64,000 bases of DNA from NCBI GenBank assembly GCA_030694935.1, contig JAUYUA010000034.1:1-64000 (forward strand), read 5' to 3'. This DNA is from Lutibacter sp. (GTDB taxonomy: Bacteria; Bacteroidota; Bacteroidia; Flavobacteriales; Flavobacteriaceae). The notes beneath the pieces are model-generated. The model had not been told where the DNA came from. It searched no databases and saw only the letters and a list, made by a program, of their open reading frames with translations. The position numbers and the translations under genes are program-made. This document shows positions 1 through 64,000 of the stretch, piece by piece. Every line of letters begins with the position of its first letter. Within the stretch, counting starts at the first letter, position 1.

Positions 1-1396
1 ATGCCTCAAATTTTCCTCGGGTAATTGCCATATCAATACTGCTGTCGAACTCACCTCGCAATTTCGTTTTCATTATCTCGTCAACAACGGCAATCGCTTC
101 ATCGGTGTCAAACTTTTTGCCCAAAGCCGCCATGGCATCAGCCAAAGCAGTAAATCCTAAACCTGTTCTTCTGCCCTTTTTTCCTGTTTTATATAACAAT
201 TTCCAAGTATCTATTTCAACCTGTTTAATTTCATCAGGCTCTTTATCGTGCATTATTTTATTGAAAATTTTATTGACGGCATCCAATTCCAAATCCACCA
301 AATCGTCCATTAATCGTTGTGATTCATAGACAACTTCATAGAATTTTTTAAAATCAAAAGAGGCCTTTTCTGTAAACGGCTCTTTCACAAAACTATACAA
401 GTTAACTGCGATTAAACGACAGCTGTCACCGCCTTGCATGGCAATTTCCGAACAAGGATTTGTGGAACTGTTTTTAAATCCGGGATAAATGGAAGATGTT
501 GAATAGAAATGTTGGCGATCCCAAAATATCAAGCCAGGCTCAGCGGTATTATGGGCGCAAGAAATAATGACATCCCAAAGCGATCTTGCTTTAATTACTT
601 TTTTATAGGTTGGCGTTTTGCTGTCAATTGGCCAACGTAAGGTAAAATCGTCATCATTAACCACGGCAACCATAAATTCATCGGATAAGCGGATAGAAAT
701 ATTGGCTCCGGTTACTTTGGTCAAATCTTGTTTGATGGTTACAAAATCTTCAATATCAGGATGCGCAATATCCATCGTAAGCATTAACGCGCCTCTTCTT
801 CCGTTTTGCGCAACTTCTCTGGTGGTATTTGAAAATCGGTTCATAAATGAAACGGCGCCGGTTGTGGTTCCCGCAGCATTGGAAACTTGCGCTCCGCCTG
901 GCCTTAAATTCGATAAATCCACTCCAACACCACATCGTCTTTTAAACAATTGCGCTAATTGTTGATCTGTATGAAATATACCTCCATAAGAATCAAAAAC
1001 CGGCGGAACAACCACACAATTAGACAATGAGGCAATTACGTTATTATTTCCCAAAGAAGACATGACGCTTCCCTGCGGAATCACATATTTGAAATCCTTA
1101 AATAAATTAAAAATAGCTTTTTCTGACAAAAATTCTCGATTTTTTCCATATTCCGATAGCCCTTCTCCTTTCTTTTCCCCTTCCTGATATTTCTTTTCGA
1201 TGCGGCCAAATTCCACAGCCATACGTTGATGCATATCGTTAGGCGTAGACTCTAAAAACTCACCTGTTTTGGTTTTCATTGCATACTTATTCATCCACGT
1301 TGTCGCTGCAAGCTCATCTCCCTTAAAATACGCTAAATTACTCTTTAACAAATCGTTATAAGTAAAGGTTTTTGGGAACACTAATTCTTCTGTCAT
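1..1396 (-). CDS. nrdJ: Adenosylcobalamin-dependent (class II) ribonucleotide reductase, partial (C-terminal part lies beyond the window edge)
   Basis: Open minus-strand frame from ATG at 1396 to the window edge (not in the ORF track because it is truncated): MTEELVFPKTFTYNDLLKSNLAYFKGDELAATTWMNKYAMKT...; contains RPGGAQVSNAAGTTTGAVSFMNRF and NPCSEIAMQGGDSCRLIAVNLYSFV, typical of class II RNR. Confidence 0.85.
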   Translation of the reverse strand, partial: MTEELVFPKTFTYNDLLKSNLAYFKGDELAATTWMNKYAMKTKTGEFLESTPNDMHQRMAVEFGRIEKKYQEGEKKGEGLSEYGKNREFLSEKAIFNLFKDFKYVIPQGSVMSSLGNNNVIASLSNCVVVPPVFDSYGGIFHTDQQLAQLFKRRCGVGVDLSNLRPGGAQVSNAAGTTTGAVSFMNRFSNTTREVAQNGRRGALMLTMDIAHPDIEDFVTIKQDLTKVTGANISIRLSDEFMVAVVNDDDFTLRWPIDSKTPTYKKVIKARSLWDVIISCAHNTAEPGLIFWDRQHFYSTSSIYPGFKNSSTNPCSEIAMQGGDSCRLIAVNLYSFVKEPFTEKASFDFKKFYEVVYESQRLMDDLVDLELDAVNKIFNKIMHDKEPDEIKQVEIDTWKLLYKTGKKGRRTGLGFTALADAMAALGKKFDTDEAIAVVDEIMKTKLRGEFDSSIDMAITRGKFEA

Positions 1397-1563
1397 TTTT
1401 AAGTAGGTTTATGGTTGTGTAAAATCGAGCTATAAAATTATTGAATATTTAAACTTAAGTGGTGTTAAATTTTAATTAGTTAATAACATTTCATTGTTGA
1501 AAAGTTATAATTTTTAAACAGTTTTTTTTCGTAGTTTTAGCTTTTGCTAAATTTACAGAAAGA

Positions 1564-2130
1564 TTGAATAAAAAAATTCATAACTTATCATTAAGAGGAA
1601 TCACCGGGATTTTTTTAGGTGTATTTTCTTTAATTTTCATTTTTGGAATTCATCTTTTATTGTCGCAATACGCTTCCGGCTCGTCTGGCGTTTCTATGTT
1701 GCCTATTTCTTTTTTTGAAATCCTGATTTTCGGCATCTCTTTTCTCTATATTTTAATTTCCTATTTTACAATAATATTAATTAATAGGAGAAGAAGAAAA
1801 AAAATCTATTTGAGAAAATGGGACTTTAAAGCAAAGAAAATTCGACGCTTTTATTTGGTGCTTTTGTTGCTTGGCGGAATTATTTTATATTTTATAATGG
1901 CTAAAGGACAAATTAAGCTTGTAATTCCCGCTTCTATGATACTTTATGGAATGGCAGGGATTTTATCAAATAAACACACACAAGGCGCTACTGCGATTTT
2001 GGGATTTATTTTTCTTATCATTGGAGGTTTAGCCATTTTATTTCCAAGTTTTGCATTTTATATGTGGGGATTTGCTTTTGGTGTTTGCCACATTTTTTAT
2101 GGCCTTATTTATTTTAATTACAAAAGATAA
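1564..2130 (+). CDS. Multi-pass membrane protein of unknown function
   Basis: 188 aa ORF with a TTG start and several hydrophobic segments; no family recognised with confidence. Confidence 0.55.
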   Translation: MNKKIHNLSLRGITGIFLGVFSLIFIFGIHLLLSQYASGSSGVSMLPISFFEILIFGISFLYILISYFTIILINRRRRKKIYLRKWDFKAKKIRRFYLVLLLLGGIILYFIMAKGQIKLVIPASMILYGMAGILSNKHTQGATAILGFIFLIIGGLAILFPSFAFYMWGFAFGVCHIFYGLIYFNYKR

Positions 2131-2281
2131 AGAGTTTTTAATTGGTTTTTTTGGTTTCAGGTTTCAAAAACCAGTACTTTAAACTTCCCTGATTGGTGTT
2201 GACCGGTTTTTATTATAATTTTTTTCTTTTCATGTTTTTTACACACCCCTTATCCCTCTACAATAGGGGAATTTGATTCGT

Positions 2282-2336
2282 TTAACTTCGGACTTTAACT
2301 TCGGACTTCTGACTTCCGTCTTCGGTCTTCAACCTT
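2282..2336. repeat. Dispersed intergenic repeat family A (CTTCGGACTT / CTTCCGTCTTCGG motifs)
   Basis: 'cttcggactttaacttcggacttctgacttccgtcttcggtcttcaa'; related copies near 49946-49985 and 61600-61636. Confidence 0.55.
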
Positions 2337-2358
2337 TCAAACTTGAAACTTTTAAACT

Positions 2359-2583
2359 TTAAACTCTTAACCTTCTCACCAAATCTTCCAATCCGTTTAA
2401 CTGAATTTCATAAACCAAGTGCATCATTTCCCCAAGTTTACCTTGCGGAAATCCTTTGTTGCGATACCAAACCAAATAAAATTCAGGCAAATCGATTAAA
2501 TATTTCCCTTTGTATTTTCCGAAAGGCATTTTGGTGTTTGCCAGTTGTTCCAGCAAATGTTGCTGATTATTTTCCATCAACAA
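2359..2583 (-). CDS. DUF3820-like small protein
   Basis: 74 aa; MPFGKYKGKYLIDLPEFYLVWYRNKGFPQGKLGEMM is characteristic of DUF3820. Confidence 0.75.
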   Translation of the reverse strand: MLMENNQQHLLEQLANTKMPFGKYKGKYLIDLPEFYLVWYRNKGFPQGKLGEMMHLVYEIQLNGLEDLVRRLRV

Positions 2584-3769
2584 AATCTTGTAAATAGGTG
2601 AATCGTTCCGTAAGCTTTCCGTTTTCGGTCATTTTGGCTCTTTGCAGCACGCCGTCTTGATCATTATTGAAAAAAGCCGGAATCACATGTTTGGCGAAAT
2701 TTTCTCCAAAACCTTCCGAAGCGTCTTTTGGCAATTCGCAAGGCAAATTATCGATCGCCATAACGGCTATGGCATCTTTATCCCTAAAATTTACTTCTTG
2801 TTCCGTTTTTGGATTGTATCCATAAATTGGGTCTTCAATGGTGGAAGAACGAATGGTGGTTGCCACTGGCCCATCAACATCACAGCTTATGTCGGCGACT
2901 ACTTTTATCTTAAAATCTGGAGATTTGGCATCTTCTTTCGTAAAAATATATGGCGCGCCAACCCCGTAAAAATGGCCAACAATATACATATCTGCCACTT
3001 TGGCAAAGCGCATAAAATCACTTTCATATTCTTGCGGATTCTTGAAAAAATCATTTTCATCTTTTACAATGCCATCTTTTCTTTTGTTGTAATCCAACAC
3101 ATCAATTTGCACATAAACCGCTTCCTCAAAAGTTTTTATTAAAAATTCATCAACGGTAACTTCACGTAATTTCATACCGTCCAACATTTCTTTTGCGCCA
3201 TTTCCTACCCTTCCTTTTCCTGTTAAAACAACTTTAATTGCCGGCAATTTTAGTTTTTTTAACTCCTCAATCAGCATTTTTTTATCGTGTAGTTCTTCTC
3301 CTTTTGGCAAATTAAATAAATTAAATTTTAAGCCGTAAGTTCTAAAAGCATTGTAAGCACCGGCAAAACCGGCATATATACCAAAAGCCACCAACCTGTT
3401 ATTATTTTTGTCGACGATGGTTTCATTGTCATACAACTCAATATTTTTTGTCAAAATTGCCCTTAATAAATCACGATTGTGTTTTTGTTTCTTTATGGTA
3501 TGTGAAAAGAAAAAATATTTTTTATTCGGAATTAAATTATCAACAGGAACTTCTTTTACACCCAACAACACATCACAATCCGAAACATCCTCACAAACTT
3601 CAATTCCTTCCTTTCTGTAATCTTCATCAGTAAAAAACCGCGAATCAGAACTTTCAACCTTAATTTCGAGCTGAGGATATGTTTTTAACAATTCTGCACA
3701 TTTTTTTGGCGATAAAACAACTCTTCTGTCGGGCGGATTTTTCCGTTCTTTAAGGATTCCTATCTTCAT
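2567..3769 (-). CDS. NAD(P)-dependent oxidoreductase, alanine dehydrogenase / saccharopine dehydrogenase-like
   Basis: MKIGILKERKNPPDRRVVLSPKKCAELL... N-terminal AlaDh/PNT-type domain and LTGKGRVGNGAKEM nucleotide-binding motif; start placed at the internal Met (3769). Confidence 0.75.
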   Translation of the reverse strand: MKIGILKERKNPPDRRVVLSPKKCAELLKTYPQLEIKVESSDSRFFTDEDYRKEGIEVCEDVSDCDVLLGVKEVPVDNLIPNKKYFFFSHTIKKQKHNRDLLRAILTKNIELYDNETIVDKNNNRLVAFGIYAGFAGAYNAFRTYGLKFNLFNLPKGEELHDKKMLIEELKKLKLPAIKVVLTGKGRVGNGAKEMLDGMKLREVTVDEFLIKTFEEAVYVQIDVLDYNKRKDGIVKDENDFFKNPQEYESDFMRFAKVADMYIVGHFYGVGAPYIFTKEDAKSPDFKIKVVADISCDVDGPVATTIRSSTIEDPIYGYNPKTEQEVNFRDKDAIAVMAIDNLPCELPKDASEGFGENFAKHVIPAFFNNDQDGVLQRAKMTENGKLTERFTYLQDFVDGK

Positions 3770-3894
3770 AATGTAATATTGGTATAAGATTTGCTTCAAA
3801 GGTATCAGGAATTATAGGATATTACAAACAATAATCTGATTGAATTTTTATACATTTGCATTCTTCTTAGAAGAATTTGGTTCTTTGATTTATT

Positions 3895-4288
3895 GGGGAC
3901 GACTGGTTTTGACTGCAAGGTCAATTAAGGTATAAGCATGTCGAGTAATGAAATAGCACTCGTAAATCTCAATTTCAAAAATTTAAACGGCGAAGATAAC
4001 TACGCTTTAGCTGCTTAATCCGAATCACAGTAGGATGAGCCTTGTCACACTAGGTGTGAAAGCTGAATGTCTCTTGAAAGCCTTGGTTAGCGGCGGTCAA
4101 TAAAGAGGCATCGTAAAAGTTAACATAGATTTGCCATTGTTTCGTTGGCATTTTGAAACTTAAGAAACTAGGCTTAAAGTGGGCGGTTTTCGGTCAGCTT
4201 TAAGTCAAAAACCAAACGAAAAATAAACATGTAGAAAGTATTTTGGTTGCTTGTTTGGACCCGGGTTCGATTCCCGGCGTCTCCACTA
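3895..4288 (+). ncRNA. ssrA: tmRNA (transfer-messenger RNA)
   Basis: 5' ggggacgactggttttgactgcaagg..., 3' ggacccgggttcgattcccggcgtctccact, and an internal tag reading frame ggc gaa gat aac tac gct tta gct gct taa (GEDNYALAA*) at 3989-4018. Confidence 0.95.
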
Positions 4289-4289
4289 T
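4275..4289 (+). repeat. Putative attL: 15-bp direct repeat at the 3' end of ssrA
   Basis: cggcgtctccactat, identical to 11823-11837. Confidence 0.75.
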
Positions 4290-4306
4290 TACACATCACA
4301 AATCCT

Positions 4307-4327
4307 TTGTTTATAAGGGTTTTTTTA
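4307..4327 (+). terminator. Intrinsic terminator downstream of ssrA
   Basis: aatcctttgtttataagggttttttt: short stem (AAUCCUU/AAGGGUU, one G-U pair) followed by a T-run. Confidence 0.5.
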
Positions 4328-4548
4328 ATTGGTAATTTATCTAAACTTGTTTTGTGTTGTTATATCAAAACAAATTTATTATTTTTTATAGCTTATTAGT
4401 GTATGTCTTCAAACTAGTTTGGAATTCAAGATAGCGTTATATTAAGTTCACTAATTTAATTGAACTTTAATATGATAAAATAATCAACAATGTTCTAACC
4501 AATTAATTTTGAAATTATTTTTCAAAAACATGAAATTTTGGATAAACG

Positions 4549-5823
4549 CTACCCAGACTTAAAAGCCCTGGCTTTCAAATCTTGCTCTGCCCTTGAAATA
4601 CCAATATTTTTTGCAATTACCTTCCAATTGCTTACTGCTTGTTTCACTTCATTTATGATGCTAACGGCTTCTTCATTTTCTAATCTGAAATAGATTGAAA
4701 CCTCAAGTGCCAAATTCAAATCTAAGGCATTGTCATTTTCAGAAATATTTAATTTTAATCCAGTTCCAGTTTCAACAGGGTTTATATCATAAGCAGGAGA
4801 AAGTACCCATCCATTATTTGTTAAAATAAATCCGTGATTTCTTAAATGATCATCTGTATTGGAAACACAAATACTGAATACAATTCTGCGCCATAACTGT
4901 TTTAAATCTTCTTCAATATTAGCTCCATTATTCGTAATAAATTCAACCAGTTCTAAGTAACTTATTCCATCAGTATGATCCTGTCCGTCCGTATAGCCTA
5001 ATAATGTCATTGCTGATGCAAAATGAATTCTTTTTCCATGAGCTGTTCTGTCAAATCGTTTGGTTAAAAATGTATGAAAATTACTTGTAAACTTCTTTGC
5101 TTGTGATTTAGCCATATTAATACCCGCTAATAAAGCCAACTCATAGGTTACCATTTCCCATCCTCCAATGTCAGCTAAATCATTTTGACTAGGGAATTTG
5201 GCTATCCACAAATTATTATCAGTATCTGCAACACTTGCTTTAGGTCTTGCACCACCTAAAGAAGATCCTGGAAAGACTAACATATTTAACCAATTTAAGT
5301 ATTCAGGGTCATTTTCAATCCCATCCTTTTCTAATTTTAAGCTAATTTGTTCCAATTCTCGAATTGATGCCCAAGGTGGACTGGCTAAATTTTTATGATC
5401 ATTTAAAAATGGTCCATCAATCTCTAATTTAAACCGCAGAGCGCCCATTCTATGAGCATCAAATACGCCTAATAAATAATCTATTTCAAATAAGTTCTGT
5501 TCTTTTCTTTCTTCTAGCCTGGCCATTGCTGCTTCCTTCCTTCTCATTAAAATTCTTCCCCAACGATCTGGAGAAGAATCCAAAAATAATCCAAAATTAG
5601 TTTTAATGTCGTCATTTAAATAATGTAATCCAACATACAATTGTAAATCGGGATCTAATAATTGGGCTTTATCAGAATTCAACCACTCTTTGTCATATTC
5701 AAAAGAAAATATTTCTTTCCCTCTTAACAATTCGGCAAAAAGTATCCCCATCAATTGAGGTGTTTCCAATCCATCCCAATCAGCATATACATATATTGAT
5801 CTTTTAATAATTTTTTTACTCAT
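4549..5823 (-). CDS. hipA: HipA-family serine/threonine kinase toxin
   Basis: 424 aa; GGARPKASV, SICVSNTDDHLRNHGFIL and SPAYDINPV motifs of HipA kinases; directly downstream of a HipB-like HTH gene. Confidence 0.88.
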   Translation of the reverse strand: MSKKIIKRSIYVYADWDGLETPQLMGILFAELLRGKEIFSFEYDKEWLNSDKAQLLDPDLQLYVGLHYLNDDIKTNFGLFLDSSPDRWGRILMRRKEAAMARLEERKEQNLFEIDYLLGVFDAHRMGALRFKLEIDGPFLNDHKNLASPPWASIRELEQISLKLEKDGIENDPEYLNWLNMLVFPGSSLGGARPKASVADTDNNLWIAKFPSQNDLADIGGWEMVTYELALLAGINMAKSQAKKFTSNFHTFLTKRFDRTAHGKRIHFASAMTLLGYTDGQDHTDGISYLELVEFITNNGANIEEDLKQLWRRIVFSICVSNTDDHLRNHGFILTNNGWVLSPAYDINPVETGTGLKLNISENDNALDLNLALEVSIYFRLENEEAVSIINEVKQAVSNWKVIAKNIGISRAEQDLKARAFKSG

Positions 5824-5826
5824 TAC

Positions 5827-6138
5827 CTATTTTTTAGGAGCTCTCTCTTTTACTGTTAATTTAGCATCTTGAATTTTTCTGCCTAAAACATCATCCTTAG
5901 CCACATCCAACAAATCCTTTTCCAAACCCAACACTTGCAGTACTGATATATAATAGCCAATACTAATACTTTCAGAACCTTTCTCAATTCCCAATAAAGT
6001 AGGTCTGCTCATATTTGCGCGTTCAGCCACTTGTGCAGCACTCAATTTTCTTCTAAGTCTTGCGAGTTTAATATTCTCACCCAATTCAGCTAAGATTCTT
6101 TTTGCTTTGGGTAGCAATACTACTTTTCTTTTTGTCAT
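5827..6138 (-). CDS. hipB: HipB-like helix-turn-helix antitoxin
   Basis: 103 aa; HTH_3/Xre fold LGENIKLARLRRKLSAAQVAERANMSRPTLLGIEKG; 3 nt upstream of hipA. Confidence 0.85.
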   Translation of the reverse strand: MTKRKVVLLPKAKRILAELGENIKLARLRRKLSAAQVAERANMSRPTLLGIEKGSESISIGYYISVLQVLGLEKDLLDVAKDDVLGRKIQDAKLTVKERAPKK

Positions 6139-6148
6139 AATAAAGTTG

Positions 6149-6204
6149 TAATGTAAACTATTTTTTACAAATATACATCTTTTTGTTAACTATAACTTAC
6201 ATTA
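6149..6204 (-). promoter_or_regulatory. Candidate hipBA promoter/operator (inverted repeat flanking a -7 box)
   Basis: Perfect 8-bp arms TAATGTAA (6149-6156) and TTACATTA (6197-6204) bracket the minus-strand -7-like TATATTTG, just upstream of hipB. Confidence 0.5.
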
Positions 6205-6232
6205 TTAAATTTTTTAAAGTTCTCATGAATTT

Positions 6233-6400
6233 TTACATTCCGCCAAATACAGACTGTACGGCATCTATTTTTACCGCATTGATTACTTGATGGTGGATTT
6301 TCGAGTAGACGAATTGTTTCTGCTCATTTTTAAAATAACACGAAAAAAGTATTAATGTTTCCTTTTCTCCGTTTGGCTTTCTCAAATAAAATGTTTGCAT
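6233..6400 (-). pseudogene. Tyrosine recombinase (integrase) remnant, N-terminal arm-binding domain only
   Basis: 55 aa minus-strand frame MQTFYLRKPNGEKETLILFSCYFKNEQKQFVYSKIHHQVINAVKIDAVQSVFGGM*. The first ~33 residues match the usual N-terminus of Bacteroidota phage/ICE integrases (M-T-FYLR-PN--KETLI--SCYFK-E-K-FVYS); the catalytic domain is absent. Confidence 0.72.
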
Positions 6401-6563
6401 CACAAATTTTAGTATTTTTAAGCGTTGATAAAACAGTTGATAATTTTATTATATTTTATTTTTATAAAAAATATAACAAGGTGTAAAAAAACGGCTCAAC
6501 ATATTGTTTTACAACAACATACAAACAATATTTGAATAATAAAAATTAACTTGAAAATGAGCT

Positions 6564-6578
6564 GGCATCTCTACTATT
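6564..6578 (+). repeat. Degenerate att-like site inside the island
   Basis: ggcatctctactatt matches ssrA 3' end ggcgtctccactatt (4276-4290) at 13/15 positions; located ~165 bp from the integrase remnant. Confidence 0.45.
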
Positions 6579-7103
6579 GATATTATATTAAATTGATTTA
6601 CAGATAATTAAAAAAATCGTTGACAATCTGGTTGACAATCTTATATAATTAACTTACTTCTTAATTCATTTATAATCATTTACAGATATACATTAGAATA
6701 CCGCCTTATTAAATAATCCCAATAACTAAATAAAATTTTCAATATGATACAGCCTTTTACAAACTTATTAATTCTTTTGGCTTATGATAACCATAAATTA
6801 TGAAGGCTCCTTTCAAAAACCAAAATCCCAACTTAATTGACAACATACCTTATTTTATCAGCAATGAACTTAAGTAATTGTGTGAAGGGTCAAAAAAAAT
6901 AAAGCAAGTCCGTGAAAAACCCAACTCATGATGATGTGTACTTTTGCTTTGGTGAGTAAGAGGCCGAAACATCATCAAATTATTAATTATAAAACAATAA
7001 AAACAAAAAGGAAACACACTTGCCAGATATTGAATTTATGCCTTATATTTGGAGTAAGTTAGTCCAATTACGTTTGAGTACGTACCAGCAATATAATAAA
7101 CTA

Positions 7104-9776
7104 ATGGGCAGAATTATTTTATTTAAAGTATTATTATTATTACTTCTACTTCCTGCCAAAAATTGGGCACAAAGTATTATAGGCAAAGTAGTTGACAATG
7201 ACAATAAACCTTTAGAATACGCTTCCGTTGCCATAATAAACCCAAAAGATTCTTTATTAATAAGCTATGCAAGCACTGATAAATTTGGGAAGTTTGAATT
7301 AACAAAAATTTCTAACGGGAAAAGTATATTTCAAGTTCATTTAATTGGTTTTAATACCTATCAAAAAATAATTGATTTTAAAAATGAACCTATCAATATG
7401 GGTATTATTCCTCTTGAAGACATTAATATATTAGAGGAAATAGTAATTAATGCCACAATTCCAATTTCTATAAAAAAAGACAGCATTTCATATAATACAA
7501 AAGCTTTTAAAGTTAGAGTTGACGATACCGTTGAAGATTTATTGAAAAGGTTGCCAGGAGTGGAAATAGATGCTTCCGGCAAAATTACGGCACATGGAGA
7601 AGAGGTGCGCATAGTATACGTTGACGGAAAGGAATTTTTTAGCGGTGACCCGGCAATTGCAACTAAAAACCTCTCGGCAGACGCAATAAAACGCATTGAT
7701 ATTATTGATGAAAAAAGCGAGAAAGAAAGAGTCACTGGGGTGAATGATTCTGATCGCAAAAAAGTGATGAACCTAGAATTGAAAAATGAGAATAGCGTTA
7801 ATAATTTTGGTAAATTTCAAGGAGGATACGGTTCAGATAATCGATATTTAACCAGTTTAAATTACAATCGATTTACTCCAAAAATGCATGTGTCTATTTT
7901 GGGGAAGCATAATAATGTTAATAGTTCCGGTTCAGACACTTCTGAAATAATGGCCTTTAATATTGATGGAGGAGATGGGGTTTCATCAAATTCTGGATTT
8001 TTAACCACAGGATTGGCAGGTTTAAATTTAAGTTATGAATTGAAGAAAGACCAAAAAATAAATGCGGATTATTTTTATAATTACGCAAATTCAACATCAG
8101 GTGATGTATTTTCCCAAAGAACCGAATTTATTGAATCCCAAAAAATATATTCTGAGAGTGAAAGCAGCAATGAAAATATATCAAACAACCAACAAATAAA
8201 TTTTACTTATAAAAATCAATCAAATAAACTGGGCTCCCTAAATTTAAGAGGAAGTTTTAGGGATCATAAAAATAACGGAACCAGTGTGCACTCATTAAAT
8301 AAATTCGACGATAAAAATGAATTGGATTTGCAAAGTATTGGCAGTACTCAAAGTGAACGTGAAAATAGTTCAGGCAATGTGTCCTTTCAATATATTAAAA
8401 GGTTTAGTGAAAAAAGTAAACGTAATTTTTCAATTTCAGGCAATTTTGGCACTTCAAATAGCAAGAATACCGATAACATTAATCAATTAAATAAATTTAA
8501 TATTGCCGACCCTTTTGATTCTTTTGAATCTAAGCAAGAAACCAAACGAAATCAGGATGTTAAAAATCTAAATTCAGGTTTTAATTTAAATTATGCCGAA
8601 CCATTGGCTAGGCATCATTTTTTAGAATTTAGGGGAGGATTAGACTATAATGCCACTGATGATAGTGTAAATCAATCAAAATATGAAAATGATTTAATTC
8701 AAAATCCTTTAAAGTATGTCCTAAATTATAAAAAAACAGATTTATCAGCAGGACTGTTTTATAAATATGATACAGAAAAGTTTACGTTTACTGCTGGAGC
8801 CAAGGCAGCCAACCATTTGCAAAATTTTGGACTGGCAAATGAGGAAGAATACAATAATATGAATGCCAATATTAATTCTGAAATAAATATTAGGTATAAT
8901 CCAAAGAGGGGTAGATTCATGAAATTAAACTTAAATAAAGACCTTAGGTTCCCTAGTTTAACACAGCTTTCTCCGGCAGTTAATGATTTCAATCCATTAT
9001 ATATCAGTAAAGGCAATCCGTACTTGATACCCCAAAATTATTATTCATTTTCCGGATTGTATATTAATCATGTCCTTACAACTGGCTTTAATTTTTTTTC
9101 GCAGTTAAGTTACAGTCACACAACCAATAGCATCATAAAATCAGAATTTACAAATGAATTGGGCATCCGCACAACAACTTATGAAAACTCTGGGGATAAA
9201 GATAGTTTTAGCGCAAACATTAATTTAGGGAAAACATTAAAATCTATTGGCATAAGATATTATGTTGAATTAAGAGGAGATTACAGCAATTACTTATCGA
9301 TTATTAATTATGAAACAAATGAAACAACATCTAAAAACGTTACATTAGGTTTTTCACTGGAAAATAATAAAAAAGAAAAGATTGACGCTTTAGTTGGCGC
9401 TAATTTTAGCAATAACCATACTGTTTTCACTTCTGGAAATAATGATGAGAGTGACTATTTCCAACAATCCTATTACACAAAAGCAGATTGGAACATCACA
9501 GACAACTTCAATCTTAACAGTCAGTTTAAATACAATATCCATACTGACAGTAATTTCAAAACAGGTCAATCGATTCCTATATGGGATGCCTCTATTTCAT
9601 ATTCATTCTTAAAATCAAAAAGCATGAATATTAAGTTGGCGGCACTTGACATATTAAATAAAAATATTGTGCTATTTATGAATAGTTCAGATAATTATTT
9701 TGAAGAAGTTCACCGAGAAGCCTTGGGAACTTATTATATGTTAAGTTTAACTTATAGCTTAAATAATAATCCGTAA
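7104..9776 (+). CDS. Outer-membrane beta-barrel protein / TonB-dependent receptor-like with N-terminal carboxypeptidase-like domain
   Basis: Signal peptide MGRIILFKVLLLLLLLPAKNWAQ; carboxypeptidase regulatory-like SIIGKVVDNDNKPLEYASVAII; plug-like VEDLLKRLPGVEIDASGKITAHGEEVRIVYVDGKEFF; long beta-rich C-terminus. Start moved from 7020 to the Met preceding the signal peptide. Confidence 0.82.
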   Translation: MGRIILFKVLLLLLLLPAKNWAQSIIGKVVDNDNKPLEYASVAIINPKDSLLISYASTDKFGKFELTKISNGKSIFQVHLIGFNTYQKIIDFKNEPINMGIIPLEDINILEEIVINATIPISIKKDSISYNTKAFKVRVDDTVEDLLKRLPGVEIDASGKITAHGEEVRIVYVDGKEFFSGDPAIATKNLSADAIKRIDIIDEKSEKERVTGVNDSDRKKVMNLELKNENSVNNFGKFQGGYGSDNRYLTSLNYNRFTPKMHVSILGKHNNVNSSGSDTSEIMAFNIDGGDGVSSNSGFLTTGLAGLNLSYELKKDQKINADYFYNYANSTSGDVFSQRTEFIESQKIYSESESSNENISNNQQINFTYKNQSNKLGSLNLRGSFRDHKNNGTSVHSLNKFDDKNELDLQSIGSTQSERENSSGNVSFQYIKRFSEKSKRNFSISGNFGTSNSKNTDNINQLNKFNIADPFDSFESKQETKRNQDVKNLNSGFNLNYAEPLARHHFLEFRGGLDYNATDDSVNQSKYENDLIQNPLKYVLNYKKTDLSAGLFYKYDTEKFTFTAGAKAANHLQNFGLANEEEYNNMNANINSEINIRYNPKRGRFMKLNLNKDLRFPSLTQLSPAVNDFNPLYISKGNPYLIPQNYYSFSGLYINHVLTTGFNFFSQLSYSHTTNSIIKSEFTNELGIRTTTYENSGDKDSFSANINLGKTLKSIGIRYYVELRGDYSNYLSIINYETNETTSKNVTLGFSLENNKKEKIDALVGANFSNNHTVFTSGNNDESDYFQQSYYTKADWNITDNFNLNSQFKYNIHTDSNFKTGQSIPIWDASISYSFLKSKSMNIKLAALDILNKNIVLFMNSSDNYFEEVHREALGTYYMLSLTYSLNNNP

Positions 9777-9858
9777 ACATATTAATGAAGATGGTGTGTG
9801 TCTTCTTATATTATGTTATTAACCTACACTAATTTAAAAAATAAGTTTTATCACAAAG

Positions 9859-11076
9859 TTAATGGGCTAAATATTTTACCAGAAAATTTATGTTTGTTTG
9901 AGACAACTCCCTAACTTCCCTTCCATTTAAAAAAACTGTTGGTGTGCCTTCCAGTCCTAATCGGTTTCCTTCTTTAATGTCGGCATTTATTTTTTCTTGG
10001 GAACTTTTTGATTCAAAATCAGTTTTGAATTTATCCATATCCAATATTAAAGACTGTGCCACCTCAAAAAACACTTCAGGGTTCTTGTCGATTCCTTTTT
10101 CAAATAATGCATCATGATATTCCCAAAACTTTCCTTGTCTATGGGCTGCTTCTGCTGCCCTTGCTGCCTTACAAGCCAATGGGTGCAAATCATCTGTTGT
10201 TACCGGGTTGCATTGAGAGCTTAAAGGAAAATATTTAAAGCGTATATTCAGTTTTCCTTTATTTTTTTCAATCAGATATTTAAAATTGCTGGCAAACATT
10301 TCACATAGGGAACATTGAAAATCACTGAAAACTATTAATGAAACCGGCGCGTCTTCTGGTCCAAAAAGTGGATCTTCCGGTGAAACTTGTATATCCCATA
10401 CTTTTTTTGCCTCAAACTTTTCAAGCTCAACCAAGGGGTCGTAACTTGCAAGTTTTTCAATTCTGACATTTAATCCTTCTATAAGTGCCCATTGATAAAC
10501 AGAAAGTGCCAGTAATACAGGAAAAATAAATGCCAGCCATTTCCACTTGCTAAAATGAGCCGGAACAGGTTTGGCTAAAAATACTATGCCCAGCGCTTTC
10601 AAAAGTCCTTTGAACAATTCCCTAAATGATGCACCCGAAAGTTTTTTTACCAAAAAGAACAGTGTGAAATTAAGTATATGGAAAACTGCACAAAATGGAC
10701 AAAAAAGCATTGGGTTTAAAGCCATTATCATAACATAAAATAAGCTAAAAAAAACACCAACGAAAGAAATCCAAAATGAAAGCTGTATTATTTCATTGTT
10801 CCCCTTTTTGAATAATAATTGGCTCATTAGGAGATAGCATCCAAGTATTCCTAAATAAACCATTCCCCAGCCGCCAACTGGAATTTTCATAAAATTTGAC
10901 ACGCCGCTAAATGCGGCGGCATCACATCCTTTTCCAAAAACTACCGAACACAAATCGGTCTCAAATGGTTTGCCTGCCAAAATGGAATAATGGTTAAACA
11001 ATAAGTATCCGGAAACAAACAATCCGATAATAACAACAAGATAACTGGAATAATACAAATACCTTTTGGAATACAT
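9859..11076 (-). CDS. VKOR-DsbA fusion (vitamin K epoxide reductase domain + thioredoxin-like oxidoreductase)
   Basis: N-terminal multi-TM domain with LCSVVFGKGCD and FCPFC; C-terminal DsbA-like domain with FSDFQCSLCEMF (CxxC) and EGTPTVFLNGR. Confidence 0.88.
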   Translation of the reverse strand: MYSKRYLYYSSYLVVIIGLFVSGYLLFNHYSILAGKPFETDLCSVVFGKGCDAAAFSGVSNFMKIPVGGWGMVYLGILGCYLLMSQLLFKKGNNEIIQLSFWISFVGVFFSLFYVMIMALNPMLFCPFCAVFHILNFTLFFLVKKLSGASFRELFKGLLKALGIVFLAKPVPAHFSKWKWLAFIFPVLLALSVYQWALIEGLNVRIEKLASYDPLVELEKFEAKKVWDIQVSPEDPLFGPEDAPVSLIVFSDFQCSLCEMFASNFKYLIEKNKGKLNIRFKYFPLSSQCNPVTTDDLHPLACKAARAAEAAHRQGKFWEYHDALFEKGIDKNPEVFFEVAQSLILDMDKFKTDFESKSSQEKINADIKEGNRLGLEGTPTVFLNGREVRELSQTNINFLVKYLAH

Positions 11077-11118
11077 ATATGGTTGGATTAATTATGTTGA
11101 GGTAATTTACAAAAAAAC

Positions 11119-11140
11119 AGACAGCCACTAATGGCTGTCT
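11119..11140 (-). terminator. Intrinsic terminator between the exported Cys-repeat protein gene and the VKOR gene
   Basis: Minus strand agacagcca-ttag-tggctgtct followed by gtttttttg; perfect 9-bp stem. Confidence 0.75.
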
Positions 11141-11160
11141 CTTTCAAAGGTTTCTTTTAT

Positions 11161-11532
11161 TTAGATTTTAGGTTTCTTAACCTGGCATCTCAAAGTGGCA
11201 TCTCCGAATTCAGAAACTACACTATAGCTATTTGTTGTAAAATGCCAATTTCCATACCCGTCATATATACCACATGCAAATCCCCATTGTTCCACTTCAT
11301 AGCCTGGAGTGGCAACACCTTTGGCTTTACAAATTAAGGTAACATTTCCTCCGTGGTTTGCAACAGACATATCAGAATCTGACATAACATAACCTCCATA
11401 CCCGTCAAATTGACCACAACCAAGGTCTCTGGTATGACCGGCAGCATTATTATCGCCTGAAGTAAACCCAGACAAAGCAACAATTAACGTAACAGCAAAT
11501 ACGGCTGTTAATAATCTGGCAAAAATTTTCAT
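11161..11532 (-). CDS. Exported protein of two tandem ~33-aa Cys-containing repeats, function unknown
   Basis: Signal peptide MKIFARLLTAVFAVTLIVALSGFTSG; repeat 1 CGQFDGYGGYVMSDSDMSVANHGGNVTLICKAK, repeat 2 CGIYDGYGNWHFTTNSYSVVSEFGDATLRCQVK (gap-free). Confidence 0.75.
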   Translation of the reverse strand: MKIFARLLTAVFAVTLIVALSGFTSGDNNAAGHTRDLGCGQFDGYGGYVMSDSDMSVANHGGNVTLICKAKGVATPGYEVEQWGFACGIYDGYGNWHFTTNSYSVVSEFGDATLRCQVKKPKI

Positions 11533-11822
11533 AATCTTAAGTTTTTAGTTAATAATTAATTTTAAAAATATATAAACAAGAACTACAGGGTTGATAAAAT
11601 AATGAATTTTTAAATGTTAAATTAAAGGATAATCTAAAATATGAGGTTTAAAATTAGCAATTTTAAGGGGTGTAACGCTATAATTGTCATTTTGCTTTCT
11701 TAATTTAAAAATGATAAAAAAACAATTTCTCGAGAATCTCAATATAAAATTAAAAATAAAAATTGAATTATTAAAATATTTTTACCTTAATTTTATATTT
11801 CAAATGAAAAGTTCAAGAGATG

Positions 11823-11837
11823 CGGCGTCTCCACTAT
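11823..11837 (+). repeat. Putative attR: duplicate of the ssrA 3' end
   Basis: cggcgtctccactat, identical to 4275-4289. Confidence 0.75.
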
Positions 11838-12088
11838 CATATTTTTATTATACTGATTATAAGTTAATTGTAAAATTAGTTAGTCGTCAATAGTACCCTA
11901 TTCAAATTCAATGTAAAACTGGGAGTTCCCAAAATATCGCATTCAGTAAATTTTAACAAATAGTCAAATAATAAAAATTCAAAAAATCTGTTATTTACTT
12001 TGTCAGCAATTATCCGACAATTTAAAAAGTATAATTTAAACCCTCTTTTTATACTTTTTTGTTCACTAAATTAAAAAATAGATACCCC

Positions 12089-12583
12089 ATGAAAAACAAA
12101 ATTTTAATTGTAGTTTTTTTAATTATTAGTCAAATTGGTTTCACACAAAGCTTAGAAGAAACTTCAAATTGGATTGAAAACAACGCAGGTGCTCCCAACA
12201 ACCTGTTCAGCAATACGATTGCTTACAACTCCCAAACCAATAGATTACTTTTGTATAAAAATTATTCCGCTCCTTTTAAATTCAGAAAAGTTACGGAAAT
12301 TGACCCAAAGGATGTAAGCAGCATCAGCCTCTATAAAGCAGAAAAAAAAGGCAGTTTGGGAGGCATTCTTCTAAATTTTAAAAAAGGAGGCTCCAACACT
12401 AAAATTTATTTGGCGAATAATAACACCAAAATTACTAAGGTAAATAAAGTGGAAGAAAAGCAATTGTACGCACTTCCCATTTTGGCCGAAGGCGGTTTAG
12501 ACCATACAAAAAGAATAAAAAAGTACTACATCAACTTATTCCAGCAACTGGGCGTTGCGGTTAAAGATGGCGATACTTTTTAA
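12089..12583 (+). CDS. Secreted hypothetical protein
   Basis: Signal peptide MKNKILIVVFLIISQIGFTQ; no family recognised. Confidence 0.65.
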   Translation: MKNKILIVVFLIISQIGFTQSLEETSNWIENNAGAPNNLFSNTIAYNSQTNRLLLYKNYSAPFKFRKVTEIDPKDVSSISLYKAEKKGSLGGILLNFKKGGSNTKIYLANNNTKITKVNKVEEKQLYALPILAEGGLDHTKRIKKYYINLFQQLGVAVKDGDTF

Positions 12584-12652
12584 TTAGGGCTTTTTATAAT
12601 TTTTATTTTTCTTGGCTGTTGTGACATTTTTAAAGAAATTCGCTATTATAAA

Positions 12653-14239
12653 TCATTCTTGCAATTCTGGTTCATCCTTAAAAATTACATCCGAAGCATA
12701 ATAATTAATACCCTTGATTTTTAACCGTTCCGAATGTTTTTTCAATCTAACTTTATAGTCATTCCAATCTCTTGATGAATCAGGCGTCCACCCAATTTCA
12801 GCATGGCCAATAATTCTGGGAAAAACCATAAATTCAAGTTCTTTCATATTGGTAATGGTTTCTGTCCATAGCGGGGACTCTATTCCCAAAATATCCCTTT
12901 TGTAAATTCCGGGAATCAAGGTTGATGGATTCCAACTATAAGCGTCATCAACTTCAATATATCCTGCCCATTTCAATCCGAGTTTGGTAACAGAATCATA
13001 CTTCATGTCTAAATATGTCTTATTTGAAGGGGATAAAATTACTTTTGCATTTTTTGACACTCCTTTTTGGGCATTTTCTAATCTGGCCCAAAACTGAATA
13101 ATTGTATTTGTTTTTAATTCGGCATGTGCAATTTCATCCCAGCCAATCATTATTTTTCCGTTAGCCAGAACAATATCCTGCACTTTATTTATAAAAGGAA
13201 TGTAGTCTTCCAATTTTGTTACATGCGATTCATCGCCCCCAATATGTATATAGGGACCTGGCGTAATTTCGGCCAATTCTCTAATAACATCTCTAACAAA
13301 TTGATATGTATTCTCTTTATGTGTGCACAATGTACTGAATCCAACTTTATTGCCCGTATACAATTCTGGAGCTATTCCATTACAATTCAATTCCGGATAC
13401 GAGGCCAATGCCGCATTTGTATGTCCAGGCATGTCAATTTCAGGAATAATGGTTATATATCTATCCAATGCGTATTGTATAATCTCTTTATACTCTTCTT
13501 GCGCATAAAAACCGCCTTTTCCGCCTCCTATTTGGGTGGAACCTCCATGTTTGGTGAGATTTGGCCAAGATTTTATTTCAATACGCCAACCTTGGTCATC
13601 AGATAAATGCAGGTGCAAAACATTCAATTTATAAGCTGCCAACATATCAATATATTTTTTCACCTCTTCCGCACTAAAAAAATGCCTTGAAACATCTAAC
13701 ATTGCGCCTCTATATTCATATTGCGGATAATCATGAATTTCGCCGGTGGCAATAAACCATGATTTTTTTTGTTTTGTTGCGGCTTCAATTTCTTTTGGCA
13801 AAATTTGGCGCAACGTTTGAATTCCTCGAAAAATTCCTGCGGGACTATTGGCTATGATACTTACATTCTTATCCGTAATTATTAATTTATAACCTTCCAA
13901 GCCAAATTCAGGTTCCAAATCAGAAATTAAAAGATAAATACTATTTGAACTCGGCGGTTTTAAAGTTGACCTTACTTTTAAATTGAAACCTGAGGCAGGT
14001 TTTATCAAATTGGCCAAATAGTGCCCAATTTTTAACAATTCCTCTGATTCCCCATTTACAAAAATTTTTGTTTTGGCATTTATTTCAAATGAACTTCCTG
14101 ATGCAATTACTGAAACAGGTTTGGGTAAAATGGCTTCATTTAAAAGATCCATTTTAGGTTTTTTTGGTTCTGACCAGGAAGTTAATAATAAAACAGTGGC
14201 AAAAAGCGCAACATTATAAAGGTATTTTTTAAAATTCAT
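12653..14239 (-). CDS. Glycoside hydrolase family 20 beta-N-acetylhexosaminidase
   Basis: GAMLDVSRHFFSAEEVKKYIDMLAAYKLNVLHLHLSDDQGWRIEI and GPYIHIGGDESHV (catalytic D-E pair). Confidence 0.93.
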   Translation of the reverse strand: MNFKKYLYNVALFATVLLLTSWSEPKKPKMDLLNEAILPKPVSVIASGSSFEINAKTKIFVNGESEELLKIGHYLANLIKPASGFNLKVRSTLKPPSSNSIYLLISDLEPEFGLEGYKLIITDKNVSIIANSPAGIFRGIQTLRQILPKEIEAATKQKKSWFIATGEIHDYPQYEYRGAMLDVSRHFFSAEEVKKYIDMLAAYKLNVLHLHLSDDQGWRIEIKSWPNLTKHGGSTQIGGGKGGFYAQEEYKEIIQYALDRYITIIPEIDMPGHTNAALASYPELNCNGIAPELYTGNKVGFSTLCTHKENTYQFVRDVIRELAEITPGPYIHIGGDESHVTKLEDYIPFINKVQDIVLANGKIMIGWDEIAHAELKTNTIIQFWARLENAQKGVSKNAKVILSPSNKTYLDMKYDSVTKLGLKWAGYIEVDDAYSWNPSTLIPGIYKRDILGIESPLWTETITNMKELEFMVFPRIIGHAEIGWTPDSSRDWNDYKVRLKKHSERLKIKGINYYASDVIFKDEPELQE

Positions 14240-14332
14240 ACGTTTTATTTAACGGCATTTAAATTCTTATTTTTAAGGGTATGTTAAATATAATGGAATA
14301 CTGTTTAAAAGAGTTGTTAAAACAGCATAATA

Positions 14333-15436
14333 TTATATTTTTATAAATATTTTATTTCTGAATAATATATAGGTCAAAAGCCAAAATATAATAATGTGTG
14401 CAATGGCAAACAACAATGAGCCATTCATGTTCCCTGCAATAGGGACAAAAACATTCTCATAAAGATAACGATATCCTGTTATGGTTTCGCCTTCTGAATT
14501 TGTGCTTTTTACCAAGTAAATGATCGCCTTCGCATAAATCCCCGAAAACACAAAAATAAATAATGGATTTGTTCCAAAATGGATAAATGGATTTGCCCAT
14601 TTTTTAACCCCTTTTACATCAATCAACCATAACAATAATGCTAAAAACAACATTGCTAGACCGCCTGCATATAGAACATAGGAACTCGTCCATAAAGGTT
14701 TATTAATTGGCAATGAATACCCCCAAAACCAACCAACAATTACCCCAATTATTCCAAAAAAGACTAGTTTTTTTACAACTGCCGTAACATTAATGGCTTC
14801 ATCAATCAATCTGCCTGTAAAATATCCTATTAAAACAGTGGCCACTGAAGGAATTGATGACAATAGCCCTTCTGGGTCAAAAGGTATTCCAAACCCCTTA
14901 TATATATGATTTTTACCAAAAACAAACAAATCAACTTTACCCACTACATTGGTTGCTAAACTATACACATCGCCTGAGCCGCCAAAATAAAGCAAACCCC
15001 AATAACCAAGCAGAATTAAACCACAAATTATGAGCAATTGCTTAAAATTAAATTGCATACACAAAATAGCTCCTACTGCATACGCAATTGCAATGCGCTG
15101 CAAAACACCAAAAAAACGTAAATTTTCAAAGTCAAATTTAGGAAATGCATTTAAAAAAAGACCCAATAAAAAAATAACTGAAAATCGTTTTAATACTTTT
15201 AAAAGTCCCTTTTTGGTTAAACCTTCTCCATACTTTTTAAACGAATACCACATGGAGACCCCTACAATAAATAAGAAAAAAGGGAAAACCAAATCGGTTG
15301 GTGTACAGCCATGCCATTTGGAATGTAATAGCGGAGGATAAACATAACTCCAACTCCCCGGAGTGTTTACCATAATCATAAGGGCAATGGTTAAACCTCT
15401 TAAAACATCAAGTGCCAGTAATCTTTTGACTGCCAT
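14333..15436 (-). CDS. nagX: NagX-like / heparan-alpha-glucosaminide N-acetyltransferase-like membrane protein (DUF5009 type)
   Basis: RLLALDVLRGLTIALMIMVNTPGSW...HSKWHGCTPTDLVFPFFLFIVGVSMWYSF; multi-TM. Confidence 0.85.
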   Translation of the reverse strand: MAVKRLLALDVLRGLTIALMIMVNTPGSWSYVYPPLLHSKWHGCTPTDLVFPFFLFIVGVSMWYSFKKYGEGLTKKGLLKVLKRFSVIFLLGLFLNAFPKFDFENLRFFGVLQRIAIAYAVGAILCMQFNFKQLLIICGLILLGYWGLLYFGGSGDVYSLATNVVGKVDLFVFGKNHIYKGFGIPFDPEGLLSSIPSVATVLIGYFTGRLIDEAINVTAVVKKLVFFGIIGVIVGWFWGYSLPINKPLWTSSYVLYAGGLAMLFLALLLWLIDVKGVKKWANPFIHFGTNPLFIFVFSGIYAKAIIYLVKSTNSEGETITGYRYLYENVFVPIAGNMNGSLLFAIAHIIIFWLLTYILFRNKIFIKI

Positions 15437-15447
15437 AACGAAAAATA

Positions 15448-16785
15448 TTAAAATAATTCTTTTTTCAACCCTAATTTATGACCTGCAATGGCATAATATA
15501 AAATAATGATATAACAAGGCAATAAAATCCAGTAGCCTGATGTTGCAGCTTCGGCAGATGCGGAAGCCTCATTCATACCCTTAGCAATTAAGTCGGCTTT
15601 ATTTCCATCAACAAAGCTGCCATACAATGGCGGAATAATAGCGCCTCCAGAAATTGCCATAATTAACAATGCCGAAGCTGTTTTTGTGAATTTACCCAAT
15701 CCTTTTAATGTTAAAGGCCACACAGCTGGCCAAACCAACGCATTTGCGATACCCAATGCCGCCACAAAAAGCACAGAAATAAAACCACCGATAAATACAA
15801 TACAAAATGTAAATACAATCCCTAAAATAGCGCTTGCTTTTAATGCTGATGCCTGACTTATATATTTAGGAATTAGAAAAACACCCAATGCATAAGTTGC
15901 CACCATCGCCAACAAAGTAAATGTTGTGAAAAATTTGGCATCCGTGGCCGGAAAACCTAATGAAATTCCATAGGCAATAATGGTATCTCCGGCTATTACT
16001 TCTGCCCCAACATAAACGAAAAGCGTTAATACGCCTAGCCATAAATGAGGGAATTGAAAAATGCTTGTTTTTGCGGTTTCCCCTGCTTTTGCTTCCTCAA
16101 TTGGCTCTGGTTCAACGTGAGGCAATGGCGCGCGTCTAATCAAAATTCCCAATACAAACAAAATAGCTGCCATAATAACATACGGCATAACTACACTGTC
16201 GGCCATAGTATCTAACAATTTTTCCTTTTCTAAATCATCTGCAAAACTTAATTTTTCTTTGATTTCATCGATTCCAGACAATAATATTGCTCCAAAAATT
16301 AACGAACCCAAAGCACCTGCAACTTTATTTGCAATTCCCATAATAGCAATGCGTTTTGCTGCACTGTCTATTGGTCCCAAAATTGTGATATACGGATTTG
16401 ATGCGGTTTGCAATAAAGTCATTCCCAAACCTTGAATAAAAATTCCTGCTAAAAATATCCAATATGTTCTTGCTTCAGCGGCGGGGATAAAAACCAATGC
16501 GCCAATTGCCATCACAAATAAGCCTAGAGACATCCCTTTTCGATATCCGATTTTAGTTAAAATATATGACGCCGGCAAAGCCATTACCACAAAAGAAATA
16601 TAAGAAGCTGATGCAACCAAAAAAGATTGTGCCGTGGTCAATTCATTTATAGTTTTCATAAATGGAATTAACGCCCCGTTAATCCAGGTTACAAATCCGA
16701 ATATGAAAAATAATCCCGCTATTATTAGTATTGGAATTAATGTGTTGCTTTTATTTTTAGAGGAAAAGTTTATTGTATTTGACAT
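15448..16785 (-). CDS. nagP: Sugar MFS transporter (FucP/NagP type)
   Basis: IAGLFFIFGFVTWINGALIPFMKTINELTTAQSFLVASASYISFVVMALPASYIL; start placed at MSNTINFSS. Confidence 0.85.
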   Translation of the reverse strand: MSNTINFSSKNKSNTLIPILIIAGLFFIFGFVTWINGALIPFMKTINELTTAQSFLVASASYISFVVMALPASYILTKIGYRKGMSLGLFVMAIGALVFIPAAEARTYWIFLAGIFIQGLGMTLLQTASNPYITILGPIDSAAKRIAIMGIANKVAGALGSLIFGAILLSGIDEIKEKLSFADDLEKEKLLDTMADSVVMPYVIMAAILFVLGILIRRAPLPHVEPEPIEEAKAGETAKTSIFQFPHLWLGVLTLFVYVGAEVIAGDTIIAYGISLGFPATDAKFFTTFTLLAMVATYALGVFLIPKYISQASALKASAILGIVFTFCIVFIGGFISVLFVAALGIANALVWPAVWPLTLKGLGKFTKTASALLIMAISGGAIIPPLYGSFVDGNKADLIAKGMNEASASAEAATSGYWILLPCYIIILYYAIAGHKLGLKKELF

Positions 16786-16929
16786 ATTAAAAAAATTAAA
16801 TTGAGATTTTAAATATATAATTTCCCCGTATAAATAACAATAAACCAAAACCTGTGTAATTTAGAATTACAGGGCGTTAAATTACGCAGTCCAAAATATA
16901 ATGTCTAAAGCTGTGATTTTTTTGAATAA

Positions 16930-18867
16930 TTAATAGTGCCATCTCACAAATGCTTCCATGGCAGCATAATCAGCTAAACCCAATTCATTATATTTTTGGG
17001 CCGTTTTTGTATTTCTGTCTTCTGCACGCATCCAAAATTCCCTTAAATCATTTCCTTGAAACATAACGCCATCTTTTTGGGATTGATGAAAGAAAATCGC
17101 CTTTCTTTTTTTCAAAACCTGATCTGGGCTCATTGGCACTGCCATATCAATTTCATGAATTTCCCATTCATGCCAAGCGCCTTTATAAAGCCAAACCCAG
17201 CAATCGTTCATAAAAGGTTTTGGTTTCAATATTTCTAACGATTCAAAAAGCGCATTTAAACTAACTCTGTGGGTACCGTGAGGATCAGCCAAATCACCCG
17301 CAGCATAAATTTGATGTGGTTTTATTCTCTCAATAATTTCACACATTATATTCAAGTCTTCTTCTCCTAATGGCTTTTTCATAATACTTCCTGTTTCATA
17401 AAACGGCAAATTTAGAAAGTGTACTTTTTCATCAGGAATCCCAATATATCTTGTTGCCGCCAACGATTCACCTCTTCTGATGAAGCCTTTTAGTTTTCTA
17501 ACTTCAACACTGTCAATTGCATTGTCTTTTTTCGAGGTAATTTGTTCAATAATGTTTGCCATAAAGCCATTGTCTTTACAATTGTTCATTGCTATGGCAA
17601 CTTCAGCAAATTTTAGCGCTTCGTGGTCTGCTACTGCAATATTTCCTGAAGTTTGGTATGCAACGTGCACTTCATGCCCCTGCTCAACCAACCGGTCAAT
17701 GGTGCCTCCCATTGAAATAACGTCATCATCCGGGTGCGGGCTAAATATCAACACTCTTTTTTTGTTGGGCTTTTCTCTTTCCGGCCTTGAAGTGTCATCA
17801 GCATTTGGTTTTCCGCCAGGCCATCCTGTAATGGTGTGCTGCACCTTATTGAACATCTTAATGTTTAAATCATAAGCAGATCCTTCGAGTGCCAATAAAC
17901 TTGACATTCCGTTGTCATTATAATCTTCATCAATTAATTTTAAAATTGATTTTCCTGTTAATTGACATAGCCATATAATGGCTTTACTGCTCAATTTTTC
18001 ATCCCACAAACAAGGACCAACCAACCAAGGCGTATTAATTCTTGTCAATTCAGACGCCGCTTCTATATCTAATATAAAGGTGGTATTATGATGGTTTTGC
18101 AAATATGTTGCCGGCACTTTTGATGAGATATCACCCTCAATGGTATGCTTAACAATTGACGCTTTATTGTCTCCCCAAGCCAAAAGTATAATTCTTTTAG
18201 CATTTCTGACCGTCCTTATTCCCATTGTTATGGCCTTTTTAGGCACATTGTCTATACCCAAAAATGCAGATGCGGCATCAACTCTTGTAATATAATCCAA
18301 AGTGATACTTCTGGTTTCGGAATTAAAGTGGGAACCAGGCTCATTAAATCCTATGTGGCCAGTCCTCCCAATACCCAATAACTGCAAATCTATTCCTCCA
18401 CTATTTTTTATCATTTCCTCATAATCTATGCAATATTGGTGCAACTCATCACTTGTGACCATACCATTTGGAACATGAACATTTTTTGGCATTATATCAA
18501 TGTGATTGAACAAATGTTCGTGCATAAAATAATGATAACTTTGAATATTGTCTTTAGTCATTGGGTAATATTCATCCAAATTAAAAGTAATCACATTTGA
18601 AAAACTCAAGCCATCTTCCTTATGCATTCGAACTAACTCCTCATAAACTTTTATTGGGGATGAACCTGTTGCCAAGCCGAGGACGCACATTTCACTTTTC
18701 GACTGCTTCTCTTTTATCAAATCCGCAATTTCTTGGGCTACTATAACTGATCCTTCCTTCGCTGTTGAAAAAATAACATTGTGGATTTTCTCAAATCTGG
18801 TTTCTTCAAATTTTCCTGCCTCAGAATATTTGATGCTTTTTGAGTAAATTATTGGTTTAGATTCCAT
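16930..18867 (-). CDS. nagB: Glucosamine-6-phosphate deaminase fused to a PIG-L/LmbE-like deacetylase domain
   Basis: N-term: VLGLATGSSPIKVYEELVRMH, FNLDEYYPM, LLGIGRTGHIGFNEPGS (NagB). C-term: RVLIFSPHPDDDVISMGGTIDRL and DPHGTHRVSLNALFESL (LmbE Zn ligands). Confidence 0.92.
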   Translation of the reverse strand: MESKPIIYSKSIKYSEAGKFEETRFEKIHNVIFSTAKEGSVIVAQEIADLIKEKQSKSEMCVLGLATGSSPIKVYEELVRMHKEDGLSFSNVITFNLDEYYPMTKDNIQSYHYFMHEHLFNHIDIMPKNVHVPNGMVTSDELHQYCIDYEEMIKNSGGIDLQLLGIGRTGHIGFNEPGSHFNSETRSITLDYITRVDAASAFLGIDNVPKKAITMGIRTVRNAKRIILLAWGDNKASIVKHTIEGDISSKVPATYLQNHHNTTFILDIEAASELTRINTPWLVGPCLWDEKLSSKAIIWLCQLTGKSILKLIDEDYNDNGMSSLLALEGSAYDLNIKMFNKVQHTITGWPGGKPNADDTSRPEREKPNKKRVLIFSPHPDDDVISMGGTIDRLVEQGHEVHVAYQTSGNIAVADHEALKFAEVAIAMNNCKDNGFMANIIEQITSKKDNAIDSVEVRKLKGFIRRGESLAATRYIGIPDEKVHFLNLPFYETGSIMKKPLGEEDLNIMCEIIERIKPHQIYAAGDLADPHGTHRVSLNALFESLEILKPKPFMNDCWVWLYKGAWHEWEIHEIDMAVPMSPDQVLKKRKAIFFHQSQKDGVMFQGNDLREFWMRAEDRNTKTAQKYNELGLADYAAMEAFVRWHY

Positions 18868-18923
18868 TATTTTCTAATTAATTAAATGAATACAGCAAAC
18901 TTAAAACAAAAACACTTACAAAC

Positions 18924-18959
18924 CTGCAATAATATGCATTTTTATTTTGATTATTGCAG
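18924..18959. promoter_or_regulatory. Candidate operator between nagB and the DeoR gene
   Basis: Perfect 10-bp inverted repeat CTGCAATAAT-N16-ATTATTGCAG, with an internal TGCA. Confidence 0.45.
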
Positions 18960-19151
18960 ATTTAATAGTTCTGTTATTTTGAAATTGAATTCAAATGCTT
19001 TTAAGTTAGAGCATAAAAAGTTTCATCCTTACTCAAACTCATACAGAATGATTGGTTTAAAATAAAAAAACAAAGTGAACGGAATTAAATATTTAATAAA
19101 AATAATTCGCATCTTTGCTATTGTTTTTTACAACATATTAAAAAATATATT

Positions 19152-19901
19152 ATGCTAAAGGAAGAAAGACATTATCATATTTTAGATAAAATTATATTAA
19201 ACAGAAAGGTCCTGTCTGCAGACCTGAGCATAGAGTTAAATGTTTCTGAAGATACCATAAGACGGGACCTTAATGAATTATCAGACAAGGGGTTGATAAA
19301 AAAAGTACACGGAGGCGCACTTCCGATAGAAACAAAAGCTCCTTCTTATGAAGAAAGAAGAAGCTACAATCTAGAAGAGAAAAATATAATTGCAGAAAAA
19401 GCTGTAAAACTCATAAAAGATGGTCAGGTCATTATTATGAGCGGAAGCACAACAAACCTGCAACTTGCAAAAATTATTCCTTCCGACATAAATGCCACCA
19501 TATATACCTATAGCCTTCCAATAGCGTTACAACTTACAGAACACCCTTCAATTGAAATTATATTTATTGGCGGAAAACTACATAAACCTGCACAAGTGAC
19601 CGTTGGACTTGATGTTGTTTCTTCAATCTCTGAATTAAGAGCCGATTTATGCTTTATGGGAACTGGAGGCATTAACGTATTAAACGGCATGACCGAACCT
19701 GACTGGGAGGTTTCCCACATCAAAAAATGCATGATTTCGGCCAGCGATAGGGTTGTGGCTCTTTGTACCCAAAACAAAATAAACGAAATAAAAAGATATA
19801 CCGTTGCCCCTATCCACAAAATAGACACTATTGTAACTGATATTGATCCAAACGATTCTATATTTGATGACTTCAAAGAAAAAGGCGTTAAAATTCTTTA
19901 A
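19152..19901 (+). CDS. DeoR/GlpR-family transcriptional regulator (copy 1)
   Basis: MLKEERHYHILDKIILNRKVLSADLSIELNVSEDTIRRDLNELSDKGLIKKVHGGAL (DeoR HTH) and sugar-sensor domain. Confidence 0.92.
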   Translation: MLKEERHYHILDKIILNRKVLSADLSIELNVSEDTIRRDLNELSDKGLIKKVHGGALPIETKAPSYEERRSYNLEEKNIIAEKAVKLIKDGQVIIMSGSTTNLQLAKIIPSDINATIYTYSLPIALQLTEHPSIEIIFIGGKLHKPAQVTVGLDVVSSISELRADLCFMGTGGINVLNGMTEPDWEVSHIKKCMISASDRVVALCTQNKINEIKRYTVAPIHKIDTIVTDIDPNDSIFDDFKEKGVKIL

Positions 19902-20044
19902 ACCTTCATAAAAATGCTTATGTTTGCGTTTAATTGCATTTTTAAATATACGCATTTGCATTTTTTTACTATTTATTAATGTAATTTAAGATTGTTACAA
20001 CTTACTATTTGTAATTCTGAATTTTAATTTAATAATATTTAACA

Positions 20045-21499
20045 ATGAATGTAACGCTATTATTTCTTATCATTATTCTTTACTTTTCTCTTCTGATGAT
20101 AATTTCATGGCTCACTTCCAGACGTACCAAAGACAGTACGTTTTTTGATGGGAATAGAGAGTCTCCTTGGTTTTTAGTTGCTTTTGGAATGATAGGTTCT
20201 GGCATATCGGCAGTTTCGCTCGTCTCAATTCCGGGAAATGTAGGAAATGAAAGCCTTTACTATTTTCAGTTTATTCTTGGAACTATTGTAGGATATCTTT
20301 TTATTGTTTTTGTTTTAATCCCTATTTTTTTCAAACTTAAAGTCGTATCCATTTATTCGTACCTTAACGTTAGGTTTGGCAATATAACTTACAAAACCGG
20401 ATCCTTGTTTTTTTTGGTTTCCCAATCTTTTGGAGCTGCGCTTAGGTTATTGCTTTCGGTAAAAATATTGCAATTTGCTTTCTTTGACCAACTTGGCATT
20501 CCCTATTTTGTGACCATTATTGCAGTATTGATTTTGATTTGGCTATATTCAAATAAATCTGGAGTTAAAACAATTGTATGGACGGATGCTTTACAATCAT
20601 TTTTTTTAATTTCGGTTATAATCATTTCAATTGTCACCATAAAAAATTCATTGGGTCTTTCGACTTCCCAAATGTTTAACTCCATTGTAAATCACCCCAA
20701 TTCAAAAATATTTGATTGGGACATGCATTCAGGAACTAATTTCTTTAAGCAATTTATTTCCGGCATGCTTATTACCGTCGCCTTAGTTGGTCTTGACCAA
20801 AGTATGATGCAAAAAACACTTACCATAAATAAAGCAAAAGATGCCAAAAAAAATGTGCTCACTTTTAGCTTTTTCATTGCTTTTGCACAAACCCTGTTTT
20901 TGGGTTTGGGAATCTTACTTTATATATTTGCTGAACAAAAGGGAGTGCATCTTGCTACACAAAACGGACAATTTACCAACACTGATGATCTTTACCCGCT
21001 TTTATCCCTAAACTATTTTGGTAAAATTGGAGCCATAGCCTTTTTTATTGGTGTTATCGCATCAACTTTTGCCAGTGTTGACTCCTGTATTGCAGCCTTA
21101 ACAACGTCATTTAGCTATGATTTTCTTGACTTTGAAAAACAACCTCATAAGGCCAGAAAAAAAATAAAAAACTTGGTGTTAATTGGCGTTAATATAATAA
21201 TGTTCCTGATTGTAATTTTATTTTGGAACAGCCAAGGAGCCATTATTAACACTATTTTCAAAATTGCTGGCTATACTTACGGTCCGCTTTTAGGTTTGTT
21301 TTTAACTGGGTTATTTACAAATATTAATCTTAAAGAAAAGTGGGTTCCTTTGGCAGCGGTGGCTGCGGCGGTAACTACTTATTTTCTTAATGTATACTTT
21401 ACATACGCCTATCAGTTTGATTTTGGATTTATGAATATCTTGGTTAATGCCGTATTGACTATTATATTTTTATTCATCATCAAAAAGAAAACAGTCTGA
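20045..21499 (+). CDS. Sodium:solute symporter (SSS family, copy 1)
   Basis: 484 aa multi-TM; ESPWFLVAFGMIGSGISAVSLVSIPG..., DSCIAALTTSFSYDF; paralogue at 29676. Confidence 0.88.
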   Translation: MNVTLLFLIIILYFSLLMIISWLTSRRTKDSTFFDGNRESPWFLVAFGMIGSGISAVSLVSIPGNVGNESLYYFQFILGTIVGYLFIVFVLIPIFFKLKVVSIYSYLNVRFGNITYKTGSLFFLVSQSFGAALRLLLSVKILQFAFFDQLGIPYFVTIIAVLILIWLYSNKSGVKTIVWTDALQSFFLISVIIISIVTIKNSLGLSTSQMFNSIVNHPNSKIFDWDMHSGTNFFKQFISGMLITVALVGLDQSMMQKTLTINKAKDAKKNVLTFSFFIAFAQTLFLGLGILLYIFAEQKGVHLATQNGQFTNTDDLYPLLSLNYFGKIGAIAFFIGVIASTFASVDSCIAALTTSFSYDFLDFEKQPHKARKKIKNLVLIGVNIIMFLIVILFWNSQGAIINTIFKIAGYTYGPLLGLFLTGLFTNINLKEKWVPLAAVAAAVTTYFLNVYFTYAYQFDFGFMNILVNAVLTIIFLFIIKKKTV

Positions 21500-21502
21500 A
21501 AA

Positions 21503-21991
21503 ATGGAAGAAAAAATGACAATCAACCCTACGACAGATTCAAAAATTAAGCGTTATTGCGCTCACATGATGTCCATAAACGACCCTTGGATTACCCTTGA
21601 TATGAATTTTGAACAATGCTTGCCGGCATTTGAAGGTCCATTTAAGGAAATTTACATAGCGGAAATTGACCATAAAGTGGCAGGATTTGTTATTCTTCAA
21701 ACTGCAGGCACTTTTAAAGGTTATATACAAACGATATGCGTAAGCGAGGATTTCAGAGGAAAAGGAATCGGGAAAAAATTACTTCAATTTTGTGAAAACA
21801 CTATTTTACAATATTCACCCAACATTTTTATCTGCGTGTCTTCTTTCAACAAAGGAGCAACTAAACTTTATTACGACTTTGGTTTTAAATTTGTGGGAGA
21901 GTTAGATAATTTTGTGAAGGAAGGTTTTACAGAATTACTTCTGCGCAAGTCAGTTGGGTCAATGTTGGGTTATAACCCCAAAAAAATTTGA
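21503..21991 (+). CDS. GNAT-family N-acetyltransferase
   Basis: ICVSEDFRGKGIGKKLLQFCE acetyl-CoA-binding motif. Confidence 0.85.
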   Translation: MEEKMTINPTTDSKIKRYCAHMMSINDPWITLDMNFEQCLPAFEGPFKEIYIAEIDHKVAGFVILQTAGTFKGYIQTICVSEDFRGKGIGKKLLQFCENTILQYSPNIFICVSSFNKGATKLYYDFGFKFVGELDNFVKEGFTELLLRKSVGSMLGYNPKKI

Positions 21992-22048
21992 AACTGAAAC
22001 AGAAAATAAATAAAAATGTAGATCCCTATAAAATTTAAAAATAAAATC

Positions 22049-23299
22049 ATGTGTAAAAAATTTATTTCGTTGTTGATTTTTTTGACTGCTTCACTGTTCA
22101 TTTCAACTGCCCAAAATATTGTAAAAAATGAAAAACATAAAAAACTTGTTACTGAAATAGATAGCATAATTAAAAGTGAAGTAGCAGGAAATAATATTCC
22201 GGGCGCTGTAATTCAAATAAAAAAGGGGGACGAAATTATTTATAAAAACACATTTGGGTATGCCCAGAAATATGAATATGGCCATAAATTGGTCAGCAAG
22301 CCCGAGTTGATGACCACAGAACACCTTTTTGATATTGCATCATTGACTAAAGTAATTGGAACAACCACTTCTATTATGATATTGGTTGACAAAAAACTTA
22401 TAAAGATTAATGATCCTGTGGGTAAATATATTGCTGCATTTAATGCCCCCGATAAAAAACAAATTACCATAGGAAACCTGTTATCACACAATTCAGGTAT
22501 TTATGAGTGGTATCCTCTATATTATAGGGCTGCCAATAAGCAAGAAGTGTATAAATTAATTGGGGAATTACCGCTAAACTTTCCTGTTGGCAAAGAAAGA
22601 CGTTATAGCGATCTTGGTTTTACTGTTTTGGGTGAAATTATTGAAACCGTATCAGGGTTACCGCTAGATAAGTTTATTAAAGAAAATATTTCAACGCCTC
22701 TTGGCATGCAAAATACTACATTTAATCCGCTCTCAAGCGGAAAATTTTCAAAAATTGCAGCATCATCTCATGGAAATCCATATGAAAAGAGAATGGTGTA
22801 TGACCCATCTTTAGGTTTTGTTTTTAAGGAAATTGATCCAAAACAATGGAACGGCTGGCGTACTTACACCCTAAAAGGTGAGGTAAATGACGGTAACACT
22901 TGGTACGCTGGAGGCGGTGTTAGCGGAGCGGCAGGTTTGTTTTCAACCATCGATGATTTACAGAAGTTGGTTGATATGTTAATGAATAAAGGAAAAGTAG
23001 GCGGCAAGCAATTTATTTCTAAAAAAACAATCACATCATTTTTAACAAAAGATGATTTTAAAAATGGTTTAGGTTGGATGATGGATCCTGAAAATCCTTT
23101 TATGAAGAATGGTCCAATGGGAACTTTCGGACATACAGGCTTTGCAGGAACTAGCATTGCAGTTATCCCTCACGACAAAATTTCAGTAATAATACTTATT
23201 AATCGCCAAAACATGGACTTATTAAGCACCGGTGAATATTATAATCTAAATCCAATTCGTCAACAAGTATTTAATGTGGTTGTAAAGAACTGTAAATGA
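22049..23299 (+). CDS. Serine hydrolase (class C beta-lactamase-like), exported
   Basis: Signal peptide; SLTK (SxxK), RRYSD (YxN-like) and FGHTGFAGT motifs. Confidence 0.88.
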   Translation: MCKKFISLLIFLTASLFISTAQNIVKNEKHKKLVTEIDSIIKSEVAGNNIPGAVIQIKKGDEIIYKNTFGYAQKYEYGHKLVSKPELMTTEHLFDIASLTKVIGTTTSIMILVDKKLIKINDPVGKYIAAFNAPDKKQITIGNLLSHNSGIYEWYPLYYRAANKQEVYKLIGELPLNFPVGKERRYSDLGFTVLGEIIETVSGLPLDKFIKENISTPLGMQNTTFNPLSSGKFSKIAASSHGNPYEKRMVYDPSLGFVFKEIDPKQWNGWRTYTLKGEVNDGNTWYAGGGVSGAAGLFSTIDDLQKLVDMLMNKGKVGGKQFISKKTITSFLTKDDFKNGLGWMMDPENPFMKNGPMGTFGHTGFAGTSIAVIPHDKISVIILINRQNMDLLSTGEYYNLNPIRQQVFNVVVKNCK

Positions 23300-23569
23300 A
23301 GCAAAAAATTTAGTTTGTTGGAATTCTAAATACATTCGGATCTAAGCATTTGGCAATAATTATATGTTTACCCAGTTATTTATATGGTGTTTAACTTACC
23401 CTGTTATTTTCTTTCATAAAGAATCCTTTTGTGAATTGTATCGGTTTTATCTGCTGTTTTCTTAATACTGCTTATTTTTTTACTTCTCTAATCCCTGTCA
23501 ACAATAAAATAATAATCAAAAAAAAGTTTAAAAAAGAAATACTGTTGTCTGGTTAAATTTTCAAAAAAA

Positions 23570-23606
23570 AGAGGTCGCCTTCCAAAAAATCGGGAGGCGA
23601 CCTCTT
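23570..23606. terminator. Strong hairpin, probable bidirectional terminator
   Basis: aaaagaggtcgccttcc-aaaaaatc-gggaggcgacctcttt. Confidence 0.7.
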
Positions 23607-23899
23607 TGTCAACTCTCATTTAGATTGAGATAATCATTTTTTATGATTTTCATCAGTGGACAACAATGAAAAAGAAATTGTGTTTTTTTTCTTTGAAGTC
23701 ATGCATTTAAGCCCGTATTAACGGAAGCCTATCTCCAATAATTAAATCAAGGTCATCAATAATTATAATAAATTAAGCTCGCGATGTTTAATTTCAATAG
23801 CCATCTAAATTGGTTTTAAAAAAGCAAAAATATTAGATGGTTATGTTGAAAAATAGGCCGATTGTGCTTTAATAAAACTATTGTTGCCATGACTAAATA

Positions 23900-23938
23900 A
23901 AAAAACGACTGTTAGACAGAAATCTAACAGCCGCTTAC
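23900..23938 (-). terminator. Intrinsic terminator downstream of the susCD operon
   Basis: Minus strand gcggctgttaga-tttctg-tctaacagtcgttttttt. Confidence 0.7.
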
Positions 23939-23959
23939 ATTTAAACTAATTCAAAAATA

Positions 23960-25288
23960 CTAAATACTTGGGTCTGCAGGGCAATTTTTATTGTTTGTTC
24001 TCTCATTGTATGGATAAGGATAGTAATTTCTATTTCTTTCACTGTAAAAATCAATTGCAGGTGAAGGCACAAAACTGCTGTGAATTCTTCTTGAATCCTC
24101 TAAACGCAATCCACTCATAAAGAGTTCGATACAACGATTTTTATAAATTTCGTTTAACACATCCGTTTTATTGGCGGCATTGCCTGTCCAAGCACCCAAA
24201 CCAGCATTAACACCAAAAACATCATTGGTTTTTTGACGAACCAAATTTATTTGTGCTACTGCATTTGGAAGGTCGTTTTTCATGGCATAGGCTTCTGCTT
24301 TTATCAACATCATTTCACCTGGTAAATAAACTGGAAGCGATTTACTTGGCGTATCAAAAAACCCTTTGGCATCCTCCACTCCATGAAGACCGAACGAGGT
24401 TTCCACAATTGGAGAAGGTATCAAATAGAATGCAATTCTGCCATCCCCTGCTTCAGGAACATAAATTCCGGTAAGTCCAAAATTATCTTGGGGTTTGGTA
24501 TCCGGAGCGCTATTTACGGCAAAATTCCAAACTGGATTTCTATTTACAGATCCGTCAAATTTCCATTCAGATTTTGATGCTAAATCTACTGCGTTGGCAG
24601 CTGTTAATGCTGCATCATAATTGCCCGCATAAAGATTATATCTTGCCAAAAATGCATTAACCATATTAGGCAGATTAAGTCCTGGAAGTGCAGCCTGAAA
24701 CTCGGCAGAAATAGGATTTGCCGTCAAATCGGATTTAGCGCTTTGTAACAAGCTGATACATTCAGCCAAAACAGTGGCTTTATCATTAAATACAGCTTGA
24801 CCGTCGGATTGGTTATTAATTGGAACTTTTTCAAAATTTTGAATTAAATAGCCCAAGGTTATCGCTTTAAAAAACTTAGCGTACGCTTTTATGCCCGATT
24901 TTGTGCCATCAGGCATTTCAACGGCATCCACATTGGCTATCATAGCTTCTGCAACTCCTTTATCTCTCAATAAATTACCCCATAAATCTACAATTCCTGC
25001 ATTGTCATTAGGTATTAATAACCCTCCAGAAACCAATTCCATTGGGGTAAGAAATCCTCCAATATTTCCAAATTCTCTGGTGGTAAGCCCTGGGACTTCC
25101 ACAACACGAATTAAAGTAGTCGCGGTAAAATGTTGGTTTAAACCTTCTGTAACGGCTATCAATCCTGCTTTTGTATTAAAAATTTGATTGTCGGCAGCTT
25201 CATTGATATTGTCAAAATCTTTGGTACATGAAGATAAAATTCCCACAAATGCAACGATTAACAATAATTTAATATTTGATGTCTTCAT
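23960..25288 (-). CDS. RagB/SusD-family nutrient-uptake outer-membrane lipoprotein
   Basis: Lipobox LSSCTKDFDN; SusD-like C-terminus FMSGLRLEDSRR; adjacent to SusC. Confidence 0.9.
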   Translation of the reverse strand: MKTSNIKLLLIVAFVGILSSCTKDFDNINEAADNQIFNTKAGLIAVTEGLNQHFTATTLIRVVEVPGLTTREFGNIGGFLTPMELVSGGLLIPNDNAGIVDLWGNLLRDKGVAEAMIANVDAVEMPDGTKSGIKAYAKFFKAITLGYLIQNFEKVPINNQSDGQAVFNDKATVLAECISLLQSAKSDLTANPISAEFQAALPGLNLPNMVNAFLARYNLYAGNYDAALTAANAVDLASKSEWKFDGSVNRNPVWNFAVNSAPDTKPQDNFGLTGIYVPEAGDGRIAFYLIPSPIVETSFGLHGVEDAKGFFDTPSKSLPVYLPGEMMLIKAEAYAMKNDLPNAVAQINLVRQKTNDVFGVNAGLGAWTGNAANKTDVLNEIYKNRCIELFMSGLRLEDSRRIHSSFVPSPAIDFYSERNRNYYPYPYNERTNNKNCPADPSI

Positions 25289-25301
25289 TATATTTGATTT
25301 T

Positions 25302-28280
25302 TTAAAAATTAAAATTAACTCCTAGCTTAAAAGTACGTGGTATAGGAACACTGGCCATTTGTTGTCCCATAACGCCATTAGTTTGTCCACCCGTATTAAT
25401 TTCAGGGTCAAATCCCCAATAGTTATCCCAAGAAATTAAGTTATTTCCGCTTAATGTAAAGTTAATACGATTTAAATATGGTTTGTTAACTTTTAACTCA
25501 TAAGATAAAGCAACTTCGCGCAATTTCACAAAAGACCCATCTTCCACAAATGATTCATAAATAAAATAGCTTGAGTCATAGTAATCTTTAGGCACATTTG
25601 GATCACTTAATTCTTGGCCTTCATAATATCCACCTTTAAACAGTTCACCCATTCTCTTATCCCAGTTCAAAATTTCGTTTCCTTTTACAATATCTAAGTG
25701 AATGGACAGTCCGAAATTTTTGTACTTAAATGTATTGATCAATGAACCTGTAAAATCGGGGTTTGGATCTCCAACCACCTTTTTCAAAATAGTGCCGGTT
25801 GGTTGTCCGTTAACGTCATAATCTTGAACCCCTACATTATAGGATTCACCGTCACTTAAAGTTATTACTTCATAATGTCCTTTGGCACGTTGCGGAAATC
25901 CGTTAACATCCATAAGTCTATTTCCATTTGAATCCGTAGCATAATAAGTTCCGTAGATAGCACCAATAGCATGGTCTGTAATGGCTACAGAGGCACCCCA
26001 GAACATTGGCATATCCAATTTTCCGCCGGCTACATGGGTAAGGTTGTTTTTGTTTTTACTGAATGTAGCTGTTACATCCCAATTAAAATCCCCTTTTATT
26101 GGTTTTGCTTTTAACAATACTTCAAACCCTTTATTTGTCATGCTTCCAATATTGTCATATCTTGTTGAAAAACCGGTTGTTGGACTTAAACTGTGCGCAA
26201 TCAACAAATCTTCAACTTTTTGATCATAATAAGTAAACTCTATCCCAATTCTATCATTAAATAATGCCATATCAAATCCAACTTCTAATTCCGTTTGACG
26301 TTCTGGCTTTAAATTGGCACTGCCTTGTAAAGAACTTGGAAAATATCCAATTAAACCTGAATAAACACCCTGTTTATAATTGGTATAAATTTGGTATGGA
26401 TTTAATGCCGTTAAATTTCCGGCTTGTCCCCAAGCTGATCTCAATTTTAAAGAGTTCACTATATTTTTAATATCATCATTCCAAAAAGCAGCATCTGATA
26501 TATTGTAAGAAGTACTTACTTTTGGATAGAATTGTTGTCTTTCATCAGCGCCAAAAGTAGAAGCACCGTCACTTCGTCCCGCCAATGTTAAAAATAACTG
26601 GTCTTTAAATCCAAAAGTTTGTTGCATAAAACCTCCCCAAACAGAACGTTGCGTTCTATAATCTCCACCACCTGAAACAGAAGCAGGGCTCACAACGGTA
26701 ATGCTCTCAATTGGACCCACTGTATTATTTTTCATTGAAAAATAATCGTATTCATCATACTGATAACTATAACCAATACTGCTTGAAGATTTTAAATCGT
26801 CATTAATATCAAAAGAATAATTGAAGTTTATATCACTATTGTACATCATGGATCTATCAGTATTCCTTTCAGCTACACCATTAGGAACAGCATTAAATCC
26901 ATAAGGAATATTCAATAATCCTACTCCATTGGTGTTGTCCATCCCAAACGTATAATTCAGGGTAGCACCATCAAAAGGTCTAATTTTTACTTGAATATCA
27001 TTAATATATCTGTAATACTCTTGTGAAGCTTTTACCCTATCAATAACTTCATACGGATTTGGTCTTCCACCAATAACGGCAGGATAAACACCATTTACAG
27101 GAGCTAAATTTTGAATATTGTCCACAAAAAGCAAACTGGTGATTGGCCCGTATTCCGTACCGTTTGGCATATCATTACTATGGCTTTTTGAAAAGAATGT
27201 CCCTAAACTTAAGTCCATCCATTCAAATAATTTTTGATCAAGTCTCAAACGTGCAGATTTTCTGGAAAAATCAGTGTTTTTAACAATTCCTTCATTATCA
27301 TATTGAGAAAGAGAAAATGAATAACCAGTATTGTCCTTTTTACCGCTTATGCTCAAATTGTTTTCATAACCAGTTGATTTTTGAAAAATATAATCTTGGT
27401 AATTATAACGTGTGGCAGGAACAGCTGTCCATGTGGTGCCAACTTGTTCCCATTTTAATTGAGAATCGTTATATGGTAAATATTCACGAATGCTGTTGAA
27501 ATTTATGCTTGTGGAATAATTGATGGTTGGTCTACCTGTTTTACCGCGTTTAGTAAAAATTTGAACCACTCCATTACTTGCTCGTGACCCATAAATTGCG
27601 GCGGCAGCGGCACCTTTTAAAATCTCCATGCTTTCAATATCACTAGGATTGATGTCAACTATCCTGCTTTGGGTGTTTCCCCCTAAATTTACCAAAGAAT
27701 TTGATTTATTGTTAATAATAACGCCATCCACAATGTACAAAGGCTCTGATGAACCTGCCAATGTACTGTTTCCACGCAATATCACAGATATTCCCCCAGA
27801 AGGATCACCCGAGCTTCTAACAATTTTAGCTCCGGCAACTCGTCCTTGTAGCGCTTCATCAATACTTACATTGGCTTTTGATGCACTTAAATCTTTTGTG
27901 CCCACAGCCGAAATAGACGAACCCAATTGCTTTTTGGTAGTGAGACCCGAAGTTCCTGTTACAATAACCTCATCCAATCCCAATATATCCTCATCAAGGG
28001 TTACATCAAGCTTGTCACTCTCTACCGTTCTGGTAACGGTTTTCATTCCAACGGATGAAAACTTAAGTTTTGAACCAATTTCCGCCTTAATCTCATATTT
28101 CCCGTCAAAATCGGTAATATTCCCTGACAAAGTTCCTTGTATTTGAACGCTAACGCCAGGTATAGGAAGATTCTCCGCGCTAGATTTAACGACTCCCGTA
28201 ACGGTAACTGATTGCGCAAATAGTCCTTGAACAAAAAACACCATTAAGAATGTTAATAAATGATAATAAATTTTTCTCAT
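25302..28280 (-). CDS. SusC/RagA-family TonB-linked outer-membrane protein
   Basis: VTVTGVVKSSAENLPIPGVSVQIQGT..., SusC plug motifs LYIVDGVIIN and MEILKGAAAAAIYGSRASNGVVQIFTKRG; start placed at MRKIYYHLLTF. Confidence 0.93.
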   Translation of the reverse strand: MRKIYYHLLTFLMVFFVQGLFAQSVTVTGVVKSSAENLPIPGVSVQIQGTLSGNITDFDGKYEIKAEIGSKLKFSSVGMKTVTRTVESDKLDVTLDEDILGLDEVIVTGTSGLTTKKQLGSSISAVGTKDLSASKANVSIDEALQGRVAGAKIVRSSGDPSGGISVILRGNSTLAGSSEPLYIVDGVIINNKSNSLVNLGGNTQSRIVDINPSDIESMEILKGAAAAAIYGSRASNGVVQIFTKRGKTGRPTINYSTSINFNSIREYLPYNDSQLKWEQVGTTWTAVPATRYNYQDYIFQKSTGYENNLSISGKKDNTGYSFSLSQYDNEGIVKNTDFSRKSARLRLDQKLFEWMDLSLGTFFSKSHSNDMPNGTEYGPITSLLFVDNIQNLAPVNGVYPAVIGGRPNPYEVIDRVKASQEYYRYINDIQVKIRPFDGATLNYTFGMDNTNGVGLLNIPYGFNAVPNGVAERNTDRSMMYNSDINFNYSFDINDDLKSSSSIGYSYQYDEYDYFSMKNNTVGPIESITVVSPASVSGGGDYRTQRSVWGGFMQQTFGFKDQLFLTLAGRSDGASTFGADERQQFYPKVSTSYNISDAAFWNDDIKNIVNSLKLRSAWGQAGNLTALNPYQIYTNYKQGVYSGLIGYFPSSLQGSANLKPERQTELEVGFDMALFNDRIGIEFTYYDQKVEDLLIAHSLSPTTGFSTRYDNIGSMTNKGFEVLLKAKPIKGDFNWDVTATFSKNKNNLTHVAGGKLDMPMFWGASVAITDHAIGAIYGTYYATDSNGNRLMDVNGFPQRAKGHYEVITLSDGESYNVGVQDYDVNGQPTGTILKKVVGDPNPDFTGSLINTFKYKNFGLSIHLDIVKGNEILNWDKRMGELFKGGYYEGQELSDPNVPKDYYDSSYFIYESFVEDGSFVKLREVALSYELKVNKPYLNRINFTLSGNNLISWDNYWGFDPEINTGGQTNGVMGQQMASVPIPRTFKLGVNFNF

Positions 28281-28644
28281 AATATAATAATTTAAAGATC
28301 TGTTTACGCAAACATAATATAAATTTTGAAAATATTGCATATTTGTGCATAAAAATTCATTTAATATTGTAAAAAAACGCAAAATAACAAAAATACCGTA
28401 GCTAAATTAATTAAATATTCATTATAATATATTGTAATTCAATTAATTAAATCAAATATGTAAAATCCCTCAAACAAATGCAATTTTATATGAATTTTAA
28501 AATTATGTTATCATTTTTTATATTAATTTAACATTACATCTAAAAATACACCCATCTAAATACACAAAATCATTAAAATAATTAAAATGTTTAAAATTAT
28601 TTGCATCTTTGTAGTTGTTTTTGCAACATCTTAAAACACATATT

Positions 28645-29394
28645 ATGCTAAAAGAAGAAAGACATTACCATATTTTAGATAAAATCATATTAGACGGAAA
28701 AGTTCTCTCTGCCGATTTGAGCATAGAACTAAATGTTTCTGAAGACACCATTAGGCGAGACCTTAATGAATTATCGGACAAAGAGTTAATTAAAAAGGTA
28801 CACGGAGGCGCATTACCCATTGACAGCAACAACCTCTCTTATGGCGAGCGCAGCAATTTTAATTTAGAGGAGAAAAACATTATTGCAAAAAAAGCCGTAA
28901 ACCTAATAAAATCTGGCCAGGTCATTATTATGAGCGGCAGTACCACAAACTTGCAACTTGCAAAAATTATCCCTGCCGACATTAACGCCACAATATACAC
29001 TTATAGTCTGCCCATAGCGCTGCAACTTACTGAACACCCTTCAATTGAAATTATATTTATAGGCGGCAAACTTCATAAGTCCGCACAAGTCACTGTTGGA
29101 CTTGATGTTGTTTCTTCAATCTCTGAATTAAGAGCTGATTTATGCTTTATGGGAATTGGAGGCATTAACGTCTTAAACGGAATGACCGAACCTGACTGGG
29201 AGGTTTCCCACATCAAAAAATGTATGATTTCTGCCAGCGACAAAGTTATCGCACTTTGTACCCAAAACAAAGTGAATGAAACAAAAAGATACACTGTTGC
29301 ACCTATTAATAAAATAGACACGCTCGTAACAGATAAGGATCCTAACGATTTAATATTTAAAGACTTCAAAGAAAAGGGCGTTAAAATTCTCTAA
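28645..29394 (+). CDS. DeoR/GlpR-family transcriptional regulator (copy 2, close paralogue of copy 1)
   Basis: Near-identical to the 19152 protein over its whole length. Confidence 0.92.
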   Translation: MLKEERHYHILDKIILDGKVLSADLSIELNVSEDTIRRDLNELSDKELIKKVHGGALPIDSNNLSYGERSNFNLEEKNIIAKKAVNLIKSGQVIIMSGSTTNLQLAKIIPADINATIYTYSLPIALQLTEHPSIEIIFIGGKLHKSAQVTVGLDVVSSISELRADLCFMGIGGINVLNGMTEPDWEVSHIKKCMISASDKVIALCTQNKVNETKRYTVAPINKIDTLVTDKDPNDLIFKDFKEKGVKIL

Positions 29395-29675
29395 ACCCAA
29401 ATAAAAATATTTGTATTTGCGGTTATTTGCGTTTTTTAATGCTTAAATTTGCATTTTTTAAACAATTTATTTAATTAACTCAGAAAAATACTATAGATTT
29501 GAATATTTTATAGGAGCTAATGATGAAAAGGTCTTTTAAACATAGATTAAATATATTCAACAATATTGATTGAACCAAATAATTGAATTTTATTTTCCCT
29601 ATATAGATAGCCCTAAAAAATTAAAATCTCATTAATAAATTATAATTTAATAATATTAAAAATTTATAAAACATA

Positions 29676-31133
29676 ATGAATCCATTATTAATTTTAACAA
29701 TAATTGCCGCTTACTTCGGGCTATTAATGTTAATATCCCACTTTACATCAAAAAACGCGAGTGATGACTCATTTCATACGGGAGACAGAAAATCACCTTG
29801 GCAAGTTGTTGCATTTGGAATGATTGGCGCTGTAATCTCTGGTGTTACTTTTGTGTCAATCCCGGGAATGGTTGGGAATAATTATTTTTATTACTTACAG
29901 TTTGTTTTTGGAAACGTAGTAGGTTACCTATTTATAACTTATGTTCTTGTTCCAATATACTATGATTTAAAATTGGTTTCAATTTATACCTATTTAGAAA
30001 CAAGGTTTGGAATAAAAACCTACAAAACTGGATCATTATTCTTTCTAATTTCCCAATCCTTCGGTGCTGCACTTCGGTTGTTATTGTCCGCGAAAATTTT
30101 ACATTATGCGGTATTTGAAGCATTTGGCATTCCATTTTACTTAACCGTGCTTATTATATTGGCATTGATATGGTTGTACACCCACAAATCAGGAATTAAA
30201 ACAATAGTATGGACGGATACGCTGCAAACACTTTTCTTGCTTATGGCGGTAATTTTATCAATATACGTTGTTAAAGATACTTTAAACCTAAGTTTGTCTG
30301 AAACCATTACATCTGTTACTAACCACGATTATTTTAAAATTTTTGATTGGGATTTTAATTCAGGAAATAACTTTTTTAAACAATTTATTTCAGGTATTTT
30401 AATTGCAGTTGCCATGATTGGGCTGGATCAAAATATGATGCAAAAAACATTGACATGCAAAAGTAAAAAAGAAGCCCAAAAAAACATACTTACCTTTAGT
30501 TTGATTTTAGCGATAACCCAATTTCTATTTTTGGGTTTGGGCGTTATGCTTTATTTATATGCTGAAAAATTTGGCATTAAATTAGATGTTGAAAATGGAA
30601 AATTCATAAATACCGACAATTTGTTTCCAATGCTTTCATTGAATTATTTTGGCGCACTTGCCAGCATAAGTTTTATTTTAGGAATAATTGCCGCTTCATT
30701 TTCAAGTGTAGATTCGGCAATAACAGCATTAACAACCTCTTTTACCCATGATTTTTTAAACATTCAACATAAAAATTCCAAAGAAAAAAAACGAATGAAA
30801 AATATAGTTTTCTTTGGTTTTTCCGTAGTGATTTTTATAATAATAATGTTATTCTCAGAAAGTAAGGGAGATGTAATTTCAACAATCTTTAAAGTAGCCG
30901 GGTATACTTACGGACCATTATTAGGGCTATATTTATTAGGTATTTTTTCAAAAATAAAAGTAAATGATGCCGCCGTTCCATATATCTGCGTTATTATGCC
31001 ATTGGTAACGTATTACTTAAACTATATCTTAATCACTAAATTTTCATTTGATTTAGGTTTTATGAATATATTGGTAAATGCCCTTTTAACAATTTTAAGT
31101 TTAATTCTAGTAAAAAACAAAAATGAACAATAA
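29676..31133 (+). CDS. Sodium:solute symporter (SSS family, copy 2), MurNAc-type substrate inferred
   Basis: Paralogue of the 20045 protein; overlaps the murQ start by 11 bp. Confidence 0.87.
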   Translation: MNPLLILTIIAAYFGLLMLISHFTSKNASDDSFHTGDRKSPWQVVAFGMIGAVISGVTFVSIPGMVGNNYFYYLQFVFGNVVGYLFITYVLVPIYYDLKLVSIYTYLETRFGIKTYKTGSLFFLISQSFGAALRLLLSAKILHYAVFEAFGIPFYLTVLIILALIWLYTHKSGIKTIVWTDTLQTLFLLMAVILSIYVVKDTLNLSLSETITSVTNHDYFKIFDWDFNSGNNFFKQFISGILIAVAMIGLDQNMMQKTLTCKSKKEAQKNILTFSLILAITQFLFLGLGVMLYLYAEKFGIKLDVENGKFINTDNLFPMLSLNYFGALASISFILGIIAASFSSVDSAITALTTSFTHDFLNIQHKNSKEKKRMKNIVFFGFSVVIFIIIMLFSESKGDVISTIFKVAGYTYGPLLGLYLLGIFSKIKVNDAAVPYICVIMPLVTYYLNYILITKFSFDLGFMNILVNALLTILSLILVKNKNEQ

Positions 31134-31947
31134 ACCCACAACCGAGCAAACATCAAATTATAACAATCTCGAAAAAATGGACACATTTGAGATGCTCTCA
31201 AATATGAATGCCGAAGACAAAACTGTTCCTTTTGCCGTAGAAAAAGCAATCCCCTCCATTGAAAAATTAGTAGATGTGATTTATCAAAAAATGAAAAATG
31301 GCGGACGGTTATTCTATATTGGAGCTGGAACAAGCGGCAGATTGGGAGTTCTTGACGCCTCCGAATGTCCACCAACTTATGGCGTTTCAGATAATTGGGT
31401 AATTGGAATAATTGCCGGCGGGGATTCCGCACTCAGAAAAGCCGTTGAAAATGCAGAAGATGACATCAATCTTGCCTGGGAAGATTTATTAAAATACAAC
31501 ATTACACACAAAGATGTTTTGGTTGGCATTGCCGCATCAGGCACTACCCCTTATGTTATTGGCGGACTTGAAAAAGCAAGACAATATAATATTGTTACTG
31601 GATGTATTGTGTGTAATGAAAAAAGCCCTGTTTCATTGGCAGCCGATTATCCTGTTGAGCTCATTGTAGGACCTGAATTTGTTACAGGAAGCACAAGAAT
31701 GAAAGCTGGCACAGCACAAAAACTAGCTTTAAATATGATCACCACCTCAGTAATGATAAAATTAGGGAGAATAAAAGACAATAAAATGGTAAACATGCAA
31801 TTGTCAAATAAAAAATTAGTGAATCGCGGAGTTGAAATGCTGATGGAAGATCTTCATATTGAAGAAGAATTGGCAAGTACACTTTTGGAAAAACACAAAA
31901 GCGTAAAAAAAGTATTGGACCTCTATAAAAATAAATTTCTAAAATGA
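31123..31947 (+). CDS. murQ: N-acetylmuramic acid 6-phosphate etherase
   Basis: GGRLFYIGAGTSGRLGVLDASECPPTYG...GPEFVTGSTRMKAGTAQKLALNMITT. Confidence 0.95.
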   Translation: MNNKPTTEQTSNYNNLEKMDTFEMLSNMNAEDKTVPFAVEKAIPSIEKLVDVIYQKMKNGGRLFYIGAGTSGRLGVLDASECPPTYGVSDNWVIGIIAGGDSALRKAVENAEDDINLAWEDLLKYNITHKDVLVGIAASGTTPYVIGGLEKARQYNIVTGCIVCNEKSPVSLAADYPVELIVGPEFVTGSTRMKAGTAQKLALNMITTSVMIKLGRIKDNKMVNMQLSNKKLVNRGVEMLMEDLHIEEELASTLLEKHKSVKKVLDLYKNKFLK

Positions 31948-33008
31948 AAACCTCCACTAAATATATTATTGGTGTAATGAGCGGAACTTCATTGGACGGC
32001 ATTGATCTTGTTTACGTGAAAATAAACGCTTCGGAAAAATATCGCTTTGAAATATTAAAGTCAGAAACTGTTTCATATAACAATGAATGGAAATCGGCAT
32101 TAAAAGATGGTTTTCATTTATCTGGCGAAAAATTGGTGAACCTAGATGCCGATTATGGCATACATCTAGGAAATATAATTTCAAAATTCATATCAGAAAA
32201 TAATATCTCAAAAATCGATTTTATCTCTTCCCACGGACATACAATCTTTCACAATCCGGAAAAAAATTACACCTTCCAAATAGGAAATGGGCCATATATT
32301 AATTCAATTACCGGCGTAAAAACCATTTGTAATTTTAGGGTTCAGGATGTGGCGTTGGGCGGACAAGGAGCACCGCTGGTTCCTGTTGGCGATGAATTGT
32401 TGTTTTCTGAATACGATTATTGCTTAAATCTTGGCGGTTTTTCAAATATTTCATTCAACGAAAATAAGCAAAGACTTGCCTATGACATTTGTCCGGCAAA
32501 TATTGTTTTAAACCATTATGTAGCTTCACTAAATTTGGAATATGACAATAAAGGCACAATTGCATCCGAAGGAAATATTGAAAATGAATTATTGAAAGAA
32601 TTAAATGCTATTCCTTTTTATAATGATGAAAAACCTAAATCTTTGGGCTATGAATTTGTTGTGGAAACAATTTTCCCAATTATAAACAAGTTCAACCTCA
32701 ATACAAAAGACATTCTACGAACATTTGTGGAACATGTAGCCATTCAAATTTCAAAAAAAATAGATTCAAATCCAGAAAAAACTATGTTGGTTGCCGGCGG
32801 AGGTGCTTACAACACCTTTCTTGTTGAAAAAATTCAATCGCATACAAAAACAAAATTGATAATTCCTGAAGAAGCGATCATCAATTATAAGGAAGCTTTG
32901 GTTTTTGCGCTGCTTGGCTTTTTAAAAGACGAAGGCAAAATCAACTGTTTAAAAAGTGTCACTGGGGCGAGCAAAGATCACAGCAGCGGCGTTGTTTTTG
33001 AGATTTAA
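31944..33008 (+). CDS. anmK: Anhydro-N-acetylmuramic acid kinase
   Basis: IGVMSGTSLDGIDLVYV, SSHGHTIFHNP, NLGGFSNIS; overlaps murQ by 4 bp. Confidence 0.95.
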   Translation: MKTSTKYIIGVMSGTSLDGIDLVYVKINASEKYRFEILKSETVSYNNEWKSALKDGFHLSGEKLVNLDADYGIHLGNIISKFISENNISKIDFISSHGHTIFHNPEKNYTFQIGNGPYINSITGVKTICNFRVQDVALGGQGAPLVPVGDELLFSEYDYCLNLGGFSNISFNENKQRLAYDICPANIVLNHYVASLNLEYDNKGTIASEGNIENELLKELNAIPFYNDEKPKSLGYEFVVETIFPIINKFNLNTKDILRTFVEHVAIQISKKIDSNPEKTMLVAGGGAYNTFLVEKIQSHTKTKLIIPEEAIINYKEALVFALLGFLKDEGKINCLKSVTGASKDHSSGVVFEI

Positions 33009-33118
33009 GGAAAAATATTAAATATTAAATATTAGATATTAGAAGTTAAATATTAGAAGTTACAATTTTGAAAGTATAGATTGTAAATTAGCTCATTAAA
33101 AATTATCGTAAATCTATC

Positions 33119-33165
33119 ACCCTGAGCGTGGTTGCTGAGCATAGCCGAAGTACAGTCGAAGGGCG
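33119..33165. repeat. Dispersed intergenic repeat family B
   Basis: caccctgagcgtggttgctgagcatagccgaagtacagtcgaagggcg; related copies at 44835-44881 and 59040-59062. Confidence 0.65.
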
Positions 33166-33184
33166 TATATCATAAATCAAAATA

Positions 33185-36106
33185 ATGTTTTTAACCAATA
33201 TAAATCTGGAAGAACTGTCAAATATCCTTGATGGCGAGTTGTATTTTGATAATTTACATAAAAGCATTTATGCGACAGACGCTTCCGTTTATCGGAAAAT
33301 TCCTTTGGGCGTTGCTTATCCGAAAAACAATGACGACCTAAAAAAAATCATTCATTTTGCCACAAAAAACAAGATCACATTGATTCCGAGAACTGCCGGA
33401 ACTTCATTGGCCGGACAATGCGTTGGGGATGGTTTAGTGGTTGATGTTTCCAAACATTTCACAAATATTCTGGCTTTTGACGAGCATCAAAAAACAGTAA
33501 CGGTTCAACCCGGAATTATTAGAGACGAACTCAACAATTACTTAAAACCCTACGGATTGTTCTTTGGCCCAAACACTTCAACAAGCAACCGATGTATGAT
33601 TGGCGGTATGGTTGGCAACAATTCATCGGGCACCACTTCTATAAAATATGGGGTTACGCGCGACAAAGTACTTGAGCTGAAAACAATTTTAAGCGATGGG
33701 TCTGAAGTTACTTTTAATGAAGTAAATACTGCCGAATTCCATCAAAAAAGAATTGGAAGCTCTTTAGAAAACAAAATTTATCAAACAGTTTTCAATGAAC
33801 TTTCCAATGTTGAAAATCAGCAAGAAATTTTAAAGGAATTTCCAAAAAAAGAAATTCACCGAAGAAATAATGGCTACGCCGTTGATGCTTTATTGAATTT
33901 CGAACTTTTTGGCGGAACAAAAAACACCGTTAATTTAGCAACTTTGCTCACAGGAAGCGAAGGAACATTGGCTTTTTCCACTGAAATTACTATTCAGCTA
34001 AACGATTTGCCACCTGCAAAAAACATCATGGTCGCAGCGCATTTTAACAGCATTCAGGAAAGTATGGAAGCGGTGGTTATCGCCATGAAACACAATTTGT
34101 ACACTTGTGAATTGATGGATAAAACGGTTTTGGATTGCACCAAAAACAATCGGGAGCAACTCAAAAATAGGTTTTTTGTTGAAGGTGATCCAAAAGCGCT
34201 GTTGATGTTCGAAATCTGTACAAATTCAGACGAAGAATCCAATAAACTGGCTGATAATCTCATTGAAGATTTAGAGAAAAATAACTTTGGATATTCCTTT
34301 CCTAAATTGGTTGGCAATGAAATAAATCAAGCTGTTGAACTGCGCAAAGCCGGATTGGGATTGCTTGGCAATATAGTTGGCGATGATAAAGCGGTTGCCT
34401 GTATTGAAGATACAGCTGTTGAAGTAAAAGATTTGCCTAATTACATCGCTGAATTTTCTAAAATGATGGAAAATTTTGGTCAAGATGCAGTATATTATGC
34501 ACATGCGGGAGCAGGTGAAATACATTTACGGCCTATTTTAAATTTAAAAAAGAAGGAAGACGTTGTTTTATTTAGGGAAATAACCACAAAAACAGCACAA
34601 CTCGTCAAAAAATACGGCGGCTCTTTTAGCGGGGAACACGGCGATGGCATTGTTCGCGCTGAGTTTATTCCGTTGATGATTGGCGAAAAAAATTATGAAC
34701 TGTTAAAACGCATCAAACATACTTTCGACCCCAACAATATTTTTAACAAAGGAAAAATTACAGATCCTTTTCCTATGGATGAAAGTTTGCGTTATAAAAT
34801 TGACCGTAAAGAACCTGAAATTGAAACCATCCAGGATTTTTCGGACAGTTTAGGAATTCTTCGGGCAACGGAAAAATGCAATGGTTCCGGTGATTGCAGA
34901 AAATTGCCTTCGGCAGGCGGAACTATGTGTCCGAGCTACCGGGCAACCAGAAATGAAAAAGACACTACGCGCGCTCGTGCCAATGCTTTGCGTGAATTTC
35001 TGACAAATTCAGAAGAAGAAAATAAATTCAACCATAAAGAATTATACGATGTTTTCGATTTGTGTTTGAGTTGTAAAGCGTGCGCCAGCGAATGTCCGAG
35101 CAATGTGGATGTTGCTGCCTTAAAAGCAGAGTTTTTATACCAGTACTACAAAGAAAATAAAGTTCCTTTCAGAACCAAATTATTTGCCAATAATGTAAAA
35201 TACAACAAATTGGGAAGCTTCGCTCCCACTTTAACAAACTTGGTTTTAAACACCAAAATCACTAAAAAACTCATAGGAATAGCAACGGAAAGAAGTATTC
35301 CTAAATTGGCAACAACTACCGTTTATGGCTGGTATACAAAAAATAAAAACCGGTTGTTGGGGCAAACTGCCAAATTTGGGGAAATCTATCTTTTTGTGGA
35401 TGAATTCACCAATTATTACGATGCCAACATTGGAATAGACACCATTGAATTACTCACAAAATTGGGTTACAAAGTAAACATAACCAAACACGAAGAAAGC
35501 GGGCGCGGCTTTATTTCAAAAGGTTTTTTGGATGAGGCAAAAGTAAAAGCGAATTTTAACGTGAACTTTTTTAAAGAACTTATTACAAAAGAAACGCCAT
35601 TGGTGGGCATTGAACCTTCCGCCATTTTAACTTTCAGGGATGAGTATTTAAGATTGGCCGATGACAAAACGGCTGCAAAAAACATTGCAGAAAACACCTT
35701 TACCATTGAGGAATTTATAAAACAAGAATTTGAAAAAAATAACATTACTTCCCAAAGTTTTACCGTAAAAAATAAAACTTTGAAAATCCACGGCCACTGT
35801 CAGCAAAAATCGTTGAGCAGCACAGAACCAACTTTCAAAATGCTTTCAATTCCTAAAAATTACAGTGTAACCATCATAAATTCCGGTTGTTGCGGAATGG
35901 CGGGATCTTTTGGTTATGAAAAAGAACATTATAATATAAGTATGCTAGTTGGTGAAGACACCTTGTTCCCTAAAATCAGAAATACAGAAAACTCCACCAT
36001 AATTGCTGCCGCCGGAACAAGTTGCAGACATCAAATAAAGGATGGCACAGGCAGAAATTCCAAACATCCAATCACTGTTTTAAGAGAGGCACTTTTACAA
36101 AAATGA
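33185..36106 (+). CDS. FAD-linked oxidase / Fe-S protein, D-lactate dehydrogenase-like
   Basis: FAD-binding TLIPRTAGTSLAGQCVGDGLVVDVSKHF; SFSGEHGDGIVRAEF; Fe-S motif CLSCKACASECPSN; C-terminal CCG-type NSGCCGMAGSFGYE. Confidence 0.88.
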   Translation: MFLTNINLEELSNILDGELYFDNLHKSIYATDASVYRKIPLGVAYPKNNDDLKKIIHFATKNKITLIPRTAGTSLAGQCVGDGLVVDVSKHFTNILAFDEHQKTVTVQPGIIRDELNNYLKPYGLFFGPNTSTSNRCMIGGMVGNNSSGTTSIKYGVTRDKVLELKTILSDGSEVTFNEVNTAEFHQKRIGSSLENKIYQTVFNELSNVENQQEILKEFPKKEIHRRNNGYAVDALLNFELFGGTKNTVNLATLLTGSEGTLAFSTEITIQLNDLPPAKNIMVAAHFNSIQESMEAVVIAMKHNLYTCELMDKTVLDCTKNNREQLKNRFFVEGDPKALLMFEICTNSDEESNKLADNLIEDLEKNNFGYSFPKLVGNEINQAVELRKAGLGLLGNIVGDDKAVACIEDTAVEVKDLPNYIAEFSKMMENFGQDAVYYAHAGAGEIHLRPILNLKKKEDVVLFREITTKTAQLVKKYGGSFSGEHGDGIVRAEFIPLMIGEKNYELLKRIKHTFDPNNIFNKGKITDPFPMDESLRYKIDRKEPEIETIQDFSDSLGILRATEKCNGSGDCRKLPSAGGTMCPSYRATRNEKDTTRARANALREFLTNSEEENKFNHKELYDVFDLCLSCKACASECPSNVDVAALKAEFLYQYYKENKVPFRTKLFANNVKYNKLGSFAPTLTNLVLNTKITKKLIGIATERSIPKLATTTVYGWYTKNKNRLLGQTAKFGEIYLFVDEFTNYYDANIGIDTIELLTKLGYKVNITKHEESGRGFISKGFLDEAKVKANFNVNFFKELITKETPLVGIEPSAILTFRDEYLRLADDKTAAKNIAENTFTIEEFIKQEFEKNNITSQSFTVKNKTLKIHGHCQQKSLSSTEPTFKMLSIPKNYSVTIINSGCCGMAGSFGYEKEHYNISMLVGEDTLFPKIRNTENSTIIAAAGTSCRHQIKDGTGRNSKHPITVLREALLQK

Positions 36107-37116
36107 AGTTAACAATTAGAACATGCAAACTGGAATTAAAACATCCTTTTACCATTTCAAGAGGCACCAGAACTGAAATTCCTTCTATCATTGTTGAATT
36201 TCAAGAAAATGGATTTTCAGGTTTTGGGGAAGCGACTGAAAATCCTTTTTACAAAACATCAGTAGAAGCATTTGAAAAGAAATTGGTTCAAAAAAAGGAA
36301 ATTATTGAAATCTCTTCAACCAAAACGCCAGAAGAATTTTGGGATTATTTGTTTCCGCATTTCAAAAACAATATGTTTTTGTTGTGTGCTTTAGATGAAG
36401 CGTACACCGATTTATACACGCGAAAAAAAGGCCTTAAATTATATGAATACTGGAATTTTGAACCCAAAAATCTCCCTCAATCAAATTATACCATAGGCAT
36501 TGACACTATAGAAAATATGGTAGCAAAAATAAAAGAAATGCCTTGGCCGATTTACAAAATCAAATTAGGCACAAAAAACGATCTGGAAATTATGACCGAA
36601 TTAAGAAAACATACCAGTGCTGTTTTTAGAATTGATGCAAATTGCGGGTGGACCGTAAACGAAACCATCAAAAACTCCATAGAAATGCTAAAATTAGGAG
36701 TTGAATTTATTGAGCAACCACTTCCTGCAGATAACTGGAAAGGAGCGAAAATCGTTTTTGACAATTCGTACTTGCCTATTATAGCCGATGAAAGTTGCCT
36801 TGTGGAAAGTGATGTTGAAAAATGTTACAATCATTTTCACGGCATCAACATAAAATTAATGAAATGCGGCGGTTTAACGCCTGCCAAAAGAATGATTTCT
36901 AAAGCAAAAAACTTAGGGTTAAAAACCATGGTTGGTTGCATGACGGAATCCTCTGTGGGAATTTCTGCCATTGCCCATTTAGCGCCAATGCTGGATTATG
37001 TAGATATGGACGGCGCTTTGTTATTGAAAAATGATGTGGCTTCAGGCGTAAAATTAGAAAACGGAAATATTATATTTTCAAAATTAAACGGAACCGGAGC
37101 ACAACTAAACAAATAA
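36103..37116 (+). CDS. Dipeptide (L-Ala-D/L-Glu) epimerase, enolase superfamily
   Basis: MKLTIRTCKLELKHPFTISRGTRTEIPSIIVE; YKIKLG, RIDANCGW, IEQPLP, ADESC. Start moved to ATG 36103, overlapping the upstream stop (ATGA). Confidence 0.88.
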   Translation: MKLTIRTCKLELKHPFTISRGTRTEIPSIIVEFQENGFSGFGEATENPFYKTSVEAFEKKLVQKKEIIEISSTKTPEEFWDYLFPHFKNNMFLLCALDEAYTDLYTRKKGLKLYEYWNFEPKNLPQSNYTIGIDTIENMVAKIKEMPWPIYKIKLGTKNDLEIMTELRKHTSAVFRIDANCGWTVNETIKNSIEMLKLGVEFIEQPLPADNWKGAKIVFDNSYLPIIADESCLVESDVEKCYNHFHGINIKLMKCGGLTPAKRMISKAKNLGLKTMVGCMTESSVGISAIAHLAPMLDYVDMDGALLLKNDVASGVKLENGNIIFSKLNGTGAQLNK

Positions 37117-37120
37117 AAAA

Positions 37121-40039
37121 ATGAAAAAATTAATTATTGCCAGTATCTTTTTATTCCTTGCCACAAGCTACGGACAACAAATTGACCCTTTGTTAACCTC
37201 TGATGCCAAAAACCAAGAAAGATGGGTTGACAGCATTATGAAAAAACTCACCCTAAAACAAAAAGTAGGCCAATTATTTATGATTGAGGCTTATTCTAAT
37301 AGAGATGAAAAACATACTTCAGAAATAATAAAAACAATTAAAAAATTCCGTATTGGCGGACTTATTTTTATGCAGGGAACACCTGAAAAACAGGCGCAAT
37401 TAACAAATGTTTTTCAGTCAGTTTCAAAAACGCCTTTACTTATTGGTTTTGATGGAGAATGGGGTTTAAATATGAGATTGAAAAATTCATTTCGTTATCC
37501 TTGGAATATGACTTTAGGAGCCGTTCAAAACAATGAGTTAATTGAACAATTCGGCATTCAATTAGGGGTACACAGCAAAAGAATTGGGATTCACGTCAAT
37601 TTTGCTCCTGTTGTAGATATCAACACAAATCCTGAAAACCCAATTATTGGCAATCGTTCATTTGGAGAAAATAAATATAACGTAACCGAAAAGGCAATCT
37701 CATTTACCAAAGGAATGCAAAGTACTGGCGTTTTGGCAAATGCCAAACACTTTCCCGGCCATGGAGACACTTCAACCGATTCGCATAAAACACTTCCATT
37801 TCTGGATTTCGATTTAAAACGATTAGATTCCATTGAATTATATCCTTACAAAAAAATGTTTAGCACAAACTTGGCGAGCATTATGATTGCTCACTTAAAT
37901 GTGCCTTCCCTTGAACCTGAAAAAGGTGTTCCAACCTCAATTTCACATAAAGTGGTTACTGGACTTTTAAAAGAAAAGATGGGTTTTAACGGATTGGTTT
38001 TTACCGATGCGTTAAATATGAAAGGCGCCGCAAATTTCGCAAAACCTGGAGATATAGATTTAGCGGCCTTTATTGCGGGAAATGATATGTTACTAATTCC
38101 TGAAGATGTAAAAGTTGCCATAAAAAAAATAAAAAAAGCCATCAGAAAAAATAAAATTAGCGAGGAACGGCTAAACGCATCCGTTAACAAAATACTAAAA
38201 GCTAAATACTGGGCTGGCCTAAACCATTATATTCCAATTAATGAAGATGGAATACAAGATGATATTATAACCACAAAAGACAAATTGTTGTTTAGAACTT
38301 TAATGAAAGAGGCAATTACGGTCGTTAAAAATAACCATGAAACACTGCCTATAAAAGAACTGGCAAACAACAAAATTGCTTATGTGAAATTAGGCGATTC
38401 GGACAATTTAAACTTTACGAATACCTTAAAAAAATATACGGAAGTTGACATTGTTTCCGATGAAAATTTAGACGGTTTGTCAGGAAAATTAAAATCGTAC
38501 AACACCATTGTTATAGGTTATCATAAATCAAACGAAACGCCTTGGAAAAGTTTTAAAATGACACCTGAAGAGCTAATCTGGCTTAAGGAAATTGCCAAAA
38601 ACCATGTCGTTATTTTAGATGTTTTCGCAAGCCCTTATGCCCTTCTTGATATTCCCGATTTTGATGCCATTGATGCCATTGTGGTTTCTTATCAAAACAG
38701 TGAAGTATCCCAGGAAATTTCAGCACAAATAATCTTTGGCGCAATAGAAGCAAAAGGAAAACTGCCTATTTCAATTAAAACTATTTTCCCTGAAGGAACA
38801 GGAATTAAAACGCCAAATTTAGGCAGGCTTTCTTATTCGATTCCTGAAGAAGTTGGAATGAGTTCTAAATTACTTCAAAAAATCGATTCTATGACTACTA
38901 TGGTAGTTGATTCTTTAATGGCGCCTGGCGGACAAGTCTTGGTCGCGCGTTATGGCAAAGTGATTTATCATAAAAGTTTCGGTTTTCAAACCTATGACAA
39001 AATACAAGAAGTAAAATTAACAGATTTATATGATTTGGCTTCCATAACAAAAATAGTTGGCGGTTTGCCTATGATTATGAAAAGTGAAGAAACTGGATTA
39101 TTAAATCTAAATTCAACCCTAGGTGAATTATTGCCTTATTTAAAAGGCACAAATAAAAATACTGTCACCCTAAAAGAAGTGTTGTCTCACATAGGAAAAA
39201 TTAAAACTTGGATTCCTTTTTATTTAAAAACGATAGATAGTGTCACCAAACAACCAATGCCAAATTTATACAGATCAACAGAAACCAAAGAATTCTCAAT
39301 TAAAGTAGCAGAAAATTTGTATCTGTTGGGTTCTTATAAAGATTCTATTTATAAAATAATTGCCGAAGCGCCGCAATACAAAGAAAATGGATACAGATAT
39401 AGTGACTTAGCATCTATTTTATATGAGAAATATATAAAAGATACCTATAAGCAAGCGCTTGATAAGTTAAATGATTCCATTTTTTATAAACCATTGGGAG
39501 CCACATCCATCACATACAATCCTTTAAAAAAATTCAACACACAAGATGTTGCACCTACGGAAATAGACGATTACTATAGACATCAACATTTAAAGGGATA
39601 TGTTCATGATATGGCCGCAGCAATGATGGATGGCGTGAGCGGCCACGCAGGCTTATTTGCAAATTCCAATGATCTTGCCAAAATGATGCAAATGTATTTA
39701 CAAGGTGGTTATTATGGCGGAAAAAGATATTTTGAAGCAAAGACAATCGACAAATTCAACCATAGATATTATGAAAATATTGGTGTTAGAAGAGGGCTAG
39801 GTTTTGATAAACCAGACTTAGACCCAAAAATTAGTGCCGCAAGTAAATTTGCGTCGGCAAACAGTTTTGGTCACAGCGGATTTACAGGAACTTATACTTG
39901 GGTTGATCCGGATAATGGACTTTTATTTGTGTTTTTGTCGAACAGGGTTTTCCCTGTGATGCACAACAATAAACTGGGGGAGCACAATATTAGAACAAAT
40001 ATTCACAACTTAATTTATGAAGCGATTATTAAGCAGTAA
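37121..40039 (+). CDS. GH3 beta-N-acetylglucosaminidase (NagZ-like) fused to a serine beta-lactamase-like domain
   Basis: NagZ signature AKHFPGHGDTSTDSHKTLP and FTDALNM; C-terminal domain with SITK, YRYSD and FGHSGFTGT. Confidence 0.92.
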   Translation: MKKLIIASIFLFLATSYGQQIDPLLTSDAKNQERWVDSIMKKLTLKQKVGQLFMIEAYSNRDEKHTSEIIKTIKKFRIGGLIFMQGTPEKQAQLTNVFQSVSKTPLLIGFDGEWGLNMRLKNSFRYPWNMTLGAVQNNELIEQFGIQLGVHSKRIGIHVNFAPVVDINTNPENPIIGNRSFGENKYNVTEKAISFTKGMQSTGVLANAKHFPGHGDTSTDSHKTLPFLDFDLKRLDSIELYPYKKMFSTNLASIMIAHLNVPSLEPEKGVPTSISHKVVTGLLKEKMGFNGLVFTDALNMKGAANFAKPGDIDLAAFIAGNDMLLIPEDVKVAIKKIKKAIRKNKISEERLNASVNKILKAKYWAGLNHYIPINEDGIQDDIITTKDKLLFRTLMKEAITVVKNNHETLPIKELANNKIAYVKLGDSDNLNFTNTLKKYTEVDIVSDENLDGLSGKLKSYNTIVIGYHKSNETPWKSFKMTPEELIWLKEIAKNHVVILDVFASPYALLDIPDFDAIDAIVVSYQNSEVSQEISAQIIFGAIEAKGKLPISIKTIFPEGTGIKTPNLGRLSYSIPEEVGMSSKLLQKIDSMTTMVVDSLMAPGGQVLVARYGKVIYHKSFGFQTYDKIQEVKLTDLYDLASITKIVGGLPMIMKSEETGLLNLNSTLGELLPYLKGTNKNTVTLKEVLSHIGKIKTWIPFYLKTIDSVTKQPMPNLYRSTETKEFSIKVAENLYLLGSYKDSIYKIIAEAPQYKENGYRYSDLASILYEKYIKDTYKQALDKLNDSIFYKPLGATSITYNPLKKFNTQDVAPTEIDDYYRHQHLKGYVHDMAAAMMDGVSGHAGLFANSNDLAKMMQMYLQGGYYGGKRYFEAKTIDKFNHRYYENIGVRRGLGFDKPDLDPKISAASKFASANSFGHSGFTGTYTWVDPDNGLLFVFLSNRVFPVMHNNKLGEHNIRTNIHNLIYEAIIKQ

Positions 40040-40090
40040 TTTTAAAAAAATCTAGTGAAATTATATATTTTTATATCGATTTTTTTAAAA

Positions 40091-40140
40091 ATTTAACATA
40101 TTTATTTTTGGCAATTAGAATTATTTTGTATATTTGTCTC
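40091..40140 (+). promoter_or_regulatory. Bacteroidota-type promoter driving sRNA copy 1
   Basis: TTG at 40108-40110, 18-nt spacer, TAtaTTTG at 40129-40136 (matches the TAnnTTTG -7 consensus). Confidence 0.7.
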
Positions 40141-40210
40141 GGTAAGTTTCATAGCTTACCATCTTTTTCATAGCAATTTTCCTCACTCTCCTTGAGTGAG
40201 GTTTTTTTTT
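40141..40210 (+). ncRNA. Candidate free-standing small RNA, copy 1
   Basis: Hairpin GGTAAG-TTTCATAG-CTTACC, single-stranded linker containing TTTCATAGC, then terminator CCTCACTC-TCCTT-GAGTGAGG + T-run; no ORF; near-duplicate at 40439-40510. Confidence 0.7.
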
Positions 40211-40388
40211 GGCTAATTTTAAATGCGGTTATTAAAGCTTTTTTATTCGCTCAAGCAAAAAAGCAAGTGACATTTCTAGCGATTTTTAAAGATTTGTTGC
40301 AGTCCTATAGTTGCTGTTTTTGATGCTTCAAAACTTATTTTTTAATGAACCTATAATTCATAATCAACTTTTCTAAATTTTTACAAAA

Positions 40389-40438
40389 TTTTAACATATT
40401 TATTTTTGGTAATTAGAATTATTTTGTATCTTTGTGTT
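40389..40438 (+). promoter_or_regulatory. Bacteroidota-type promoter driving sRNA copy 2
   Basis: TTG at 40406-40408, 18-nt spacer, TAtcTTTG at 40427-40434. Confidence 0.7.
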
Positions 40439-40510
40439 GGTAGGTTTCATAGCTTACCATCTTTTTCATAGCAATTTTCCTCACTCTCCTTGAGTGAGGT
40501 TTCTTTTTTT
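40439..40510 (+). ncRNA. Candidate free-standing small RNA, copy 2
   Basis: Hairpin GGTAGG-TTTCATAG-CTTACC (G-U keeps the stem paired), identical linker and terminator to copy 1. Confidence 0.7.
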
Positions 40511-40567
40511 ATACAATTCCTATTCAATTTTTATAAGTATCTTTGCCCGCTCAAATAAACATAAACT

Positions 40568-40813
40568 ATGCTTTTAGGAATTACGATTACAGAATGGGTT
40601 GGGTACGCGGCCTCTTTAGCGCTTATTATTTCATTTATGATGAAGAATATAAATACCCTCAGAATTATAAATTCTATTGGCGCAGTGCTTTTTGTGGTTT
40701 ACGGAATAATGTTAGAAACTTCTTATCCAATTATCATCACAAACGCATTTATTTTAATGGTCAATATTTATTATTTGACCTTTAAAAGAAAGGTGATTTC
40801 CTTAAAAGTATAA
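40568..40813 (+). CDS. Small inner-membrane protein, YgjV-like
   Basis: ITEWVGYAASLALIISFMMKNINTLRIINSIGAVLFVVYGIM. Confidence 0.65.
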   Translation: MLLGITITEWVGYAASLALIISFMMKNINTLRIINSIGAVLFVVYGIMLETSYPIIITNAFILMVNIYYLTFKRKVISLKV

Positions 40814-40837
40814 GAAGCTATTAGATTGAAATGGTTT

Positions 40838-41527
40838 TTAATGGGCACTTTTGTGCTGAACCACCTCAAACAATTCTCCGCCTTCACATTTGATGGTTTT
40901 GTAAGGAAATTTTAAAATAAGTGCATAATCGTGCGTTCCCATCAAGATGGTTTTTCCGCTGTCGTGAATGTCTTTCAAAACATTCAAAACATCAACTGAA
41001 GTAGCTGGATCTAGATTTCCTGTTGGCTCATCGGCTAAAATAAGATCCGGATCATTTAACAATGCTCTGGCGATGGCAACTCTTTGCTGCTCGCCACCCG
41101 ATAATAAATAAGGCATTTTAAAACCTTTTGTTTCCATGCCAACTTTTAACAAAACTTCATTGATTTTCTCTTTCATTTTAACTTCATCTTTCCATCCGGT
41201 TGCTTTCAGCACAAACAACAAATTGTCTTGGACACTTCTGTCATTCAACAGCTTAAAATCTTGAAATACAATGCCAAGCTTGCGGCGCAGAAAAGGAATT
41301 TCATCTTCCTTTAAGGTTTTTAAATTAAACCCCACAATGCTTCCTTCACCTTCTTCCAAAGGCAAATCGCCATACAAAGTTTTCATTAAACTGCTTTTTC
41401 CGCTTCCGGTTTTTCCAATTAAATAAACAAATTCACCCATATTAATTTGCAAATTAACATCGGCTAAAACCAAGTTTTCTCTTTGATATATTTGTGCATT
41501 TTGTAAGGAAAGTATCACTTCTGACAT
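40838..41527 (-). CDS. ftsE: Cell-division ABC transporter ATP-binding protein
   Basis: Walker [10 protein letters not shown], signature [26 protein letters not shown]; FtsE-like size and sequence. Confidence 0.85.
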
Positions 41528-41754
41528 AGTAGTCGCTGTTTTTGACAAAACTAAATATTTTAAAATAAAATACCATCATTTATTGAATTAATAATACAGC
41601 CATTTATAGAATATTTACCTGCAATCTATCAAACTGTTAAATTAAGGAATGCTTATTGCTGATAATTTGTTTACAAAAATAATTTTAGGGTAAGGCAATT
41701 TCGAAAAAAAAATGCGTTATTACATAATAGTTAAAAACTTCAATTTTTATTAAT

Positions 41755-44700
41755 ATGATTTATAAAAGGATTGTCCTTCCGTTCGTTGTGTTTCTTGCAA
41801 CACTCACAATTTCAGCGCAACAAACGACCATATACACCAACTCACTGGCAAATTATAACCACGCCGTTGAACTTTACCAAAACAAAGCGTACTTGGCCGC
41901 TCAGGAAAAATTCATTGATATTAAATCGCAATTCGACAATGCTGATGAAATGAAAGCCAATTGCGATTATTATATTGCGAACAGCGCCATTAGGCTAGAA
42001 CAGCCAAACGCTGATGAGTTGATGCAACAATTTGTTGATAAATACCCAACCAGCTCCAAAAATAACCGGGCTTCAATTGATGTGGCAGACTATTATTTCA
42101 ATGTTGGAAAATATGGGTATGCCGCAAAATGGTATGCAAAAGTGAATCCAATCAGTTTAACGTCCAGAGAAGAAGAAAGGTATAATTTTAATTATGCCTA
42201 TTCATTATTTACCGCTAAAAATTACGCAAAAGCAAAACCCTATTTTTTAAATTTGTTAAATTCTCCAACATATAGTGAGCAGGCAAAATATTATTATGGC
42301 TATATCGCTTACAATCAAGATGATTATGAAACCGCAAAAACCTATTTAGGTGAAGTGGTTGATAACACTTCCTTTAAAACTGATGTTTCCTATTATTTGG
42401 CCGACATGAATTTTAAACTAGGAAATTTCGAAAAAGCCATTGAAAACGGTTTGCCATTGCTGCCAAAGTCAAAGGGAATTGAACATTCGGAAATTTCAAA
42501 AATTGTGGGCGAAAGTTATTTCAATCTTCAAAAGTTTGATGAAGCAATCCCTCATTTAAACAATTATAAAGGACAAAAAGGCAAATGGAACAATACCGAT
42601 TATTATTTATTGGGATATGCCTATTTCAAACAAAAGGACTATGAAAATGCCGTTAGCAATTTCAATAAAATAATTGGAGGAAACAACGCCGTTGCGCAAA
42701 ATGCGTACTATCATTTGGCGGAATGTTACCTGAAACAAGACAAAAAACAAGAGGCTTTAAACGCCTTCAGAAATGCTTCCCAAATGCAGTTTGTTCCTGA
42801 AATTCAAAAAGATGCCTGGTTAAATTATGCCAAAATAAGTTACGAAATTGGAAATCCATATAAAAGTGTTCCCGATGTTTTAAAAGAATATGTTGAGTTG
42901 TATCCAAATTCAACATCAAGAAATGAAATCAACGAATTAATTATCAGCGCTTACATTACTTCAAAAGATTATAAAGGTGCTTTAGAGTATTTAAAAGACA
43001 AAAAAAGCGCCAAAGAACGCGCGCTGTTTCAAAAAGTGGCATTTTATAGAGGTACCGAACTTTTTGCCGAAGGAAATTACGATTTGGCAAAAGAAAGTTT
43101 TGAAAATTCACTTTCCGTGCCTTTAGATGCCAATGTTACCGCACGTGCAACCTATTGGAAAGGGGAATCAAATTATCTGTTAAATAATTTTAGAGAAGCT
43201 GCAACAGATTTTCAAAAATTCGCTTCAAGTTCAGAAGCCTCAAAAACGCCAGAATTTAATGAACTGTATTACAACTTAGGTTATGCCTATTTTAAACAAA
43301 AAGACTATGGCAATGCCATCGAAGCCTTCAAAAAATACAGCGCAAAAAATGTGGATGATGCCGTTAGAAAAAACGACACTTATTTAAGAATTGGCGATGG
43401 CTATTTTGTAACCAGCAGCTATAAAAACGCCATTGAATTTTATAGCAAAGCCATTGAAATGAAAGGGATTGATGCTGATTACGCACAATTTCAAAAAGCA
43501 ATAAGCTACGGACTTACAGGCAACGAAAATGCCAAAATAAAGGAATTGAATGCCTTTTTAAATTCATCGACAAAATCTGGCTATAAAGACGATGCTTATT
43601 ATGTTTTGGGAAATTCATACCTCGAAAAAAATCAAAATGATTTGGCCATCGAAAATTACGATAAGCTGATTTCTAACTATAAAAAAAGTCCGCTAGTTTC
43701 AAAAGCAATGCTTAAAAAAGGACTGATTTATTACAACAGCAACAAAAACGACCAAGCTTTAACTACCTATAAAGCGGTGGTGCAACAGTTCCCAAATTCG
43801 GCCGACGCCAAACAAGCGGTTAAAAATGCACGACAAATTTATGTTGATTTAGGCCGCGTGGATGAATATGCCTCTTGGGTAAAAACAGTGGGTTTTGTTA
43901 ATGTAACCAATGCCGAATTGGACAATGACACTTATGAATCGGCCGAAAAACAATACCTGCAAAACAACCATAAAAAAGCAATTGAAAGCTTTAAAAAATA
44001 CCTGGTAAGTTTCCCTAACGGTTTGCATGCCTTAAATGCCAATTTCTATTTGGCACAATCTTTATTTTCTGACAACAAACATTCCGAGGCAATTTCGAAT
44101 TATAATTATGTTGTAAATCAGTCTAACAACGAGTTTACCGAAGACGCACTTTCCCGTTTGTCTTTAATTTATTTGCAAAACAACAATTGGGAAAAAGCAA
44201 TTCCGTTATTGGAACGATTGGAAAGTGAAGCGAACTTGCCGCAGAATACCGTTTTTGCGCAATCGAACTTAATGAAAGGCTATTACGCCGCCAAAAATTA
44301 CAGCAAGGCGGTGGATTATGCCGAATTGGTTTTGCGGAATAATAAATTGGAAGATCGCGTAAAATCGGATGCACATATCATTATTGCACGCTCTGCGATT
44401 AAAACAAACAACGAATCCAAAGCCAGAAATGCTTATGCAACTGTTGAAAAAATTGCTTCAGGCGAGTTAAAAGCTGAAGCTTTATATTATAGTGCTTACT
44501 TTGAAAACAAAGATGGAAACTATAAAGTTTCAAGCGAAATTGTCCAAAAAATTGCTGCGGAATATTCCGCTTTCAAATATTGGGGCGCAAAAGGATTGGT
44601 GCTGATGGCCGATAACAATTACAAATTAAAAGATGCCTACCAAGCCACTTATATTTTGGAAAGCGTGATAAAAAACTTTGCCCAGTTTAGTGATGTGGTT

Positions 44701-44772
44701 GAAGAAGCCACCGCAGCGCTTAATAAAATTAAAATGGAACAAGCCAAAACCAATGAATCAATAAATAATTGA
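41755..44772 (+). CDS. Tetratricopeptide-repeat protein, exported
   Basis: 1005 aa, signal peptide and many TPR-like units (e.g. YNLGYAYFKQKDYGNAIEAFKKY). Confidence 0.88.
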   Translation: MIYKRIVLPFVVFLATLTISAQQTTIYTNSLANYNHAVELYQNKAYLAAQEKFIDIKSQFDNADEMKANCDYYIANSAIRLEQPNADELMQQFVDKYPTSSKNNRASIDVADYYFNVGKYGYAAKWYAKVNPISLTSREEERYNFNYAYSLFTAKNYAKAKPYFLNLLNSPTYSEQAKYYYGYIAYNQDDYETAKTYLGEVVDNTSFKTDVSYYLADMNFKLGNFEKAIENGLPLLPKSKGIEHSEISKIVGESYFNLQKFDEAIPHLNNYKGQKGKWNNTDYYLLGYAYFKQKDYENAVSNFNKIIGGNNAVAQNAYYHLAECYLKQDKKQEALNAFRNASQMQFVPEIQKDAWLNYAKISYEIGNPYKSVPDVLKEYVELYPNSTSRNEINELIISAYITSKDYKGALEYLKDKKSAKERALFQKVAFYRGTELFAEGNYDLAKESFENSLSVPLDANVTARATYWKGESNYLLNNFREAATDFQKFASSSEASKTPEFNELYYNLGYAYFKQKDYGNAIEAFKKYSAKNVDDAVRKNDTYLRIGDGYFVTSSYKNAIEFYSKAIEMKGIDADYAQFQKAISYGLTGNENAKIKELNAFLNSSTKSGYKDDAYYVLGNSYLEKNQNDLAIENYDKLISNYKKSPLVSKAMLKKGLIYYNSNKNDQALTTYKAVVQQFPNSADAKQAVKNARQIYVDLGRVDEYASWVKTVGFVNVTNAELDNDTYESAEKQYLQNNHKKAIESFKKYLVSFPNGLHALNANFYLAQSLFSDNKHSEAISNYNYVVNQSNNEFTEDALSRLSLIYLQNNNWEKAIPLLERLESEANLPQNTVFAQSNLMKGYYAAKNYSKAVDYAELVLRNNKLEDRVKSDAHIIIARSAIKTNNESKARNAYATVEKIASGELKAEALYYSAYFENKDGNYKVSSEIVQKIAAEYSAFKYWGAKGLVLMADNNYKLKDAYQATYILESVIKNFAQFSDVVEEATAALNKIKMEQAKTNESINN

Positions 44773-44834
44773 AGAATTTGAAAATTTGAAAATTAATTAA
44801 TTTCGGTTAATAAAATAAACAATTACACAATTTG

Positions 44835-44881
44835 GCACCCTGAGCGCGGTCACTGAGCGTAGTCGAAGTGGAGCCGAAGGG
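44835..44881. repeat. Dispersed intergenic repeat family B
   Basis: caccctgagcgcggtcactgagcgtagtcgaagtggagccgaaggg. Confidence 0.65.
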
Positions 44882-44913
44882 AAACAAATAAACAATTAAA
44901 CAACATAAAAGCG

Positions 44914-46653
44914 ATGCATCATAAACTCCTTATAACTTCATTTTTCATTTTAGTGACTAGCGTTTCCTTTTCTCAGATAACAAAGAAAAAGGACACCTTA
45001 AAAACTGAGGAAATCACTGTTGAAAAGCCTTATGCGCCAACTATTTCAGATGCGTTTAAGGTTAGGTCGAATCCCAATATCGAAAATGAAACAAAAAATC
45101 TGGCAAAAGAAAAAGTGAGTTACAGCATTTTTTCAGTTCCGGTGGCCTCCACTTTTTCGCCTTCAAAAGGAAAAGCGCAAAGTATTGCGAGAGGTCCGAA
45201 AGAACGTTTTTATGAAAATTATCTCTCCGCAGGATATGGAAATTTCAATACGCCATTTCTTGATGCTTTTATGCACTTTGGAGACAAAAAGAACAACGAT
45301 TTCGGAATATTTTTAAACCACCTTTCTTCAGAAGGCGGCATCAAAGATTTACTGCTGAACGATCATTTTTCCGACTCAAAAATTGACGTTTATTACAAAC
45401 AATTTGACCGCGATTACAACTTTCAAATTAATGCAGGTTCCCAGTTAAAAAAGCAAAATTATTACGGTTTGTCGGATGAAATCACTTATGGCGATGCTTT
45501 TATTGCAGCTATGGATGAAGAACAAATCTACAAAACTGTTTACGGAGGCGGCAAAGTGAGCTTTGAAGATTCCTTTTTTCGAGGTGCTTCTGCTGAAATC
45601 GTGAATTTTTCAGATGATTATAACAGCAATGAAATACGCTTGCTGGTAAAACCTACATTAGAATTTCCTATTTCGAAGGAAAAGATCAATGGAGAATTTT
45701 TGGTCGATCTTATTTCCGGCCGATTTAAACAAAGTTATACCGATGGAAACGATGTGAATTACAGTTTTTTAAATTTGGGTTTCAGTCCGAATTTAGAAAT
45801 TGTCAGAGAAAGTTTTACGCTTAATTTAGGTGCAAAATTGTATTATGTGAACGATTTAGAGCATAAAAGTAACGACTATTTTGCCTATCCAAACGTGACA
45901 ACCTCCTTTAAAATGATTGATGAAGTGTTGACCGTTTTTGCAGGCGTAACTGGTGATTTGGTGCAAAATTCCTATAAAAGTTTCGCTGAAGAAAATCCGT
46001 TTGTTTCTCCAACCTTAGATATTCAGCAAACCGACAAACAATACAGGGCTTATGTTGGCACAAAAGGAAAATTGGCGTCAAATATTGGCTATAATTTTAA
46101 TGTAAGCCATACTTCTGAAAAAAATAAACCGTTTTTTATCCAAAATCAGACAAAAACTGACGGAACCATACCTGTTGAAAAAGCTTATGAAGCAGGAAAT
46201 TCATTTGGCGTGGTTTACGACAACGTTAAAACTTTAGGGTTTTTTGGGGAAATAACCATTGATGCTTCCAAAGAATTTAATTTTAGCGGCGCTGTAAACT
46301 ATGCAAATTATACGCTTGACTCCCAATTAGAGGCCTGGAATTTGCCAACAATGACAGCAACCATTTCAGCGGACTATCAAAATAAAGATTGGTTTGCGGG
46401 CGCAAAATTATTTTACAACGGCGAAACCGAAGATTTTGTGATTCCTCGTGGTTTTTCAGCCCAAAATGGTGTTATCGTTACAAATGAATCGTATATGGAT
46501 TTAAACCTGAACGGCGGTTATAACTTTTCAGACAGGCTTACCGTATTTGCGAAAATCAACAATGCGCTTGGCGAAGAATACCACCGATTTTTAAATTATC
46601 AGGTGCAAACCTTACAAATTTTGGGCGGTTTAACCTATAAATTTGATTTGTAA
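44914..46653 (+). CDS. Outer-membrane beta-barrel / TonB-receptor-like protein
   Basis: Signal peptide; barrel-like C-terminus ILGGLTYKFDL; follows the TPR gene. Confidence 0.75.
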   Translation: MHHKLLITSFFILVTSVSFSQITKKKDTLKTEEITVEKPYAPTISDAFKVRSNPNIENETKNLAKEKVSYSIFSVPVASTFSPSKGKAQSIARGPKERFYENYLSAGYGNFNTPFLDAFMHFGDKKNNDFGIFLNHLSSEGGIKDLLLNDHFSDSKIDVYYKQFDRDYNFQINAGSQLKKQNYYGLSDEITYGDAFIAAMDEEQIYKTVYGGGKVSFEDSFFRGASAEIVNFSDDYNSNEIRLLVKPTLEFPISKEKINGEFLVDLISGRFKQSYTDGNDVNYSFLNLGFSPNLEIVRESFTLNLGAKLYYVNDLEHKSNDYFAYPNVTTSFKMIDEVLTVFAGVTGDLVQNSYKSFAEENPFVSPTLDIQQTDKQYRAYVGTKGKLASNIGYNFNVSHTSEKNKPFFIQNQTKTDGTIPVEKAYEAGNSFGVVYDNVKTLGFFGEITIDASKEFNFSGAVNYANYTLDSQLEAWNLPTMTATISADYQNKDWFAGAKLFYNGETEDFVIPRGFSAQNGVIVTNESYMDLNLNGGYNFSDRLTVFAKINNALGEEYHRFLNYQVQTLQILGGLTYKFDL

Positions 46654-46743
46654 AAAATAAAATGAGATTGTGAAATTGTTATTAAAATAGTTTCTGATAT
46701 GAATTTATAAGGTAAAAATTTTGTGGGACTTACCGCATTTTCT

Positions 46744-46779
46744 CTTTGTGTCCTTGTGCCATAGTATTATTACACAAAG
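46744..46779. repeat. Dispersed palindromic repeat family C
   Basis: ctttgtgt...acacaaag inverted repeat with flanking cacaaag repeats; related to 54751-54784. Confidence 0.5.
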
Positions 46780-46908
46780 TTTCACAAAGAAACACTAAGT
46801 TACACAATGAAGAAATTTATTCATTTTAAATTCCACCATTAAAATAGCTACAGAACCAAAAAATTAAACTTTTTTATGTAGTTTAGGCACTTTAAAAAAC
46901 TACATCGA

Positions 46909-48312
46909 ATGAAACATTTTTTTATTGCAGTAATCCTACTTATTGCATTTTCCTCTTTTGACAGTCTTAAATCTGTAAAAAATAGTGAACCAACTGTAAA
47001 CAAAGCCGATTCAATTGTTGTTAGACAACTGTTTAATTCGGCTTTAAGCAATGGAAAATCATACCAATGGCTTGATCATTTATCCAACAATATTGGCGGA
47101 CGATTGTCGGGTTCTCCTCAAGCCCAACAAGCGGTTGAATGGGGCGAAAAATTAATGAAAGACTTAGGTTTCGACAAGGTTTGGCTACAGCCCGTAATGG
47201 TTCCGCATTGGGTGAGAGGCGAAAAGGAAGTTGCCTATTTTACCATTGGTAAAATTAAATATGATGTGGCAATTTGCGCTTTGGGCGGTTCTGTTCCAAC
47301 TCCTAAAAAAGGCGTTTCGGGTGAAGTTGTAGAAGTAAATAGTTTGGCCGAAGCCGAAGCTTTAGGCGAAAAATTGAGAGGGAAAATCGTATTTTTTAAC
47401 CGTCCTTTTGAAGATACCCATATTGAAACTTTTAAGTCGTACGGCGGTTGCGTTGACCAGCGTGGCGGCGGTGCAAAAGTAACCGGTAAATTTGGTGTAT
47501 TAGGCGTTATTGTTCGCTCGATGACACACAGTATTGACAATTTTCCGCATACTGGCGCTATGGGTTACGGCGATATTCCGGATAATGAAAAAGTTCCTGC
47601 AGCGGCAATCAGCACCATAGCAGCAAATTTATTGAGTGAAAAATTAAAAGAAAATCCGAACTTGAAGTTTTACTTCAAACAAAGCTGCGAAACATTGCCA
47701 GACGCTCCTTCATTTAACGTAATTGGAGAAATGACCGGAAGCGAATTTCCTGATGCCTACATCACTGTTGGCGGACATTTAGATTCTTGGGATTTGGGTG
47801 ATGGCGCCCACGATGATGGCGCAGGCATTGTGCAATCTATTGAAGTTTTAAGGCTTTTTCAATTAAACGGCATCAAACCAAAACATACCATTCGCGCCGT
47901 GTTGTTTATGAATGAAGAAAACGGCTTAAGAGGCGGCAGAAAATACGCTGAAGAAGCTAAAAATAACAATGAAATTCACGTAGCGGCATTAGAATCTGAT
48001 TCTGGCGGATTTACCCCAAGAGGATTTTCTGTTGATGCAAACGGAGAAAATGTTGCTTTGGTAAAAAGCTGGAAATCATTGCTGGCGCCTTATGGTTTAC
48101 ACGATGTACAAGTTGGCTATGCCGGTGCAGATATCGGGCCGTTAAAATCTGAAACCATCACTTTAATGAGTTACAGACCCGATTCCCAGCGCTATTTTGA
48201 TTATCACCATGCCGCAACAGACACTTTTGATAAAGTGAATAAACGCGAACTTGAGTTGGGAGCTGCATCTATGGCTTCCTTGATTTACTTATTAGATAAC
48301 TATTTACAATAA
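46909..48312 (+). CDS. M28-family metallopeptidase
   Basis: ITVGGHLDSWDLGDGAHDDGAGIVQSIEVLRL and VLFMNEENGLRGGRKYAEE. Confidence 0.9.
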   Translation: MKHFFIAVILLIAFSSFDSLKSVKNSEPTVNKADSIVVRQLFNSALSNGKSYQWLDHLSNNIGGRLSGSPQAQQAVEWGEKLMKDLGFDKVWLQPVMVPHWVRGEKEVAYFTIGKIKYDVAICALGGSVPTPKKGVSGEVVEVNSLAEAEALGEKLRGKIVFFNRPFEDTHIETFKSYGGCVDQRGGGAKVTGKFGVLGVIVRSMTHSIDNFPHTGAMGYGDIPDNEKVPAAAISTIAANLLSEKLKENPNLKFYFKQSCETLPDAPSFNVIGEMTGSEFPDAYITVGGHLDSWDLGDGAHDDGAGIVQSIEVLRLFQLNGIKPKHTIRAVLFMNEENGLRGGRKYAEEAKNNNEIHVAALESDSGGFTPRGFSVDANGENVALVKSWKSLLAPYGLHDVQVGYAGADIGPLKSETITLMSYRPDSQRYFDYHHAATDTFDKVNKRELELGAASMASLIYLLDNYLQ

Positions 48313-48316
48313 AAAA

Positions 48317-49933
48317 ATGAAAAAAGTCATTTTACTTCTCTTGTTAATTACAGGAATTTCGTGCACAAAGAAAGAAAAAGTGGACACCATTGTCATCAAT
48401 GCCAATATTTATACGGTAAATGACAATTTCGACAAAGCCGAGGCTTTTGCCATAAAAGACGGTAAAATTGTTGCGGTGGGAACCACAAAAGAAATTCAGG
48501 ACAAATATGCCGCAACTTATGTTAATGATGCAAAAGGAAAAACAATTGTTCCCGGATTTATTGATGCACACTGCCATTTTTACGGATTGGGGTTGCAACA
48601 ACAAAAAGTCGATTTAACAGACACCAAAAGTTTTGATGAAGTGATAAAGCGAATTGTTGATTTTCAAAAAGAAAACAATGCAACGTACATCACTGGTCGC
48701 GGTTGGGACCAAAACGATTGGGAAGTAAAAGAATTTCCGACCAAAGAAAGATTGGATGAACTGTTTCCATCTACGCCAATTGCCATCACAAGAATTGACG
48801 GTCATGCGCTGTTGGCGAATCAAGCGGCCATAGATTTAGCGGGAATAACCGTAAAAACACCATTTTCAGGTGGAGAAATACTTCAGAAAAACGGAAAATT
48901 AACAGGTATATTTATTGATGCGCCTATGGAATTAATAGAAGCTAAAATTCCAAAACCTTCTCAAAAAGTAAATGTTGAAGCTTTAAAAGATGCGGAAAAA
49001 ATTTGTTTTGATTTGGGATTAACCACGGTTGATGATGCCGGGCTCTCCATAGAAACCATTGAATTAATTGACAGTTTACAGCAAGCAGGCTCCTTAAAAA
49101 TAAGAATCTATGCCATGGTTTCTGCAAGTGATGAAAACATCGCTTATTATTCAAAAAAAGGCATTTTTAAAACCGACCGATTAAATGTTCGTTCCTTTAA
49201 AGTTTATGCAGATGGCGCATTGGGCTCTCGTGGCGCAGCCATGAAAAAACCATACAGCGACCAACACAACCATTTTGGCGCTTTGGTGACTCCTTTGGAT
49301 AAATTGAAAGAATTTGCCGAAAAAATTGCTGCGACCGATTTTCAAATGAATACCCACGCCATTGGCGACTCGGCAAATTACGTGATGCTAAAAACCTATA
49401 AAGAAGTTTTAAAAGGCAAAAAAGACAGCCGATGGAGAATTGAACACGCCCAAATTGTTGATGTAGCCGATTTTAATTATTTTGAAAATATTTTGCCATC
49501 GGTACAGCCAACACACGCAACTTCTGATATGTATTGGGCAACCGACAGAGTTGGCGAAGAAAGAATGAAAGGCGCTTATGCCTATAAAGTTTTATTGAAC
49601 ACTTATGGGAAAATTGCTTTAGGAACCGATTTCCCTGTGGAAAAAGTGAGTCCGTTATTGACTTTTTACGCAGCTGTTGCCCGCAAAGATTTAAACAATT
49701 TTCCTGAAAATGGCTTTCAGATGGAAAATGCTTTGACAAGAGAAGAAACCTTAAAAGGAATGACCATTTGGGCAGCTTATTCCAATTTTGAAGAAAAAGA
49801 AAAAGGAAGCATAGAAGTTGGGAAAATGGCCGATTTTATTGTGTTGAACAAAAACATTATGGAAATTGAAGCAGATAAAATTCCAGCCATAAATATTGAT
49901 GAAACGTATGTTGGCGGCGTGAAAGTGAAATAG
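48317..49933 (+). CDS. Amidohydrolase family protein (YtcJ-like)
   Basis: TIVPGFIDAHCHFYGLG, TGRGWDQNDW, KVYADGALGSRGAAM, LGTDFPVE; lipobox GISCTKK. Confidence 0.88.
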   Translation: MKKVILLLLLITGISCTKKEKVDTIVINANIYTVNDNFDKAEAFAIKDGKIVAVGTTKEIQDKYAATYVNDAKGKTIVPGFIDAHCHFYGLGLQQQKVDLTDTKSFDEVIKRIVDFQKENNATYITGRGWDQNDWEVKEFPTKERLDELFPSTPIAITRIDGHALLANQAAIDLAGITVKTPFSGGEILQKNGKLTGIFIDAPMELIEAKIPKPSQKVNVEALKDAEKICFDLGLTTVDDAGLSIETIELIDSLQQAGSLKIRIYAMVSASDENIAYYSKKGIFKTDRLNVRSFKVYADGALGSRGAAMKKPYSDQHNHFGALVTPLDKLKEFAEKIAATDFQMNTHAIGDSANYVMLKTYKEVLKGKKDSRWRIEHAQIVDVADFNYFENILPSVQPTHATSDMYWATDRVGEERMKGAYAYKVLLNTYGKIALGTDFPVEKVSPLLTFYAAVARKDLNNFPENGFQMENALTREETLKGMTIWAAYSNFEEKEKGSIEVGKMADFIVLNKNIMEIEADKIPAINIDETYVGGVKVK

Positions 49934-50036
49934 TTTTTTGTTGGAAAGACCGAAGACGGAAGTCGGGAGTCGGAAGTTCAAAAATTTCAAGTTTGATGTT
50001 TCAAATTTAATAAATTTAGAAATCGTAATTCCTATT

Positions 50037-50122
50037 GCGTTAGGGGTTGCAGTGCAAAACCTTTTTGCGCTTTTTCAGCACAAAAAGTTTGGAACGTAAG
50101 ACCCGACCCGCAGGGGAACGCC
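50037..50122. repeat. Structured intergenic element, candidate dispersed repeat
   Basis: gcgttaggggttgcag...aacgcc with internal stem AAAcCUUUUUGcGC / GCaCAAAAAGUUU. Confidence 0.45.
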
Positions 50123-50138
50123 AAATAAATAATCTAAT

Positions 50139-52367
50139 TTAAACCGTTACACTATATTTTTTTGCTGATGCAATAAGTTTTTCAGACAATTTATACAGCC
50201 ATTTTAACTGTTCTGAAACCAATAAAGTTTCTTTAAGCTTTGCGCCGGTTGCTTGGGAATGCTCCTCGCCCATCGCTATCTCCTGGTCGCGTTTTTGTGA
50301 AAGATTCTCAAAATATGCATCATATACCTTTTTAGCGTTTTCAACATTTGTTGAATTTACCGATTTTATATCGACGCTTTTTCCAAATATCTGTTTTGCC
50401 TGTTCAAGATTTGAACAAATATTCTCCACATAAATATTGAATTCTGACGGTACATCGGAGGTTTTGTTATTTTTAATAAAAGTTCCCAAAGCGGTTAGGG
50501 ACGATAAAAAAGTATTGTTAAAAACAACAATTTCGTAAATGGTGGAAAGCTCCACTTGTTTGGATTTTGGATCCTGGCTCATCCGCTGAAATGCCGCATT
50601 TAAGTCGCCTATTGCCAAAAAAGCTGCTTTTCTCGACAATTTATAGGTGGTTGAAACTGCTCCTTTTTCGCGATAAAAAATGGCTACTTGCTTTAAAAAA
50701 TGTTGGTTTGATGCAATCGCTTTGATAAAATCTTCCTGAATATTTTGAAATTGCCAAGTTGGCCATAAAACATAATTTGATGCAAATGCCAAAGATGCGC
50801 CAATTAAAGTATCTAAAATTCTAAACTGAATCACCGATAAGATATTGGGTTCAAAAATAGCATACACAAAAATAACGTTGATGGTTACAAAAACTGCCGC
50901 GTTTCTAAAATTTAATTGGACCAAAGAAAATGCCAAAGGCAAAGAAATTACTGCAATTATTGCATAAACAGTAGTGTTTTGCGTAATTAATATAACGATT
51001 GCAGCAATTGCCGCGCCAATTAAAGTGCCAACAACCCTATGAATGGACCTTGATTTTGTCAATCCAAAACTTGGCCGCATAATGATAATAATGGTCAGTA
51101 ATATCCAATAGGGATTTTGCATAGAAAATGATTTTCCAATGGCAAAACCAACCAAAACCACAATCGCCAATCGCAAAGAATGCTTAAAGATGGGAGAATT
51201 AAAGCTGAAATTTCCGGTTAGCTTTTTAAAATCGTAATCCTGCGGCGTAATAAATCTATTGGCTTCCTTGACACTTAAAATTTCATCATTTTTTCGGTAA
51301 TTATTCAGCACACGTTCTATGGCGATTACGTTTTGAACCTGCTTTTCCTGATAATTTTTTAGATTCAGCAACATTAAAGTTCCTTTTCTGGCTTTTGGCA
51401 ATCCAACCAAAATTCGGTAATAATCAATATGCCTGTCTATATTTTTTAAAATTTCAGGAATTTTAGTGTTCTCCTTTAATTTTTCTTCTTTTCTGATCAC
51501 TTTTGAAATATGCTCCAAATGATTTGCGATTTCAAAAACAAGCTGTTGAAACGCTTCAGTTTTCTCTTTGTGCTTTTTGAACACCGAATCAAACTTTTCA
51601 TAATCAACCGGATTTGCGATGGCGAGTTCCAATATGTCAATCAATTCCGTAAAAATCAATTGTTGCCTTCTGGTTCTGTTTGAGGTAACGGAATTGCTTC
51701 TGCTTGCCAAAATGATTTCTCTCAGGGTTTCATGAAGTTCATTTATTTCAATTTGAAGCTCAAACAATTTGTGTTGAAGATCAGCTCTGTTATCTGAGTT
51801 GACCAAAAGTTCGCCTCTAATTCTTAAATATTCTACCGTTTTTTCAATGGTTTTTGAAAACAATTGATCGACCTGCATTTTAGGAAACAGCTGCAATTTT
51901 AAATAGGTAAGCGACAAATACCACAATCCGCCCAAAGCAATTAATGAACCATGCAGCAGCAAACTTACTTCTGAATAATCGTGAATAAAACTTAAAACAA
52001 TGGCCAATAAACCAACAAAGGAAATTAATGAAGCCCTAAACCCGAAAACTGAAATATAAGAAACAAGAAATACAAAAACACCCAATAAAGGCAACAACAA
52101 CCATAAAATATTGGCGACTGAACCAAAGAGCAATGTTAAGCCAAACGATAAAAAAGTGGCGATTAAGATCCCAAAAAATACGTGTTTGTTGCTTCCGGGC
52201 ACATCGGTTGGCGAACAAAACAATACGCCTAGCGCAACGCTAAAACCAAAATGAATGTCATCAAAAAAATATTGACTCAAAAAAACAGGAATCAGCATGG
52301 CCAATGCCATAACAATTCCTTTCAAAAAATCTAAACTTTTAAAAAACCGTTTTATTGATGCAAACAT
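50139..52367 (-). CDS. FUSC-family (YccS-like) inner-membrane protein
   Basis: 742 aa; two TM clusters, SLRLAIVVLVGFAIGKSFSMQNPYWILLTIIIIMRPSFGLTKSRSIHRVVGTLIGA. Confidence 0.88.
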   Translation of the reverse strand: MFASIKRFFKSLDFLKGIVMALAMLIPVFLSQYFFDDIHFGFSVALGVLFCSPTDVPGSNKHVFFGILIATFLSFGLTLLFGSVANILWLLLPLLGVFVFLVSYISVFGFRASLISFVGLLAIVLSFIHDYSEVSLLLHGSLIALGGLWYLSLTYLKLQLFPKMQVDQLFSKTIEKTVEYLRIRGELLVNSDNRADLQHKLFELQIEINELHETLREIILASRSNSVTSNRTRRQQLIFTELIDILELAIANPVDYEKFDSVFKKHKEKTEAFQQLVFEIANHLEHISKVIRKEEKLKENTKIPEILKNIDRHIDYYRILVGLPKARKGTLMLLNLKNYQEKQVQNVIAIERVLNNYRKNDEILSVKEANRFITPQDYDFKKLTGNFSFNSPIFKHSLRLAIVVLVGFAIGKSFSMQNPYWILLTIIIIMRPSFGLTKSRSIHRVVGTLIGAAIAAIVILITQNTTVYAIIAVISLPLAFSLVQLNFRNAAVFVTINVIFVYAIFEPNILSVIQFRILDTLIGASLAFASNYVLWPTWQFQNIQEDFIKAIASNQHFLKQVAIFYREKGAVSTTYKLSRKAAFLAIGDLNAAFQRMSQDPKSKQVELSTIYEIVVFNNTFLSSLTALGTFIKNNKTSDVPSEFNIYVENICSNLEQAKQIFGKSVDIKSVNSTNVENAKKVYDAYFENLSQKRDQEIAMGEEHSQATGAKLKETLLVSEQLKWLYKLSEKLIASAKKYSVTV

Positions 52368-52867
52368 AAAGTTGAATTCAACGGCAAATTTACATCGTAT
52401 TTTTTCACTTCATTTACTTTTTGGATTTTTTATTGGTGGATTTAACTAATTTTGAAAGTGATTTTGAAAAAATATAATGAAAAACGAAAATGCTTCTCAA
52501 CATTATTTGAAGAGCCATTTAAAAAACCTCTATCACAATAAAATTTTAAAAAATGTCGCTAAAAATGCACGAATTGTTGCGTTGTTTGGTTAGGCTCTTT
52601 TGTGTAACTTAAGTTTCCTGATTTAAAAATTTATACAACTAAATAATTAATTATATCTATATTTGAAGAGGAGTACAATAGGCTCAATCGGTAAAAAAAA
52701 CACTTAGTTATAAAAGTTAAAATCACTTTAAGACTAACTGACAAGCCTCGGAAAATTGCATTTTAAATCCGCAACTTCCCTTACCCTAAACCACCGCTAG
52801 TGCTCAAGCCAAAAATAGGAGATTCCCGAAAATCCTTTAAAGAGTAGGGAAATTAAATATAGAATCA

Positions 52868-53494
52868 ATGAAAATAAAGGTTTTAAACACAAAAATTAAT
52901 TCAATGTTTGTTGTTGCAATTACACTTGCCACAGCAATGACACTAAGCTTTTCGTCTTGCAGGCAAACTGCGCAAGAAAAACAAGATGTAACCACAGTCC
53001 AAACAAAATCAGAACCCGTAATAAGTGAGCAAGAAGTTTTAGACGCCCAAAAAAAATGGGGAGAAGGAATCGTGAATATTGGTAAAATATATTTAGAAAA
53101 GGGCGACTATAAAACTGCGGCATCAAATCATATTGATGAATACTATGGGTATAATATGGGAATTGTATTGTTTAAACCTACATTGGTGTTTCAAAAACAA
53201 TTTAGGATTGACAAAGAAGGGGCTTTATCTTATTTCATCAGCGAAAATCCCAGTTATGTTGAAGACCACGGTTTTGCCATTAAACCATGGAGCAATGTGA
53301 GATGGGAAAGTGCCGGAATTAAAATAATTGGAAATATGGCCGTTGCAATGGGAAATTATTACTTTACCCCAGCTAAAGGGGGCGAGGATGTAAAAGTTGA
53401 ATATTCTTTTGCATATACTAAGGACGAAAATGGCAACCTACGAATCATATTGCATGACTCGCACTTGCCTTATGCACCAGCAGAAAAACATTAA
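52868..53494 (+). CDS. Putative lipoprotein, SnoaL/DUF4440-like
   Basis: LSFSSCRQ lipobox; SnoaL-like pattern WGEGIVNIGKIYLEKGDYKTAASNHIDEYYGY. Confidence 0.6.
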   Translation: MKIKVLNTKINSMFVVAITLATAMTLSFSSCRQTAQEKQDVTTVQTKSEPVISEQEVLDAQKKWGEGIVNIGKIYLEKGDYKTAASNHIDEYYGYNMGIVLFKPTLVFQKQFRIDKEGALSYFISENPSYVEDHGFAIKPWSNVRWESAGIKIIGNMAVAMGNYYFTPAKGGEDVKVEYSFAYTKDENGNLRIILHDSHLPYAPAEKH

Positions 53495-53621
53495 TATTTT
53501 TTCCATAATTAAAAAATAATTAAATAGTTGAAAAAACGTAAACAAAGTACGTGTGGCAAAAAGTGAATTATTTCACAAGTTTTTAAAAACGGTATTGACC
53601 TAAAAAATATTTTTTAGAAGC

Positions 53622-53855
53622 CTATTTATGCGCCCCATCGCAAAATGGTGCGTTTTTAGTTTGTTTACAAGTACAAAAGTATTTTGTTTCCGTTTTTTTA
53701 GCTATAAAAACAATGGAACTCATTCCTGAGCCTTTATGCGATCCGTTGCAAAATGGCTGACTTTCAGACAAGCCGCAAGTGCACCAGGCATATTTTTTTC
53801 CTTCTCCCAATTCAATTGCCATAGGATTGTCTCCGGCTAATTTAGGGTTTTCCAT
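53622..53855 (-). CDS. CDGSH iron-sulfur domain protein (two motifs)
   Basis: CTCGLSESQPFCNGSHK and CTCKQTKNAPFCDGAHK. Confidence 0.93.
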   Translation of the reverse strand: MENPKLAGDNPMAIELGEGKKYAWCTCGLSESQPFCNGSHKGSGMSSIVFIAKKTETKYFCTCKQTKNAPFCDGAHK

Positions 53856-53887
53856 TTTTTAAATTTTTTTAGATTTTGTTAAATATC

Positions 53888-54652
53888 TCAATCTCTGATG
53901 CGACTCACAAATTTATGGATGTTGGCTGTGCCATTTTCATCCAAATATTTTACAAATGCCGATCCAATAATGGCTCCTTTTGCATATTTAGTGGCTTGTT
54001 TAAAGGTTTCAGCATTGGAAATTCCAAATCCAATAATCTGGGGCGATTTCAAATTCAAATCGGCAATGCGTTTAAAATAATCATCTTGTGATTTTCCAAA
54101 AGCATTTTGCGAACCGGTAACGCTTGCCGAGCTCACCATATAAATAAATCCTTCGGAAATTTTATCGATAAACTGAATACGTTCATCTGAAGTTTGCGGC
54201 GTAATCAGAAACACATTGATCAGGCCGTATTTTTCAAAAATGGATTTATAATGATCATTGTAAACATCAACCGGCAAATCGGGAATTATCAATCCGTCTA
54301 TGCCAATTTCAGCACATTTATTACAGAAATTTTCAATCCCATACTGCATCATCGGATTAAAATAACCCATAATTATTAAAGGAATTTTTACCATTTTGCG
54401 AATATCTTTCAATTGATTGAACAACACTTCGGAAGTCATTCCGTTGTCCAAAGCTTGTGTTGAACTTACCTGAATGGTTGGTCCGTCGGCCAATGGATCG
54501 CTAAAAGGCAAACCGATTTCAATAAAATCTACGCCGCTTTTTTCCAAATTTTCAATAATGGAAACCGTGTCATTTATTTTTGGGAAACCTGCCGTAAAAT
54601 AAATGGACAATAGTTTTTTGTTTTCCTGTAATTTTTGATTTATTCTGTTCAT
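53888..54652 (-). CDS. trpA: Tryptophan synthase alpha subunit
   Basis: LSIYFTAGFPKINDT, DFIEIGLPFSDPLADGPTIQ, IIGSAFVKYL. Confidence 0.97.
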   Translation of the reverse strand: MNRINQKLQENKKLLSIYFTAGFPKINDTVSIIENLEKSGVDFIEIGLPFSDPLADGPTIQVSSTQALDNGMTSEVLFNQLKDIRKMVKIPLIIMGYFNPMMQYGIENFCNKCAEIGIDGLIIPDLPVDVYNDHYKSIFEKYGLINVFLITPQTSDERIQFIDKISEGFIYMVSSASVTGSQNAFGKSQDDYFKRIADLNLKSPQIIGFGISNAETFKQATKYAKGAIIGSAFVKYLDENGTANIHKFVSRIRD

Positions 54653-54750
54653 TTTTATTGTTTTTTTAGCTTTCTTATAATCGCTTTTTGCTTCTTTATC
54701 ACAAATTAATTATAACATTCAACTTTGTGAGTCTTGGTGTTTTTCTTTAT

Positions 54751-54784
54751 GCAACTTTGTGCGACAACAATTACACAAAGTTGC
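54751..54784. repeat. Dispersed palindromic repeat family C, between trpB and trpA
   Basis: GCAACTTTGTG-N12-CACAAAGTTGC perfect 11-bp inverted repeat. Confidence 0.6.
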
Positions 54785-54844
54785 ACAAAGAGTCACGGAG
54801 TTTCACAAAGAAGAACTTCAACCTCTTCAAAGGTTGCACTTAAA

Positions 54845-56026
54845 TTATAGTTTAAAATATTTTACATAGGTATCCAAATCCTTATCGCCGCGACCCGATA
54901 AATTCAACACCACCACATCGCTTTCTTTAAACTTTTTCATGTTAAAAACCGCCAATGCGTGCGCACTTTCAATGGCCGGAATAATACCTTCCAATTCGCA
55001 CAATTCCAATCCGGCTGTCATTGCTTCAGCATCGGTAATTGAGATAAATTCAGCGCGTTTTGATCTGTACAAATGCGCATGCAAAGGTCCGATTCCCGGA
55101 TAATCCAATCCTGCGGAGATAGAATAAGGCTCCGTTATTTGTCCGTCCTCACTTTGCATCAACAATGTTTTGCTTCCGTGAATCACGCCTTCTTTTCCCA
55201 AAATGCTGGTTGCGGCGCTTTCACCGGAATGAATGCCCAAACCGGCTGCTTCAACGGCAATTAAATTTACCTTTTCTTCATCCAAATAATGATAAAATGC
55301 ACCGGCAGCATTGCTTCCGCCGCCCACACAGGCAATCACATAATCCGGATTTTCGGTTTGTTCTTTTTCCAATAATTGTTTTTTAATTTCTTCTGAAATC
55401 ACCGACTGAAACCGCGCTACCATATCGGGATACGGATGCGGCCCAACCACCGAACCAATAATATAATGTGTGTTTATCGGATTGTTGATCCAATCGCGAA
55501 TTGCTTCATTTGTGGCATCTTTCAAGGTTCTGCTGCCGGACAAAGCCGGCACTACTTTGGCGCCCAGCATTTTCATCCGTGCCACATTTGGCGCCTGGCG
55601 CGCAATGTCAATTTCACCCATATAAACCACACATTCAATGCCCATCAACGCACAAACTGTAGCGGTTGCAACGCCGTGTTGCCCTGCGCCTGTTTCGGCA
55701 ATTACCCTGGTTTTTCCCAACTTTTTTGCCACCAATATTTGTCCGATTGTGTTGTTTATTTTATGTGCGCCGGTATGGCACAAATCTTCGCGCTTTAAAT
55801 AAATTTTTGTTTTATACTTTTCCGACAATCGTTTTGCGAAATAAAGCGGCGTTGGACGACCGACATATTCTTTCAACAGTTCCTGAAATTCTTTTTGGAA
55901 AGAAGGCTCTTGCATTATTTTCAAATAATTATCTTCCAATTCTTTCACATTCGGATACAGCATTTCCGGGATAAAAGCCCCGCCAAATTCCCCGTAATAA
56001 CCTTTCTTATCCACAAAATAACTCAT
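54845..56026 (-). CDS. trpB: Tryptophan synthase beta subunit
   Basis: [43 protein letters not shown]. Confidence 0.98.
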
Positions 56027-56631
56027 AATAGTCTATTTTTAAATTCTTTAATTTCTATGATGTTTTTCAATCCCGGTTCTATTTCAAAACCGCTGTTGAT
56101 GTCGATTCCCAAAAACGCAGGATGTTTCATTTTCTTAATTTCTCCCGCGTCATTTTTAGTGATGCCGCCGCTCAATAAAAAAGGCGTTTTTCCTTTATAA
56201 TTTTGAAGCAAATCCCAATTGAATTTGATCCCGTTTCCTCCATAATTTTTTCCTTTTGTGTCGAATAAAAAAAGAGAAACGTGTTTTTCAAAAGGTTTTA
56301 TGGTTGAAAAATCAAAGTTTTCATCAACTGAAAAAGCTTTGATGATTTTTATGTTTTGCAAAGCCAACTTTTCGCAATAATCTGGTGTTTCATCACCGTG
56401 TAATTGCACAAAATCCAATTTGTATTGAATTGCTTTTTCAATTATTTCTTCAATATTTTCATTCACAAAAACGCCCACTTTTTTTACTGATGAAGGAATT
56501 TCTATTTGCGGAAAATCGGTAACAACACGTTTTGATTGAGCGTAAAATATAAATCCGATATAATCCGGTTTCAAAGTCATTAACCCTGAAATATTTTCAC
56601 TGTTTCGCATTCCGCAAACTTTGATCTTCAT
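56023..56631 (-). CDS. trpF: Phosphoribosylanthranilate isomerase
   Basis: [37 protein letters not shown]. Confidence 0.95.
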
Positions 56632-56632
56632 T

Positions 56633-57418
56633 TTATCTGATTTGAGAAATAAATTCCAAACACGCCAATCCCGGATTTTCCGTTTTCATAAAAGTTTCGC
56701 CAATTAAAAATCCTTGAAATCCGTATTCTTTAAGTCCGGTAATGATTCTGGGGTCGCTAATGCCACTTTCCGAAACTTTGATGCAATTCTCCGGAATGTT
56801 TTTGATCAATGCAATAGAATGCTCCAAATCGACTTCAAAAGTTTTAAGATTCCGATTGTTGATCCCTATGATTTTATGGTTCAAGTCAATTTTATTCAAT
56901 TCTTCCTGGTTATGAACTTCGTACAATACTTCCATGCCCAGATCTTCGGCCAGTTTGCCGTAATTCTTCAATTCGTCTTTGGTTAAACAGGCCGCAATCA
57001 GCAAAATGGCATCAGCGCCAATCGCTTTTGCCTCCACAATTTGAAATCCGTCCACAATAAAATCCTTCCTTAAAATCGGAATGGTTTCGTTTACGGCGCG
57101 TGCCTGAATTAAATCGACAATGTTTCCTCCAAAAAATTCCATTTCGGTTAAAATGGATTGTGCGGCAACATTGGCATCCAAATAACCTTGCGTCACTTCA
57201 CCAATGGATACTTTGTCGTTGATAATTCCTTTTGAAGGCGATTTTCTTTTGAACTCGGCAATTATTCCTGTTGAATTTTTAGCGGTCAACGCTTTACTTA
57301 ACGAGATTGGGGTTCGGTTAAAATTCGGACTTTTCACTAATTTTTCCAAAGAAACTTCTCGCATTAATTTGGCGACTTCCAGCTTTTTATGGGCTATTAT
57401 TTTATCTAAAATGTTCAT
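56633..57418 (-). CDS. trpC: Indole-3-glycerol phosphate synthase
   Basis: IIAEFKRKSPSKG, ILRKDFIVDGFQI, GINNRNLKTFEVDL, VSESGI. Confidence 0.96.
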   Translation of the reverse strand: MNILDKIIAHKKLEVAKLMREVSLEKLVKSPNFNRTPISLSKALTAKNSTGIIAEFKRKSPSKGIINDKVSIGEVTQGYLDANVAAQSILTEMEFFGGNIVDLIQARAVNETIPILRKDFIVDGFQIVEAKAIGADAILLIAACLTKDELKNYGKLAEDLGMEVLYEVHNQEELNKIDLNHKIIGINNRNLKTFEVDLEHSIALIKNIPENCIKVSESGISDPRIITGLKEYGFQGFLIGETFMKTENPGLACLEFISQIR

Positions 57419-57448
57419 ACTTTATTGAAAGATTTAAATATTGAAATA

Positions 57449-58438
57449 TTAAAGGCTTACTAATTTATGCAAACTTTCATTGGCCTTTAATCCGAACAAA
57501 GAATCTTTGGCTTCATCAAATGCGGTTTCAAACGATTTATTTTTATCTATTATTTTTAAAGCGAAGGCGGCATTTGCCAAAACGGCGTTATTTTGCGCTT
57601 CTGTTCCTTCGCCATTTAAAATGGAACTAAAAATTTCGGCGGCTTCTTTTACTGTATTTCCGCCAAATATATCCGATTGGTTCAATCTTTTCAATCCCAA
57701 TTCTTCGGGCGTTATCAGTTGCTCGTTTTCTTTGGTGAACAATTTGAATCCGCTGGTCAAAGCAATTTCGTCATAACCGTCCAAACTGTAAACGATGCCA
57801 TAATTTGTGGCTGTTTTCTGCAATAAATAATTGTAAATTCTAGCCACTTCCAGGTTAAAAACACCCACCATCTGATTTTGTGGCCGACTCGGATTTACCA
57901 ATGGACCCAACATATTGAAAAATGTTTTTACGCCCAATTCTTTTCTTACTGGCCCAACCGCTTTCATCGCCGGATGAAACAAAGGCGCGTGCAAAAAACA
58001 AATATTCGCACTTTCTATTTGGCGTTTTAAAACAGTTTCGTCATTGGTGAATTTATAGCCTAAAAATTCCAGCATATTTGAAGAACCACTTACGGAAGAA
58101 ACACCGTAATTTCCGTGCTTCGCAACCTTATTTCCCGTGCCTGCAACAATAAATGAGGTTAATGTTGAAATGTTAAAAGTATTTTTTCCGTCGCCGCCGG
58201 TTCCGCATAAATCAATCGTGTTATAGTCCGATAAATCTACTTTCACAGCCAAATCCAACAACGCTTCCTGAAATCCGGAAAGTTCTTCCACAGAAATCGG
58301 CCGCATCATAAAAACGGTTAAAAAAGATGCCATTTGAGAAGCATTGTAGCTGTTGTTCGCAATTTGAACAAGCACTTCGCTGGCTTCTGCTTTTGTTAAA
58401 TATTGCTGTTCAATTAATTTGCTTAATATCGTTTTCAT
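57449..58438 (-). CDS. trpD: Anthranilate phosphoribosyltransferase
   Basis: DLCGTGGDGKNTFNISTLTSFIVAGTGNKVAKHGNYGVSS. Confidence 0.97.
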   Translation of the reverse strand: MKTILSKLIEQQYLTKAEASEVLVQIANNSYNASQMASFLTVFMMRPISVEELSGFQEALLDLAVKVDLSDYNTIDLCGTGGDGKNTFNISTLTSFIVAGTGNKVAKHGNYGVSSVSGSSNMLEFLGYKFTNDETVLKRQIESANICFLHAPLFHPAMKAVGPVRKELGVKTFFNMLGPLVNPSRPQNQMVGVFNLEVARIYNYLLQKTATNYGIVYSLDGYDEIALTSGFKLFTKENEQLITPEELGLKRLNQSDIFGGNTVKEAAEIFSSILNGEGTEAQNNAVLANAAFALKIIDKNKSFETAFDEAKDSLFGLKANESLHKLVSL

Positions 58439-59013
58439 ATTGTATTCGCTTCTATAAAATTTCTTACAATTTGTTCTCCAATGGGCGTTAAAATAGATTC
58501 AGGATGGTATTGAACAGCGGTAATATTGTGTTTTTTATGCTGCAAAGACATCACAGATCCAAATTCATCGACCGCCGTTATTTCCAATTCTTCTGGAAAA
58601 TCTTTTAAGGAAGCAATCCAGGAATGATACCGTGCCGCTTCAAATTCCGTTGGGATATTTTTATAAATTATTGCATTTGTACTTATAACTTTCATTGTGG
58701 TTGCAACGCCGTGAAAAACATTTTCCAAATTCTCCAGCGAACCTCCAAAAACTTCGGTGATGGCCTGCAAACCCAAACAAACCCCAAAAATGGGTTTTGT
58801 TGCGGCGTAGGTTTTAATCACTTCCTTTAAAATGCCGGCCTCGTCGGGAATTCCGGGACCGGGAGAAAGCATGATGATATCGTAAGCGCCAACTGCTTCA
58901 ACCGTAATTTCATCATTTCTGAAAACTGCAGGATATTCGCCTGTTATACTTTCTACCAAATGCACCAAATTGTAGGTAAATGAATCGTAATTGTCTATGA
59001 TTATTATTTTCAT
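58435..59013 (-). CDS. trpG: Anthranilate synthase component II (glutamine amidotransferase)
   Basis: IDNYDSFTYNLVH, LSPGPGIPDEAG, GVCLGLQAI, QYHPESILTP. Confidence 0.97.
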   Translation of the reverse strand: MKIIIIDNYDSFTYNLVHLVESITGEYPAVFRNDEITVEAVGAYDIIMLSPGPGIPDEAGILKEVIKTYAATKPIFGVCLGLQAITEVFGGSLENLENVFHGVATTMKVISTNAIIYKNIPTEFEAARYHSWIASLKDFPEELEITAVDEFGSVMSLQHKKHNITAVQYHPESILTPIGEQIVRNFIEANTI

Positions 59014-59039
59014 TTTGATTGTTTAATCGTGTAATTGTT

Positions 59040-59062
59040 TCCCTTCGACTTCGCTCAGGGTG
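59040..59062. repeat. Dispersed repeat family B, inside the trp operon between trpE and trpG
   Basis: cccttcgacttcgctcagggtga, reverse-orientation relative of 33119 and 44835 copies. Confidence 0.6.
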
Positions 59063-59091
59063 ACAATTTGTGTATTTATTTGTTTTTTGTT

Positions 59092-60483
59092 TTATATTTT
59101 TTCTGCTAAAATCAACGCTTTTTTTAATGCCGCCAATTTGTTGTTTACTTCCTGTAATTCGCCTTCTTCGGTTGAATTGATGACTATTCCTGCGCCTGCC
59201 TGATAAAACAACGTATTGTTTTTACTCACAAAAGAACGAATGGCAATGGCCAAATTCACCGTATTGTTTAAGCCTATAAATCCGACCGCGCCGCCGTAAA
59301 ATCCGCGGGTCTGATTTTCATATTTGTCGATCAATTCCATCGCCTTAAACTTTGGCGCACCGCTTAACGTTCCTGCAGGAAACGTGTCGCCCACAATTTC
59401 CATCGCTTTTCCTATCGGTTTTCCCTGCACTGTTGAAACCAAATGAATGACGTGGCTAAAATATTGCACTTCTTTAAAAACTTCCACTTTTACGTTGCTC
59501 GCATGTTTGCTTAAATCGTTTCTGGCCAAATCGACCAACATCACGTGTTCGGCATTTTCTTTTTTGTCATTTGATAATTTTTCGCCCAGCAAAATATCCT
59601 GCGCCATAATTCCGGTGCGTTTAAAAGTTCCTGCAATGGGATTGATGATGGCTTTTTCTTCATCAACTTTAATTTGTGCTTCGGGAGAAGAACCCATCAA
59701 CTTAAAGCTTCCATAATCGAAATAAAACAAATACGGTGACGGATTTATAGAGCGCAAAGCCCTGTAAACATTAAATTCATCGCCCGTAAATGACTGTTGA
59801 AACTGGCGCGACAACACCAATTGAAAAACATCGCCGCGTTTGCAATGTTCTTTTGCTTTTACCACGTAATTTTTAAAATCGTCATCCGTACAATTTGAAG
59901 ATTCTTCGCCGGCGGTCTCAAAATGATACAATCCGTAAGTGCGTGCGTTGATCAAGGTTTCAATTTCGTGGATTCTCGATTCCTCACCTTCTTCCATGTT
60001 TTCAATTAAAATAAGCTCATTGTTAAAATGGTTGATGGCAATGATAAATTTGAAAAAACTAAACTGAAAATCGGGAATTTCAGAAGCTGCTTTTTTCGCT
60101 TTTAATTTAATGGTTTCAAAATACTGAATGGCATTGTATGAAATATAACCGTAAAATCCGTTGAAAGATTTTATGGAAGCATCACAATCCGCTTTTACAG
60201 TATCGGTATAGCTTTCGAAAATCGGATAAAAATCGCGATTTATTTCCTTCTTGTCAAGTTCCTTGTTTTTATAATGGTAGGTAAATAGATTGCTATCCGC
60301 CTTCAGCGTTACAATAGGTTCGGCGCAAATAAAGGTAAAACTTTCCTCTTTGCTGTGATAATCAGAACTTTCCAATAGCAAACTGTTGGCATATTTGTCC
60401 CTAATTTTCGAATACATTCCAACTGGAGTAATGGTATCGGCCAATTGCGTTTTCGAGATGGTTTTAAATTTTATTTGTTTCAT
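59092..60483 (-). CDS. trpE: Anthranilate synthase component I
   Basis: FQLVLSRQFQ, GSSPEAQIKV, INPIAGTFKRTG, LVDLARNDLSKHA, GTLSGAPKFKAMELID; ATG start at 60483. Confidence 0.96.
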   Translation of the reverse strand: MKQIKFKTISKTQLADTITPVGMYSKIRDKYANSLLLESSDYHSKEESFTFICAEPIVTLKADSNLFTYHYKNKELDKKEINRDFYPIFESYTDTVKADCDASIKSFNGFYGYISYNAIQYFETIKLKAKKAASEIPDFQFSFFKFIIAINHFNNELILIENMEEGEESRIHEIETLINARTYGLYHFETAGEESSNCTDDDFKNYVVKAKEHCKRGDVFQLVLSRQFQQSFTGDEFNVYRALRSINPSPYLFYFDYGSFKLMGSSPEAQIKVDEEKAIINPIAGTFKRTGIMAQDILLGEKLSNDKKENAEHVMLVDLARNDLSKHASNVKVEVFKEVQYFSHVIHLVSTVQGKPIGKAMEIVGDTFPAGTLSGAPKFKAMELIDKYENQTRGFYGGAVGFIGLNNTVNLAIAIRSFVSKNNTLFYQAGAGIVINSTEEGELQEVNNKLAALKKALILAEKI

Positions 60484-60500
60484 CGTTTTCTTCAAATAAA

Positions 60501-60528
60501 AAAGGACTTACCGCGAGATAAGTCCTTT
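60501..60528 (-). terminator. trp operon attenuator (intrinsic terminator upstream of trpE)
   Basis: Minus strand aaaggactta-tctcgcgg-taagtcctttttttattt: perfect 10-bp stem plus U-run ending ~20 nt before trpE ATG. Confidence 0.88.
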
Positions 60529-60569
60529 TGTTATATATTTTAAATATAAATATAGCAGTTTCGGCTCGC

Positions 60570-60623
60570 TTAGAGATTAAGAGAGTTCCACCACCAATTA
60601 GTATTTGTGTTTTTTAGCTTCAT
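60570..60623 (-). CDS. trpL: trp leader peptide MKLKNTNTNWWWNSLNL*
   Basis: Minus strand ATG AAG CTA AAA AAC ACA AAT ACT AAT TGG TGG TGG AAC TCT CTT AAT CTC TAA, ending ~40 nt before the attenuator hairpin; three consecutive Trp codons. Confidence 0.9.
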   Translation of the reverse strand: MKLKNTNTNWWWNSLNL

Positions 60624-60706
60624 TATTTGGCAAATTTAGCATAGATTTTTAAATACGCAAATTAAATGTGAAATTTATTTTGCGTATTTTTGTTGAAAAC
60701 CTTTCA

Positions 60707-61537
60707 ATGAAAACAGTTAAAAAACAAATTCTAATTTCATTTTTGCTTATTTTCTCTGCAATAAATGCACAGGAAAAATTAACAGGAAACAAAGATGTTA
60801 TCACTGAAAATCGAAATCTTTCCGCATTTACCAAGATTGAAGTGATAGATGATGTGACTGTTTTGTTGGTTTACAGTGATGAACAATCCGTTACCGTTGA
60901 AGCTGATTCAAATGTGATATATGCCATAACTACAGAAATTAACAACGGGGCGCTTATTGTAAAAACAAGCGCAAAAATAGTGCGCGCAAAGGAATTAACC
61001 GTTCACGTTAAGGTAAATAAAGACATCACCGAAATTTATGCCTATAACAAAGCCAGCGTAAAATCGAACAATTCCCTTAGAATAGACGCGCTTACCCTAA
61101 ATGCTTTTGATGATTCGGATTTCAAATTAAAACTGAGCTCTAAAATTGTTCAAATAAACGCCAAAAAATCAAGTGAATTGGATGTGGAAATTCTATGTGA
61201 TGACGCTTTAATTGTTGCTGAAGAATACAGCAATTTAAAAGGAATTATAGACACCAAAACCATGGTTATTCACACATTGGACAAGGCTGCCGTGAATTTA
61301 AGCGGAAATACGGCCAGCTTAGAGCTGGAAACTTTGCACAACAGCGCATTTAAAGGAAAAGATTTTAAAGCCACAACTGTTAAGGTTAATACGTCAAACA
61401 ATTCCATCGCAAACGTAAATGCCACTGACACCATAGATTTAGCGATAAAAAATTCGGGCGAAGTTTATTTGTATTCTAATCCTAAAATCACGCTTACCGA
61501 ATTTTTTGACAAGGCCGGACTTTTTAAAAGACAATAA
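60707..61537 (+). CDS. Exported GIN-domain (DUF2807-like) protein
   Basis: Signal peptide MKTVKKQILISFLLIFSAINAQ; AFTKIEVIDDVTVLLVYSDEQSVTVEADSNV is typical of GIN/DUF2807; beta-solenoid-like body. Confidence 0.75.
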   Translation: MKTVKKQILISFLLIFSAINAQEKLTGNKDVITENRNLSAFTKIEVIDDVTVLLVYSDEQSVTVEADSNVIYAITTEINNGALIVKTSAKIVRAKELTVHVKVNKDITEIYAYNKASVKSNNSLRIDALTLNAFDDSDFKLKLSSKIVQINAKKSSELDVEILCDDALIVAEEYSNLKGIIDTKTMVIHTLDKAAVNLSGNTASLELETLHNSAFKGKDFKATTVKVNTSNNSIANVNATDTIDLAIKNSGEVYLYSNPKITLTEFFDKAGLFKRQ

Positions 61538-61633
61538 TTTAGCGATTTTATTATTTTTGATATACGATATTAAATATTAGAAGTTAAAAGTTATTATTTT
61601 TAACTTCGGTCTTCAGACTTCCGTCTTCGGACT

Positions 61634-62131
61634 TCAAGCTCTTTTTTCAAGTTCAATAATTTCCAAATTGGTAATAGTATCTTCATGAATTTCAAACCGA
61701 AGCATCGTTCTTACCGTATGAAATCCGTATTTTCCTGCCGCTCCCGGATTCATATGCAGCAAATTCAGTTTTTTGTCAAACATCACTTTTAAAATATGCG
61801 AGTGGCCGGTGATAAACAATTTTGGGGTGTTTGTGGCAATTTCTTCCTTTACTCTCGGATTGTAATTGTTCGGGTAACCGCCAATGTGCGTCATCCAAAC
61901 CGTTACTTTTTCAATGATAAACTTGTTGTCCAACGGAAATTCGGCCCGCATCACACCATCGTCAATATTTCCGTATACTGCCCGTAAAGGTTTTAGCTTT
62001 TTCAAGGCATCAACCACCTCAAATGAGCCAATATCGCCCACGTGCCAAACCTCATCAGCCTTTTTTACAAACTTTAAAATTTGGTCATCAATATAGCCGT
62101 GGGTATCAGAAAGCAATAAAATTTTTTTCAT
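61634..62131 (-). CDS. YfcE/MJ0936-type metallophosphoesterase
   Basis: MKKILLLSDTHGYID, VWHVGDIGSFEVV, VYGNIDD, ITGHSHILKV, HMNPGAAGKYG. Confidence 0.9.
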   Translation of the reverse strand: MKKILLLSDTHGYIDDQILKFVKKADEVWHVGDIGSFEVVDALKKLKPLRAVYGNIDDGVMRAEFPLDNKFIIEKVTVWMTHIGGYPNNYNPRVKEEIATNTPKLFITGHSHILKVMFDKKLNLLHMNPGAAGKYGFHTVRTMLRFEIHEDTITNLEIIELEKRA

Positions 62132-62197
62132 TTATTGTGAAATTTGGAACTCACAAATATGGCGTATATTTGCAACTGCACAAAAATAGCATTTCAA

Positions 62198-62950
62198 TTG
62201 AGATATTTTATCAAACTAGCATATAAAGGAACCAATTATCACGGATGGCAAGTGCAGCCCAACGCGATAACGGTGCAGGAATTGTTGAACAAAGCATTCT
62301 CAACCATATTCCGGTCAACTCTAGAAATTGTTGGCGCGGGAAGAACCGATACCGGTGTTCACGCCGAAGAATTTTTTGCGCATGTGGATATTGAAAATGA
62401 ATTTAATCCGCAAGAAATTATTTATAAATTGAATGGATTATTGCCCGATGACATTGTGGTTTACGATATTTTTGAGACCACAGAAAATGCCCACGCGCGT
62501 TTTGATGCCTCCAGCAGAAGTTATGAATACCGAATATATTTAGGAAAAAATCCGTTTTTAACCGAAACCGCCTGGCAGTTAATCAATACAAAATTGTCGA
62601 CTAAAAAAATGAACGAAGCGGCCGAAATTTTAAAAACCCACACCAATTTTAAGTGTTTTTCACGCTCAAATTCCGACGTAAGAACCTATAATTGCAATAT
62701 AATGCAGGCCGGTTGGAAACAAAACGATCAATTGTTGGTGTTTCATATTACAGCCGATCGCTTTTTACGAAATATGGTGCGTGCCATTGTGGGCACTTTA
62801 ATTGAAATAGGAAAAGGAAAAATGACATTGGATGAATTTATACAAGTTATTGAAAGTGAAAACAGGTGCAACGCCGGACCGTCAGCGCCAGCGCAAGGAT
62901 TATTTTTAACGCAGGTAACTTATCCAAAAACAATCAGTAAAAATGAGTAA
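62198..62950 (+). CDS. truA: tRNA pseudouridine(38-40) synthase
   Basis: RYFIKLAYKGTNYHGWQVQPNAITVQELLNKAF, GAGRTDTGVHAEEFFAHVD; TTG start at 62198 proposed (ORF extends to 62144). Confidence 0.92.
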   Translation: MRYFIKLAYKGTNYHGWQVQPNAITVQELLNKAFSTIFRSTLEIVGAGRTDTGVHAEEFFAHVDIENEFNPQEIIYKLNGLLPDDIVVYDIFETTENAHARFDASSRSYEYRIYLGKNPFLTETAWQLINTKLSTKKMNEAAEILKTHTNFKCFSRSNSDVRTYNCNIMQAGWKQNDQLLVFHITADRFLRNMVRAIVGTLIEIGKGKMTLDEFIQVIESENRCNAGPSAPAQGLFLTQVTYPKTISKNE

Positions 62951-64000
62951 AAAAGTTACAGGCAACGCTTTTGACGCAAAAATATTTAACCGCTTATTGG
63001 GTTTTTCCAAAAAATACCGATGGGAATTTTTTATAGGCACTTTTTCGGCAATTTTACTGTCGCTGGCTACCGTTGCACGGCCAATATTATTGCAGGAAAT
63101 TGTGAATATCTACTTCAAAAATAAGGATAAAGAAGGAATTTTATACTTCTCAATGTTGATGGTTGTTTTTTTAATAGCCGAAGTTTTATTGCAGTTTATT
63201 TTTATTTATAAAGTGAATTGGCTGGGGCAGCATATTATTAAAGACATCAGGGTGCAGTTGAACAAGCATATGCTGCAATTTAAAATGTCGTATTTCGACA
63301 ATTCTTCCGTGGGAAAATTGGTGACGCGTTTGGTTTCAGATACTGAAACAATCGCGCAATTTTTCGGTCAGGGATTGTTTATGATCATCAGTGATTTGTT
63401 AAAAATGCTGGTGGTGGCCATTGTGATGCTTTGGATGAACTGGAGAATGGCATTGATCGCGTTTATTGTGCTTCCGGTTTTGATTTATGCCACAAAATTA
63501 TTTCAAATTGCCATTAAATCTGCTTTTCAGGAAGTGCGGATTCAAGTGGCGAATTTAAATGGTTTTGTGCAAGAACGCGTTACGGGAATGAAAATAGTGC
63601 AATTGTTTAACCACGAAAAAGCGGAATACGATAAATTTGTCAAAATCAATGATTTGCACAAAAAAGCAAACATCAGAACAGTTTGGTATTATTCTATTTT
63701 CTTTCCAATTGCCGAAATTTTGGCTTCTATTTCTGTCGGATTGTTGGTTTGGTATGGCGGCTTGGATATTGTAAATAACGGAACAACGGAAATCGGACAA
63801 ATAATCGCATTTATTATGATGGCTCAAATGTTATTTAGGCCGTTAAACCAGATTGCCGATAAATTTAACACGCTGCAATTGGGAATGGTTGCCGGAGACA
63901 GGGTTTTTGAAGTGTTGGACACCAAAGATCAAATTGCCCAAACCGGAGATTTGGAAGCTAAAAGTTTTAAAGGCGATATTGAATTTAAAGATGTTCGTTT
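62943..64000 (+). CDS. ABC exporter (MsbA-like, permease + ATPase), partial at the right edge
   Basis: MSKKVTGNAFDAKIFNRLLGFSKKYRWEFFIGTF...; ABC_membrane segment SYFDNSSVGKLVTRLVSDTETIAQFFGQG...; runs off the window, overlaps the truA end by 8 nt. Confidence 0.85.
   Translation, partial: MSKKVTGNAFDAKIFNRLLGFSKKYRWEFFIGTFSAILLSLATVARPILLQEIVNIYFKNKDKEGILYFSMLMVVFLIAEVLLQFIFIYKVNWLGQHIIKDIRVQLNKHMLQFKMSYFDNSSVGKLVTRLVSDTETIAQFFGQGLFMIISDLLKMLVVAIVMLWMNWRMALIAFIVLPVLIYATKLFQIAIKSAFQEVRIQVANLNGFVQERVTGMKIVQLFNHEKAEYDKFVKINDLHKKANIRTVWYYSIFFPIAEILASISVGLLVWYGGLDIVNNGTTEIGQIIAFIMMAQMLFRPLNQIADKFNTLQLGMVAGDRVFEVLDTKDQIAQTGDLEAKSFKGDIEFKDVR

Follow-up and report, generated by a model that had tools for sequence, protein, structure and literature searches.

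The stretch of Lutibacter DNA analyzed here, 64,000 nucleotides in all and referred to below as the window, contains a 528-nt gap between a gene with a GH3/beta-lactamase domain (Pfam), ending at 40039, and an 81-aa open reading frame (ORF) at 40568, whose start lies at about 40543-40568. No ORF of at least 50 aa lies inside the gap, which holds a direct repeat of 132 nt (40079-40210 and 40377-40508; 93% identity, spacing 298) in the form of two head-to-tail units. Both units read on the plus strand. Unit 1 has a promoter of the Bacteroidota primary-sigma type at 40108-40136 (TTG at 40108-40110, N18, and TATATTTG at 40129-40136), followed by a 5' hairpin at 40141-40160, GGUAAGUU-UCAU-AGCUUACC (DNA GGTAAGTT-TCAT-AGCTTACC), for which orthologues show compensatory changes. 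An unpaired, invariant 18-nt stretch, CUUUUUCAUAGCAAUUUU (DNA CTTTTTCATAGCAATTTT), which we call the core, occupies 40163-40180, and an intrinsic terminator with an 8-bp hairpin (CCTCACTC/GAGTGAGG at 40181-40201) and a U tail ends the unit (40181-40210). Unit 2 repeats this order with a promoter at 40406-40434 (TTG at 40406-40408, N18, and TATCTTTG at 40427-40434), a 5' hairpin at 40439-40458, GGUAGGUU-UCAU-AGCUUACC (DNA GGTAGGTT-TCAT-AGCTTACC), the same core at 40461-40478, which has sequence matches in its own genome and in other genomes of the family, and a terminator with the same 8-bp hairpin (CCTCACTC/GAGTGAGG at 40479-40499) and a U-rich tail (40479-40511).

The first-pass annotation of this DNA had described near-identical tandem units in a non-coding gap, each with TTG-N18-TAnnTTTG, a 5' hairpin, and a perfect 8-bp terminator hairpin, and both sequence and fold agree with that description. 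Its further observation that the A-to-G change in the 5' arm of unit 2 relative to unit 1 keeps the pairing as G-U was confirmed. The 5' hairpin of each unit sits at the expected transcript start, and the two predicted 74-nt transcripts fold as two hairpins with an open linker (z = -6.1 for unit 1 and -6.3 for unit 2; 0 of 200 shuffles as good). In both units a further copy of the core motif UUUCAUAG lies in the hairpin loop region, so that the motif is presented twice, a feature that the first-pass annotation missed.

A known Rfam family had been named in advance as the finding that would make the units real but not new. When the Rfam scan was run, no family reached its gathering score at the tandem units, so this objection does not apply. 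The best subthreshold match was anti-hemB (RF02837) with 25.2 bits, about half of the gathering score of 49.5, and the Flavo-1 model (RF01705) gave no match at 40040-40567 even at an E value of ≤10. It is therefore unlikely that the units are one of these RNAs or the described Flavobacterium small RNA (sRNA) Rfp18: the anti-hemB score is far under its threshold and reflects only a hairpin plus a terminator, and Rfp18, although likewise a conserved flavobacterial sRNA, pairs according to its description with a third stem-loop, which sets it apart from an RNA with two hairpins (PMC9723704). Our literature search found nothing on this core sRNA, nor on any sRNA behind dnaJ, the position of many of its homologues (see below). 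We consider the family new to Rfam and previously uncatalogued; an expressed homologue may stand in the Rfp1-89 table under another name. Elsewhere in the window, all on the plus strand, the scan found a Flavo-1 RNA at 50032-50112 (43.7 bits, gathering score 42), 10 kb from the units, a DUF805b cis-regulatory RNA (RF02914) at 52816-52850 (41.9 bits), and a tmRNA gene at 3895-4288 (161.6 bits).

The exact 18-mer was found in 216 of 251 Flavobacteriaceae genomes, representing 204 of 238 genera, while the same word read backward had no match in this genome set. In a sample across the phylum, it was present in 16 of 31 genomes from the family and in none of 269 from outside it. One genus (g149) mostly does not have the exact core, which occurs in 2 of its 17 genomes. 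The closest relatives of the ORF next to the units are in Lutibacter records, and all 36 other Lutibacter genomes sampled carry a match to the unit. Thirty orthologous Lutibacter loci were found by BLAST and hence not selected by the core, which makes them an unbiased set for conservation; the 18-mer is 100% identical in 30/30, and 22 nt around the linker are the same in all of them, while hairpin, promoter, and flanks average 61 to 72% per column (hairpin 68%, promoter 63%). The family-wide copies were found by the core itself, so its invariance among them is given by construction, and the unbiased evidence is its prevalence together with the BLAST-found set. The linker had been described as A/U-rich; that description overlooked that this unpaired stretch is the conserved part of the RNA. 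The core looks like the working part, and the hairpins look like interchangeable scaffolding.

Most core matches across the family have the same anatomy with different hairpins. A hairpin of at least 6 bp lies immediately upstream of the core in 95.7% of 140 distinct copies (9.4% in shuffles), and these copies have 94 different 5' arms with pairing maintained. In 123 of 139 copies (88%), a TAnnTTYG (-7) box lies no more than 14 nt from the hairpin, versus 3.2% in shuffles. This box, together with the orthologues in 36/36 Lutibacter genomes, shows that the units are not a chance resemblance. In the alignment of Lutibacter orthologues, 97% of the hairpin cells are paired and five pairs have changed on both sides; with sliding pairing partners, far fewer cells are paired. 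RNAalifold did not find a common structure in a mixed alignment of 40 sequences, because MAFFT misaligns the swapped hairpins, and we therefore took the structural evidence from the within-genus alignment and the anchored count. The sequences show an anatomy of promoter, swappable 5' hairpin, invariant single-stranded core, and terminator, and they show its conservation, covariation, distribution, and synteny. We infer that the units are transcribed.

We investigated where the copies lie. Of 43 family loci, 39 have the core sRNA directly behind dnaJ, whose product ends in ..FFEKVKDMFS and was identified as DnaJ with NCBIfam; an ABC transporter ATPase gene usually lies downstream. On the genomic comparison the dnaJ-linked copy is the ancestral, family-wide one. 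The genome of the window has four copies, one of this kind (G000:C72), two in the window pair, and the fourth at C89. Lutibacter genomes have 2 to 11 sites each with a 13-nt core, mostly paralogous sRNA genes, and the window locus in this genus holds one to three copies in a variable tandem arrangement. Other Flavobacteriaceae genera have tandem arrays as well, one of them with four copies within 1.1 kb (L112, G092:C1:570950-571998). The tandem pair of the first-pass annotation is thus real but only one Lutibacter-specific set of a multilocus family that spans the Flavobacteriaceae.

Unit 2 lies about 60 nt upstream of an ORF on the same strand, and 40 of the 43 family loci have a codirectional downstream gene, as would be expected if the hairpin and terminator were a cis-acting attenuator of that gene. 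We regard this as highly improbable. A promoter of its own adjoins the hairpin in 88% of the copies, the downstream genes vary by paralogue (the dnaJ/ABC locus, the window locus, and intergenic sites in phages), the next element after unit 1 is unit 2, and the perfect terminator has no alternative pairing partner. By contrast, the repeat, the orthologues, the folds, and the promoter box strongly support the claim that the units are duplicated sRNA genes that stand alone, each with a promoter and a terminator of its own. The window pair is almost certainly two predicted copies of a stand-alone sRNA of about 70 nt that belongs to a paralogous family found throughout the Flavobacteriaceae.

The exact complement of the core is AAAAUUGCU-AUG-AAA-AAG, that is, a start codon followed by Lys-Lys. 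Start codons followed by two lysines are a common beginning of exported proteins. Because the core is antisense to this sequence, we take start-codon masking as the leading mechanism. The 5' hairpin and the terminator would shield the RNA and display the core, which would pair in trans with mRNA start regions and keep ribosomes off a set of mRNAs, in the way of the FopS sRNAs of Bacteroides; extra sRNA copies might raise the dose or respond to different conditions. The earlier label of trans-acting sRNAs fits the anatomy, the trans action itself being a proposal and not a proven property; targets and function are likewise predictions.

Outside the sRNA genes, 18 gene starts across 29 Lutibacter genomes have the perfect 13-nt antisense site TTGCT-ATGAAAAA, and 5 across 38 genomes have TTCGT-ATGAAAAA, a control word that exchanges two letters; this is a 4.7-fold excess (P = 7e-4; Fisher test of start versus non-start sites, P = 0.002). 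The assignment to start or non-start was made partly by eye, and the counts omit a few sites that lay at contig ends or had not been retrieved. About 0.10 start sites per genome are expected from position base frequencies. When only unrelated gene families are counted, the excess has a P value of 0.02. Many of the Lutibacter genes with such starts encode exported proteins. In the genome of the window, 13 bp of perfect pairing would span the start of a DUF4359-like gene (L241). Three similar genes in different Lutibacter genomes (L179, L231, and L308; integrase-like by eye) also start with TTGCT-ATGAAAAA. At another locus (L108, G178:C12), positions 1500 and 2389 are exact 18-mer matches without a hairpin or terminator, and the latter, read antisense, is the start codon of the ORF MKKIFDNKRNTMK..., a perfect 18-nt complement. 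The best candidate, a zinc-ribbon gene with complementarity in three Lutibacter genomes, was rejected as a conserved target, as its start region is conserved only among a few Lutibacter and not in other genera.

In a sample of 60 genera, the ratio of start to non-start sites was not significant (Fisher P = 0.18), and the core-antisense word also had more non-start matches than the control word, a difference that the CpG in the control word probably explains. In duplex energy, the core was no better than shuffled cores against 316 start regions of one Lutibacter genome, which was covered by searches and by 400 kb of sampled stretches (31 of 100 as good). This lack of a general start-region preference is what would be expected if the core were a site for a sequence-specific RNA-binding protein, either a chaperone or a regulator titrated in the fashion of CsrB, with mRNA pairing secondary or absent. 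Such a site would also account for an unpaired 18-nt stretch that is exact in more than 200 genera, stricter than a multitarget seed requires, and for the second UUUCAUAG in the hairpin loop region, which is seen in 36 of the 140 copies, among them the window pair and further types of paralogue, and which would fit a protein site that occurs twice. Moreover, FopS has a protein partner, the RRM protein RbpB (PMC11697453). The candidate protein is hypothetical, however, and protein binding would not explain why perfect antisense sites are in excess at the start codons of Lutibacter; we consider it a serious rival, though less likely than not. An invariant core could also be explained by one fixed RNA partner, such as a second sRNA, rRNA, or tmRNA, for which the core would act as a sponge. 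This is very doubtful, since the genome of the window has only three further sites with one or two mismatches to the 18-mer, the two of them examined are start-codon-like or coding contexts and not RNA genes, and pairing between core and tmRNA is weak (-8.6 kcal/mol). The probable docking partners of the core are target mRNAs or an RNA-binding protein. Start-codon masking is the mechanism we favor, with a confidence that falls just short of even and with protein recognition close behind.

Copies are also found in phages. A 17-mer of the core is present in 80 IMG/VR contigs, with the full anatomy in about 13 to 18 of them, some borderline and judged by eye. Unannotated copies occur in isolated phages of three families, namely, the Polaribacter phages Leef (L539:2501-2527), Danklef (L540:2501-2534), and Freya (L541:2501-2529) and the Tenacibaculum phage Gundel (L542:2501-2520), where the copy lies directly before a tRNA cluster. 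These copies were detected with the short core query; a BLASTN search of plasmids and phages with the complete unit had no match. Integrases were reported in the three Polaribacter phages, and the main text of the flavophage description does not mention a small RNA (PMC8776804). Our tentative overall picture, held with clearly less than even confidence, is a near-universal Flavobacteriaceae sRNA that Rfam lacks. Its unpaired 18-nt core would serve throughout the family as a fixed element against start codons or for protein recognition, and several unrelated phages carry copies, possibly acting on host translation or titrating a host regulator. The phage copies make exploitation of the same RNA circuit by phages a testable question. 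One fixed core in 86% of the sampled genomes also gives a single handle on the whole family, with one probe, one pulldown bait, and one deletion locus behind dnaJ. Flavobacteriaceae are major degraders of marine polysaccharides and include fish pathogens, and their posttranscriptional regulation has been little studied.

The core sRNAs are a real family of sibling sRNAs, built like the FopS sRNAs of Bacteroides. FopS is a family of paralogous sRNAs in Bacteroides thetaiotaomicron with 14 genomic copies and a reported phage copy, and the two share a length of about 65 to 70 nt, multiple copies, a primary-sigma promoter, a conserved stretch common to the members of each family, and copies in phages (PMC11697453). 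On our side, RNAs of about 70 nt with TAnnTTTG and 2 to 11 core-bearing sites per Lutibacter genome were found. FopS-10 blocks translation in vitro (PMC11697453), and both FopS and GibS use a conserved seed to bind start regions (PMC11697453, PMC7366714). FopS differs in that it was described in Bacteroidaceae and has its R1' seed at the 5' end, whereas the conserved stretch of the core sRNA lies between two hairpins. GibS shares a conserved unpaired seed, whose pairing covers start codons and whose phylum lacks Shine-Dalgarno signals, but is a single gene of about 145 nt with two seeds and a noncanonical promoter (PMC7366714). Rfp18 of Flavobacterium psychrophilum is conserved across species and strongly structured, and its deletion changes protease mRNA levels; as far as the descriptions go, its pairing stem-loop contrasts with the unpaired core (PMC9723704). 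Flavo-1 is likewise a structured RNA of Bacteroidota with a copy in the same window, but its model does not match the tandem units. FopS is the nearest analogue in organization and proposed action, followed by GibS; the likeness is one by description and does not amount to a claim of membership in FopS, in which the conserved stretch is placed differently.
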